A DNA stretch of 64,000 nucleotides from assembly GCA_020086605.1 (NCBI GenBank), contig JACBWW010000020.1:12311332-12375331 (forward strand). Reading direction: 5' to 3'. The stretch's first letter is position 1. Every line of letters starts with the position of its first letter. The stretch comes from Lanius collurio. Lineage: Eukaryota; Chordata; Aves; Passeriformes; Laniidae. The notes beneath the pieces were generated by a model. That model saw only the letters and a program-made list of their open reading frames with translations, was not told where the DNA came from and did no database searches. This document shows positions 1-64,000 of the stretch, piece after piece. The position numbers were made by a program, and so were the translations under genes.

Positions 1-1386
1 CATTGAACTAGATATACTGCTTTTCAGCCATTGTGGGTCAATTTTCTGTTACATTTTCCAAGGCAAGGTCACAGAGGTTTCTGATTGTCCTTTCCACTGG
101 GTCCACTGATCTTCTGCATCACACACCAGCCACTAGAATTTACAAACTAGAGACCCGTGGGCAGTTAAGAGTTAAATTTATTTTTGATTTTACGTGTTGA
201 AATTTAGCTAAGACAATGTAGGATTGTGGTTTATTCTTGAAACAGTAATGCTCACATTCACCTGATCGGACTGTCAGTTTTCAGTTTATGAACAGGCAGG
301 TAGGAATGACCTGTGGACAAGCTCAGACTGAAATCAATTTCAATTTTAAAAAATTATTTCAATTAAAGAAAAAAATTAACCAGAAAAACAATTTTATTCA
401 CTCATCCTTATAATTAAAGTGCCAAAATCTAAAATTCAGAACTCTTCTGTATATAGCACAACCTTGACTTACATATGCTTACAGCATTTTTAAATAAGAA
501 TCAAGCTTAATATCCTTATGAAGAATGAACGGCTTTAGTTTCTGTACCTTTTTTATTTTTTAATTGAGATAAAATAAACAAATATATTATATTGGATTCG
601 AGCTTGAAGAGAGCTGAGTGTCATTAAGAAGCAGATTACTACTTTCATAGCCTTAAAACTTTTTTGTAGTTCAGAGGAGTCTAACTTCTACTCTGCTGAC
701 TTCATTAGAAACATGGAACATTTTGCTGCAATATCAGAGCTTGGGTGGGAAATGGCCAAAAATGCATCAGCTGGTCATCAGCATTTTCACAGGAAAAGGA
801 AAAAGAGAAAAGCTTCCAGGAGAAAAATAGGATGCTGTTTCAGCTTGAATCACACTGCAAGAACTCAAACACTCATTAAACTGAAAGCAACAATTTTGCA
901 GAGTTTAGCTCAAAATACCAATCATTTCATTGGCTTTGTCATTCTCACAGAAACGAGGAAGTCCTCAGATGCTAACTGTAATCTTTCGCACCTTATCAGT
1001 ACTCCACAATAGACACTTAATAACATGACTGATCAGGAATGGATTTTAACCCCAGAATTAATAAGGCTCTGAAATTCTTCAGTGAATAATTTAGGATTCT
1101 CAACAGCTATTCATTAAATTGGTGCATTTTTCATAGATAGATGTAGAATATAATGGAGTTAGGGACTCAGGGGCAGATCTGGAAAAACTTTTCAGAGCCA
1201 AATTCTCTCTTGAAACCAGAACTCCTTTCTACGCTATCTCAGTTACTTCCTAACTCTGAAGCATTCTATCCCCACAGGCATTTTATGTTTTAATATGAAA
1301 TTCCTGTCAGTTCTTAGGGTTTTGTTGGTGGGAAAGTCTAGAATCTCCATCATCTTGCAAGCACCAAGCAGTTTAGTGCTCAACTC
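1..1386. other. AT-rich non-coding sequence
   Basis: I see no recognisable gene, repeat family or RNA here. The longest open frame (713-1012, plus strand, 99 codons) has no domain I recognise and is of a length expected by chance. Confidence 0.5.
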
Positions 1387-1664
1387 TGTCAGGACCCAGG
1401 AGCACAGTGAGGGTATTGCCTGAACGGCGTTTATTTCCTCATGCAGCTGCTGGTAAATTGGTCTGCTGGTGGGAGGTGGAGAAGGATCACGTCTCCATCA
1501 GTTGTTGGGATGTTTCCTTCTTGTATTAAACTGCTTTCATCTTGATTTGTGAGTATTTCTTGCTTGTGCCCTTCCACAAGGAAAGGGGCAGGGGTTGTAG
1601 AGAGGAAACAGAAAGCAGGTGGCTGGGTGGGAACTTCGCTGCTGGCTGGGTTCAACCCACCACA
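1387..1664 (+). mobile_element. Possible LTR or LTR 3' part, ERV-like, plus strand
   Basis: The segment begins TGTCAGGACC and ends CCACCACA, so it has TG...CA ends. Its last 150 bases resemble the 3' end of the common avian ERVL-type LTRs: an ATTAAA signal, then a stretch like TTTATCTCAACCCATGAG (here CTTTCATCTTGATTTGTGAG), a purine-rich stretch and a GGCTGGGTTCAACCC terminus. I could not find a matching target-site duplication on the two sides. The exact boundaries, and whether it is a complete LTR, are uncertain. Confidence 0.45.
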
Positions 1665-4391
1665 GCAGGAAATATTTAACATTCTAAAGTGTAATAGTAC
1701 AATTCTCAAGGCAAGGAAGCAAAGACAAAGGACTTCTGACTTAGAACTTCTGCTTGGTAGGTAACAGAGTAAATTTCTTCAGTGCTTCCCCCAGTGCAAT
1801 ACCTACAGCAGAGTGGTATTTAAAAAAAGTAATAATTTCACCAACACTGTAGTTTTGAATTGCCTCACATAACAAACAGTTATTCTAACTGCAGTATTGG
1901 AAGCACATAAATAAGATGACACCTACACCAGGGCCTAGAAAAGATTCCTGACCTTAAACCAAAAAGCAAGTCCTCAAACTGCTGCCAAGCTTGTTACCAC
2001 ATGACTTTTGGAAACTGAATGATATTCCAGAGCAAGAGCACAACTGCTGTCACACAGAAAAGCTGATAATGTAGTTTCCACCTCAGGCTGAGGACTAAGA
2101 GATACCATTCACAGTCAGCAGTTGCCCAGCCTGCATCTTCTGGAGAAGGAAAGTATTTAGTAATGCTGGGCAGAGCGTGTTCAGCACAAAACACAGCAGT
2201 TACACTGATTATCACAGAAACTCAAGCTCAGTTTTTACATATCCAAAGCTTCTCTTCCAGCCCTTCAGACTAGCACCCTAATTACTCTGAGCTTTGTGGT
2301 AAAGACAAAAATCCTCATCTCCTGCACCACCCTGGAGCACAGACATCTCTATTGCCTTGTACATTGGCTGTCCTCTGTTCTGCTCTATTTGATATCATCA
2401 TGAAAGGGCTGTAATGGCTCAGGAAGTGCATGCAGCAGTTCTTCCTGCTGAAGAAGACTTCACTGACACATGATGGCAGAAAAAATAAACCATTATTCTG
2501 GTCTGTCCCTAAATACTAAATTGTGTTTAATGCACAGTCTGAGGAATTTTGCATATTGGTGAGGTTTTTTTTCTTTCTCACATTTTTAGTATTTGTGACA
2601 AATGTCACTGACAGGATTAGTTCAGTTGGAAGGTCTCATTGTTTTAGCTAGGACCCCAAAAAATACACCATGATGAGTATTCAAAATCACCACGCACTTA
2701 CATGACCACTAAAAAATTTAAATACATGAGACCAACTTTGCATTTGACATAAATTGGTGTCATACTCAATAGATTGTTCCAGCACTTACAGGGTACAAAA
2801 AGGCATACACTTTGATCACTATAATCTCTTGAGTAATCTTTGTTTCAACATCCATGTTCTATAATGACTAACAAAAATATTTGACTCTAAATTACACGTT
2901 TCTGAATCCTATAGCATTTTTTTTCTACTGACATGGCAAAGCCCCAGCTGCAATTTGGTGACTGTGTCACACTTCAAATAATGCTTCATCTTTAAATTTT
3001 GAAACCCATTTAGTTTAATGGTTTGTTTATAGTAGGATTGCATTGTCACAAATCACAAAAGACAGCCACTCACCACCTCCTATAAATATTTTTATCAGGA
3101 ATCTTTAAATATATTCTAGAAACTTCTACTAACTGTGGATTAAAGCTGACCTTTGAAGTTACTATTTGCATTAGTTACATTTCTAAAATAAAAATCTTCA
3201 TGACAGAGTGACATCTGCAAAAAAAAATACAATGAAAAAAAATGCTATGAGGTGCAGCTATGCTCCTATGACTTTACCATTCCTAGACTGATGCTGCCCA
3301 AAAAGACATGAATCTTAGATTCCAAAATAATATTGTGCCTAACTTTGCACAGGTGACTTTCAGTTCCTGAAACAGTTTCCAGCTGAGGACACGATAGCAT
3401 GTGCTATTTTCCTTTTATTAGTTAATCTCACCATTTTGCTTCATTCTCATAAATAAAATTCTGGCAAAACAGCAAGACAATTTAAGCTATTAGGATTCAT
3501 TCGGCTGTAATGACCTGAATGCATGGACTAAAGATATGGAAGCTATCTCTTTGTAGTTTTATATACTGAAAGATTATTAAAGATATCTAGAACTTCCTTA
3601 CACACTTCTGAGGTGTTACTGCATGTTGGCTTATTGTAGCCAATACTGGTAGACTAGCAAAGGCACCTGGGGATTCCCAGTATCAGTATCCACAGAAAAA
3701 AGAATAATCAAAGGAGAAGTTTTCAGAAGTTTGTATAAGAAATCATTACTGTGAATCGTGTGGTCTTCAACTAAAGAATTCCTGAACTTGACTAATTCCC
3801 AAAGCCCTGGGCTATCTGCTGTAACTGTTGCTGAAGCTTGTAAATACTCTGTGCAAATACAATATTCTGAACTTATTTATACAAAATCAGGCTAAATACA
3901 TGTGATTCATTATGTTTACACTTTAGTTGTTTCCTTGAAGACTGAAATACAGTGGGGAAACTTACAGCATTCCTGAAGATGATAGGCAACAAGAATCAGG
4001 TAAGAATCAACAGAGTCACATGGCAACCAAAGCACCTGATTAAGAATTATTTCTGCCATTCTTAAGAACCAGGTATAAACAGGAGAGGCATTTTCTAAAT
4101 ATTTATATCAAATACTAAAGTAAGCACAGAACACATAGTAAACAAGAATAAATACAGTCATCTTTATTCCAGCTAACTTTTTGGACAGTCATTTAATTCC
4201 ATGACAGTTGAGACCTGAGAAAACACATACATAATTATCCATATCCTTTATAACACAAAAAAAATGCCAAAAATCAATTCAGACTTGTTGACTGTAAAGA
4301 GATTTATTATAATCAAAGTAAATACAGAAAAAAAATTATTAATCCTTGTGTTTTATCCATGACAGTTCAGTCCCTTTATTTGGTAGTGGCA
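1665..4391. other. AT-rich non-coding sequence
   Basis: I recognise nothing here. Open frames are short, and neither strand shows CR1-like or LTR-like stretches. Confidence 0.5.
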
Positions 4392-4407
4392 GCACTACTA
4401 CTACCAC

Positions 4408-4458
<51 letters not shown>
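4392..4458. repeat. ACT/ATT/ATC trinucleotide microsatellite
   Basis: A run of ACT units passes into about ten ATT units and then three ATC-ATT hexamer units. Reading through it gives poly-Ile on one strand and poly-Asn/Asp on the other, so the short open frames crossing it are artefacts. Confidence 0.95.
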
Positions 4459-5330
4459 GCTGCTGCAACACAATTATGTAATTGCTAACATAACTAAAAG
4501 AGCAGAGTTTAATCATGTATTTCATATGTGTAACAAGATGTCTGAGGCCTGTAAGGATACATGAGCATGCATACAGTGTCAACTGAATTGTCCCATATTA
4601 ATATGTATAATAATTAGAGACATAATAGTTGCCAGTCCATCAAAAAATGAGAATTTTTTTGAAAGGTGATTCACATTTAAGATAAAGACAAGAATGAGGA
4701 GCAATGTATGACTTATTGTTCATTCCACAGGAGACCTCCAAGTCCCTTCAAGGGTGATAAAAACAAAAATTTACAGAATCTGGTTATTTTTTAATTTGCG
4801 TTTAAAACTTGTTCATTTTTGTATTTCAGTTTATCCAATACTTTTATGACATAAGCTGAGCTGGCTAAAACAAAATTTCTCAAATCTGAGGAAGGCGCTC
4901 TAGCCTTAGGGCTACTGTATAAAAAGCAAGTACTGTGAGCATTTCCAGACAGCATTAGCTTCTAATGAACTCCCGAAAGCTGAACTGGATGGGTGCCATA
5001 CTGTAGTTTTTCCACGGACTTGATTCCAGCAGGGACCTAAGGTAAAGTGATGAAATATCAGTGACATCCTGTCCTTCAGTATTTCCCCTTTATCCAAATC
5101 TAGTGGTCCTCTCACTCACAGTGCTGACTTTTAGGATCACTTTACTGTACAGCGTAAAGCATGATCTTAGGAGTCTGAGCACAGCACCTTCACTCCAGGG
5201 TCTGGACATAAGTAGCCAGAGGCCTAAAATCTCTAAATTACCTAAACTCAGATCCTCCTGAAACAAAACAAGATCTACTATTAGCATTTCATGTAAAATT
5301 TATAAAATTCTGCACTGTGAAAGTTGCCTC
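4459..5330. other. Non-coding sequence
   Basis: I recognise no feature in this stretch. Confidence 0.45.
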
Positions 5331-6530
5331 TTAAGCGTGTAACCAGGCCTCTAGGTAATATTCATTTTTCGTGGCGTTCTTTTCTTCTCTTTGGTCATTA
5401 CTATAGAAAAGAAGGATAATCTCCCTCAACCTGCTGGCAATGCTCTTCCTATTACAATGGCCTCCTGTTACAGTCCAGGAAGCCATTTTACCACTGGAAC
5501 ACATTGCTAATTCACATTGTTTATTGACGAGAGTTCCCAGGTCCTTTTCTGCAAAGGTGCTTTCCATCCAGTTGGTCCCCAACATTGCTGACTGGGGTTA
5601 TTCTACCCCTAGTGCAGGACTTGGTATCTCCTTTTGTTGAACATTGGGACATTCCTACTGGCCCATTTTTCCAACCTATTGCAATCTATTCGAATGACTG
5701 CACATCCATCTGGTCTATCAACCACCCCTCCCAGTTTTGTATCACTTCCAAACTAGTTGAGGGTGCACTCTGACCAACCATCCAAAAAATTAACTAAGAT
5801 ACTAAACAGTATAGGATCCCATATCACCCTTGGGTATCACAAGGAACTAGTCTTCAACTGGACTTCCTGCCACTGATCACAACCCCTTAAACCCTGAAGT
5901 TTAGCCACTTTTCAATCTACCTGAATGTCTATATCTAGTTCATAGTTCTTCAGCTTGTGTATGAGGATGTAATGTTTTGGAAAGCCCTGCTAAGTTCAAG
6001 AAACAGTACTATACTCCATCCACCAATCCAGTGATCTCGTCATAGAAGGATGACATCTGCTGTCTTCCCCTCAAAAACCTCTCCCAGTTACTGCAGCCTC
6101 TCACACCTAACCAGGCACAGCCTCTCAGTGATGTTGGCCAGCTCACTCTGCACTAGTGAGATACACTCAATGTGTTTAGATATTCTCTAAACTGGTCCCC
6201 TTCCACTGAGGAAGTCTCTCTTGCTCCAGACTTCCCCATCAATCTCAGGGATGTGGGACTCCCAAAAGCAAAGAAGATGTTGAGTACCTCAACCCTGTCC
6301 ATATCCTTTGTCACCATACCCTCAGATATATTCAGCAGCAGGCCCATATTCTCTGAAATTTGTTCAGCTGCTCATAAACCTGTAGAAGCCATTCTTGCTG
6401 CCCTTCCTGTCCCTTGCCAGATTCAACTCCATATGCCTTTGGCTTTCCTTACACTGTCCCCATAACGTTTGGACCAGCTCTCCATGTTCCTCCCAGTCCC
6501 CACTTCCACCTCTCGTATGTTTCCTTTTTA
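5331..6530 (-). mobile_element. CR1 LINE fragment (ORF2 linker, RT and C-terminal part), minus strand
   Basis: Read on the minus strand this is a decayed CR1 non-LTR retrotransposon. The frame at 6153-6347 contains MVTKDMDRVEVLNIFF, matching the endonuclease-RT linker of CR1 ORF2. Around 5985 the sequence corresponds to the RT motif LDFSKAFDTV, and near 5740 to the degenerate FADDTKLG region. The frame at 5331-5585 contains FAEKDLGTLV and SIASRLREIILLFYS, which are C-terminal ORF2 blocks. Several frameshifts and stops make it a dead copy. The true 3' end of CR1 is missing, so the copy is truncated at both ends. Confidence 0.85.
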
Positions 6531-7015
6531 TATTGATATCCTTGTATATTCCTTTTTATATTTTAATTTTAAAGGCCTGCTTATAAATACATGTATGTAT
6601 GATGGATTAAAACAAATTACTTTATTTACAATTATGTGTGTGTGTGTGTATAGCTTCAGTGCCACGAAAAAATTACCAGCATTAATCAACCCAGAAGAGA
6701 TAACTCATACATTAAATGCATCTTTTTTATGCTCCTGTAACAGTATTCAACCACTAACATCAAATTAATCATGTTCTGAGGTGAAGCAATTATGCAGTTC
6801 ACCATTTAATCAATAATCAGTGCAATCATTTACAACCTTAACTTCTAAGGTAGTCCTGATTTCCCTGGGAAAAAAATCTGCACTGCTAAAACTAGCATGA
6901 CTCATATGCCAGGGCAATCACTTGCATCGTCAGAATTGCTAGTTGTCTCACTGAGATTATATGACTACATAAATGTTTGAGTAGCTGGCTGCCATCATCA
7001 TGAGACCTCTATGAT
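6531..7015. other. Non-coding spacer with a short TG run
   Basis: Between two oppositely oriented CR1 copies. It contains a (TG)n run at 6635-6649; otherwise I recognise nothing. Confidence 0.5.
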
Positions 7016-8358
7016 TTTTGAACGGTCTTGGGAATCCAGAGAGGTCCCCATCAATGGGAAGCTGCCACCCATTGTCCCAACTTACAAGAAGGTTCAAGAA
7101 GAATGTTCCTGGAAACTATAGGCCCGTCAGTCTCACTTCAAGGCCTGGTAAAACTACAGATTACAGGAGCAGATTATTCTAGGAGTTATTGAAAAATATC
7201 TGAAGGACAATGCAGCCATTGATCACAGCCAGTGCAACTTCACAAGAGCAAAGTCCAGCATAATCAACCTAATTTCCTTTCCCAACAAGGTGATCGAAGG
7301 AAGCCAGTAACCTGTTTAGATTTCAGTAAAGCTTTTGATACTGTATCTTACAGTATTCTTCTGGACAAAATGTGTAGCACACAGTTGGATAAATACAGCA
7401 TGCAATGAGTGAGCAACCGGCTCACAGGTCAGGCACAAAGGGTTATTATGAGCGGGGGTTAGGTTGCATTAGGCTGGTGACTGACCACTTGGGGTTTCAC
7501 CAGCCTCCAATTTAGGGCCAGCATTCTTCAACATCTTCATAACTTACCTGTATGATTGACCAAAAACTATACTACGTAATTTTACCTATGACAGATATTT
7601 GGGAGGAGCTGTTGGCTCCCTCAAAAGCAGAGAGGTCCTTCAGAAAGATCCTGACAAATCAGAGGGTTGGGCAATTACCAACCATATGAAGTTTAAGGGC
7701 AAATGCTGGATTCTACCCCTGAAATAAGGCAACCATGGTGTACATACAGACTGGGGAGTGGGAAGCTGGAAAACAGCTCTGCAGTAAGAGATCTATAGGT
7801 TCTGGTCAATGGAAAGTTGAACATGAGTCAGCAGTGCCCTGGCAGCCAGGAGGGTCAACTGCATCCTGGGGGACATCAGGCACAGCATCTCCAGCCGGAC
7901 AAGGGAAGGATTGTCCCGCTCTGCTCTCCACTGGAGCAGCCTCACATCAAGTGCTGTGTGCAGTTTTGGGTGCCACAGCATAAGAAGGTTGCTTGGTTTG
8001 TTCAATATGGAGAAGGATGGGACATCTTATTGCAGTCTACAGCTTCCTCACAAGGGGAAGCAGAGGGACAAGCATTGATCTCTTCTCCCTGGTGACCAGG
8101 ACCCAAAGGTCATGAATCTGCATCAGGGGAGCTTTAGGCTCAATATTAGGATAAGGTTTCTCACACAAAGACTGGCTGGACACTGGAACAGTCTCCCCAG
8201 GGAAGCAGTCATGGCACCAAACCTGCCAAAGTACAAGAAGCATCTGGACAATGCTCTCAAGCATATGATCTGATTCTTAAGGCTGTGCAGGGCCAGGAAC
8301 TGGACTTGATTCTGGTCAGTCCTTTCCAACTCAGGATATTCTACGATTCTAAGAGTAT
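7016..8358 (+). mobile_element. CR1 LINE, RT to 3' end, plus strand
   Basis: A plus-strand CR1 copy running from the RT region to the true 3' terminus. Around 7080-7140 it matches the VPIYKKG / NYRPVSLTS blocks. At about 7320-7350 it encodes DFSKAFDTVS, a core RT motif. Around 7690 it matches the MKFNKGKC block, and near 7930-7970 the IKCCVQFW-like block. It ends at 8358 with the CR1 terminal signature ATTCTACGATTCTAAG. Stops and indels in all frames show it is dead. There is no poly(A) tail, as expected for CR1. Confidence 0.9.
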
Positions 8359-8527
8359 GTACAGAAAAAAACCCTACAACTAAAAGGTGCAAATCCCTTC
8401 AGGGAAGGGTTCTGCACTTGTGGTGATTTTCCCCCACTCATTTCAGGCAACATCTGCTTAGCACTATTCAGAAACATTTGCAAATATTATCTTGTCAAAG
8501 CAGCTATTGCATCTTTTTCTTAAAAGA

Positions 8528-9150
8528 ACAGTTGTTTATACAATCACAGAGAGTTCCCAGAAGGGATCTCTGAGGAGCATTTACTCCAGTCTTTGATTCA
8601 TTGCAGTTCTGGTTTGATCAGTTTCTTCAGATATTTAGCTATTTAAGTTTTATATATCTCCAAGGAGGAAGGCTCTGTGTGGAGCCTCTCTGGGAAATAC
8701 AAGACTCTCTGGGAAACATGTTCCTACATTTGATCACTCTCATGGTAAAACATATATTTGATTAATTGGATTTTCTGTTGTTGTACCTTGTGTCCTCTTA
8801 TTTCTATTTAGAGTGCTTCATCTTCTCTTTAGCTACCCATTAGGCAGCTGATAACAGCAGTAAGATCCCTGTTTAGCTTTCTTATGACTGAACAAACCCA
8901 TCTCTTCTGCACATTGTACACTCCATTCATTTTAGTGCCATCTGTTAGATTTGCTCCACTGCATTAACATCCTCCTCACACTGGGAATCCAAAACTGTAC
9001 TTTAGATGCAGCTTCACAACTCATGAGTCAGGGGGCTGAACCACTTTTTACCCTGCTACTTACATTCCATTGCAGTTACCCTACCCTTATGTTACACTCT
9101 AGCTAGGCACATTTGCCTAAGTGATACTGGACTGGCTCTACCTGCTTCAT
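8528..9150 (-). mobile_element. Old, divergent CR1 3' fragment, minus strand
   Basis: Reading the plus strand I see heavily mutated versions of the CR1 3'-region antisense landmarks: TCTCCAAGGAGGAAGGCTCT near 8660, CATTAGGCAGCTGATAACAG near 8840, CTGAACAAACCCATCTC near 8888, and CCAAAACTGTACTTTAGATG near 8990. Divergence is clearly higher than in the neighbouring CR1 copies, so this is an older insertion. Confidence 0.65.
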
Positions 9151-11584
9151 ATATTCTTAAACACACTCCCCTCTTTATACTTTAGAAGGAAGCACAACAG
9201 GATGTAAAGCTAGAGTTGTAACCTTAAATTCCATTGTCTGAGGACAGAAGGACTATTTAATTTGCTTTGTTTATTGATGGAGGACTAGATGTTTTGCGTC
9301 TTTTAATTCTGTAATTGCTCCAGAGCAATCAGGCTGTTTAAAATCATGTCACAATCTGGACTACTTTCTAGTTCTAAATATCTAAACTACCAACTCTCTT
9401 TTTCTTAGTTTACTTTTATTACATTATATTTTCTGCTATTGGCAAAGAGCTGAAGAATATGAAAAATAGCCACAACAGCAAACACCCTGTAAATCATAAG
9501 TCACGTGGACTGCCAAATGATGGAATTGTAAATGAGTTTGCTTTTCTTGGTAAAATTCCAGCTGAAGAGTAACTAGCGCTACTATTTTGATAATAAAAAC
9601 TGTGGAAGAATAATAATTTATAATAAAAGACATTTAGAAGCTGGAGTGAGAAGACTTGATTTTGTATAAAATCCCCATGGTAGAAGACATGGATAAGAAC
9701 AGGCATGTTCAATTCCATATATACTCCAGTATGAGATGGAGCAAACTGAGACACTAATATAAAGTATGTGTCACACAAATAACCTAACCTTTATCTTTGA
9801 TTAAATTAAAGTTGAAGGATTCTTTGAATGGATTGGTGGTTTAATTCTAAACTTTTGATCAGTTCATCACTGACTTTCTTTCACAGACTCTCCTGAAATC
9901 TTTCAGACTCCATAGAACAGAATCATGTGCAAGAAGTTCAAGATAGACCTCTTGGAAATCTACCTCCAGGTGGATTAAAACTTCTCTGCCTCTTGCCTCA
10001 GTGCATCCACCTCACTCAACTTATTTTTTAAAGTCTCAGTAAAACACTGTATGACTTAAATCAGAAAAAGAGCTATCACCAGAAACTGAAAAATGTAAGT
10101 TCTGAAATACAGACTGGATAGTAGTAGTTGAAACCAAAATATCTCAAGCACTGTTTCACACTTCTGGAGTACCCTGCTTTAATAAAGATCTTTGTAAAAG
10201 AAAGCAGCAGTATGATATATCAGTAACTAGACTAGAATACACTGGAATACATACATAACTCTCACATAGTAGCCAATTATATTATTTTAAAGCAGAAAGA
10301 AAGTAGGCCCTTGGGTAGCTTTTACCCTACAGAAATAAAAGCCACTGAGGGAAGAGCCATTTTGTCTCATGTCCAACACAGTCCATGGTGAAGTACCAGA
10401 TAAAATCTACAACTCTGAGGGGCAGGAAAAAGTGCTGAAGACCAGAAGCATCATCCTGAACTTTATCCCTGTTCCTACCCCTTAATCAGTTACTGCCATA
10501 AAGAAATCTAATTCCTGAGCTGCTCTTAGATCCAACAGGCACAGAGAGTTGCTGTTATGGACCAACCCCAGTGTCCCACAGTTTGAGTGACTGCACGCTT
10601 GTCCCTTCACTGCCCACCAGCACCCCACATCTGCACAGCTGGGCTTTCCACCACCTCTGGCACCATGCAAGCTGATGTGCTGGGGACCACTTTCTTGTAA
10701 AAGATGGATGATAACTGCAAATCCCCTTCATTCTGTCCCAAATTTACTGCTGGTGGACTGGGGCCTTCCCTGCCCTCCAGAGTGAGAGGGCTCAGTCCCA
10801 TCTCTCCACTGCCCAGTGCTCCAGTAACCATCTGCAGGGCTGTCCATGGTTGATGATTTTCTCCAGCCAGGGCAGGAACTCTGTGCTTGCATCTCACGAA
10901 CCTGAAATGGAGACCAGCTGGGGGGAAGAAGAAAGATAGAGAACCCTGCCTCCTCTCACTGGCTCCAGGTCCATCTCCATAACATGTGTCCTGTACTGTC
11001 CAGTGTAAAATACAGGTCTGGCCTTTAGAAACATGGCCAGGAATGAAGGACTAGAAATTCCTTCTGGCCAAGGACCTGCTACAGCCACCACTTGTAGTGC
11101 ATATAAAAAGGAACTTTTCTCACTCAAAAGTTATCCACTCTGTTTTGGAAGAAAGGAAAGAGGGATGCAAGGTGCAGAGAGGGAGATATATTTCTGCCTT
11201 TACAAGAGCTTCTGGCTCCACTTTTTAGTCGTGATAAAACACTGGTGACACCAGCCCAGTGACTCCATAGAGACTAACTGGGTGCTGACTGAACTGATCT
11301 GCTTCAGCTTGGTGGTAATTTTGGACTCCCTTTGTTGACTCACCTCTTACTGAAATTGTATCCGACTACTTGTTGCACACTTCTGCCTGGCAGTCTTAGA
11401 GGATCAGAGATTCTAAACAAAATTTACAAGACCAACCTCTCTGTCTCTCTATTCCATATGTTCAGTACAAACCATCTATAGTGGGATAAATGTTTGTTCG
11501 CTTAGGGACAGTAGTCATTAAAGTTTCAGCAAAATTCTAAAAAGAAATCCTCAGCTTTCCTTTTTTTTGCTTGGTTTTGTGTTT
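9151..11584. other. Non-coding sequence, moderately GC-richer at 10.5-11.0 kb
   Basis: I recognise no gene or repeat family. Several overlapping 70-96-codon open frames at 10,480-11,250 are explained by the local rise in GC and show no conserved domain. Confidence 0.45.
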
Positions 11585-11589
11585 AGGGT

Positions 11590-12907
11590 TGTCATGGTTT
11601 GACACTGGCCCAAAGCCAGGTGCCCACAAGAGTCATTCACTCACCCTCACCTGCCACAGCTGGGCAGAGGACGGAAAAGGAAAAAAAATTAACAAAAAAT
11701 TAAAAATTAATACATGAGTGAAATAAGCACCAGGAGAAACACTTCAAGGGCGAAACAGGCTCAACTTAAGTTATGAAGTGAATTTATTACTACCAGAATC
11801 TGAGGAGGATAATGAGAAGTAAAATAAGCCCTTAGAACACCTTCCCCCTCAGCCCCTCCCCCCTTCCCACCGACAGCGCAGGAAGACAGGGCACAGGGGT
11901 TTGGTCAGTCCATCACTGAGATTTCCTTCTGCTGCTCCAGAAGGAAAGTGAGCATCTGTGAGGCCGTGGGTCTGTCCTACAGGACACGGTTCTGAACTTC
12001 CCCAGGGTGGGTCCGCTCCCAGGAGCAGCAGCCACTGCCCCTGCAGCAGCGTGAGCCCCTCCCATAGCACAGAGCCCTCCCAAACCTGCCGTGAGCCCCT
12101 CCCAGGGCACAGAGCCCTCCAAACCTGCCGTGAGCCCCTCCCAGGGCACACAGCTCCCCAAAACTGCTGTAAGGTGAGCCCCTCCCGGGGCACACAGCCC
12201 TCCGAAACCTGCCGTGAGCCCCTGCCAGGGCACAGAGCCCTCCCAAACCTGCCGTGAGACCCTCCCAGGGCACAGAGCCCTCCCAAACCTGCCGTGAGCC
12301 CCTCCCAGGGCACAGAGCCCTCCCCAAACTGCTGTCCCTGGCTCTCTCTTCCCTCGGGTGCAGTCCCCCAAGGACAGGCTGCTCTAGCCTGGAAGCAGGC
12401 CCTCTCTCTCCACTGGGTCTCCCACAGGATCACAGCCTCCTCCAGGCATCCCCCCGCTCCGGTGTGAGCACCTCCCCACGGGCTGTGGATGGATTCCTGT
12501 ATCCCCCATGGACCCATGGGCTGCAGGAGGACAACCTCCTTCACCATGGTCTGCACCTCAGCCTGCAGAGGAATCGGCTCCGGCGCCTGGAGCACCTCCT
12601 GCCCCTCCTTCTTCACTGACCTTGGTGTCTCCATGTTGTTTTCCCTCACACTTTCTCACCTCCTCCTCTTCTCTGACTAGAATCCAAAACCTTGTCACTT
12701 TAATTTGATTTTCTTCTTAAATATGTCATCACAGAGGCATTACCAGCCTCTCTCATTTGCCTAGTTTTGGCCAGCAGCATGTACATCTTCAGAGCCATTA
12801 GCCATTGGCTCTGCTGGACATGGTGGGAAGCTTCCAGCAGCTTCCTCACAGGAGCCAGCTTTGTATCCCTCCTGCTACCTAAAACCAGGCTATGCTAAAC
12901 CAGTACA
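11590..12907 (-). mobile_element. ERVL-type solo LTR with internal tandem repeats, minus strand
   Basis: The plus strand begins TGTCATGGTTTGACACTGGC at 11590, the antisense 3' terminus of a widespread avian endogenous-retrovirus LTR family, and ends CCAGTACA at 12907. It therefore has TG...CA ends over about 1,318 bp. Flanks are AGGGT (11585-11589) and GGGGT (12908-12912), a 5-bp target-site duplication with one mismatch. On the minus strand an AATAAA signal lies at 11783-11788. No internal retroviral genes are present, so it is a solo LTR. The 266-codon minus frame at 11849-12649 is a by-product of the GC-rich repeats inside it. Confidence 0.85.
12051..12335. repeat. Seven-unit tandem array of about 40 bp inside the ERVL LTR
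   Basis: Units start with GTGAG(C/A)CCCT at 12051, 12091, 12130, 12174, 12214, 12254 and 12294. Each continues CCCAGGGCACAGAGCCCTCC and ends AAACCTGCC or a variant. Unit 3 carries a short insertion and units 3 and 7 share an AAACTGCTGT end. On the element's sense strand the array lies upstream of the AATAAA, that is in U3, where repeated units often act as enhancers. That role is inference. Confidence 0.95.
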
Positions 12908-12912
12908 GGGGT

Positions 12913-15900
12913 TTTTTTTAGATTCCTGATTGATTCTTCTATATTGTCTATTAATGTATCAACAGCTGTTTAGAAATCTCTGCAACTAAATCATGTTATC
13001 AAAATTTTCACATAATGTCTTGAGATAAAAACACTAGTAGATATGGATTTATCATTTCCAGCACTGCTGTGTGAGATTGGTTTCATGTCTGGCATATGAC
13101 AAAGAGCCCTGAAATATTTAACAGAATCTTAAGAATTAAGCAACATGGACTCAGAAGCTTTTGTTATATGACAGAAATGACTGTAAGCTCACTTCAGCTA
13201 TTCAGAAAAATTAGTACAAGAATATCACTGTTTTTCTTGCTATTTTGACCCATATGCAAGACAAAATCTTTGTTCTTTTAATTATATTGTTTGGAGAGAA
13301 ACTATGAGAGAAGAATAATAAATTGGAAGCTAGCAATATCTGCTAGTTAGTATGTAATGGTATTAGACAAAGCGTGAACTAATTTGGGGAGTCTGAACAC
13401 TCTATAAGTCAGGTAATGAGCAGTTTTTGTGCTGTCAATAGAATAAATATTTTTGTTATGTGTAATTTGGGTCTATATCTTTCTGTAAAGCCCATGGGTT
13501 TAGAGTAGCAAGTGTATATATTTTGACAGTCTCTTTATTTTTATTAAACTCCTGTTACTAGAGATTGGTATTTTTGTTTGCTATTATTGTCAAAAAGTGC
13601 ACCACTATTTTCTCTAAAGTTCTTTATGAATCATTACACTTACAGATAGCACAATCATATTCTTACTCTGAGAATCTCTATATATTCTGTATATCTTTCT
13701 CAAATTGTTGAAGTGTTCACTTGCATTTATTAAAAAATGCTTCAAAGAAAAATGTTTTGCTACACAGTAATCTGTACATATGTCAGCTATCAGGTGTGAC
13801 CTTTCAGTGCCTGCTTCATTTAACCTGGTACATCTGTCTTGGCTGTGGGAGTCAAAACAGTACCAATATCTGCTAAGGATCTGAAGAGCAAATATTTGCT
13901 TTCAGTCTGCAAAATTCAAGAGAGAAGTAAAGGTAAATATGCTACGGGTATGGGACTCTGACTAAATGCATCCGACTGGGATATTTTTTCCTAAAAATTC
14001 AGAAAATAAAACAAAAATTGGTACTGATACATCAGAATACCAAATGAGGCCCAATTTTTGAAAACAAAGAAATGGATTTGGATATAAGGATCCATTTGCA
14101 GTGATCTTATTCCTACAAATTAATTTAGACACAGTATAAATGTTGCTTTTACTGCAGACTTGAGAGTTTTTAAGGTTTTAAGGGCAGAATTCTTCCCACT
14201 GACAGAAATTTTTTATTGGTTTATCTCAGAAATACATTGAAAATTCTGCAGAACGTTAATTAATAAAGAAAAATCAGTTTCAAATTATTTATGTTTTAGT
14301 CCACAATTCCTACACCAGCACAAAAACATGACATTGAATATCCTTATCCCCTTCAAGGAAGAACACATTATTGGGTTAAGCTGAAGTAAAAAAAAAAAAA
14401 AAGCCTTAAGAACATAATAAAGTTTTATTTGTTTCATAAGGTTAAGTTCCAGATGGTAGAAAAAAAATAGCTTTAGCAGCAGGAAAAATACACTTAGCAG
14501 TTATCTCTTGCTAGCCAGAAATCAGCATCACCTGGAATATCTGAAAATACTTTGGATCTGCAAGAATATGCACACCAAATAAATTAGAGCACTCCCTGCT
14601 TTCTGTAATCCTTCCTCACCAGATACACACACAATTTGAGGCATAATAGCTATTTCCTAATTATTCTGTAACTCTGTTTCTATTTAGAGCACTAAGAGGC
14701 TCTGCTCTTCCTATGAGAAACATATTCAAGCCATATCGTCACATTTACTGAGAGGAACTGCTGCCAAGATCCAGGCATGTAAATCTTTTCCCTATACAGT
14801 CAAGAACATTTTTAAGACTCATATCTGAGCCTGCCTCAGGCTATCGAGAAAGGATATGAGGAAACACAACAGTAGCCAAAGATAAGAAATTGAGTAAAGG
14901 TGATGATGGCTGAAATAGTGATTGCTGCTCAAAAAGTCTGTGGATGACATTCTAAATCTTAGAGCTTTGGACTGAAAAAAAAAAAAAATTAGACAGCTAA
15001 ACATTTTCTGAGAAGATGGTGATTCAGTCTTAAAAGTACTTCCCACAAAGCACAGGCTAAGGCACAGAGGAGTGATACATTTGGGAGACCAAGACACAAC
15101 CAACACTTGAGAGAATGAAAGGGACTCCGGTGAACAGACTAAGCATTTTTTCTGTGGGATTGTAACACCTCTGAGTGAATAAATACTAGGTTCTGTTAGG
15201 GGTTTTTTAATATGCTCTTTTTAATTAGCCACTTGTCCCAGAAACCTTGAGAGGGTATCCTACCTTGTATCTCATTCAGTTTCCAGGGCCCAGAACAGCA
15301 GCAAGTCAAGGTCCCCAAACATTCAAGTGCAGTCTGATACAGGATTTAGGTCTAATCCTGCCGTTTGCAGATCAGGTGAAAGGCTGCTTATTTATGTAGA
15401 ATTTTTGCAGCCAAAGTAAAGGTCATCACTCTGTGCTACATAATTAGGAATCCTAACAGTATGCCACAGAGAAGGGAGAGGCTGACGTAGGTAATGTCAT
15501 GGTTTGCCATTACCAGAACAAGTAGCAGAAACAGAAAAATCAGCAAGCGAATTTGCAACAGATGTGTTTTCTAGGAACATAAGTTATGTGTGAGGAAAAA
15601 AGTCAAAGAGAAACTAGACAGATATTAGCTAACAAGGGATGGGGGTGAGGGGAAGAGAGTGATGGAGAAAAAAAATGAAGCATTAGAATAGAAAGCCTAA
15701 CAAAATGGAGAAGCAGACTAAAATAATACATAGCAATATTTTTACACACATATAGTGTATGCATAAAGTGGTAAGCAAAAATCCTCCTGGAAATGAAAGT
15801 TTACCCATAACTCAAGATCTGCACTCATGAAAGATTCTCAAATGGATTTCAAAGATAGAGACAGCATGAAAAATCCTTGGAGGGTGTGTAAGGTGACCTA

Positions 15901-18867
15901 AGAGGGCAGAGCTGAATCTCTTGCCCATATCAGTATTTATCATTTTAGGAAAAATGAAAAAGAAATGCAGAAGTTGAGAGTGAAATAAGAAAAACATGAA
16001 CAAATGAGAAGGAATCCAAAATAAGACTAGAAATAGGTTTCAAAAGTAGAAATTGACTAAAATAGGAAAAGAAATATAAGCCAAAATACATTATTGCGCT
16101 AATCTAATGTTAAGAATAGTGTGGAAAAAGAAGAGGAAATATTCTGAAGTGAATGTAGTGTATGCATATACTTACATACACATATATCATAATATTTATA
16201 CAATCACTTCAAAAAAGAAACATTGCTTATTTGATATATTTGGAAAATAAAATCATAAAAGTAGAAACATTTGTAAGTATAGGTCATATTTAGGTATTAG
16301 CTAGGATACTTGAGCAAGACTTCAGAAAGACTTATGTTTACTACATAACAGAGAAACCATAGAATTCCAAGCAGACTGATCAAAACTCATTTCTTTAGCA
16401 GATAACAAAGTAAGCAATATTTTGATTTGAGATTTCTAGTGCTTTCTGCAACAAGGTTTTCCATGCAGGAAGATAAGAACTTAACAAAGCTGTAATAATT
16501 CACAAGAATGGTCCTGGATTCAGCAGTATCACTTAAAGATCTTCTGTTTCCAGATGCTATAATTTCCCCAGATACTCTAGCAAGCCTAGATTGTCTTTCT
16601 TATTATGTAAAACTTTCCTTCACTTTCTCTCATATTTCAAGTTGTAATGCAGAAAGACACATTGAATTGTCTCTATGAGTCACCCAAGAGCCCTTTGACT
16701 CCTTTGTTTATTAATATCGCTTTTTCATCTCATGAAGCACACAGAAAAGGCAACATGAAGGCTGCAGAAACACTTTACTTCTATCTGCTTTTAAGACATA
16801 CTAGGATTCATATTTTTTCAGGGCTATATATATATTTTGGGGAAGTCACAATTTAACAATTCTGTCAAAAGAAATGTCTAACTGAAAACAACTTTTGCCC
16901 TTTAATTCTGAAGGCTGTTTTCTTTTACTTTATTTTCTTCATTTTCAGCACTTCCCAATGGTTAAAATCAAGTTGGACTGAGCATGTTTCCAGCAGTCTT
17001 CTGGCTTTGGAGACTGTTTTCTGACAGATGTGAGAAACTGTTGACCTTTTAGCTTTAGAATGCTTCATGATGAATGATTCAAACATTCTTTTCTAACTTT
17101 TCTTATACAAATACATCAGAGTTCCTACTTGATGGTGAGAGTTTTAGCTACAATGAAAATAAATCATTTTTTCTATTTATTGCTATTTCAACTCTGCTAC
17201 ACAATTATTTATAGGGGAAAAAAGAAAATATCAGCTATGACCCAGTTGCCAGTAACCACCTATCCACAATATACCTGTACAAAAGCTCTAGCTGTTTCTG
17301 ACAAAAGGTTTCTAAAAATTTTTACTAAAAGGAATATGAAAAAAAAAAAAAAATAGAACCCTCTAGGAAGCTGATCCTGCTCTGCTTTACACTAGAGACA
17401 AAACTACCATAATATATTAGATGAGGGTATATGAGTCCCTCAGACCCCTGTCTCAAGCTGAACTGAGTTTCTTTTACCAATTTGTAGGCACATTTAGGCT
17501 TTATTTTAGGCCAGATAGCAGCTTCTTTATGAGGTTTCAAGTCTACTGCAATGATTCTTCTGTGGCATTCTCTGTAGGGTCATAGTCAGACTTGGGATAA
17601 ACCCTTGGCCTTCTTGGAGTCCATTTAGAACTCATTGTGGGCTGGACTTTGCACAGTTTTGTTTAAAGAAGCGAGAGATTCAAGGCAATACAAAATGACA
17701 GACGATAGGAAGACTGAATTTACTGTCCTTATTTTTGCACACTATCTCAAAGGAAACTATATATTGGCCAAAATATTGGGGTTCTTTTCCCTTTAATCCA
17801 TATCTGTGTTCCTTTAAACTAGTTCCAAAAAGAATAACTTTTCAGATTTTTTCATTTACAGGCAGCCTTCTCTCATAGTGCTTCATTTTGTACTTCACCA
17901 AGGATCCTCCATTTGCAGAAACATCAGCCTGTGGCCTGTGCACCAGCTAAACAGTGAAACAGAGACAGTGCTCCTTTTACTACTTCGTGGGCTACTGGGA
18001 ATCAGTTTGATTCTTTATCAAGACTTGGACAAACAAGAATTGTCCTGAATCACCTTTCATTAATGATAGCCCCTAGGGACTATTAAAGTGGAAGAGAAGT
18101 GGACTACAAAACCATCGGGAATGTAGGAGAAAATACTGAGATTCCCATACCCATACAAAAGGAGACATTTCCAAGGTCATCTCTGCTTTTGTGGCTTTAG
18201 TGTAAGCACATGAAAGGAGAAAGGTGATAAAGGGGAGATGCTGGTGTACAGCATGTCTTCAAAATCTTTCACCTTCTGTAATGCTTTATCTAGTTTTTTA
18301 ATGAATATCCACACATACTCTATGACAGGAAAACTTTTAGGTTATGAAACAGAATAGAGAACTGACATGAAGAAACTGGCCCAAAATGATTCTCATTGTA
18401 TTAATTGTTAAAATCACAGTATTATCTTCATGAGGTTTACAGTCAGAATATTTAATCTATTTTACTTTTCTGACAGATCCAGCAAAAGCAGCTCCTGGTG
18501 GATGGTGAATGACATTTATAAAGCAGGAGCAGAATGTGTTGCACATCATATCCCCGTAAACAAAGGTTATGTTAGAGGACAGCTCAGGAGAGTCAAGCAG
18601 TTCAACTTCCTACTTGAAGTAGGGCTAACTTCAAGGCAAAATCAGGTCCTTTGTACCTACACACAGTTGGTTGATACTTTCTCACTCAGGGCTGGAACTC
18701 TCCTGTCTGAGAAACCTATTTCACTGCTTAAATGATTCTCATTTTAAAATTTAGTCTCATTAAATGACAAAACAGTGTTTTCTCTGTACATTACTTCTAT
18801 TTTTAAAGTAACAGAGGAAGAGAAAAATAACAGAACAAATGATAGTGAGTAAAAATAAATTGGCACA
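12913..18867. other. Long AT-rich non-coding stretch
   Basis: I recognise no gene, RNA or repeat family in about 6 kb. There are homopolymer runs at 14388-14402 and 17340-17353. Open frames, including the 101-codon one at 18430-18735, show no domain I know. Confidence 0.45.
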
Positions 18868-19346
18868 CAGAATTACAGAATCATTCAGGTTGGAAAAAAC
18901 CTTTAAGAGTAACCAAGTCCAACCATAAACCTAACACTTCCAAGTCCACCACTAAGTGGTACACTTAAGTTCCACAGCCGTAAGCACCACATCTACACAT
19001 CTTTTAAATACCTCCAAGTTTGGTGACTCAACCTCTTCCCTGGGCAATCTATTCCAGTGCTTGCCAACCCTTTCAGTGAAGAAGTTTCATAACGTTCAAT
19101 TTAAACCTCCCCAGTTGCAACTTGAAGCCTATTCCTATTGCTAATTACCTGTGAGAAGAGACCGACTCCCACCTCACTACAATCTCCTTTCAGGCAGCTG
19201 CAGAGAACAAGTTCTCCCCTGAGCCTCCTTTTCTCCAGGCTAAACAACCCCAGCTCCCTCGGCTGCTCCCCATAGGATTTCTGCTCCAGATCCTTCACCA
19301 GCTTTGCTCTGGACACACTCCAGCACCTCAGTGTCTTTCATGTAAT
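18868..19346 (-). mobile_element. CR1 LINE 3' end, minus strand
   Basis: The plus strand opens with ACAGAATCATTCAGGTTGGA, the antisense of the CR1 3' terminus. It continues through CR1 landmarks: ACCAAGTCCAACCATAAAC, CCTGGGCAATCTATTCCAGT, TTTCTCCAGGCTAAACAACC near 19232, and TTTGCTCTGGACACACTCCA near 19300. It is less diverged than the 8.5-kb copy. No intact frame remains. Confidence 0.92.
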
Positions 19347-22300
19347 GAGTGCCACCAAGCTGATATTTCTAATGGGCTAAATGCTACATACCTTGGGACT
19401 AGTGTGCAAAGAAAAAGTTGTTACACCAACACCCTCTTATGTTTGCCTGACATTAGAACATACACACCATACAAATGCCAGTAGAACTGGGTGTGAGCCA
19501 CTTCGCAGTGAGAAATCACCAGGGGTTAACTTGAAATTGCCTTAGGAAAAGAAGTCTAAGAACTTTAGAAATATTATCTGTGGGAAGTTCCACTATGAAT
19601 GATCAGCCTTTTCTCAGGTTTTTGGGGGTGCTGAGGAAAGCCTTTCTTATTCACATTCTTTCATCTTACAGATAGAAGATTCACTAAAGAGTAATGAAAG
19701 GAAACCGCTTTCTCTGTTCAGTTTCTTTGTTCCACTTGAGATGAGAGAAAGACAGCTAGGTCCAGTGTCTTGTGCCATACTCTCCTTTGCATTCCGTTTT
19801 CTTCCCACTATTCTTTAACATCTTACAGCCTTTTGACTGTCTCATGATTGTTTTATTAAGCAAAGTACCTGCAGGATCTGATCTTTAACAATCATGAATG
19901 ATCTGGGAAAGAGAGTGAGCAATGTTTTTAAAACTCTTGCAGATAACAAAATATATTTTAAAATTTGGACTCAGCTGTAAAGCATCTGGCAATCCTGAGT
20001 ACCCACATAAGGAATTGCATGCAGAAAATTTCACATTGGGGGAAGAAATATCTCTAACTAAAAAAGAGAAAACTAACTAAAAAAAAAAAACAAACACCAC
20101 CTGAAAGATCCTTGCTTCTTATAATCTTTATATTAGAAATTGCACTGAAGCTTCAGCTGTATAAAGGTTATTGGCAATTCTTCTATTGGTAATATTGAAA
20201 AAGACTTAAACTCCTCAATCCTGGCTTCAACTGACATTTTATGCCTTTGATGATTTTAGTCTATTTAAAGTTTATTACACAATATGTGACACAAGGGAGT
20301 CCACAAAATGTGCCTCAAATTGGATTTGCATTGTTTTCTGTCATTTAGAAGTTGAAACAATTAAATGCCTGCAGCTCATATTTAGAACTAAAGCTCCCTT
20401 CCTGTAAAATGTATAATTAAATTGGTGCCCTTATTATCTCTGTATTTATTGGTTACTACTTTTCTACCGCATAATCCTTCAGGTAACACCATTGTTCTTT
20501 TTCTGTTATTTCTGCTGTATTAGAACTGTTGAGGTATCTTTTTATTAGTATATTTCTTATGTTACTGCTTCACTTGACATATGAAAGTCAGGAAAATAAT
20601 CAAGAGTACAATAAATATGTGGAATCTTTTTAAGTCCTAACTTTTAGCTGGTTTAAATTAATGGAGTTCTGTAGCAGTTCCTATTAGCATAATTTTTCAA
20701 ATTAGTTACTAGATTTCATAAATATTATCTTGAATACCAAAAATATTTTACAACCCAAAAATAAATGCTAAAATTCTAAGCTCATAACAGAATTAGAAGT
20801 GTCAAGTCTCATCAGACTTTCGCAGAAGTGCTCAGAGCACAATTCCAACAAGCAGAGAAGGATATTTCTTACAGATGATGGGCCATGCTGCACTTTTCAG
20901 TCAGTTTTCTAGCTTCCTTGCAAGTATGTGTTTTTCTTTCACTAAATCCCTGGTTAAATCTCTGTGAAGGTCACCTTAAAAATCAGGATATTGGAAAGTC
21001 GAAGGGGGATCTTCCACACAGGACTGTAGAGACTCCAAATGTTTTTTTGAAGTGAATGGGTTCTGTCTGACCACATTTTTTTTCTACATTTATTTAATGA
21101 AAGCATACAAGTTAGAATATATCATTTAGAATCTATGATCCTAAGTGTCAAAGGAAATTAAACTGTATACAATGACCAAAATTCTGAAAATAAAAATTAG
21201 TAATCAGATGAAAGGCCTTTAAATTCTGTGACATCATATTGAGAGGCTGCATGTATATCTAATTTCTCAAATAAAGTTGTGATAAAAGAGGGGGAAACAG
21301 ATTATTGTATTATTCATAAATGTCACAGTTCATTCTGATTTACAGAAGCAATTTTTCTCCTGAGCACTAGTAATTTTTGAGGAAGTGTTATTAAATAAAT
21401 ATTCAAAAATATTTTAGGAAAATAAAAGATACAAAAGTAACATGAGTTGTTGGGGGGTTTGTTTGGTTTTGGTTTTTTTTAATGAAACTAGAGTATTTTT
21501 AAGAAAGCATGTTCTAACAGTTCTAAATGCCATGTAAAATAAGTCAATACTGCTCTTGTACTAATTTCCACACAATAAAATGCGATGCAGTGACTTTTCA
21601 TTATATTTGAAAATAAATGGGGAGACTGACAATTATTCATTAAATATTCCCATACTAGTGAACCCAGTGTTTTATCACAATCAGCAAAGATGGATCAACA
21701 GAGAATTTGCAGGTCTTCCTCTGGTGTATAAGTGCAAAATAAAACTAATGCACTCTACAATTCTGTGAGCAGGAAAATTTCCATAAACTTTAATAGTACT
21801 TTCTAGAACTGTGGCTTCAAGGAGTGGTGTGTGTGCAGCTAAAAATATTTTTCAGTGAAAGCCAGGACAAGGAAAAGGCTGATTAATAACACAGGCTTCC
21901 AGAACTCTTCAGCATGCAAGTTGCACAAGACATTATTACTTCCTCTATGCTTATCTGAGTACAGAGTCAGATTGTAAATCCTGGGTACAAGATTATATTA
22001 CACTTCACACAAGAGGTAGGGAATGCTTCTGCCAATATATAATCAGTGTAGCTAGGCTAAAAATAAGCAAACATAATAACAGAACAAGGTTATATCTAGG
22101 CAGCATAAAGTCTATGAGATTTCACTCCTGTGATTCAAAAGTCAATCAAGTGAGTTTACTACCTTTTATTTACATACACTGTTTGTTTCATCGGTTTTAT
22201 TTTTAATTTGCCACTGCCTGGTGCTACAGTGCCAGTGTAAACAAAGCAAAGGAAAAGCTTTCTACAGGGGCAGCAGGTAAATAAGCAGATTGTCCACTAC

Positions 22301-22584
22301 ACAGAGCATTTTTATCAATTTCAGCATGAAAACATGTAACACTACATGATTGAAGAAGGTCAAAGAATGATGAAGTTGGCAAAAATAGCTACAAATCTCC
22401 TACAGTTTTCCTGTTAAAACAGGTGCTACAACTGTAATTGTGACAGGTTTGTTATTTAAGTCTTTGAGGTTCCTTGGTACAAAATTTTAAATTAAATAAA
22501 CGGAAAACATCAATATTAGATGATCAATTGCATTTGCAACTGTTACATTGGCACCTTTACAAAGCTAAGTGAGCTCTTTGTGTA
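19347..22584. other. AT-rich non-coding sequence
   Basis: I recognise nothing in this stretch. Confidence 0.45.
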
Positions 22585-22656
22585 TGATCACTTCCCAAGG
22601 TTGAACTCAATGATCTTGAAAGTCTTTTCCAACCCTAATGATTCTATGAGTCTATA
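22585..22656 (+). mobile_element. CR1 3' terminal stub, plus strand
   Basis: About 70 bases match the extreme CR1 3' end: CTCAATGATCTTGAAAGTC, CTTTTCCAACCCTAATGATT, then CTATGAGTCTATA. Strong 5' truncation of this kind is typical of CR1. Confidence 0.85.
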
Positions 22657-22732
22657 ATTTAGCAAGTCACACATGGCAACAGTGACAATACCCATCACTC
22701 ATAATCACAAAGACAGAACCTGCTTACTGTAC

Positions 22733-23025
22733 TGTCGCCCTGGTTTCTAGAAATCTCTTAGCCTTCTGATATTTACATTCTAGTTACACGCTTTCCCATG
22801 CCTTGTTCTGTAAACACCTAGTTGTTTGCATTCCTTCATAGAGGTGGAGAAGGCATGATGGATTGGTAATCTGTCCAGTGCCATGGGAGAGGTGGCCCTT
22901 TCTCCCTCCAATGCCCTGTCTCTTTTGTAAAACTATAAGTAGTGGAGTCAGATAATAAACTTCCTCTTTTCACCCTCACCTTCAGCTGTGTGAACACACG
23001 TGTGCTTCCGTGTCCTACCGCGACA
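22733..23025 (+). mobile_element. Solo LTR, class II (ERVK-like), with perfect 6-bp duplication
   Basis: A 293-bp LTR starting TGTCGCCCTGG and ending CTACCGCGACA; the terminal hexamers TGTCGC/GCGACA are perfect inverted repeats. It is flanked by identical CTGTAC at 22727-22732 and 23026-23031. A 6-bp duplication is characteristic of alpha/betaretrovirus-like (class II) elements. On the plus strand a TATAAG box lies at 22934-22939 and an AATAAA at 22954-22959, so the LTR is in plus orientation. No internal sequence remains, which points to LTR-LTR recombination. Confidence 0.92.
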
Positions 23026-23031
23026 CTGTAC

Positions 23032-24494
23032 TATTATAACATTTATTGGGCAGTATCCAAGATGCAGATTCTTATATAACTCTAAGACTGCCCGGCTCAA
23101 CTGCTCAGCCCCACCAAAAAAGCCTCTTCCACAGGTAAAGGTGGATTTTGTTCAGAAATCTAATTTAAATATGCCATAAGTGACCATAACATCTCTTGAC
23201 ATCCCCCGCATTCCCATTTCTGTGAAATTTGCAGAACTGTACTATCACATTTACTCTAAGCCGATTTCTCAGAGACAGGCTCTACCTGCCTCTTGCTAGA
23301 GGCAGGGAAAACATGCAGAAAACTCCAAACCAAAACTGACTGCAACTGTATTACTTCCCCACCATCACAGGCCTTACATCTGCCCAGAAGTCTTTTAACA
23401 GATCTTCCTTTTCATCTAATTTTTTAAAATATATTGTTGGGTTTTTTTCTATTGCTTTTAAACAACCAAAACCACTTCATATACATTTGTTTCCATCTAT
23501 ATTAAATGAAAATAGAGCATGTCTAGAAGCCAACACCTAAACTAATCAAACGAAACTCTTCCTTCACAAAACAGCATGGTGAATACTCTCTTCTCCTTTT
23601 GGTCTACCAGGAAGCTACAAAGATGCCTCTGACAACATGAAGCAATGCACTTCAGTCAGGACTGAGAGGATGACTACTTGTGTTGTTTGTCTGAAATACC
23701 CTGTTACCCTCACTTACTACAGGTCAGAGAAGCCATCATGGCTGACAACAATTGAGAGAACCGAAGAAACAGGGTTTACTGTTCCATCATGGGGTTCACA
23801 CACACAGAGCTGACTCATGATAAAGTTGAATATCTCTGAATGTAACACATTGCTGCTGTTGCTTGGTCTTCCACTTTTGCACTACAACGCACAAACAGTT
23901 AAGGGGGAAGTTACCTAGTTTGACTCATACAGCCATAGATTGATTTAATTTCTTTCTGTGTTTCTTTACAAAACACAGTAGGGGTGAAAAGTTCCAAATT
24001 TCTATATCTAGATTTATCCATTAATGGAATTTAGTATCTTATGAAACATAAAGGGAAAACAAACAAACAAAAAACACCAAAAAGCCCAAATAGAAACTGA
24101 GACCAACACAGCCATAAACAAGATAATGAAGAGTTCACAGAATGCACTATGACACAAGATTTAAAGCTCATTTCTGAATGCAGTCTAATTATGTTAACTA
24201 AGCTTCCTAACTCACAGTTAATGAGTTATAGCTAGTCATGGCTTGTTAATCCAGGTGTCAGATCAGGGAATTCAGGTGGACTGCATGTGGACCTACACTG
24301 ACTTCTACAGTTACCTCCAGCAGCTCTGCAGCCTCCTGTGTGGAGGCCTGACAGAACAACCACAGATGCCACTGCTCTTGCTGGGGTGTATTATCTCCAC
24401 AAGCTCATTAGAACAAATGATTTCTTGTCACATGAAAGCAGAGGATCAAATACAGTGAGGTTATGCTTTAGTTTACAGCTGTCACCCTGTCATT
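23032..24494. other. Non-coding sequence
   Basis: I recognise no gene or repeat family here. Confidence 0.45.
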
Positions 24495-25035
24495 ACAGGC
24501 CCTGGAAAAGTCTTGCTCCATCTTTCTTGTAAGCTCACTTTAATGACAGATGCGATAAGATTTCTTCCTCAGGCTAAACAAACTCCAGTTCTTTCAGCCT
24601 TTGTCCACAGGAAAGGTGTTCCAGCACTCTGATCATTTTTGTGGTCTTCCTCTGAACCCACTCAAACAAGTCAATGTCTTTCTTGTACTTGTGGGCAAAA
24701 GCTCTGCAGCTGGGGTCTCACAGAAGCAGAAGGCCAGAATCACTTCCCTCTTGATGGTCACACTTATCTTGATGCAGCCAGGGTGCAGTTGGCTCTCTGG
24801 GTCGTAGGCCCACATTGCCAGCTCATGTCCAGCTTTTCAGCCACTGGAATTCCCCAAGCCCCCCTCCACAGGGCTGCTCTAAATTCATTCATCACACATC
24901 TGCACTTATATTGGGTTGCACTGACCCAGGTGTGGGACCTTGTGCTCAGCCTTGCTGAATTTCCTGAGTTTTTCATGAGCCTACTTCTCTAGCCTGTAAA
25001 GTTCCCTCTAGTTGTGAACCCTTCCCTTCAGCATA
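24495..25035 (-). mobile_element. CR1 LINE 3' region, minus strand
   Basis: Antisense CR1 landmarks follow in order: CAGGCTAAACAAACTCCAGT (24573), CTCTGAACCCACTCAAACAA, GCAGCTGGGGTCTCACAGAA, GATGCAGCCAGGGTGCAGTT (24770), ATTGCCAGCTCATGTCCAGC, and CTGACCCAGGTGTGGGACCT (24930). The short open frames across the interval (for example 24639-24992) are read-throughs of the repeat and not genes. Confidence 0.92.
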
Positions 25036-28000
25036 TCAACTGCTCTGCCTAACTTGGTTGTGGGTTGTGTATTCGTGTTCTACAATGCACATTTAAGTAC
25101 ACTAAACATTGTTTTTGTACCTGTGTGCTTCTGAATTGATCTGGCTACATCTTCGGCAGATGCAAGCAGGTTATTCTGTAAGCTTACATCTATAGATGCA
25201 ATTAGGGGGACTGCAGACTAAGCCTATATACATCAGGCCTCAGCAGCAGTTATTCATGCATTGTCAACCTTAATTTAATGTCCTTGGGGAATAAGAGATG
25301 GCTGATTGTTCTCTTGTATGAGCAGCACAGGTAGCTCATTAACGGAGCTGCACTGCCTGTTTTGTCATTCTGCTCACAGTGCCTTAGGCGATAGTTACAA
25401 GAATAAAACTTAAGAAAAACTAACAATTCACAGAACCTGTCAAAACCCATTACTGTGACTTGTGCAGGTCTGTATCCCATCACTATCAGCTATCAGAGCT
25501 CACAAAGGCCAGTAAGCTGGCATGTATCTCAGCCTGGTGGGCAGTCAAGTACACCAAAATCTTTCTGATGCCGCAAAACGCAGCTGACTCTAACAGGACA
25601 AAAAATGAAACTGGAAAACTAATGGTAAAGGAATAAATCTTAAAACATAAAACCAGTTGTAAAACTGTGAGGGAAATTGAGTGGATATTTCTTGAATCTT
25701 AATTCTTATGTTTCTCACACAGCTGCATTTATTATAGATGAACCACAGGAAAAATCCAGAGTGCTAAAAGCTGCTGTTAACATACTGCTCCAAGTCTGTA
25801 ATCATTATCCATCAAGTAATATAAAGTAATTTATTGTACACTAAGTGCTTAGTGTTGCTACTTTCACTTCTAGAAATAGCTTTGGCTCATTTGGGCAATA
25901 TATTCTACTTTTGATTAAAATAACTGCTTGGGACTTGATTGATGTGAGAGTTTGAACAGATAGCAATTGCCAACCTGGGTTGCTCATCAAAAGCCAGCAT
26001 TTAGAAAAAAGTTCATTCACTTAATGGAAAGATTTGTGCTCTGTGAAAGGTTATGATGCATAACACTGTGACTAGACATGACCACCATTCTATACCATGA
26101 AGAGCCAAAGATATTGTGCTAAGACAAAAGAATTTTAATTACACCAAATTCAGCTATAAGGTATCTGTTTCTTGTATTATCATCCAGAATAGATGGAAAG
26201 AGCAAGTACTGTATACAGTGACAAAATTATCATAATAAATATTCCTCAGAAATCTGCAGGCCAACATTTTGTAAATTATGGCTGCTCAGAAGCAGGCCGT
26301 CCCTTGACCCTAATTATTTCATTTTATTGTTCACTGATACACTTGGAAGATAATTAGATCTTCTAATCTATTTGTTAATCAGTAGGAATGCTTTCTCTTT
26401 TGCCCTATGAACTGCTTTTGTAGAAATATTAGTGAGTGCCAGTGGGAGAGGCCTTCTACTTGCCTATAAAAATCTCAGGGTATAGGGTAGCAGCTGAGGT
26501 AGAATGGTACAGCTACATGTAATTTTGTAATAATTATAGATCCTAATTACATGTCTGTTATTCCATTGTTCTATAAATTTCCACATAGCCTAATGAGATT
26601 GCAGATTACAGTACCACATTTTAGATATGCCTACAGAATTAAGTTTACTCATTTAAGTATTTTAATGTGATCAGTTCAAGAACTTAAATACACACAAGCT
26701 TTTGCAGAACTGAGACTCGAGAGCTTCATTCTACACTTAAAATTACTTGGAAAAGAAATTTTATCTGGAGCTTAGGGAGCAATATCACAATTATGTATAG
26801 ACTATCCTTTTAGAAACTGTGAATAAAACAATTATAAACTGAAAGAGAAAACAAGGAAAGTGAACTTCTAAATGTTCTTTGGCAAAAAATACTTCATTTT
26901 ACTTCTATGTATTCTAATCTAAGCAGTTTTGTCTTCTATAATTTAAGTTACAATAAGACTATATCACAAGTATATACTACAAGGAAATCAAGGTAATAAT
27001 TTAATTTACATTTCATCAACATTTACACAAAAAAAGGTCTAGCATATCAAGAAAGTCATCTCCATAATGGGATCAATTACTGGATTTTAGTTTGTATCTT
27101 TCAGTTGAAACTAAGTGAAGTTTCAATCCAAACCATCCTACAGTTGTTTCATATGAACAGTGACAACTTGTTCAGTATTTCCTCTACTGTACTCTGACCT
27201 CAGCTACCTGTGTCAACCCTACTAAGTGAAACTTGCTAACTGCATTAGTTAGGATAAGAAGTTTAAAGAGGTTTAAATAAAATGAGAATATTGATTTCTA
27301 ATTTCCTGCTAAATTCACTGAAAAAAGGGTTAAGGAAATGTTTAGATAAATAAATGGTTGAGAAAGTCCTTAAATGTCAGGAAAATAACATGGTTTCCTA
27401 TAGGAGGAATCCCTTAGCAAGGAACAATTGCAAATTACTGCAAAATACTTACAAAGGAAGCTCATTGTCATGTTGCTTTCCTTACAATAGCTACAAATAT
27501 AGCCAGTGAAAACAGGCATGGCTTAGCCTACCTTAAAGACAGCATTTGGTTTGGGATCTATTGACAAAAGAGACAGAAAAGAAACAAGAAAGGAACTACT
27601 GCCTGGCTTACTGCCATACATGTCAATGATTTCTCAGAAACTATCAGCTGTAAGAAAAAGAATTCTGTAGCCAATCCATCACAAGGAAGAAATGCAAGAG
27701 AATAGAACACAGTTTAAAAGATTTGCTCAGCCGGCATCATGTTTTAATTAAAGAAAATAAGAGAGACCATAGCAACATACAGCACTCCGTAGCTACTGTG
27801 CATCTCAGAGGAATTACTGCAGGTGGGAATCAATATCTGTCTGCCTTCAATGCAGAACAATGCAGGTGGTTTGACAGAGAGTTAAAATGTGCTCTATAAT
27901 GAGTTCAGTAGAGCCATTGGCACTTCAATTTGAGTTAAAGCTAATTCAGGACTTCTGACCAGAAACTTTGCAGTATTGAAGAAAAATTAAAAATACTGTT

Positions 28001-30669
28001 CATCTCTCTTTTCAATAAGGATGAGGTGCAAAATTTTCTTTAGCATCTTTATCAGCCCTCAACTTCTCCAACAAAGTCTTGGAGCAGAAATAACTCCATC
28101 CTGAGTACATGTTTAATTTTCCACACTTATCTCTAGAAACCTGACACAATCAAGACTCGTGTTTACTGAGCAAGATCTGTTACTCACATGCTATGACTCC
28201 AGCACATCCATGGATCTTGCTGACCAAGCACCTATGTGCCCTGTGGAGTCACAATGGATCCAACACCATTCCAGATCAGCTGGAGTCAGTGTCCAGTCAC
28301 ACTACACATGTCTAATGCTCTGTTGCATAGTTAGACAGATAAACAGACAAATGCACCATGCTAAGACACATGGTACAGATAAAAAGCAGAATCTCCCTAA
28401 AAAGTAGGAAAACCTCCTTCTGAATAGGCTTCTAGTATGATCCTTGTGGGTCCCTTTCACCCCAGAATATTCTGTGAAAGTTAAAGGGTCTGTGAATTCT
28501 ATCCAAGCCATAAAATCAGAGCCCCTGAACGAGTCCCTGAGAACTTGTACACTATTTCTGAAATGATCTGCCCCTATATGTTTTCAGGTTACTAGGGTAA
28601 AATAGGATATATCCTCCTACATCACACTGTTTAGAAAAATCAAGCAAGCTAGGAGACCACTGCCCTCCAAACAGAAAATAATACCTGCTATTCCCAACTG
28701 GTAACCGTAGGAAACAGGAGAATTGATCGATACAGGTAAGTGAACAAAAATGAAAGAGTTGCTATTGGTTTTTAAATAGTTGCTTAAAATATAAATTAGA
28801 ATTCCAGCAAATTCTCATCCATGACCCTTGGATTCTCAATTTGTTTCTTCACAAATCTCTTCTTACAGCATTTCCCCATTTTCTTTTCTTTCTTTAATTT
28901 TACAGTAAGCGAGGAGATATAGCACAAGTCCCAGCAAGTCAGAGATTAATTATTTCAATAAAATATACAACTGAGACTGTTTAGGACTGAGATTAAGAAA
29001 AACAAACTATATCTCCAGCAGCTTTCTGTTGAATATTGTCAAGATCACCAGCCCTTAAGCCTCAGTGGCAGTTGAAGATAGAGGACACATCCAACAGAGA
29101 GATTTGTAGAAAGACATATACCCTTTCTGTCCAGTCCTTGAGTCCACCAAGCATGAGTCAGCTCTAACCAAGGAGCTAGGTAACCATGCCAACACAGCAC
29201 TAAGGTGGCAATAACATCCCAGCTCTCAACAAGATGCATTCTTTCACCTCTGGCTTTCCCTCATCTTAGAATAGCCACTGTCTGCCTTGTTTTCATCCTG
29301 CAGGAGAGGAAGACACATGACAGCTGCTCTCAGATGGACAGACACTAAGATATTCCTTGCTCTTCAGTATTCCAGTCAGTAGCTAGCCTAGATCCACTGT
29401 CTGATATGGGGTTTATGATTTCATTGTTGGCAGCTCTAGGAACAAGCCTTAACAGTGTTTTGAACATTCACCTGGTGTGAAGAGCCAACCTTGTTCAAGT
29501 TTTCTTGGTAGGACTACCAGATATGTATTTTGAGAGAGAATAAAAACATATATGCTTTTAATCTTACAATGGTAGTATTCATGAACAAATTTGTATAAGC
29601 AATATTTTAATACATGCGGAATTTCACATTTTTTTAAATTTCCTAAATTTAATAATGTCAAAGTATAGGTGGGGTTGTATGTGGATATGAGCTACCTGAT
29701 TTTTATAAAATTCAGAAGAACTCTTATATTTCATGTTCATGTATTGATATTAAAAGGTGAAGAAAAGCACATTCAAATGGCTTTTAATTTATGAATGATT
29801 AAAGAGGAATTTTTTGTTTATTAGCTACTTGAACATTATAGCTCTTAGAAAAGGCCTTTTGGAAAAAGTGAAGTTTAATTTGACACGTGGAAGAAACATT
29901 AAAATAAAAATTTGTAAGCAATTGTTTCTTTTCTGTACATTCTTAATACTAATATAAATTATTGCTCCTTAAAGTATCGAAAAATCTCCTACAACACATT
30001 ATAAACTAAAAAGACACCAAATTAATATCTAAAAAAACAACCAAAACTAGAAAGAAAATATTTTATGTATTTATATTGAAATTCTAATACTTATTTTTGA
30101 TGCAGATTAATTACTCCTATTTAATTATATTGAATTCAAGGGAGCATGTAAACTAAAATGAAAGCAACATGTTAGGGGTCAAAAGTAACCCCTCTAATAC
30201 TGTCAGCATAAACCTCATTTCTGAAGGAACCAAATTGTCCCTACAAGTGGAAGGAAGGAAAAGAGGCCTTCGAGAGAATGAAAAAAAAATAGGAAACCAC
30301 AGCCACTTTCTTCAGAGCAAAACTGTTCAATTCTAAATCTCACTATTTTCCATGGCAAAAGAAAAGCACATGCCTTTGGGCTTACCTTTAAGCACAGTCT
30401 ATATCACAGCAAGGATAAACATAAGCAAACAACATAGCATACATTTAAATAAACATCTATTATTTTTTTCCTAAGAATGAAGAATAAGGGAGACATTTGA
30501 AATGTGCCTGGATAACTGAAGACAGTACAGAGTTTGGTTAAGATCAAACATGCCATTTTCTGGTCACTATTCACACATCAGTGCTTTGGACTCTGTGTGT
30601 TCTCAAGCTGGAGAGAATGATGTTTACCAGAGTTATTGGCAATTGCAGCTTCAGCACAGAATTTTCAGT
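25036..30669. other. Long AT-rich non-coding stretch
   Basis: I recognise no gene, RNA or repeat. Some blocks, such as 26230-26420, look low in simple sequence and could be conserved non-coding DNA, but nothing in the sequence alone proves it. Confidence 0.4.
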
Positions 30670-30900
30670 GAATGGCTGAGTTTGGAAGAGACCACTGGAG
30701 GTCATTGGGTCCAAATCCTTGCCCTAGCAGGGCCACCTACAGCCACTTGTCCAGGACCCTATCCAGACATACCAAGAATATCAAGAAGGAGGGAAGCTCT
30801 GCAAAGTCCCTGGGCAGCCTGTGCTGGTGGTCACTCAAACCTCACAGTAAGTGATGCACCTGCACCCACACAGACAAACACTTCCTTGCCCCACCATTTA
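30670..30900 (-). mobile_element. CR1 LINE 3' fragment, minus strand
   Basis: The plus strand reads GAATGGCTGAGTTTGGAAGA, GGAGGTCATTGGGTCCAAAT, AGCAGGGCCACCTACAGCCA, then CCCTGGGCAGCCTGTGCTGG. These are antisense CR1 3'-end landmarks in the right order. The 157-codon plus frame at 30550-31023 runs across this repeat and has no independent support. Confidence 0.85.
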
Positions 30901-31123
30901 CATTTGTGGCTGACAGATGAAAAAAGATGCACCCTTCTAAGAGTATTATTTATTGAAATGTTTTATGTTACCACAAGACCCTGTTTACCCAGTTTAACCA
31001 CATCCCCACCAGGTGAAACATAATCCTTGGGGAGGCATCAGTGGGCATATATTTGATGGGGTCACTGAACTGTGTCATTCTGTTTTGTGCTTCTTTTTTG
31101 CCCTGGCATTTTTTTTTTTTGGT

Positions 31124-31250
31124 CCTGATCTACACTCCTTAGACTTTTCCTGGTGAGTTGCTTAGATATATTGACTGTTCTCCTCTCCTTAGCCCTTATC
31201 TATACTCTTCAAACTTTTATCTATAAGTTGCTCAGATATATTGAGTGTTT
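31124..31250. repeat. Imperfect tandem duplication, period 70 bp
   Basis: The block around 31124-31181 (CCTGATCTACACTCCTTAGA ... GTTGCTTAGATATATTGACT) recurs at 31194-31250 (CCTTATCTATACTCTTCAAA ... GTTGCTCAGATATATTGAGT). Substitutions between the copies show that the duplication is not recent. Confidence 0.75.
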
Positions 31251-34200
31251 TCAGTACTGATCTTTGACAAGAAGCTGAGATTCATCTTGCCAAATTCAGC
31301 CTTATAGAACACTCATATCAGAATAGTTTATTTAATGGCTTTTCAGTTACTAGCTGAAAAGCTTCAGTGCTTGTTATTTTCTCTTTTATCACCTGTTTGT
31401 TGGACGACTGTGTCTGTATATTTATCACTTGCCTGGTTATTCCCTTTTTACTCTGTAGTCCTTGACCAGTTAACTTAATGAAGCAGACATTCACATGTTC
31501 CAGATACCATTACAGATTTCATCAGAAACATACCTTGCTTAAGAACTGTTTCCCTAACTTGCTATCTGTAGTGACCCAAGAGAGATGAGAACTGTAGCCA
31601 AAAAACCCCTCTAAGTAGTTGCAAATTAACCAAACCCAGAGGGGAGTACATTTCTAAACTAGCAAACAGAATGGGAAAGGGTGAGATACTTGAAACCTGA
31701 GAAAACTTACAAGGCTGAGTAAGAATAGTCTTCATACTATTGTTTTATTGCTGAATTGAAACCAAATTATGTTTATTTTGATGACTCAAGGGAAAAAGTG
31801 TCAGACAACTCCAAAACTAGGAAACAAATTTGTCACCATAAATACTATTCAACACTAGAACAATGTGATAAACAATGAAAACACACTTATTTCTGCAGAA
31901 GTAAGGAACAGGTAGCAGTTCACCACTTACCATGCAAGAGCTTGAAAGGAATTTGCGTTACTAGAGAGCATGGTTGCTAAAAAATGCAAATCAACTCATT
32001 TTCCCAAAACAGAGATGAAATTTGTCTAAATTATATGCATGGCTGTTATAGATGAGATACCAAAAGCATTTTATACATTATCCATTTATGATAAAAATTA
32101 CACTGTTTTTTCCATAAAATATACCAATTTCCAACACATTGTTGCTCTCATTAACACCTGACAGTAAAAAACTTTTGTTATGAAATTGTAAAAGGCATAA
32201 CAATTTTCTGCCATCTTTTTATATCATCAAAAGACTACCTTCTGGGGAAAAAAAATTAGAATTTTTCTCTTTCTGGAAGAAAAAAGTACTGATTTTCTGT
32301 GAATAATATGTTAATCACAAGAATTAATCTGGGAGAAGTAGGTTTACAGTCACAATGTTAATGTGCCAGCTCACATGTTAACATATCACTTTATATCCAT
32401 CTGAACTGATAAACTGCCAAATTCTAGTTCTTTTTTGTGGTTGTTTTCTGATGCTATTTTTGCCTTTTTTCTGTTCTACAATAGATGGGATTGATGATAT
32501 AAATTCTTTCCAAAGGTTAAGACAAAAGGATTTACTGGTCAGATTGAAAGAAAAATTATGAAACACTCCTAAAAAAATTTTAAAATAGTTTGGTTTTAGC
32601 AGATATGCAGAGTTCCAGCTATGTGGACTTCCCCAGCTACCTGAATCTTTAATAGGGTAAAAGTTTCTTCTTCTCACTGGCTGCCAAACCACTTTTAAAG
32701 ACTATGACACTCTTTTTTATTTATTTGTAATATCATCAAGTGAAAGAAAATCAAAAGATTAAAAGGATCTGGAGGTCTTCCAGTCTACTGTTACTCTCCC
32801 TTAAACTGAACAATGATTTTGAAACTTAATTTACATATGAATAAATTTCACTTCGCTGTTAAAGAGAGGGTAAGAGCAAGAAATCAGATTAAATGAAGAG
32901 CACACTCTTCACTGCCTTCTTCCACTGACTTAAAACCTTTCTTCAATGGACATCAATGTGCCAAAAATGGCCATTTCCAAGAGCCTATATTGGCTAGCAG
33001 CCCACAACATATAAGGGTAAAAAGATAACCAAGTTCATGAACCAGCTCCACCTATTAAAACCCTTCCAGATGTTTGTGCAATTTGTGGAAAATTATTCCA
33101 AATGCTTCTCCAAATTTAAGTCAATTAAACATTTCTGTATGAGAATAGGAACTACTGTGATGGCCAAGAGGCCTTATGCCAGAGGAAAGCTAGGATTCAA
33201 ACAGAGATAATCACAACTCTTGAAAAGGTAATTACCAGCTACTGTGAAGTGCTAAAGCACTTCCCTTCTATTAATATCCAGAAAAGCTTCACTTTCCCAG
33301 AAAACTCTACAAAATTGCTGCTTCTATATGCTCATTATTAATTTTGAGCTGCTCTCAAACCAAACATTTCCAACAATACTTCCAGCTCATCATAATGAGG
33401 ACACAGGTCAAAATAGAGGAACATGATGATACTAAAATAAATAAGAAATACACATGAGTGATATGTATGGATATCTCTTTTTTCCCCATAATATTCTCTG
33501 AAAGATCAACCCTTAAAAAGTCTTAAAATTATAAACCCCCTTCATAAACTGAGCAGAGAGAGAAGCTGTTCCAAGCAAAACATATACTTAGAAGTGTAGT
33601 TTTCAGTGATTATTGTTCATGGGATTTGCATAATTTGAATCTTCTGGGATTTATTTCTTTTTAGCACTTCCTAAAATTTTTAAAAATAAGTTCATATTTT
33701 TTACTTTGTAAAACAAAAGTCAAATTATATTCCTGATTATTGTGGTTATTCCTAATCTCATGTGCAAATCACCAGTCTTTTTTTTTCTGTTTCTCTTTTT
33801 TTTTTAATAAATATTTTCCACTCCAAATAGAAGACTTCTAGGATGTCTGATATTTTCTCTCTAGGTGTTTTCTTCCTGACATCTCTCTCTTACTGAACTT
33901 CACTAAAAATTAAAAATAATAAATAGCAAGCCTGTAATAGAAAAGCTATTTATTGAGATGGACCTCTTCATAAATTCCTTAAATAATTTCCTTCAAATTT
34001 CAAAAAATACCAAAAGATCTGGCTGCAAGGTTATAGTCTAATCAGGCTTACAGGTATCTAAATTTATCTGACCTTGATTATAAAATACTGTTTTCTGACT
34101 GAATTACAATATTTGTGTTCTTCCAAAAGAACTTTTAGTTGCTAAGCAGTTTTATTGCCTTTTTGTTTAAGGTAGTAATACATGACATTTTTCTTTCCCT

Positions 34201-36921
34201 CCATCCTTGTCATTGTATGGAACTGAGGTAATTCTTTTGTGTAGATCTTTAAGGAAAGTTTGGGTTAATATCTGGTGTATTGATTTACCTGAAAAACTAA
34301 GATACATTCAATTTTTACTAAAATGAGATGCCTTAATACACCACTATTTTCTCAAAAATTTTTGAGACAACTAAAATCCTTACCTTTAAAACTAACACAA
34401 GAAAATGTATCATGAAATCCCATGTCTCATCTATTGTGTAATGTTTACTGTTATTATTTGTTAGTCTGTAGCAGTTAGAAGATCAAAACAGGGATGACAG
34501 CTGTGGACAAAAGACAATCTGTTTTCCAAAGAGCTAAAACCACATATTTTTAATTTAATCAAATTTGTTATTTTAAACTCTTGGCACAGACCACAGAGAC
34601 TCTCACAAAAGCCAGAAATAAAACACATCCCAGCAGGAGAAGAAAAGCAAAGGGAAGAAGCAAGGAGGCTTGAAGGAATATTCACTAGAAAGTTAAGAGG
34701 TTGGGCTGTTGACAAAGTGAGAGAGCAAGAAATTAGATTTAATGAAATAGAGAAGGAAAACTACACAAAGAAGTGACAATTGCTTCAATTTTGAGAATCA
34801 TTCAAATGCAATATATCAGCTGTGACATTATTATATGAGAAGAGATGGATTGGAAAAACTTGGCAGAATATTTATCCACATCATGATTTTCAGTTATGTC
34901 CCTTGCTTACCTGGACTGGGAGACCTCTCAGAATATGTTTTGGCTTCCTTCTTCTCATATAGTGTTTTAACTGAAACAGTGAAGAGGAAAAGTGGGGAAG
35001 GCTGCTGAGAGGTGGGTAGCTGCACCTTGACCTGAATTGATCAGGCTGCCAGGTTCCCTAAGATACACTGCCAAGTTCAGAGGTCTTTACTCTTACAGAT
35101 TTTAAAGGTCTTATCTAATTTGTAGCTGTCAGTTTACACCTGCTTCTAAGTTTTTTCGGGATCAGCAGCTTGGGTGTTGGAGATAGAGTGTGGAGTTACT
35201 AAAAAACAGACTTCTCAGATGGTTTGCCCAGCTTGCAGAAACTGTGGTCTTGAGGACACAAGAGTTGAGACACCCACCCACACATCACCGTGCTCTGTTT
35301 TAAGCACTGGGCTACAGCACAATCTGAGTAAGCCATCCAGTCCGGTGGCTTGCTGTGCATGTTTTCTGAGACACCCTGGTGTGATGAGCTGTAATTTCAA
35401 AGCCCTCAAAGGTATCTCAAAGATTCTTTGGGCAGGTTTTTTTGCATGAGCATAACCCCCTGGTTACATATTATTTCAGTTTTGTATGCTACAAATTGAC
35501 TTTCATCTTCAAAGTTACTTCTAAGAAACAAAGTCAGAGGCAGAGAATTGTCACTGTACAAGCAGCAGCAGCAGACATGATAATATGCCTCCTACAATAG
35601 CATGAATAATTGAAATTGCCCTATCATAGATCATGTGCCACTTGACTTCAGACAAGTTCCTTGATTATCAAATCATGATAATCAATGCAAGGCCCATTCT
35701 TTTCCCTAGTGCAGTTTTACATCCTTTCAGACTTTTCTACTGTTGGCTGAGAAGATCAGAGCTATAAAGATGAAATATGTTTTTTCAGACTTAGCTGCTG
35801 CTGACTTTGGCACTGCCATGCAATAAGCAAAACTCATGTGAAAAGAACGATTCTTAAGAAGTAACGACAAATGCATGATATCCAAAAGAAAAATTCAATG
35901 CAATCTTTTTAACACAGTTATACACATATTTTCCAATACTGAAAAAATTAAATACTAAAGAAATAATAATATCTAGTGGGGTGGAAAAAAAAAAGTTTTA
36001 AAGTCTATGTTCCATCTATGCTACAGTAAGACTACAAAATAATCAGAGCAAGAGGAATTTTCCCCCTTTTTGGTTGTTTGTTTCTGAACTCAGAAGAGCA
36101 AGTGATGTTCAGGAAGAGCACTTATTTTTCTGTTTCTACAAGAAAAAGGAAAGAAAGGCACTATGACTTATATCCAAAAAACCATCAGGCATTCAAAGTC
36201 TTCATAAAGTACCATAGTCTATATTAGTAATTCAGTAAGAATAGCAAATTTACCATAAGGCATTTGAGGGGGCAAAAAAAACACCTACAAAGATAATTTC
36301 CATTTCAAGCATAGTTTTCAGTCTGTATCTAGGATTAAATAGCAGTTTTCATATTTCAGATATTGCAGAATAATAATTACACATAGAATGGAGACAACCT
36401 TGGACAATTCACAAAGGAGAGACAATCCTTAGAAAATACCATTAGAAAAATCAGTTTTAAGTTAGTAAAAACAGAAGTTTCAAATATTTCCCATAGTGTC
36501 TATATTTCCCATAGTACCTATAAAATAGTCTCTAGGCTGAATACTATTTACTTCTTAAAAATATAGCATACATTCCCAAAAATATAAAACTTATGTTTAA
36601 CTACTATCTTTCTATTTTGCTGGCTATACTCTAAACAGTAAGGATACCTTGATTGCCAAATAGGTTTCTGAAACTGTCCAGCTTGATAGGAGCACAAGTC
36701 TACAGGTCTTGTATTTCAATAATAGCCAATAATAACCTGAAGCATTTTGGTAAAACTAAGAAATCTGTCACTTAGTCATGAATTATTTATCAAAATAATG
36801 CATTATATTTTTATTACAAAACATTTTTGCCTCCCTATAGGCCAGATGGCTCAACCAGCTTTTGGAGAAAACACATACCAAGCGTGTTTGCAAAGAAAGA
36901 GCAATACGTGCTCCATATTGG

Positions 36922-36962
36922 AAAAAAAAAAAAAAAAAAGAAAGAAAAAAAAAAAGAAAAAA
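36922..36962. repeat. A-rich low-complexity tract
   Basis: Almost pure A interrupted by single G residues. Open frames through it encode Lys- or Phe-rich low-complexity peptides and are artefacts. Confidence 0.95.
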
Positions 36963-38537
36963 CCCTCACAAAAAAGCAGGTGTAAAATATTTTGCCTGTG
37001 CAGGTTTGACCTACTAAATACACCTTCTTCCACCTCTTTCTCCTCCTCAGCCCCCAAGCACACTAGGATTCCTCCTTCCTTCAGTCTTTCCTCCACACAG
37101 ACGTAATCATATGTTGTGAACAAAAAAACCATAAAATTCTTTGATTTCTGTGAATCTTCAATATTACTTGAGTACAAGCCTAAGTTTCTGCATTGTGATA
37201 CAGGTACAATATGATTGGAAGGAAAAACAGATTTCCAAGAGAATTATTGCCTCTGGGATGCATCTGCATTGATGCCATTTCCACAGGAAGACTGCACTGC
37301 ATATGTTTTTTACCTCCGAGAATAACCTTAATACTCTTCAAGTCTGTTCTAATTATTCTTTACAAAACCTCTTAGAGCTTAAGATTTAATATCATGTTTT
37401 GTTATGATTTCAAGGGCTACACATCCTCATGTGTGTATCTAAATTCCTTGCTTCATTCATTGTACGAACTACAGAACCTCAATTTTCTGAACAATTCCTT
37501 TCTGTGTTTTCCATAATGATTTAAAAACAGTTCCCTTTCTTCTCTAATGCTTCACTGAACCGCTCATCTACTTAAGGACCATATGAGACTACAAATAGTT
37601 TTTCTTTACCAATATACTTTCTTAGAAGCCCACCAAAATAGCATTTGTAGGCTATTAGAACTGTTCAATAAGTCAATTTTTATTTTGGCAAAAGAATTAT
37701 CCCTATATAAATAGTGAGTATTTTCTATCATTCTAATGAGCTCACATAACAGTAAAAAGCTAGTATTTTTCTAAGCAGAATCATTTTTCTTAACCTTAAT
37801 TTTCATTACTTCTTGGCTTTAAAAAGTCTGCCTATCAGCTCCATCTTCTTTTATTATTTACATTGGCATAGGCAATTAATAGTGAATACATTCAGTCCTA
37901 TACCAAAAAGAATGTTCTTTCAGAGTAGCAATTAGATAAGAAGAAAATGGAAATAGTCCAACATGCAAGGCATGTTGACAGTTCAGGAGACCTTCTTAGC
38001 TATTTCCTGACAAAAGTCTTCAAGAAGTCAATTGTGTGACGTACCAAACTGTATCATTTAGAAATGCCTTATGAGCATTACACATTGTAACTAAAAAGGA
38101 ATTTCACTTACATGTTGGTAAATCAGCTTTTGAAATCGTTTATAGGGAGCTCATACTGGATGAGAACATAAGAAACACATCCAACAATCCATGTCAAAAC
38201 AATATAATTCTTTCACTTTTACTCCCTGCTTTATTATGAAAAGATATAAAACATTTAAGTCAGACCTTCACTTCCCAAAATTTCAGCTTAACCTCTGATG
38301 ACTTTACTGTGCAGAAATTTGAGAAATCTGAGGGAATTTTAGGATACACTATTGGAAGCCATGCTAAACTTGTCCCAAGTGATTATTTATAAAGCATCAC
38401 TGTTTTATTCAGAGTACAAAGACTTAGGAAATCAATAAAGTGACAAGTGTTATGTGGTAGCCATATTTTCATGACCTTTGTCTGCAACTACAATAATAGA
38501 AATATCCTTTCCTCAAGGATAAATGAAGCAATATATC

Positions 38538-38554
38538 TTTTTTTTTTTTTTTTT
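38538..38554. repeat. Poly(T) run
   Basis: Seventeen T in a row. I see no retrocopy attached to it. Confidence 0.95.
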
Positions 38555-41500
38555 AAACGTATCAATCCAGTGACTGATCAGGCCATCACAGGCATCTGCT
38601 TCTCTGTTTTCCCCATATAGATATTATGTGGTTACAATTTTCCCTGAAGCTGTTGAAAATTTCATTACTCTGTCACATTAAGCACATATTCAACAGGAGA
38701 AACATTAGGAAAGACCTAAGCATGTCCAAATTTTGTCTCTATATGTGATGGGGTGTTTGATTTTTTGCATTTTGGTTTGGGGGGTGGGGGGATTAATATG
38801 ATAATAAATGTGTTTATCCTTATCTATTTAGCACCCAAATAGACTTTCTGAGGCTGTTCTTAAGGCTTTACAGCCAGAAAGCAGTAGTCTGCAGAATCTT
38901 AAGATCTACAGAAGTTGTAGTACACTCCAAAATGTTCAATTACTATCCACTATGACTAAATCCTTACTCAAAATACTGGTGACTTTTGTGTCAAAAAGGG
39001 AAACCCCTTTGTCTTCCTCAAACCAAGACAAATGCATTATCCCTTAAGCTTAAGGATGGGATAAGACAGCAAGCAAGGCCAGAGGTAACTGAATGAGCCT
39101 TTAAAACAAATTTCACCTAGCTACAGCAGTTTCTAAGTTTGAATTCAGCAGGAGGAGATCTGAGGAGTTCTTAAGTTCCATTTTTTGCCATCAACTTCTG
39201 TAACCCCATAACTTGAATTCAATTCCTTGTTGACTTAACCACATGATCTAGGATCTGCCATTCTGAAGACATACTGACTTTTTCTTACTTTTTAAAATTA
39301 TCTTTAATAATTTCTATCACTCCTTAATTAGTATTTTTTTAACCAGTAAACAGTATATTTAAAAAATACCTTTCTCCTGAGAGGGAGAAGATAAGATAGG
39401 AGCAATGTACATATACACATATCTGTGTGTATTTACACAAATATAGCACTGTGTGTGTGCGCATACACATATAAACTGCAACGTCAATTATAAGGTGTTT
39501 GATTATGAATATAAGAAAGTTACAAAAAAATCTAAGCTTGCTTAGCAAAGAGTTGGTTTCCACAGAATGAACATGTATAACACTTCTGTCAATCCCAGCA
39601 GTCAGTATTTTTCTGTCAGAACAAAAGAATTAATTATAATTTACCGTGTTTGTTTCTCATTTGCACTATGACCTGCAGTTACGTAACTAAAAGTTTCAGA
39701 AAACTTCTAAGATTTTGAAAAGAAAAAGTTGCCAACTAAGTGTTCAAGCTGCAATTCTGTGGTCTTAAATACCAGATTTGTGCACTGTTGTAGCATAAAT
39801 TTGACTGATGTCAGACAAAAATAAATTGTGTTTCTAATCATCAGGCCTGTACAACACCCTTATAACCACCTCAACTTTCTATATCATCTGTGTTCATAGC
39901 AGTGTACTCAGCAAATCTCCATCCAGCAAAATATCACCCGTATAAAGTTAATTTTTCAGTATTTTTGGAGGTGTTTGAAACAGCAGCATATGGCGATACT
40001 AGATCAGAGTTTTATATAATTTCATTAAGGACTCCTAAAGCTACAGGTGCTCTATAATCAACCCGCAGTCTCACACTGCTGCAATTTATGTCACCCTACC
40101 AGAAGCTGCTCTAAACTAAACTTACTTGACATACCAAAAATAGAGACCTGGGTGAAGGAAAGTGAACTATTTTCTCTCCTGTGATTTTTCATCATTATAT
40201 GAGCCACGACTACTTTGAACAACAACTCTCAGAAAGTAGGAAATTCTTAGGTAACTTCTCTGCAGGCGTTATGCTGTTAAACAATTTGTGTAATAATGTG
40301 ATTTTTCACACAACAATGGGAAAAGCTGTTGGGTATTTTTCTGAAGAAGGTAGAAGCATATCCACTAAAAATCAGACTAGAAGTTTGGAAGAGGGAGCAT
40401 ACAAATAGATCCAACCATTGATACAACAGATGGCTATATAAATGGTAAACTATTTAGTTTTTTCCAAAACTAAGGACTTTCCATTTTAGTTCAAGCCATG
40501 GCATGATTATGTAAAGTTTTTAGTGAACTGATTTGGACTGCTTTCGTGAAAACCCGTAATATAAAATACAGCTTCTGTTCATTTAAGGTAACAAATTAGA
40601 TATATAAGGCAGCACTTCATCGACCACTGAAGTGCAGCCATCTGTTTTATAGATGGCATTTATACAGAACAGTTCAAAAATTAAGAAAAATATTACAGCA
40701 AACTGAGAAGAAAAACTGAGAAAAATTGAACAGAATGCTGAGAACAGCTTCCCTCAAGCAGTCAAGAAGTGCATTTCCCACAGCCCAAAGCCAGTGATTA
40801 CAAACTTGGACCCTAAAAACTGGGTACACAAATCCATACTGAGACAACTAAATACATTACTGTATTTCTGAAGCTGTTGTGCATCATTTTTTTCCAAGAG
40901 AAGATTGTATATGTCACTTCCTAAATATGGAGTCAAATCAGTTCACTTTGTTTCCCCCACTCTCTAAGGCTGCAAACTTGGTCCCCACTGGGGTACACAA
41001 GTGTATATGATATGATATTTCCTCTCCTCCCATTTAGGAGCCCACACAGTTTTGTTGTTTATAGTGAAGGACACTTTCAGGTGTCTGTCATGGATCTTGT
41101 TTGTGTTATCTAACTGTGTCAGTCACTATAGCAGAAATGAACAGACACAGTATTATGTGAAAACTGATGTAGAAAAACTGCTTTTTACATCATAGCCTGA
41201 GAAAACAGGGTTTTAAGTTGTTTTTCATAAAATTTTCCACCTAAAAAGGAATTTTTATTTTCTTCTTTAGCAATATTAAACAACTTTTCATCAGCTTGTC
41301 TCAGAAACAGATGCTTAGTGTAAAGCCTGACTGAAAATATAGATGAATAGACCATAAATATTTTTATGAGTAACTAGAATATGTTTTTAACAGCATATTA
41401 AAATTATTATCCGAAAGGAAGACAGTGGGACTTTAATTATAGACTTATTAATCAGGAACTTAGACTCAGTATTTTATTTCTCTATAATTTGTTGTTTCCA

Positions 41501-44500
41501 CTGGTTGGATATTACTGTGACTCATGCAAATACCTTAGCACATCATAGATTTAAGTGTGGTATATGCATGTCAAACCAATTCTTTCTTTAAAACCCACTG
41601 TAACAAAAGAGAAGTTCAGGTAACCACAACAGCAGATACAAACTTATGTATATGAGGGACCCTACTTATTTCTAGAAGCTCTAAACCTCAAGTGGAAATA
41701 ATTTTTTTATATATAGAAAAGCGGCAATGTTTTTTTTAATGGTTTTTTTTTTAAAGAAAAAAGTTAGGAAGCTCACAAAATTCAGTGCTTGCATCAATTT
41801 CTGAATGATGACAAAGCATAAATCTAAAGAGAACATATTGTGATGTAACATCTAGCAAGTCAATGCTACTTGAATGAACAGAATGAAAACCTGACAGCCA
41901 AGCATGCTGACCTATGGAACTGAATCAGCTGAAGTAATCACAGACCAAGAAGGCCCCCATTTTTAATTCTTGAATTGACTTTAAAGTATTTTGCAGATAT
42001 GGCACACATCCTGGCTGCAAACCCTGTTGTCATTGGCAACCACTTCCAGGATAGAAATTGTGTAACCACACGTCAGTGATATTTTGCTTGACTGAATAAA
42101 CTCACTCTCAAGAGTGTTGATTGGCTCAATCAAAATATTGTGGTAACAGAGTTATAATATTCCTTACCAAAATTAAGAGGTGACTCAAGATGACCCGTCT
42201 GAATCTGGCCAGCTCTAAACTTAAGTCTGTCTAAAAAGGATGTGGTTTCAGAAACACAGGTAAACTCACTCTGGGTATATCTTTGTGCTGTTTGGGAAAT
42301 TACCCATTGCCCAAACTAAAAGGAAGTATGGTAGTCCCCACTCACAAAGTGTTGATGTTCCTGTTTGAAAAACTTATTAACTAAGGAAAAGGGCGTATTA
42401 TGTAGTACATATGGGGGATTTTAGCTGGTCTTCCCCATTGGCTTAGGTCACAGGATTTCTGACCTGGCATGCACATTAACCAATAATGTTTCTGTTTTAA
42501 CAATACCAGAAAGTAAGGGAACCACACAAGTCTCAAACTACATATGTAAATAAATTAAAACGATAGTATTTTACATTTTGATGTTAAGCCTGCTTCAGGG
42601 TTTGTTGCCCATTTCAGATAGACCTACACTCTTCTTGGCAAGAAGTTTAGGCCATGGTAACTGTGCCCTGACTTTGCAAGCCAAGCAATACCTGATATTG
42701 AGAAGTTTGTTTCTGGCTATGCATTCTATCACCAGACAAAACATAATTCAGCCTGATAAGTAGAATGCATCCGGAATAATAAAAAAGAAGCAGCAAATTT
42801 GGGGAACTATATAGGGGTTTTTTGGTTTTATTGGGGGGTGTATTTGCTTGGGATTTTTTCCTATTTAGACAATTTTATTTCTTTACTTGTTTTTTGAAAG
42901 ATGAACCAGTTCAAATTGAATAAAGTGATTCAAAGTTTTTTTCTGACAGTTGGGCTGAAACCAGCCATCTATTTGTATTTACAGCATTATAAGAGATTAT
43001 AATAGATTGATATATAATTCACAGTGGAATAAAAATGGAGTTATAATCCTTTTTTTCAAAATTCTTTTAAGTTAATTCAGGCCCAGAAAAAAAAAAAGCA
43101 CACAAAAGGAAAGAATAGTATCAATAACTGGAATAACTGTAATTGGGAAATTTTATTCTGAACAGTAGAAACTCACATTTTGCTCTTTCCCTTGAATACT
43201 GCACTAGGATTTAACAATAACAAAAGAGAAACTTTATAAATTCTGTACTTTGTCATTTTATCCCATACTTATTTTTCTGATTGCTGGAGTCTTACATAAA
43301 ACATAAAAATTGATATTAAAACACTAATGGTCTATTAAAATGATTACTTGGCACAGAGACACACAACATCAAAAAATATGCAGGCCACAAAGTGTCACCT
43401 TCACATAGAAGGAAATCCCTGCAGTGAAACTGGCAAAGCTCAGCATAGTCATGAGTCATGCTAAAGATTCATTTCAATTACTGGAGGGCATCCAACCTAT
43501 TTAAAAGTCTGGCTACAGGGTATAACATGTTGCATTTTTGTCTTAGTCCTGATGTATTGGAACATAACTAGATCATCTCTTCACTTCTGATCTTCCCTCC
43601 CACCCTTGCCGAAGTATACTCAAGTGATATTCCGCTTACCTATCAATTCCTCTCCTTGACTCATTGTCTTGTCTCTTACATCTACTTAATTTGCATCCCC
43701 CTGAAGATGTTTCTGCTCGGAAGACTATTAACCCTACCACTGTGTATCAGTTTTTTGAGAGGACCTCACAATTATGAAGATACCAGTCTGATATGGGAAC
43801 ATTCAGTATTTTCTGGTCGTGTGTTAGAAAGAAAAAACAACAGAAATAACGCAACCAATATTCCCAAGGAGGCTGTTATCACATCTCAGCAGTACAATAA
43901 GAATCTCTTGGGTATGAGTGTCAGTGAAGAGATTATCTGCTGACTGCTGTGTGATGCAAAAGTGATTGCTCTGAGGAAAACAGCACATGTTATGTACTAC
44001 AATTACAAGACCACTGCAGCTCATTATCTTTATGTCATATCTTTAAATATATATATATGGTTTGGCTGAATGTTAGCTTGTAACTCTTTGACTGTGTCTC
44101 AGTGCTAAAATGAGTAAAGACTTGTTTACCTGCCAACATTTTCTCACAGCTGAAAAAAATTAAAAAGGATGGAGCTTTCGAGTTGAAAAGAACAAGCTTG
44201 TATCAAAATTTCCTATTCAATAGCCATATTTTAACATAATTATTTTCCCATGCCTCAAAAATTTCAGCCCAACCATAACTTTTTATTCCCTGAGGAAAAG
44301 AGCTGGTGCACAAACTGAAGAAAAGAACAGTACTCTGCTCCCACATGAAGGGCAAGATGGAGACATTTGAAGTGCGATGTGAGGTCAAAGAAAAACAGCA
44401 GTGATATCTTAAACTGATGTGATTGTCCAAAATGCACACAGGCTTTAGACTGCAAAATGTGTTTTAAAAATCCATTATATTTTACCTCTAGTAATTTTTC

Positions 44501-47500
44501 TGTCCTCTTTCAGCATCTCTGGAAAGATAATAGACAAGCTCTGTCTTTCAGCAATAGAAACTAACAGGACAGAGTGCATAAGCAATGTATTTCTTAACTA
44601 GCCACAAAAAATTGTGACCAGCAACTCAGTTTCTGAAAACTATTTCTCCAGAGCAACTAAAGTAATGTTCTTAAGAAACAAATGAAAATAATTAGTTGTG
44701 GTACCACCCTCCTTACCCAAGTCCAATCACCTAACAGTGAGATGCCTGAAGTCTAGCATTGAGCCTGAGCAATCAATAGAAAAGTATAGATTCATGCCCA
44801 TTGATTCATCCCCATTGATTCATGCCCTTGGCTCCTGGGGAACTATTTGTCACTCAGCTAGCTACACAGGACACCCAGCTTCCAGGCAGCTTAAATTTGC
44901 TTGGAGAAATTCCAAACAAAGCTTTATAAAGTTTTAGAAACTGGGGATGGAAAAACCAATCCCATATCTAGAATCCAGCTCTCCTGACAGTGTTGATTTG
45001 CAGCAATGTTGTGGGGCTAAAAAAACCATATTCAGAATACTAAGTAAAATAACATGATTAAGTGAGAGAAGTACAGTTTAGTAGATTGAATGACTGATCA
45101 CTGGTTCTGTGTTCTTGGCTCTGACCCACACATTATGTTCAAATGGCAAACAGCTGGTATTAGCAAGACTATTCAATATTCTGACTAGGTGAACATATGA
45201 TGTGCCCAAATCTGAACACACAGAAAAGCCTCAAGGGAAAATAACTTCACATCAGACTACTAAAGGACTAACATCCTTATGTGCTTTATCAATTGTCCCT
45301 TTTGTACTCAGTTTCACAGTCTTACCAGTTCATTTGTTAGATGTATTACACTTGTCCATGAATGATCTATCAAAGAACTGAAATAATTTTGCAGCTTCAG
45401 AAAGTTGGACAAGTAAGCCCCTTCTGGATTCCTATTTGTAATGACCTATACTGTGAAGTATAACATACCAGCATGTTTTGAGAATAGCACTCAAATCTGT
45501 CCATGCTTTTGTTCCATACTCAGTGCCATACATCTGATAACCCTCTGTTTGCTTGTGTGCAAAGGTACTGTGTGAGCATTGAGAAAATTTTTACTTACCT
45601 ACAGAAAAAATAGTTTTAGACTAAAGTCAAACAATGAATCATCCTCAGTAAGTCACAGTATTCTCATTTACTTGACTGCTCAATATTTAGTACTTATTCT
45701 AGTGCTAATGGAAGTAGTCATAAATCCTAGTAATCCTTTGGGACCTATTAATGCTGGCTTTTCACTGACACAGTCCTTCTCTGTTCTCCATTTGATTCCC
45801 CACACAATAAGAGACATACAACAGACTATGCAACATAAATGCATTTCCTAAGAGAGAAAATTAAAAGCAAGCATAACAGATAAAAAGAGCAAAGCATTAG
45901 AATGGAAGAAGATGATTTAAGACCAGAGAAACAAAGGCAAACCCCTATCTAAGTAGGCCACCCACACTGTTAATGTGGATAAGTGAATAATTTTAAAGAG
46001 GAGCATAAATGTTAGCATGTTTGTATTACAAACTGGTAAATGCTCCAGTTACTGCTTCCCAAAATAGCGAGGAAGTGGCACATCTCTCCTCAAGAGATCT
46101 CAGCATCACACTCTGAGCTATGAGATAAACTAGGTTACACAGGTTTATTGGAAAGTCTGCTTATTGCCATTGGGAAAAGAGCATTTAATGGACTTGGCTA
46201 ATAAAGAGGCTGCAATACTGAAACAGGTCATATGAATACAAGTAAAATATACCTCTCAGGGTATTTTTACCTTCACCATGATTAAAAGGGTAAAAATTCT
46301 CAGAGATTCCCCCATAATGATTCCATGGATACTTAAACAAAATTTCGAAACAATGAAACTTCAAAACAGAAGGCTTTCTGAGATTTAAACATACAATAAC
46401 TCCACCGGGAAACTTAATGTATTGCATGCTACTGTCTCACTTAGAGATATTTTGAACTTTCAGTGCTGTAGAATAGTTGAGTACATCTGTATTTGGGTGT
46501 TTGACAGCCGCTGTAAAAATGCAGTGGTTAAGAATGCAACAGCCTCTTTTATTCAGGGCTCATTCAATGAACATCAATTGTTTGGATGTTCAGAGGAAAA
46601 GCAATTACCATCTCTATGTCTTCAATGTCTTTGGCTATGTAGCTATAATTTCACCATCCCCAGTTTTATGCACCTTGAATGAAATACAATACAGATGGCT
46701 CTTTTGGCATGTGCTTCACATTTCTTTATCATGATGAGGTGTGCTGGTACTCTCCTTGACAGAGGGGGCCTACTCCTAAAGCCAGATGACCACAGGATCA
46801 TTGGCTAATTGAATCTCCAGAATCCCTTAAGCCTTACTCTAATCAGATGTAATTATTCTCTTCCTTTCCTAATGTAACACAGAACACATCTTTTCCATTT
46901 CCATTGAAATGGGCACGAAAGATGTCATTATTGAAAAGTATTATATCATTCACATAAAAGAGACAGAAATGTAAGGTGAAACTTCAGAGAGAAAACCTGA
47001 GCACAGTCATCTTGCTTGTTTATTTAAAAGAGTGAAAACTGTGAATCATCTTGATTTTTAGGTCATTTGACTTCTATTGCTTTTGTCTTCTGTCCTTCTG
47101 TGATCTTTTTTGACGATTATTTTATTAAACATTAAGGAAAAAAATTTATCTGGAGTTTCTATATCCTAGGATATGTTCAGAGGAGACTTCCACCTTATTT
47201 AGACACAGTAGATTCCCTGACACAAGTGTTCAAAATCATACAAATATTCAGGAAGAAAAACTTTTTTATTACCTTTTCCTTGCTACACTAATCTGATTAG
47301 ACTAATAAACTGTAAAGAATGAAAATTGGTAGTTATATCAAATTAATGTCACTGAAACTATTGCAAGCCAATCACAACTATTCAATATCCAAACTCATTT
47401 TATAGTTTTTAGGATAATCATCCTAATAAGAGGTTGATCATCTTCAATTACTTTCAAACTGCATGTCAGAATATTTCTCCTATTAAGTTGATTAAAACAG

Positions 47501-48522
47501 CATCATCATCTTCCAAAAGGGCTGTGTTTACAGTAGAAATGCCTAGATCTACTCAAATCAAACATAGCCCTTAAAATCCAGAACATGGATTCATGAGCAC
47601 AAAGCTCAGTTCTTTCTTGTTCATTTAGCAGCACTGTTACAATTCTGTTGGCTTGAGCCGAACCTCTTTGATGTAACAGAAAGGAATCCAAAGCTCTGTG
47701 GAAATTTATTCTAAAAATGGGCTTGAAATATTACAGAACAACTAAAATTCAGTTCTTTCAACATCTGTCGGATCTCTTCAGGAATTTGTACTGCTTCTTT
47801 GTGTAGCATGAGGGACTTAGTGCTTTCTGAATTCCCACAGGGCTGCCTAAGAGCAGTCCCCATCGCTGCCCGAGCAGGGCTGCAATCTATGCTCAGAAGC
47901 CCCAGTCAACAGTGCTTCTATATGAGAGGGGAAGAGGTCCTGCCACTGAAACCTCAAGTCTGCAGTACTAGAAGAAAAGTTACAAATGGAGAATGTAATT
48001 TCAAGAAGCTCTAGCTGAGTATTACAGTATAGATCATTTACCTGAGCATTTTGATGGAAGATATTTCTATATTCCTAAGACAGAACATGAGCAGTGTTAA
48101 TTGTAACTCCAAGATGAAAAAATTAAGTTTCACTAGAACTGCTTCCTACTAGTTTGTTAAATAATGTCAAACCCCAGAGGAGATTATGTACCTGTAGCTC
48201 GTTTATACTTGGGCTTTGTACATGCATTCATTGTCTGTTCTGGACTAAAATACAAACAGTAACCATCACAGTGAAATTATTCACGAAACAGGAAATAATC
48301 AGCCTAATTTTACTGACTTTTAGGCAGCCATGTTGATATTTGACATGTTATACCTACTCAGATCAAGAATGAACAGCTTGCAAGGGACTGTTTTGGTTTG
48401 GGGTTTTTGCCCTGTCTTCCCCTACAGACTTACAGTAACATTCATCATGGAGCCCAAGACTGTTTATGTTCCTAGAGCTGGCAGTAAAATAAAAGTCAAA
48501 CTCAGTTGTCTGCAGTCTCTAA

Positions 48523-48564
48523 TTAAAAGAAGGAAAATGGTGTTTAAAAGAAGGAAAATGGTAT
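48523..48564. repeat. 21-bp tandem duplication
   Basis: Two copies of TTAAAAGAAGGAAAATGGT in direct succession, differing by one base after the shared part. Confidence 0.85.
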
Positions 48565-49534
48565 TTAACTAAAACTGGTTTAGACACAGTTCTGTTTTCC
48601 AGCTGAACGAAAACAAAGGTTAGCATGAAGCAGCTGCACATCCAGGACGAAGGTTTAAGAAACAAAGATAGTATCATCTAACTATTTTAAAATTCATACT
48701 GTACCAATGAAAGAATCCTTGAGCTGCAGAAAAAGATTTTTGGAAAATAAAGTCTGTTTTTCCCAGAACTACTTTATAATGAATACCATGCTCCATGTAA
48801 AGAGCTAAACCTAAAAATAATGAAAGCACCAAAATTAAAATCAAACAAGACCACTGATAAGAAGCTCAAAACCAGAAAACCTTGTACCATCATGACAAAA
48901 TACTAGCTGACAGACACAAGGCATATTTGGAAGAAAACAATACCTCTTTCTCACCATGAGGGGAGAAGTAATGGGAGATTTTTGCCTTCTCATTCATAAG
49001 AGAATTAACTCCTCCTTTTCATTTTTCTTTTTGTTTCTAGAAAAAAATCCCTCCAACTGTAGTTCACTTTCTACATGAAGCAGGAGAGAAAAGAAAGTGG
49101 TGGCAGGAGATTGTTTTCTTCCATCATAACTCTTACAGCTTAATACACACAACAAAACAGGCCCTAGACATCCTGAAGCTAAACTTCAGGTCATTCACCT
49201 CTGCTGTTTGCAGAATTATATGCCAACTCAGGTGAAAAAGGATAAAAAGACAAAATAGTTTCACAGATGATGTGAGCAGGAGAACACACCAAAGTGGCTC
49301 AAATAAAGCTATCTTGCTCAGCTTCGGAGGTCAGTCTTTTCATCTTGGTCTATAGATAGTAAGATTCCCTGGGAATGCTGCCAGGGAAAATAGAAGCACC
49401 AAAGTTTAAAAGAGAAAAATGTTTAAAAAATCACAGCTAGCTAATCACTTCTGAGGCAGAATGCAGAAAACTTTCCCCGAGAAAATCTTGAAGCAATAAT
49501 AGACTTAACGAATTTCTAGTTTTTTACCTATTTC

Positions 49535-49827
49535 TGTTGTAGTGCGGGGAATCCTTACAACACCATATAAGACAGCGATGGACTTGGAAGGACAGATGAA
49601 GCGGTATTTTTGTAGATGTTCAGGGATGATTTTATTTCTCCAGACGCAGGGCTGGAGTTCCCAAGCAGACTCCTGGGACCCTGCTCTCTCCTAGAGCCCC
49701 CAGGCACCCCAAACCACCCAATCAGGAACAGGTATGGGGCACACGTGACATGGGGACAGGGACAGGGACAGACTGGTACCCTTCAGGGTCCCTCCCCCTG
49801 GGACTTCAGGGGAGAGGCACCTCCACA
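49535..49827 (-). repeat. 3' LTR of the CSD provirus
   Basis: A direct repeat of the LTR at 51650-51942, with 16 differences over 293 aligned bases and no indel. On the minus strand it begins TGTGGAGGTGCC and ends CACTACAACA, with an AATAAA signal at 49631-49636 and a CTGATTGG motif at 49718-49725. I see no clear TATA box. Confidence 0.93.
49718..49725 (-). promoter_or_regulatory. Y-box / inverted CCAAT motif in the 3' LTR
   Basis: The minus strand reads CTGATTGG, the core recognised by NF-Y and historically by Y-box proteins. The identical motif sits at the same place in the other LTR. Confidence 0.6.
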
Positions 49828-49832
49828 ATACA

Positions 49833-49841
49833 CCCTTTCTT
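49833..49841 (-). other. Candidate polypurine tract
   Basis: The minus strand reads AAGAAAGGG five bases before the 3' LTR begins. Retroviruses prime plus-strand DNA synthesis from such a tract. The five-base gap is slightly unusual, so this is a candidate only. Confidence 0.5.
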
Positions 49842-50052
49842 ATTAAATAAAATAACATGGGAAATAGTTAGATAAACAACAAAACAATTTGAAAGGCAAG
49901 GAAGCCACTATCTTGAGTCCCCAAATGTCCAAACAGATTTCCTTTGGAGCATCAGAAAGGAGACAGGACTTGAGCACGCTTCAGATGGAAACTGAGGAAG
50001 GGATTTTCCTTTTTGTACTTGTTGGAATCTTAGAAAATGACAGTTAATTTCT

Positions 50053-51285
50053 TCACTCCCTCCTTTTCATCCCCCTCATCGGCATTGCAAAGGGATTAAT
50101 GGCAAATGAAAAGGACTGGTTTTGTGAGGGGAGCCAGAAAGGGAAATTTGGGCTGGGTATATATGGGAGATAAAGGAGCATGGGATAAGGAGAGGGGAAA
50201 GGATAGGGATTATGGAGATATTGTCCAGCGTATCTACTACCTTTCAAAGGAGCAACCCCAGGGCCTGTAACACGTGCAGCCTGTGGGCCCTTCCTTCCTT
50301 GCACAATTTTAAATTCTAGTCTTTCTCCTTCTTCTAAGCTTGGAACATCACCTTTGGGGTTATTTTTTACAATAGCAGATTTATGGACAAAAATACTTTC
50401 TCCAGTATCGTTTTTCCCCAAGAAACCGTAATTTTTCTTTACATTATACCACTTTACAGTTCCAAAAACCCTAGCTGCGATAACTTTTTCATTTTTCTGA
50501 GTTCCTTTGTTCTTGCTTTCAGCTTTGCTTGCTCTCACATCAGAGCTGCCACAGCCAGGACCGCTGGGGTCGGGGCCACCAGCACATTCCTGTCGCAGGG
50601 TCTGGACTCCTCGGGATTGCGTGTGGGGCCGAGCGCCATTTGGCGCTGTGCTCGCTTCCCCTCTGGAGCTCTGTGTGACTGCTCCACGCTTTCCGGGCAT
50701 TCCCGCAGCTGCACGGCCATGCCCTGTGAGGCGTTCGCGTGTGCGCGGCTTCGTATCGCCGGCACTGCCACTGCTGCTGTCGTCGGCTGTGTGGCCGTGG
50801 GCTAGCACGGCTCCCTTCTCACCCCCATGCCCCTCTGGCTCTGCTCGGCGTGGCTCACCACAGTCGCCATAGCGACTGCCACAATTGCCGCTGCCTTTCT
50901 CACTGTGGGGCTCAGACTGTCGCTCACCACACGGCGCGGGGCGGCCATCACCGGGACACGCCTCGGCCGCCACCGCCCTCGCCACTGCCTCAGGGCGAAC
51001 ACTACCGGGCCTGCGCCGCCGCGCTGCTCCTGGCTCCACTCGCACTGCCTCCGGTCTCCCCGCCGGCTCTGCTCCCGCCCTGCCTGGCCTCACTGGCTCT
51101 CCCACTCGCAGGAGCTCCCTCGCCGCCGCCTGCAATGCACTCGGTGCCCACGGCTGGGGCCACGCAGTCTCTGGGGTGGCAGAGGAGCCCCCTGCAATGC
51201 GCGCGCTGCTCGACCACGTGTTCGCTGCTGAAACCTCAGCAGGACACAGCCCATATTGCTCAGCAGTCTCTGAAATCAGGTAATA
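50053..51285 (-). CDS. Captured Y-box-type cold-shock domain protein (open segment downstream of the in-frame stop)
   Basis: The interval is the whole open stretch after the TAA at 51286-51288. The first in-frame ATG is at 50700 (G at -3), giving 215 residues. The cold-shock domain lies at 50257-50490. It starts VIAARVFGTVKWYNV, keeps RNP1 as KNYGFLGKND and RNP2 as SIFVHKSAI, and ends ARVTGPG followed by GSRYA as in Y-box proteins. The nucleic-acid-contacting positions equivalent to Trp, Phe, Phe and His of YBX1 are all present with the right 9-11-2 spacing. RNP1 has Asn where Gly is usual. The domain runs without introns. The last 60 or so residues are Pro/Tyr/Phe-rich and end MKRRE, lacking the alternating basic/acidic islands of YBX1-3. 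The N-terminal part is Gly/Arg/Ala-rich and comes from CpG-rich DNA. Likely role: RNA or DNA binding. Whether it is expressed is unknown. Confidence 0.82.
   Translation of the reverse strand, partial: YYLISETAEQYGLCPAEVSAANTWSSSARIAGGSSATPETAWPQPWAPSALQAAARELLRVGEPVRPGRAGAEPAGRPEAVRVEPGAARRRRPGSVRPEAVARAVAAEACPGDGRPAPCGERQSEPHSEKGSGNCGSRYGDCGEPRRAEPEGHGGEKGAVLAHGHTADDSSSGSAGDTKPRTRERLTGHGRAAAGMPGKRGAVTQSSRGEASTAPNGARPHTQSRGVQTLRQECAGGPDPSGPGCGSSDVRASKAESKNKGTQKNEKVIAARVFGTVKWYNVKKNYGFLGKNDTGESIFVHKSAIVKNNPKGDVPSLEEGERLEFKIVQGRKGPQAARVTGPGVAPLKGSRYAGQYLHNPYPFPSPYPMLLYLPYIPSPNFPFWLPSQNQSFSFAINPFAMPMRGMKRRE
50540..51240. other. CpG-rich block inside the provirus
   Basis: About 700 bp, visibly GC- and CpG-rich, set in AT-rich surroundings; the gag remnant and the cold-shock segment on either side are AT-richer. 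It resembles the first exon and CpG island of a housekeeping gene, which would fit capture of a host 5' end. It leaves long open frames on both strands; the plus-strand ones (for example 50739-51365) are shadows. Confidence 0.8.
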
Positions 51286-51549
51286 TTAATGGAAATAGTC
51301 CTGCATCGGCATATTTTTTGATTCGGACATTAACTGTGTCCAAACATTCTTCCAAAAGTCCTTGATAAGAATCAAATCCCAAGAAACATAGAAGAAGTTT
51401 TTAAACAGCCATGCCAAAAAGTGTCTTAGCTCTTTCTGAGCTTGAACTAAGCTAAAGTCTACATATTGCTGTTCCCGAACCTTTTTTAGCTTAAGGTAAA
51501 TGTCTCTTTGTGGTTTGGACAGCCATGAGTCCTTCCATGAGTCCTCCAT
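51286..51549 (-). CDS. Gag matrix-like remnant, betaretrovirus type
   Basis: An 87-residue frame beginning at an ATG with a strong context (A at -3, G at +4), about 100 nt downstream of the 5' LTR, where gag normally begins. It reads SKPQRDIYLKLKKV near the start and DFWKNVWTQLM near the end. This fits the helical layout of the betaretroviral p10/matrix domain (Gag_p10 family): an early QLK-like helix, a hydrophobic FL/W segment, then a W-containing helix. The second residue is Glu and not Gly, so no N-myristoylation site follows the first Met. The frame ends with TAA at 51286-51288, yet the cold-shock frame continues in the same phase beyond it. Capsid, nucleocapsid and all later genes are absent. 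Assignment rests on pattern recognition alone. Confidence 0.65.
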   Translation of the reverse strand: MEDSWKDSWLSKPQRDIYLKLKKVREQQYVDFSLVQAQKELRHFLAWLFKNFFYVSWDLILIKDFWKNVWTQLMSESKNMPMQDYFH

Positions 51550-51649
51550 CGTTCAGAGATGGGACAGCAAAACGAAAGCAAGAAGAGATATTGAGAGTTA
51601 CTCATGAATTATCTTCTCCAGGGATCGTTTGCCCACATTCTCCACCAAT
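51550..51649 (-). other. Proviral leader with primer-binding-site candidate
   Basis: The 100 nt between the 5' LTR and the gag ATG. Two bases after the LTR the minus strand reads TGGTGGAGAATGTGGGCA (51630-51647), which starts with the TGG expected of a tRNA primer-binding site. I cannot assign it to a particular tRNA. Confidence 0.5.
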
Positions 51650-51942
51650 TGTTATAGTACAGGGAATCCTTACAACAATATATAAGACAGCAATGGACAC
51701 AGAAGGAAGGATGAAGCGGTATTTTTGTAGATGTTCAGGGATGATTTTATTTCTCCAGCCGCATGGCTGGAATTCCCAAGCAGACTCCTGGGACCCTGCT
51801 CTCTCCTAGAGCCCCCAGGCACCCCAAACCACCCAATCAGGAACAGGTATGGGGCACACGTGACATGGGGACAGGGACAGGGACAGACTGGTACCCTTCA
51901 GGGTCCCTCCCCCTGGGATTTCAGGGGAAAGGCACCTCCACA
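51650..51942 (-). repeat. 5' LTR of the CSD provirus
   Basis: The partner of 49535-49827. An AATAAA signal lies at 51746-51751 on the minus strand and CTGATTGG at 51833-51840, 82 bases upstream of it and therefore in U3. Fourteen of the 16 differences from the other LTR lie in the 123 bases next to the leader (the U5/R end); only two lie in the other 170. Confidence 0.93.
51833..51840 (-). promoter_or_regulatory. Y-box / inverted CCAAT motif in the 5' LTR
   Basis: CTGATTGG on the minus strand, in U3 of the promoter-bearing LTR and conserved between both LTRs. It could bind NF-Y or a Y-box protein; the element itself encodes a Y-box-type domain. Confidence 0.6.
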
Positions 51943-51948
51943 TATTTT

Positions 51949-54900
51949 CCATCCTCAAATGAAAGGTACAGTTCAGTAATAAAAAACCTATAACCCAAGA
52001 CTGTGCTAAGTTAGAAACAAGGAAAGATTATGGTCTACAGTAGTGGGCCAGTAAGGTACCATTTGCAACACCTGTCATGTATAGCCCTGTAACCACAGTG
52101 GGACCACAAAATTCTCCCTACTGTTTTGCAAGCATGCTCTGCTACTATGAACAGCCATGATTAGAGGTGATATATTAATATAATGCGGGAAAAACCCGTG
52201 AGGGAAAAACAAATCACTTCATCACCATCACCTTTTCCTGTAACATGTACAAGGCAACTTCAGCCAACAGCTTATTTCCTAAGAAGAATCTGAAATACAA
52301 TATAAAATAGATTCTGACACAGAAACACATTAAACAGAGAAAATGCATACTCTGCAAGTCATGGATGGATGCACAGACATACAGATGGGAAACTGATGAG
52401 TGTTTTTATTGGCACCCTGTCATTTATCAACCAGTACCTCATAAAACCAACATCAGAAAATCTACAAATTATGATGCTACTCATAGCTGTACAGGTCTTC
52501 AAGGGTTTGTGAAGAAAAATCTTTGTTCCTCATCTGGTGTGTTTCTTTTGTGGCATCTTTCTCTTAAGAACTGTCCAAAAAGCTTGCCAGATTAAGTTTA
52601 TCTTTTGCATTTCTTACCCTTAGAAAATAGCCTTGTACTTAGAAATATAAATTTCCTTGGAAATCTGAAGGAAGTAATTCAGTATGCAAACAGCACAAGA
52701 TCAGAGGCAACACACACAGTTTTACAAAAAGTTTAAAATTCCTATGTATCCTGTGATCCAATTTTCCAAATGCAAAGTCATTCCTACCAGCATCCTTAAT
52801 AAACTGCTGCACAGACACTTATGTCATTGAAGGAGATGTCCACAAAAAGCTGCCTTTGTTACCAAAAGGACCTTCAACAAGTATCTTCAGACCTAAGTCA
52901 TTGTATACTTCCAGTGAAAAGTAAAGCTTTCCAAGAACAGTATCTACATAAGAAAGAAATCTTAGAAAAGTAAGAAAGAGCCAGAGGATTTAACTATTCA
53001 TACTTCCTTTCTTTTTTACTTGCTTGATAAAATGTTCTGTGAAAAAGCCTTATTATGACCAATCTAAAAGTGAGTACTATTACAGGATCATTAGAGCAGA
53101 AGGCAGCAATTCTTGAGATACTGATTTTGTCTGGGCTGCTGCCAATATCGTTATCCCTGTCATTAGCTCAGCTCTGGTGGCATTAGTAATGACATTTGCA
53201 GAGCCTCACTGGGCTGTTACAATGCCCTGCCAGTTGTTTGTGCCTACTGCAGCTACCTGAGGCATATCTAGTAGTCACATCCTCCTTTCATTGGGTAGTG
53301 TTTACAGAAGTCAAGTGAGAAGAGAGCTTTACACCCTCCATCATCACTATCGTATATTTTGCTTGCTTTTTACTTCAGACTAAATCTGTTTGAGGGATAT
53401 TCCTCAGTGGTTCCTCAGGTTTCCCTCTTTTCAACAGTCTTTCTTACAAAAAGTTATCAGAAATGAGAAGGTTGCCAAGATTAGAGATACTTATTTAGAC
53501 TCCAGAAGAAGCTTCTCCAAACTCTTGGTCTCCTTCATGTTCAGATTTTGCTACTGTTAATTTAAAAGCTGAGAAAGAGTAGGTGTTTTTAAACAGTGAA
53601 GAAGCCAAGTGCATCAAAAGCCTCTGACTGAAGAGAATATTTTGGCTGCTATTCAGAAACTACTACCGTAATTCAATTATTTTAGCTCCAGCTAGGCTTC
53701 AGCATTTTGAAAGAAAGACTGGCACAGGGAGGAGAAACATAGCACTAGAATAGAAAAACTCAAACCCAAATTACAGAAGAAGAATATGTCTCCAATAAAA
53801 TTAAAATATGTTTCACAGCTAATGACAATAAAGCAAGGCTTTTACTACTTTAAAGTTCTCACTCTACTTGAAAAGTTTTCCAATACCTAAGCCATTAACT
53901 CAACAGACCACAGAACAGAAGTAAATTCTGGATGTACATTCCTTGAGGTTCTGAATAATACTTTCCATTTCGTATTCTGATTTTTTTCTGGATCAAATTT
54001 CTTATGATTTATACAAATGTAAACCACAGTGTAGTCTGTGAATTAGAGGCTCAATACAGTATTTTTATCTACTAAATAAAACATAAGCCCTTCACTGTCT
54101 TATTTTGAAGCACATTCTTGCAAGTACCTAGAAAAAAATTAAACTGAATATTGAACATTTTAGAGTATTTGCATGATAAATCGATAATAAAATTAGAAAA
54201 AAAAATTTCTTCCTTATTTCTCAGGTACTATTTTTATTCTTTTAAAGCCAGAAACTAGGGATGTCAGGGTTTTTTTCTGTTATGAAGGCTATAAATAGTG
54301 ATTGTTGATGAGATCAGAAGTTCTATTCTGTGAGCTACTTCATACAGTTAATGGAGACTGATTTGTTAAGCAAAGCTTGACAGGAAATTGCATAGGCAGA
54401 AGAAAGAAAGGAAAGCTCTTTTCCTTTTACTGTCTTCCTCCTTCTCTAATAAACAACCACATTTGGCTACTTAGATTAGATTTAAAGGATAAAGTTTTTT
54501 CTCTATCTTTATCAATAGCATGTAAGGACACGATTCCCTTCCACACTCATGCAATACCCTTCCACGTGTTTTTTTTTTTTCCTTGTGCTTCCTATGAAGC
54601 ACCTCATTAAGGCTGAGGCAACCTTTGGTCACCTGAAGTAGCAGAGCCTTTCATTTTTTCCTAAAACATTTTCTGTCTATTCAGTCTGGTTTTCATCACA
54701 CATTACTCCTAACTTTTGCTGTCCTACCTTCTAGTGACATCACATCTCAAGATTCTCCCTGTGAGGGAGTCACCTCAGTTCCTGTTTTATTAACTTCCAA
54801 GAGGTAAGCCAAAACATTTTCATTTTTTTTTACTCAAACGGCCAGAATTTCCACTCTGCAAAAATCCAGAAGTTTCAGACTCTTGGTGTGCATGGGTATG

Positions 54901-55265
54901 AAAACCAATCAATGGAAGATGATAATTTCCCATGAGCTGGATATTATAAATTTCATTAATTTCTCCTGTGTGGGATATATACTGTTGGCCCAATATGGGC
55001 AGATTAGTGTTTGCTTGGGGAGAACTTTTCCTCATGTTGCTCACACATCTGTGAAAAGGTCAGGTGTCCCAGACAAGCTGACCTGAACCCTCCTCTGTAC
55101 TACAATATATTTGTCCATTTGTCAATACAAATACAGCAAACCAGAACCAATAAAGTTTTTTAATATAAAGGAAGTGAAAACAAGTGGACAGGCCAATACT
55201 TCCATCTCATCTCGTACTGAGATAGGTAGAACTAATAATTTTTTAATACCAAATAGCAACAATAC
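51949..55265. other. AT-rich non-coding sequence
   Basis: I recognise no gene or repeat family in this stretch. Confidence 0.45.
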
Positions 55266-55270
55266 GGTAT

Positions 55271-55897
55271 TGTCCTGGGTTGCAATGTAAAATGTACCCA
55301 AAAGTCTGTATTCTGTCACCATCTTCATAAACTGTTAAAACTGGTGGGACAGTGTTCCCCACCTCCCTCATGACTCATCCCTGATAAGCTCATGAGGCTA
55401 TCTTCTGTTAATGGGCCAGCTGTTGACACCAGGTGGGACGGAGTCCTTTATCTCTCCTATACTATCTCCTGCTAATGGGCCATCACCGCATGACTGATAA
55501 GACTATATCACCCATTGTGAGATGCTCCACCCAGAGGGAGGAACCAAGCCTTCCAGCCTGGATATAAGGGGAGATTTTGAACACCACAGGCAGCCTTTCC
55601 ACTGGATTCTCAGAGGAAGACCAGACCCTTCTACATCGGCACTGGACCTTCAGAGGAAGACGAGACCTTCTCTACAGAGCCACTGCTTCAACGGAACCAT
55701 CACTTCAGGAGGACTGCAGCCACCATTTAAATTGGACTGCTGCTAACCCCCTGACTGTCAGGGGGTCAGGTTTGTACTCTGACTCTGTCAGTGGGTTGTG
55801 GGGGTTTTTTTGTACTATTACATTTATTTTATTTCTTTCTTATTAAATTGTATTTCTGACTTGAAGTCCCTCACTAGTTTGCTTTAAAACTAGTACA
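55271..55897 (+). mobile_element. Solo LTR, 627 bp, plus strand, with 5-bp duplication
   Basis: It begins TGTCCTGGGTTGCAATG and ends AACTAGTACA. It is flanked by identical GGTAT at 55266-55270 and 55898-55902. On the plus strand a TATA box (GATATAAGG) lies at 55561-55569 and an ATTAAA signal at 55842-55847. The TGTCCTGGGTT start and the 5-bp duplication fit avian ERVL or ERV1-type LTRs. No internal genes are present, so it is a solo LTR. A short direct repeat, TCAGAGGAAGAC(C/G)AGACC, occurs twice near 55610-55670. The short open frames across it are not genes. Confidence 0.9.
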
Positions 55898-55902
55898 GGT
55901 AT

Positions 55903-57312
55903 TCATTAAAGCTAATAAAAAAGCCAAAAAAATTTTTCCAATTCTTACATATAGAGTGATAACTTTCATTAAATTCATGCCCCTGTGTAAATATCAGAAA
56001 AATTCTCTTAGTCTAAAGTAAAGAGAAGGAAAGACACCACAAAGTAACCATACACATTCAGAAGATATTCAGCTTACCTATGGACAGTTTCTAATTCTTA
56101 ACACAGTAGCTATACTAGATTGTGGTTTTCCATGGAAGAAAAAATGTCTGGTTTAATCAAAATGAAGAAACGCCAAAGATAAATGACTTCATGATACAGA
56201 ATTTTGTCTCTCTCACTTGCAACCTTTTCCTTACACTTTTCTGGTAAATGCCGTTCTCAAAAACACATGAAAAACATATACATGTTTCTTAAAGTACACA
56301 CACTTCACACAAAAATGTATTTCAAAACTGCTTTCAGGCATTTTATTCACTGTGTTTTCCACCATCTGACAACATTTTTAAGAAAATCCAAGTTCATGCA
56401 AAACAGTTGCAGGACCCAGCTCATGCTAGATATGCAACCAGACTAGTCCAATAACTTTTTTGCACCCTCTCAAGCAATTTCATTCAAGATCCAAAAATAG
56501 TGTTCTTTTGCCATTATTTTAATGTCTATTTTGGTACAATTCAAGTTGTTTGAAAGAAAAGAGTAATTTTAAATGGCTACAAAAATTCAATCATATTCAG
56601 TTGGATAAATATACGAAAAGGTTAAATCATCATTACAGGCTTTCATTTTTACTCCTGCTGATGGCAAAATGTCAGCAAAAGGTTCCCAGCAACACTTCTA
56701 AAATGAGTGCTATTCAAAAGACTAATTCTTGAATGTGAGAGTGGAATCACATCCAGCCTAAGCAGAAGAAAATCACTGCTCTTTCTTCATCTATACAGAA
56801 AATAGCAAACTTTCTTGCTATGTTTAAAAGACTGAAAGGTGCTGGCATCACACACAAATCTGCAAGAATTGAAATGTCATGTTCACTCTGGGAGAGAAAA
56901 GAATCCTCAGGTGCTCATTACTACTAAAAAGTGTTCCCACAGAAACCACACCCCAGGCTTTCTCTACATGACCAACTTTTAAAGGTTAATTAACAATTGG
57001 AAGTGGTAAAAATTTATAACCTACTGCTTATAATTTTTTAATGGTGTGATTTCCAATCTTTTATCATTGGGCTCACACTTGAAATCAAAGTCCCATCTGC
57101 TCACATCTCATAAAACCCTGGGGAAAAAAAAGTAAAATTTAATATTCTAAACCTTTTACTCCATGCTGGAGATACAGAATTCATTTATTTTCCATCCACG
57201 TGCCCCCAGGATGCAGATTCTAAGCACCTTTGAAATAAAGATCCTTGAAAGATCTCTGTCATAAGTTATAACATTTAAGCAAAAAAAAAAAAAAAAAAAT
57301 TTGGAAACAGTA
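55903..57312. other. AT-rich non-coding sequence ending in a poly(A) run
   Basis: I recognise nothing except 19 consecutive A at 57281-57299, shortly before the LTR at 57313. Confidence 0.5.
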
Positions 57313-57904
57313 TGTCATGGCTTAACCCCAGCCAGCCACCAAGCCCCACAAAGCCACTCACTCAGTCCCCTACCATTAGGAACATGGAGAGAATACAAAG
57401 GATAAAAGCAGGAAAATCTGTGGATTAAGATAAAGACAGTTTAACAGAAAAAGCAAAAGCAGCACATAAAAGTAAAGCAAAACAAGGAATTAATTAATTG
57501 CTTTTCATGGGCAGGCAGGTGTTCAGCAATCTCCAGGAGAGCAGGGCCCCATCACAGGTAACTGTAACTTGGGAAGACCAACACCCTTACTTCAAATGTT
57601 CTCCCCTTCCCTCTCCTCTCCACTTTACACACCGATCATGATGTCACATGGTCAGGAGTATCCCTTTGGTCAATTTGTGTCACCTGTCCTGGCTTTGTCT
57701 CCACCCAATATCCCAGGCACCCCCAAAATCCTTGCCAATGTATCAGTACAAAAAGCAGAAAAGGCCTTGGCTCTGTGTAAGCCCTGCTCAGCAATAACAA
57801 AAACATCTCTATGTTATCAAGCCAGTGATTAGTAGAAACCCAAAACAGCCCCACACCAGCCACTGTGAGGAATTTTAACTCTACTGCAGCCAAAACCAGC
57901 GCCA
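57313..57904 (-). mobile_element. ERVL-type LTR, minus strand
   Basis: The plus strand opens TGTCATGGCTTAACCCCAGC, the antisense 3' terminus of a very common avian LTR family. It continues with GTGGATTAAGATAAAGACAG and GATGTCACATGGTCAGGAGT, all in the family's usual order, ending near CCAAAACCAGCGCCA. It is clearly mutated. I could not find a convincing target-site duplication, so the right end may be off by a few bases. Confidence 0.85.
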
Positions 57905-60900
57905 ATAATTCAAAAAATATCTATTACTAGGTCACTTTTGCAATTCAAGGTATATTTCATGTAGAAACTTTGTTATCTTATAAGACTGTTTTAACTTATT
58001 TTCTTCCATACAGTAAACCTTTTTTCCAGTAACTGAGAACTCCAAACTTGAGGCCTTGCATTTGTTATTTTACATGTGAGTGTTGCACGAATCTGCACAT
58101 GCATGTAAGGCACTGCAATTGTGCACAAGAGAAAAGCAACCAGAAATCTCTAGTCCTGAGAGAACGACTCTGTTCTTCTAGTTCGTTGCAACTACTCATG
58201 GCTTGAAAACATTCATCTACATTATAACATTGACTTGCACAATGACTCAACAAACATCATTTGCAAGTTAATTTTCAACCTGAAAACAGTGGCCACCATG
58301 CAGATATAATTCACTGGAAGCGCCTGAACATTCACCACAGGAGGGCAATGCTGATACTACAACAGAAAGGTGTGCACCTGCGTGGGCTCTCATGTCCAGG
58401 CTCCCCTCACTTTCATTTGACTGGATGCAGTTGGCACACTGGAAGCTGTGTCCTCATCACCAATGTGATGATCATGAAAAAGAGTGCTTTTTAACTGAGG
58501 ATCACTGTTATAACAAACTTTCCTTTGGCTCCCAGACTTCTTTCTAGATAGTTCAGGGCATGGACAGAGGAGCTCTTCTGGAAGGGTTAGTGTTGGTTCT
58601 GCAAGTGTGTTTAGCCAAAAATACTGAGAACCATCTATGTGACCAAGTTACAATGCAAAATTTCAAATATTTAATAGCAGAACATTCTTGATATCAATTC
58701 AAATCCTAACCAGGACATTGCCATAGGGCAAACAATCAGATAAAAAAGGAATAAAAATTTCTGTATATTAGCAATCAAGTTTTCTGAAATGTCTCAACTC
58801 ATAGAAAAATTACCTCTTCACAAATATAAGTGGAAGAATTTATTCCTTCCCTATATTTTGATGGTTCCGTGGACCTAAGTGAACAATTGTACCCCATTTA
58901 CTTAAGCTGGTAAAACCAAAAACACTTTGCTTGCATCTCATCTCTAGAATATATTTTATAGTGAAAGGTGTGATATATTTTTTTCAAGAGCACTAACATT
59001 TTGAACCCATGGATATCCATTAGATTTCTACCAAGCAAAACAGTTAAATACTTCTGCTGAAACTTTCATAGCCTAAAAATAACATCACTCCCTACTGCCA
59101 CCAGTGATCTCCACTAAAGGCAGAGTTTGGAGCTTAGATTAGAACAAAATATGGTCAAACTTGAATCTCCAAAAAGCAAAAGATAGAGTATTACAGACCT
59201 CAGACCAAGTCAGCAAGGGAGCTCTGAAACAAGCAACCTACCTTCTCGTGAAGATGTTTCAAAAAACAAAGAGGACACGTCACCTTATCCCACCATGAAA
59301 GCATTTACTCAAATCACAGCAGTAAGAAGTAATATTTAAGAAAGTTTGTAATTTTTTACATTCTACTGGAAACAGAAGTTCCACTTATGATTAATAGCAT
59401 AATCCTGGTGCCTTCTGATCTCACATCACTATAATCTGACATTACCTGACTTCAGCAGAGCTATTATTTCTTGTTTTCTTTTGACTACAGGCAGTCATGT
59501 TATTTAAGAATTAAGAGCTTACTGCTTTTGCATTTCCCTAATATGGCTACTCAGCATAACACTTTTTTTGTGTCTCATATCTATGTTATTTTCTTTAAGT
59601 GCTTGGAATTCAGACAAATGCATTTTGAAATGCCAGGTCTTAGCAGTATATATATGCACACACATGTACCCACTCACGCACTCTGTGCTTACACAGAAGC
59701 AGAGCAAGCATACAAAACAAAACTTTTGCTTTCGGGCACCTTTCTGGTGCAAGTTGTCAGAAAACTGCAGTGAAAGGATCCTGTTCAAGGGTGCTGCATT
59801 AAAGTTCAGTGGCCTCCAAAGGTCACTTGGGCTCTAGGTCTGCCCGCAGGGCAGTCATTCCATAGAGAGTTTCAAACTCTGTGTAAAGTGGGATATATTT
59901 TGGTGCACTGTGACCCCTTCCATGTATCTGACTCCTCCTTGTAGAAACCAGGCCACAAAGCAGTAGGGAGGGCTGCAGAGAAGGAGCAGCACACATTTAT
60001 GTTAGATACCTATCCATGTTCTTAATATAGACATTACATCCTCGGCCTGCCCCTGTGTCAGGCTGCCTGACAATATCCCAGTAGATTCCCTATATCCAAA
60101 GAAACTTTCCTATTTAGGTTGTTTTGCTTTGAACTTGAAAAAAAAAAATTCACCTTTGCTTTCCATGCAGGCTAGGCATTCTAGGTGTGTGCTATTTCAA
60201 GGATCAGAACAAAAAAAATTAGTTAAAAATATACCTAACCCAAAGGTATTTTTTGCAGCAACTGAAATCTTCATTACACAAGGACAAGGGGAAGAGTGTT
60301 GAATCTCAGAGTATCTTTATTTTTAGATGACGGGTACTAATCCCATTACTAATTTTTGAAGTATGGGTAGCTTTAAACCCAGGAGTTGTTCAGCAATGTA
60401 TCTTTTGTCTGAATCTATTACGATTCTACTTATCCTACAAAATATCATAAATTAAAAATATTATTCTTACAGAATTATATATTAAGACTCTTGAATTTGT
60501 TTTTTTTTAGGGGATTTTTTCTACAGTACCATTGTTTTTTGTACATTTTTTCTTTTGCAGATAAGTCAAGAATAACTAAAAATCTGAATACTGTGTTCTG
60601 AACATTATCACAACAGCCAATAGACCTCAAGGGAAATCTGCAACAAGCATCATGGTTTTCTTCCCTCTCTATCACTCTCAGCCATGGGATCAAAAGTTGA
60701 ATCTTACAAGACAAAGGTGACATGTTCATTTTAGGGACAATGACTTCATAAACAATGCATCAGGCTTTTCTTTTTGAAAGGATTTTCAAGTAGACTAGAA
60801 GACATTACTAACAGTGTTTTAGAGCAAATACACTGTTTTTCTTGACTTGTGTGTGCCTTAAACAATCATGAGTTTTGTCTCAAGTTATGTTCATCCATAA

Positions 60901-61639
60901 CATTTTTTTTCCAAATCTTTTCTTTATTCACTGGGAGATGTAGATGGATTCTCACCTTCTGCCTGAAGATGTCTTGATATTTTTTTATGGAGAGGAAAGT
61001 GTGCAAAAATGTGCATCTGCTTCCTGTGTGGCAGAACAGGCTTTTCAGAGTGTGAATATAGTGAAGACTAAAGAAAACTTTCATTATTGTAGATCAGCAG
61101 TTTCTGATACCCACAGCTGCCAATAAATACATTTCTTTTTTCAGGTAACAACACTACATTGCTTTAAATCACTGAAGAGTACATTTCTTTCCAAATTTGG
61201 GAAGTCATATTATGAGAACAGTAACAGAAGTAACTGTCAAACCCAGCTACTTATTTGGTAACTTACATTGTTTATTACTGCTGACAAGCAAATCACGATT
61301 TCTTTTCAGTTTCATAAGTGACACCTCTACAGGTTTTCATCTTTTATAATTTTTTCTCCCCTCTTTGAAGACAGACGTCTTCGTAACAGCATTCAGAACT
61401 ATAAATGCCTTATGTTAAATCAATATCTGTCCATGAGGTTCATTTAATAAAATCTTCTAATAACATTGGTTTTCTTCATAATCACAGCTGTTCAGTCTCC
61501 AGGAAAAATAAAGCAAGTGTTAACTTTAATATTAGTAGTACAGAAAAGTAAAATACATGTTTTATTCAAGGTTGTTACTTCCAACTGATATAAGCAGGAC
61601 AGGTCCTTCATTTAAAAGGCTCAGAAGTTCCCACAGTGA
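57905..61639. other. AT-rich non-coding sequence
   Basis: I recognise no gene or repeat family here. Confidence 0.45.
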
Positions 61640-62475
61640 ATAAAATGGAAGTCCACCAGAAGGTGACTCTGACTGATTAAACAAAACTGGGTAGAATAGA
61701 GAGTCTGCTGCACTGCATAAGTGGTTTGTGCAGCAATTCAGAGGGATCTCAACAAGCTGGAGACATAGGCTAACAGGAACCTCCTGAAGTTCACAAAAAC
61801 GTGCCAAGTCTTGCACCTGGGGAGAACAACCCCAGTTCCCCAGTACTGACAACTGACTGGCTGGAAAGCAGCTCAGCAGAAAAGGATCTGAGGGTCCTGG
61901 TGGACACCAAGTTGAACATATGCCAGCAATGTGCCCTTGCTGCAAAAGAGACAAACAGTGTCCTGGGATGTGTCAGGAGAATGTTGCCACTGCTAGTAAG
62001 CCCAAACCTGGGCTGAGTTCAGTTTTGAGTTCCTCTGTACAAGAGACACATGGTCATACAGAATCAATTCCTGTAAGGAGCCAAGAAAATGTTGAAGGGG
62101 TGGGATCATGAGGAAAGTCTGAGAAACCTGCACTATTTAGTCTAGAGAAGGCTCATATTTTGTTTTATTTGTGTATAGATCTACAGGAAGAGAGGGTGCA
62201 AAGGGGACGGAGTGAGGCTCTTTTCTACAGTGCTCAAGTAACAGAACAAGAGGCAAAGGACATCATCTGAAACAGAGAAGGCTCCAAATGAACATCAGGA
62301 AGTCCCTTTTCACTGTAAGAGTGACTGAGAACTGGCACAGGTTGCCCAAGGAGGTGGAGTCTCCCTCTCTGGAGATATTCAACAGCCATCTGAATACAGT
62401 CTGGGGCAACTGGATCTATGTAGCCCTGCTTGAGCAGGCATCTGACTTCCAACCTCAACCATTCTGCAATTAGAA
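61640..62475 (+). mobile_element. CR1 LINE, C-terminal ORF2 and 3' part, plus strand
   Basis: The plus strand contains AGGGATCTCAACAAGCTGGA, GTGCCAAGTCTTGCACCTGG and a frame with SSAEKDLRVLVDTKLN (about 61870-61920), all CR1 ORF2 C-terminal blocks. It continues into the 3' region: AACATCAGGAAGTCCCTTTT near 62292, then GGCACAGGTTGCCCAAGGAG. It ends near 62475 at TTCTGCAATTAG, without the usual repeat-like terminus. Interrupted by stops and indels, it is a dead copy. The left boundary is approximate. Confidence 0.9.
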
Positions 62476-64000
62476 GTAGAATCAAAACACACTAGCAAAA
62501 TCATGTAATAGTTGAATATGATTCAAAATTTCTTATCTTCCAGTAAAGTCACAGAACAGTAACTTTGAAAGTGTGGCAGTGCTGCTTTTTGTCATGTTGA
62601 TGGGTAGATCACATTTGTATCTGCAAGTATCTGGAAAGTTTAATTACATATAAACCAGAATCACCCTTAAAAATTCAGAAGTATGGAATCCTCAGTCTTT
62701 CCCATTCAGCTCTTCTCTATAGGCAAAGATGAGCAAATTAATAATGTGATCAGTCATCTGAAAACCCAGACTTGGATAAAACAGTGAACTAAATTAATTC
62801 AAACATCTTTAGCACAGTGCAGGGAGAGTGAAAGGAATAAGCAAAATCTCTAACATTTAACTGTAGAACTGGCTGTTTTTACTGTCCATTGTGATGAGTG
62901 AGAGGTGTCAGATATTCCCATTTATGGACAGCCAGACATTTTGCCCTCAACTGCACCAGTTCCTTTTTCTGGCATGTTTCGCCCATTCTCCCTGAGTTTG
63001 ACACGCAAGTAAAATTTGGACTGTGAATCTGTAACTGTTTAAGAACTTTTTTATGCTAGGGGAATTAAAACCACAGCAATTTTGAAACACAGACAGGAGA
63101 ATTCATATTAAGCACCCAATAAAGCTACAGTGAATGAGGTGAATACAGTGTCTACTTGGGTGAGATATCTCCACAACAAAAGGTTTTTCTCTGAGCTGGA
63201 AAACAAAGATGAATTAAAAATTGTGATTTTTTAAAATACCAAAAAAGGGAATTGATTTTCAAATTTTCTGCCAACCTCCCAAGGCAAGGTTTGCGAAGTT
63301 GCAGATTTCATGCAGTTTGTCCACCTACAATTAGCATTAATGGCAATAAATAACCTCTACTCCTATTAATGATATCCTGGAATAGCCATAGGCTCTATAA
63401 AAGTACTCCTTGAAGAAAAATAAATACAGATTTTAAAAGTAATCTGAGTTGATTGATACAATTATGCACAAAGCAAAGAAACAGCATGGGAAGGATCTTA
63501 AACTTCCAGAGGGGAAAAAGCCAGCAGCAAAAACAAAAAATACCACAAAACAAAACAAAAAAAAAAAACCTACAAACCAACCAAAAAAAAAAAAAAGAAA
63601 AAAAAAAAAAAAGAAAAAAAAAACAACCAAGGAAATAAAATTTTCCTACAAAAACCACAAGTGTAAAGAAAAATAAATATACTGATTTGCCTTGCACAAG
63701 TCTTATTAACAAGGGAGCATTCTTATTTTGAATCAAAACAATATGTTAGTACTCTCAAGCCTAGAAGAACTGGATTAAGAGGGATTTTGCATCTTAGTAG
63801 TCTCCTGAAGGAAAATACTGGCTGTCCAAGACCTGTCAGTGAGAACTACCATGCCAGAAAGGCTGAAATAATTGCTGACAATAACCTATGTCCCCAAACA
63901 AGACACAGAGAAAAGAGTGACAGAAAACACAGAATATAAGTAAAGGAAGACTAACCAAGTGGAAAAAAAGCCAGCAATGTGTCCTGGTGGCAGGAAAAGC
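62476..64000. other. Non-coding sequence
   Basis: I recognise no gene or interspersed repeat, apart from the A-rich tract annotated separately at 63530-63634. Confidence 0.45.
63530..63634. repeat. A-rich low-complexity tract with CAAA units
   Basis: Roughly 100 bases of A interrupted by C or G, including CAAAA repeats. Lys-rich and Phe-rich open frames on the two strands are artefacts of it. Confidence 0.95.

What the first reader, a model, noticed from the sequence alone, without database searches (positions are those of the whole stretch)
49535..51942. Compact retrovirus-like element that has captured a Y-box-type cold-shock-domain gene
Seen directly: two 293-bp TG...CA direct repeats, a near-identical 6-bp flanking duplication, and an internal minus-strand frame with an unmistakable cold-shock domain. 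Known: vertebrate Y-box genes are split by introns, and retroviruses can transduce spliced host mRNAs. Inference: a betaretrovirus-like element replaced nearly all its own genes with a host nucleic-acid-binding gene. I do not recall this element as described.
Basis: partly seen in the sequence, partly recalled or inferred. Interest (0 to 1): 0.88.

Follow-up and report, generated by a model that had tools for sequence, protein, structure and literature searches.

The report
Songbird retroelement carrying a Y-box gene
A small retrovirus-like jumping element, in what is probably a songbird genome, has as its only gene a Y-box (cold-shock) RNA-binding protein apparently taken from its host; a crow carries related genes, and one copy is probably the insertion already linked to the grey plumage of hooded crows.

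Summary
Two 293-bp TG...CA repeats (277 of 293 identical) at 49535-49827 and 51650-51942 have a 6-bp target duplication with one mismatch. An 18-nt tRNA-Ala-type primer site lies 2 nt inside the 5' repeat. Between them is one minus-strand frame: N-terminal domain, CpG-rich linker, Y-box cold-shock domain, Pro/Phe/Tyr-rich tail. One stop breaks it after the N-terminal domain.

It is a family, not a one-off. Three New Caledonian crow proteins carry the same N-terminal domain, linker and cold-shock domain in one frame; one of them represents a cluster of 24 sequences. A fourth crow protein starts inside the N-terminal domain. A Junco protein and an unnamed contig share the cold-shock domain and tail.

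The published 2.25-kb ERVK insertion upstream of NDP in hooded crows (296-bp LTRs) is probably a member: one genotyping primer encodes HPWFPS, an exact stretch of the crow protein's tail, at a fitting place; predicted length is 2.24 kb.

Not shown: that the N-terminal domain is retroviral Gag, which enzymes move the element, or what the protein does. Most likely it is a non-autonomous LTR element moved in trans, whose protein binds RNA. My searches listed no paper describing the capture.

The parts
49529..49534 (.). target-site duplication, left copy (TATTTC)
49535..49827 (-). 3' LTR (293 bp)
49631..49636 (-). AATAAA in 3' LTR (LTR position 192)
   Evidence: one search gives the position in the 5' LTR; the 3' LTR is identical there in the gap-free alignment
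49718..49725 (-). Y-box / inverted CCAAT core CTGATTGG in 3' LTR
49833..49841 (-). short purine run AAGAAAGGG, possible weak polypurine tract, 5 nt before the 3' LTR
   Evidence: seen in the sequence printed; not tested further
49828..50052 (-). 3' untranslated stretch (225 nt, longest A run 5)
50053..50226 (-). Pro/Phe/Tyr-rich tail (57 aa) and stop
50227..50484 (-). Y-box-type cold-shock domain (86 aa as cut)
50485..51285 (-). Ala/Gly/Arg/Ser-rich linker (267 aa); DNA 66% GC, CpG o/e 0.77 against 0.14 for the window
51286..51288 (-). in-frame stop codon that breaks the fusion frame in this copy
   Evidence: crow relatives P0001, P0003, P0007 and P0008 read on through this place
51289..51549 (-).
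51630..51647 (-). primer-binding site, 18/18 to the 3' end of tRNA-Ala(AGC), 2 nt inside the 5' LTR
   Evidence: tRNA recalled, accepted by ARAGORN
51650..51942 (-). 5' LTR (293 bp)
51833..51840 (-). Y-box / inverted CCAAT core CTGATTGG in 5' LTR
51943..51948 (.). target-site duplication, right copy (TATTTT)

Best explanation
This is one copy of a passerine family of compact, non-autonomous ERVK-like LTR elements. Each has a single gene: a fusion of an N-terminal domain of unproven origin, a CpG-rich linker and a Y-box cold-shock domain with its own tail, probably taken once from a spliced host mRNA. Shown: the LTR anatomy of the window copy; its uninterrupted cold-shock domain; the same fusion in three crow proteins, one representing a cluster of 24; shared derived residues. 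Strongly indicated: the 2.25-kb NDP insertion of hooded crows belongs to the family. Inferred: LTR-driven transcription, tRNA-Ala priming, packaging and integration by the enzymes of an autonomous ERVK, and a protein that binds RNA through the conserved cold-shock surface, most plausibly the element's own RNA. The window copy has a broken frame.
For: LTRs, TG...CA, 6-bp duplication with 1 mismatch. Primer site 18/18 at +2; every other window site has 5 or more mismatches. N-terminal domain 72-73% identical to the 3 crow proteins carrying it; all 3 have a cold-shock domain; P0007 represents 24 sequences. At 6 of 86 domain sites the six element-type proteins share no residue with four Y-box references; at 5 of these 6 sites at least 5 of the 6 agree, and the window has the common residue at 5 of 6. 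Four recalled RNA-contact residues (W, F, F, H) are kept in 6 of 6 element-type proteins and in Junco, although the six are only 56-79% identical to YB-1. Crow link: LTR 296 vs 293 bp; 2.25 kb reported vs 2.24 predicted; left primer encodes HPWFPS of P0007 (1 of 3000 null primers matched 6 residues); its place fits (602 nt, allowed 493-638); right primer aligns just after the primer site.
Against: No DNA of any relative could be read, so LTRs around the crow genes are not seen directly, and the species of the other members of the 24-sequence cluster is not shown. The N-terminal domain has no retroviral match. The right primer is weak over the whole element (99 of 1000 shuffles score as well; 2 of 1000 in the leader) and its protein match is at chance (4 of 6 residues, as in most null primers). 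By DNA the left primer is not distinguished (326 of 1000 shuffles reach its score); its homologous site is 13 of 20, and an unrelated site in the element has 14 of 20. The paper puts the inner primers in the 'LTR region'; here they fall inside the element, though the product sizes do not let the left one end within a 296-bp LTR. The repeat consensus lengths that paper lists as common (670, 1315, 2072 bp) do not match 2.24 kb. Selection could not be measured. The domain tree is mostly unresolved.
Confidence: 0.82

Rival explanations
1. Passive cargo: the element picked up host cDNA by chance; the cold-shock domain has no role for the element and the copies are passengers of LTRs moved by other ERVs. 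(This rivals only the functional part; it does not exclude the anatomy and family claims above.)
For: Retroviral transduction of host cDNA without benefit to the virus is established (recalled). The window copy is broken; 1 stop against 1.6 expected under neutral decay shows no selection on this copy after insertion. Self-RNA motif tests were unconvincing.
Against: The fusion is open over 369-440 residues in three crow proteins, and four contact residues are unchanged in the members found. In the window-crow pairs the linker is 38-43% identical, the cold-shock domain 57-60% and the N-terminal domain 72-73%.
Confidence: 0.3
2. Domesticated host gene family: the crow copies are now host genes (perhaps germline RNA-binding proteins) that arose from the element.
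For: UniRef entries for crow exist, one representing 24 sequences. Y-box proteins have germline roles (recalled).
Against: The entries are 'uncharacterized protein' predictions. The window copy sits between LTRs with a target duplication, and the probable hooded-crow member is a young polymorphic insertion, under 534,000 years by its authors' dating.
Confidence: 0.12
3. Nested insertion: a processed Y-box pseudogene landed by LINE activity inside an older LTR element, or two unrelated solo LTRs flank a retrogene.
For: The cold-shock domain is uninterrupted and 56% identical to YB-1.
Against: The N-terminal and cold-shock domains are in one frame in three crow proteins. Primer site and duplication are where a single provirus-like integration puts them. 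The longest A run after the frame is 5.
Confidence: 0.03

Closest known systems
corCorLTRK1b ERVK element of Corvus, including the 2.25-kb insertion upstream of NDP (PMC7341801; passages, sections 7 and 24; supplements not seen)
   Same: LTR 296 vs 293 bp; total 2.25 kb vs 2.24 kb predicted; one primer encodes HPWFPS of the crow family protein at a fitting distance, and the two inner primers agree on one orientation
   Different: The paper treats it as an LTR retrotransposon; 'cold shock', 'cold-shock', 'Y-box', 'open reading frame', 'gag' and 'ORF' do not occur in its main text.
Host-gene-transducing retroviruses and ERVs (oncogene-carrying avian retroviruses; HERV-K carrying FAM8A1), recalled
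   Same: LTR element with an intronless host gene fused into its own frame
   Different: Here the captured gene is a Y-box RNA-binding protein, no other gene was found inside, and the family has several members in songbirds
ENS-1/ERNI (Soprano) elements of chicken, recalled
   Same: Compact avian LTR family whose main product is one non-enzymatic protein
   Different: That protein is not a Y-box protein; no relationship was tested
TguERVL2 elements of estrildid finches (PMC6523648, passages)
   Same: A songbird LTR element reported to carry a foreign-looking domain (herpesvirus glycoprotein C-like) inside its gag frame
   Different: 6.4 kb with protease, RT and RNase H; a different domain; 'cold shock' does not occur in the text
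Y-box proteins YBX1/YBX2/YBX3
   Same: Cold-shock domain plus the following GSxYA motif; matches YB-1 and YBX2 at E about 1e-29 to 1e-28
   Different: 55-56% identical in the domain; tail Pro/Phe/Tyr-rich, not the basic/acidic repeats of YBX proteins (recalled); N-terminal domain and linker added
Retroviral Gag
   Same: N-terminal domain at the right place after the primer site; an RNA-binding domain downstream where nucleocapsid would be
   Different: No sequence or fold match to matrix; no capsid, zinc knuckle, protease, pol or env found

Membership tests
LTR retroelement / endogenous retrovirus | two near-identical LTRs beginning TG and ending CA | tested here: met
LTR retroelement / endogenous retrovirus | target-site duplication | tested here: met
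   6 bp, 1 mismatch
LTR retroelement / endogenous retrovirus | tRNA primer-binding site next to the 5' LTR | tested here: met
   18/18 to tRNA-Ala(AGC), tRNA sequence recalled
LTR retroelement / endogenous retrovirus | polypurine tract next to the 3' LTR | tested here: inconclusive
   only a short AAGAAAGGG ending 5 nt before the LTR (sequence)
LTR retroelement / endogenous retrovirus | own reverse transcriptase and integrase | tested here: not met
   Pfam on the two frames of the gene and on 10 further internal frames of 74-211 aa found no such domain; shorter frames were not scanned. Hence non-autonomous
ERVK / class II | 6-bp duplication | tested here: met
   the link of 6 bp with class II is recalled
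ERVK / class II | pol phylogeny | not testable with these tools
   no pol in the element
Retroviral Gag (matrix domain) | sequence or fold similarity to a known matrix protein | tested here: inconclusive
   no match in Pfam, PDB sequences or Foldseek; model confidence was low (pLDDT 65.8, pTM 0.28)
Y-box protein | cold-shock domain closest to Y-box proteins, with GSxYA end | tested here: met
Y-box protein | alternating basic/acidic C-terminal region | tested here: not met
   tail is Pro/Phe/Tyr-rich, K+R 7%, D+E 2%; the defining feature is recalled
corCorLTRK1b (crow ERVK subfamily) | sequence identity to the subfamily consensus | not testable with these tools
   consensus not held; indirect tests by length and primers agree in the main
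LINE-made processed pseudogene | poly(A) tail after the gene | tested here: not met
   longest A run in the 225 nt after the frame is 5

The most novel reading that the evidence does not exclude
The captured Y-box protein is a working part of the element. A matrix-like N-terminal domain plus a cold-shock domain standing in for nucleocapsid forms a minimal Gag-like protein that coats and chaperones the element's own RNA, so that it can be packaged by helper ERVK particles. It may also act on the Y-box core (CTGATTGG) that lies in both LTRs. The family is active in crows, and one young copy upstream of NDP contributes to hooded-crow plumage.
Probability: 0.22. Interest if true: 0.92.

Novelty: new variant of a known kind. 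Interest (0 to 1): 0.77.

Why it matters
Host genes in retroviruses are usually short-lived passengers (recalled). A vertebrate LTR family whose only gene is a captured host RNA-binding protein, present in crow and Junco lineages and multiplied in crow, would be a natural case of a retroelement exchanging its own genes for a host RNP protein. It also gives a likely identity to a plumage-associated insertion in crows that its paper treats as a 2.25-kb LTR retrotransposon. The crow part can be checked quickly by anyone with the hooded-crow assembly.

Tried and rejected
Whole-frame protein search: 7990 candidates scored, none at E <= 0.01, probably swamped by the low-complexity linker; restricting it to residues 258-410 worked (6 of 120 candidates). 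Three viral-contig scans found 6, 4 and 116 pattern matches, none a relative. The genome-contig scan gave 1 locus of 75 matches, in a gammaproteobacterial MAG (38%, cold-shock part only), taken as an ordinary bacterial cold-shock gene and not pursued.

Gag test: no match in Pfam, PDB or Foldseek; two AlphaFold jobs gave poor models, so Gag is neither shown nor excluded. A weak Pfam 'Vezatin' hit (best E 0.01, 3 of 4 members) and a laminin hit (E 0.2) were taken as chance, as was PMAIP1 (E 0.94).

CAUC/CACC motif test for self-RNA binding: CATC mildly high in LTR plus leader (4 vs 1.7 expected; 41 of 500 shuffles reach it), in the LTR alone (3 vs 1.1; 44 of 500) and in 3'UTR plus LTR (5 vs 1.9; 14 of 500), not in the whole element (9 vs 7.8; 197 of 500). 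CACC is scarce in the sense strand (2 vs 7.8; 499 of 500). Not convincing.

Which Y-box gene was the source: YB-1 and YBX2 score nearly alike; the tree has 1 starred inner branch of 8. Unresolved. Age from LTR divergence (K2P 0.057) is shaky: 11 of 16 differences lie in the last 63 nt and a 146-nt block is identical (P 0.00015), which suggests recombination. Assumed rates of 2e-9 to 3.3e-9 give 9-14 My; the crow paper's rate would give about 1.8 My by hand.

Pfam on 7 of the 56 frames of 85 aa or more that one search lists outside the element found nothing; Rfam and ARAGORN found nothing in the window. The window's species was not identified. Papers PMC6523648 and PMC7757076 were seen as passages only; 'cold shock' does not occur in the first, 'cold' not in the second, 'host gene' in neither. 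Paper searches listed nothing on the capture.

Full report
1. Observation. The two direct repeats are at exactly the stated coordinates, 49535-49827 and 51650-51942, 293 nt each, 277 of 293 identical without gaps; blastn found no further copy in the window. Read on the minus strand they begin TGTGG and end AACA. The outer flanks are TATTTC and TATTTT, a 6-bp duplication with one mismatch. The minus-strand frame 50053-51285 (410 aa) has a cold-shock domain (Pfam PF00313, E=1.3e-19) whose best PDB matches are Y-box proteins (zebrafish YB-1 E=1.5e-29, YBX2 E=1.6e-28), ahead of bacterial cold-shock proteins (best E=1.4e-12). The species of the window was not identified; 'bird' rests on the relatives found.

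2. Anatomy. In the sense direction: 5' LTR; 2 nt; an 18-nt primer-binding site identical over all 18 positions to the 3' end of a vertebrate tRNA-Ala(AGC) (recalled, accepted by ARAGORN as tRNA-Ala(agc); every other site in the window, both strands, has 5 or more mismatches); a leader of about 100 nt; then one reading frame. The frame begins MEDSWKDSW, runs for 87 codons, meets one stop (51286-51288), and continues in the same frame for 410 codons. It consists of an N-terminal domain, a 267-aa linker rich in Ala/Gly/Arg/Ser, an 86-aa cold-shock domain and a 57-aa tail rich in Pro/Phe/Tyr. The linker DNA is 66% GC with CpG o/e 0.77, while the window is 38% GC with CpG o/e 0.14. Pfam found no pol, env or protease domain in the two frames of the gene or in 10 further internal frames of 74-211 aa (one chance-level hit, E 0.94). 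The element is 2408 bp.

3. It is a family. A search with residues 258-410 gave 6 proteins of 120 candidates: two of Corvus moneduloides (P0001, P0003), one of Junco hyemalis (P0006), two on unnamed contigs (P0002, P0005) and a fish YBX2-like protein (P0004). I take P0004 and P0005 as ordinary Y-box references. P0003 has the N-terminal domain, linker, cold-shock domain and tail in a single frame. A second search with only the N-terminal domain of P0003 gave 3 of 13 candidates: P0003 itself, P0007 (440 aa, representing 24 sequences) and P0008, all three named Corvus moneduloides, all with the cold-shock domain. So the N-terminal domain was not seen without the cold-shock domain, but this database is not a survey of bird genomes and the length limits of the search would have missed long Gag polyproteins. 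P0001 begins inside the N-terminal domain; P0008 ends just after the cold-shock domain; P0002 and P0006 lack the N-terminal domain.

4. One origin, then divergence and mixing. At 6 of 86 sites of the cold-shock domain the six element-type proteins (P0001, P0002, P0003, P0007, P0008, window) share no residue with four Y-box references. At two of these sites all six agree, at three more five of six agree, and at one they have R (four) or K (two). The window has the common residue at five of the six sites; Junco has it at three. Identity of window and crow proteins: N-terminal domain 72-73%, cold-shock domain 57-60%, linker 38-43%. P0003 shares 89% of the N-terminal domain with P0007 but only 64% of the cold-shock domain, whereas P0008 shares 88% and 84% with P0007; the simplest reading is recombination between lineages of the family. 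P0002 has the least derived domain (79% to YB-1) together with a family-like tail (51% to P0007 over 67 aligned residues). The source gene cannot be told (YB-1 and YBX2 score nearly alike; weak tree).

5. The crow insertion. PMC7341801 (passages, sections 7 and 24) describes a 2.25-kb ERVK insertion, subfamily corCorLTRK1b, LTR 296 bp, 20 kb upstream of NDP, fixed in hooded crows, dated under 534,000 years and associated with lower NDP expression and plumage. It also reports a peak of insertion/deletion lengths near 2.4 kb in the genus; the consensus lengths it names for common LTR repeats (670, 1315, 2072 bp) do not match directly. Four checks tie the insertion to the present family. (a) LTR length 296 against 293. 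(b) Taking a 440-codon frame instead of the window's 498 and the crow LTR length predicts 2240 bp; with 369 or 376 codons it would be 2027 or 2048. (c) Primer P_L_R_2 translates in its first frame to HPWFPS, exactly residues 415-420 of P0007; among 3000 shuffled or random 20-mers one matched six residues. Its place in the element, 602 nt from the outer end after adjustment, lies in the range 493-638 that the two product sizes allow, 6% of the element's length. (d) Primer P_R_F_1 aligns with 12 identical bases and one gap to the leader directly after the primer site, in the orientation that P_L_R_2 implies (2 of 1000 shuffles do as well in the leader, 99 of 1000 in the whole element; its protein match, 4 of 6, is at chance, as expected outside the frame). 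By DNA, P_L_R_2 is not distinguished (326 of 1000 shuffles; 13 of 20 at the homologous site, 14 of 20 at an unrelated one), not surprising at this protein divergence. The words cold shock, cold-shock, Y-box, open reading frame, gag and ORF do not occur in the paper's main text; supplements were not seen.

6. What it most likely does. Shown: LTR-element anatomy, a broken single gene here, unbroken predicted proteins in crow. Inferred: transcription from the LTR, priming by tRNA-Ala, and mobilisation by the proteins of an autonomous ERVK, since no enzyme was found in the element. The cold-shock surface residues W, F, F, H (positions recalled from YB-1 structures) are kept in all six element-type proteins and in Junco, so RNA binding is likely retained. 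Whether this serves the element is open; motif tests for self-RNA binding were unconvincing. The window copy shows one stop where 1.6 would be expected from LTR divergence under neutrality, so it gives no sign of selection after insertion. A Y-box core CTGATTGG occurs twice in the window, once in each LTR at the same place; inverted CCAAT boxes are common in promoters (recalled), so this is only a lead.

7. Gag or not. Its position and length would suit a matrix domain, but Pfam, PDB sequences and Foldseek with a low-confidence model gave no retroviral match. I therefore call it an N-terminal domain of unproven origin.

8. Prior description. Paper searches joining cold shock or Y-box terms with retrovirus, LTR, bird, zebra finch, songbird or Corvus terms listed no paper that describes this capture, judged by titles and the shown starts of abstracts. 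Searches found no paper; one search showed 20 of 174 papers and one search showed 25 of 33, none of the 25 holding 'cold-shock domain'. The library lacks most subscription papers. The family is probably known to repeat annotators under an LTR name, but I saw no statement that it carries a Y-box gene.

Noticed in passing
P0006 (Junco hyemalis, residues about 180-268): Between the cold-shock domain and a family-like tail (from residue 288) lies a stretch matching FCP1_C (PF09309, E=9.5e-16 for the whole protein; three pieces match in order, each below the cut-off alone). Either a gene-model chimera with CTDP1 or a second host-gene capture.
   Followed up: partly
window 49535-49827 against 51650-51942: LTR differences are clustered: 11 of 16 in the last 63 nt, a 146-nt block without any (P 0.00015); points to recombination or conversion and spoils simple LTR dating.
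   Followed up: partly
window 50485-51285: CpG-island-like linker (CpG o/e 0.77) in a CpG-poor window (0.14); may come from the 5' end of the host Y-box gene.
   Followed up: partly
P0003 against P0007: N-terminal domain 89% but cold-shock domain 64% identical: mosaic copies within one crow species.
   Followed up: partly
window 12050-12332: GC-rich 40-bp tandem array, 7 copies.
   Followed up: no
window 62216-62470: Frame that looks like the C-terminal end of a CR1 reverse transcriptase (recalled); Pfam gave no match.
   Followed up: partly
window 63528-63623: A-rich tract of about 95 bp.
   Followed up: no
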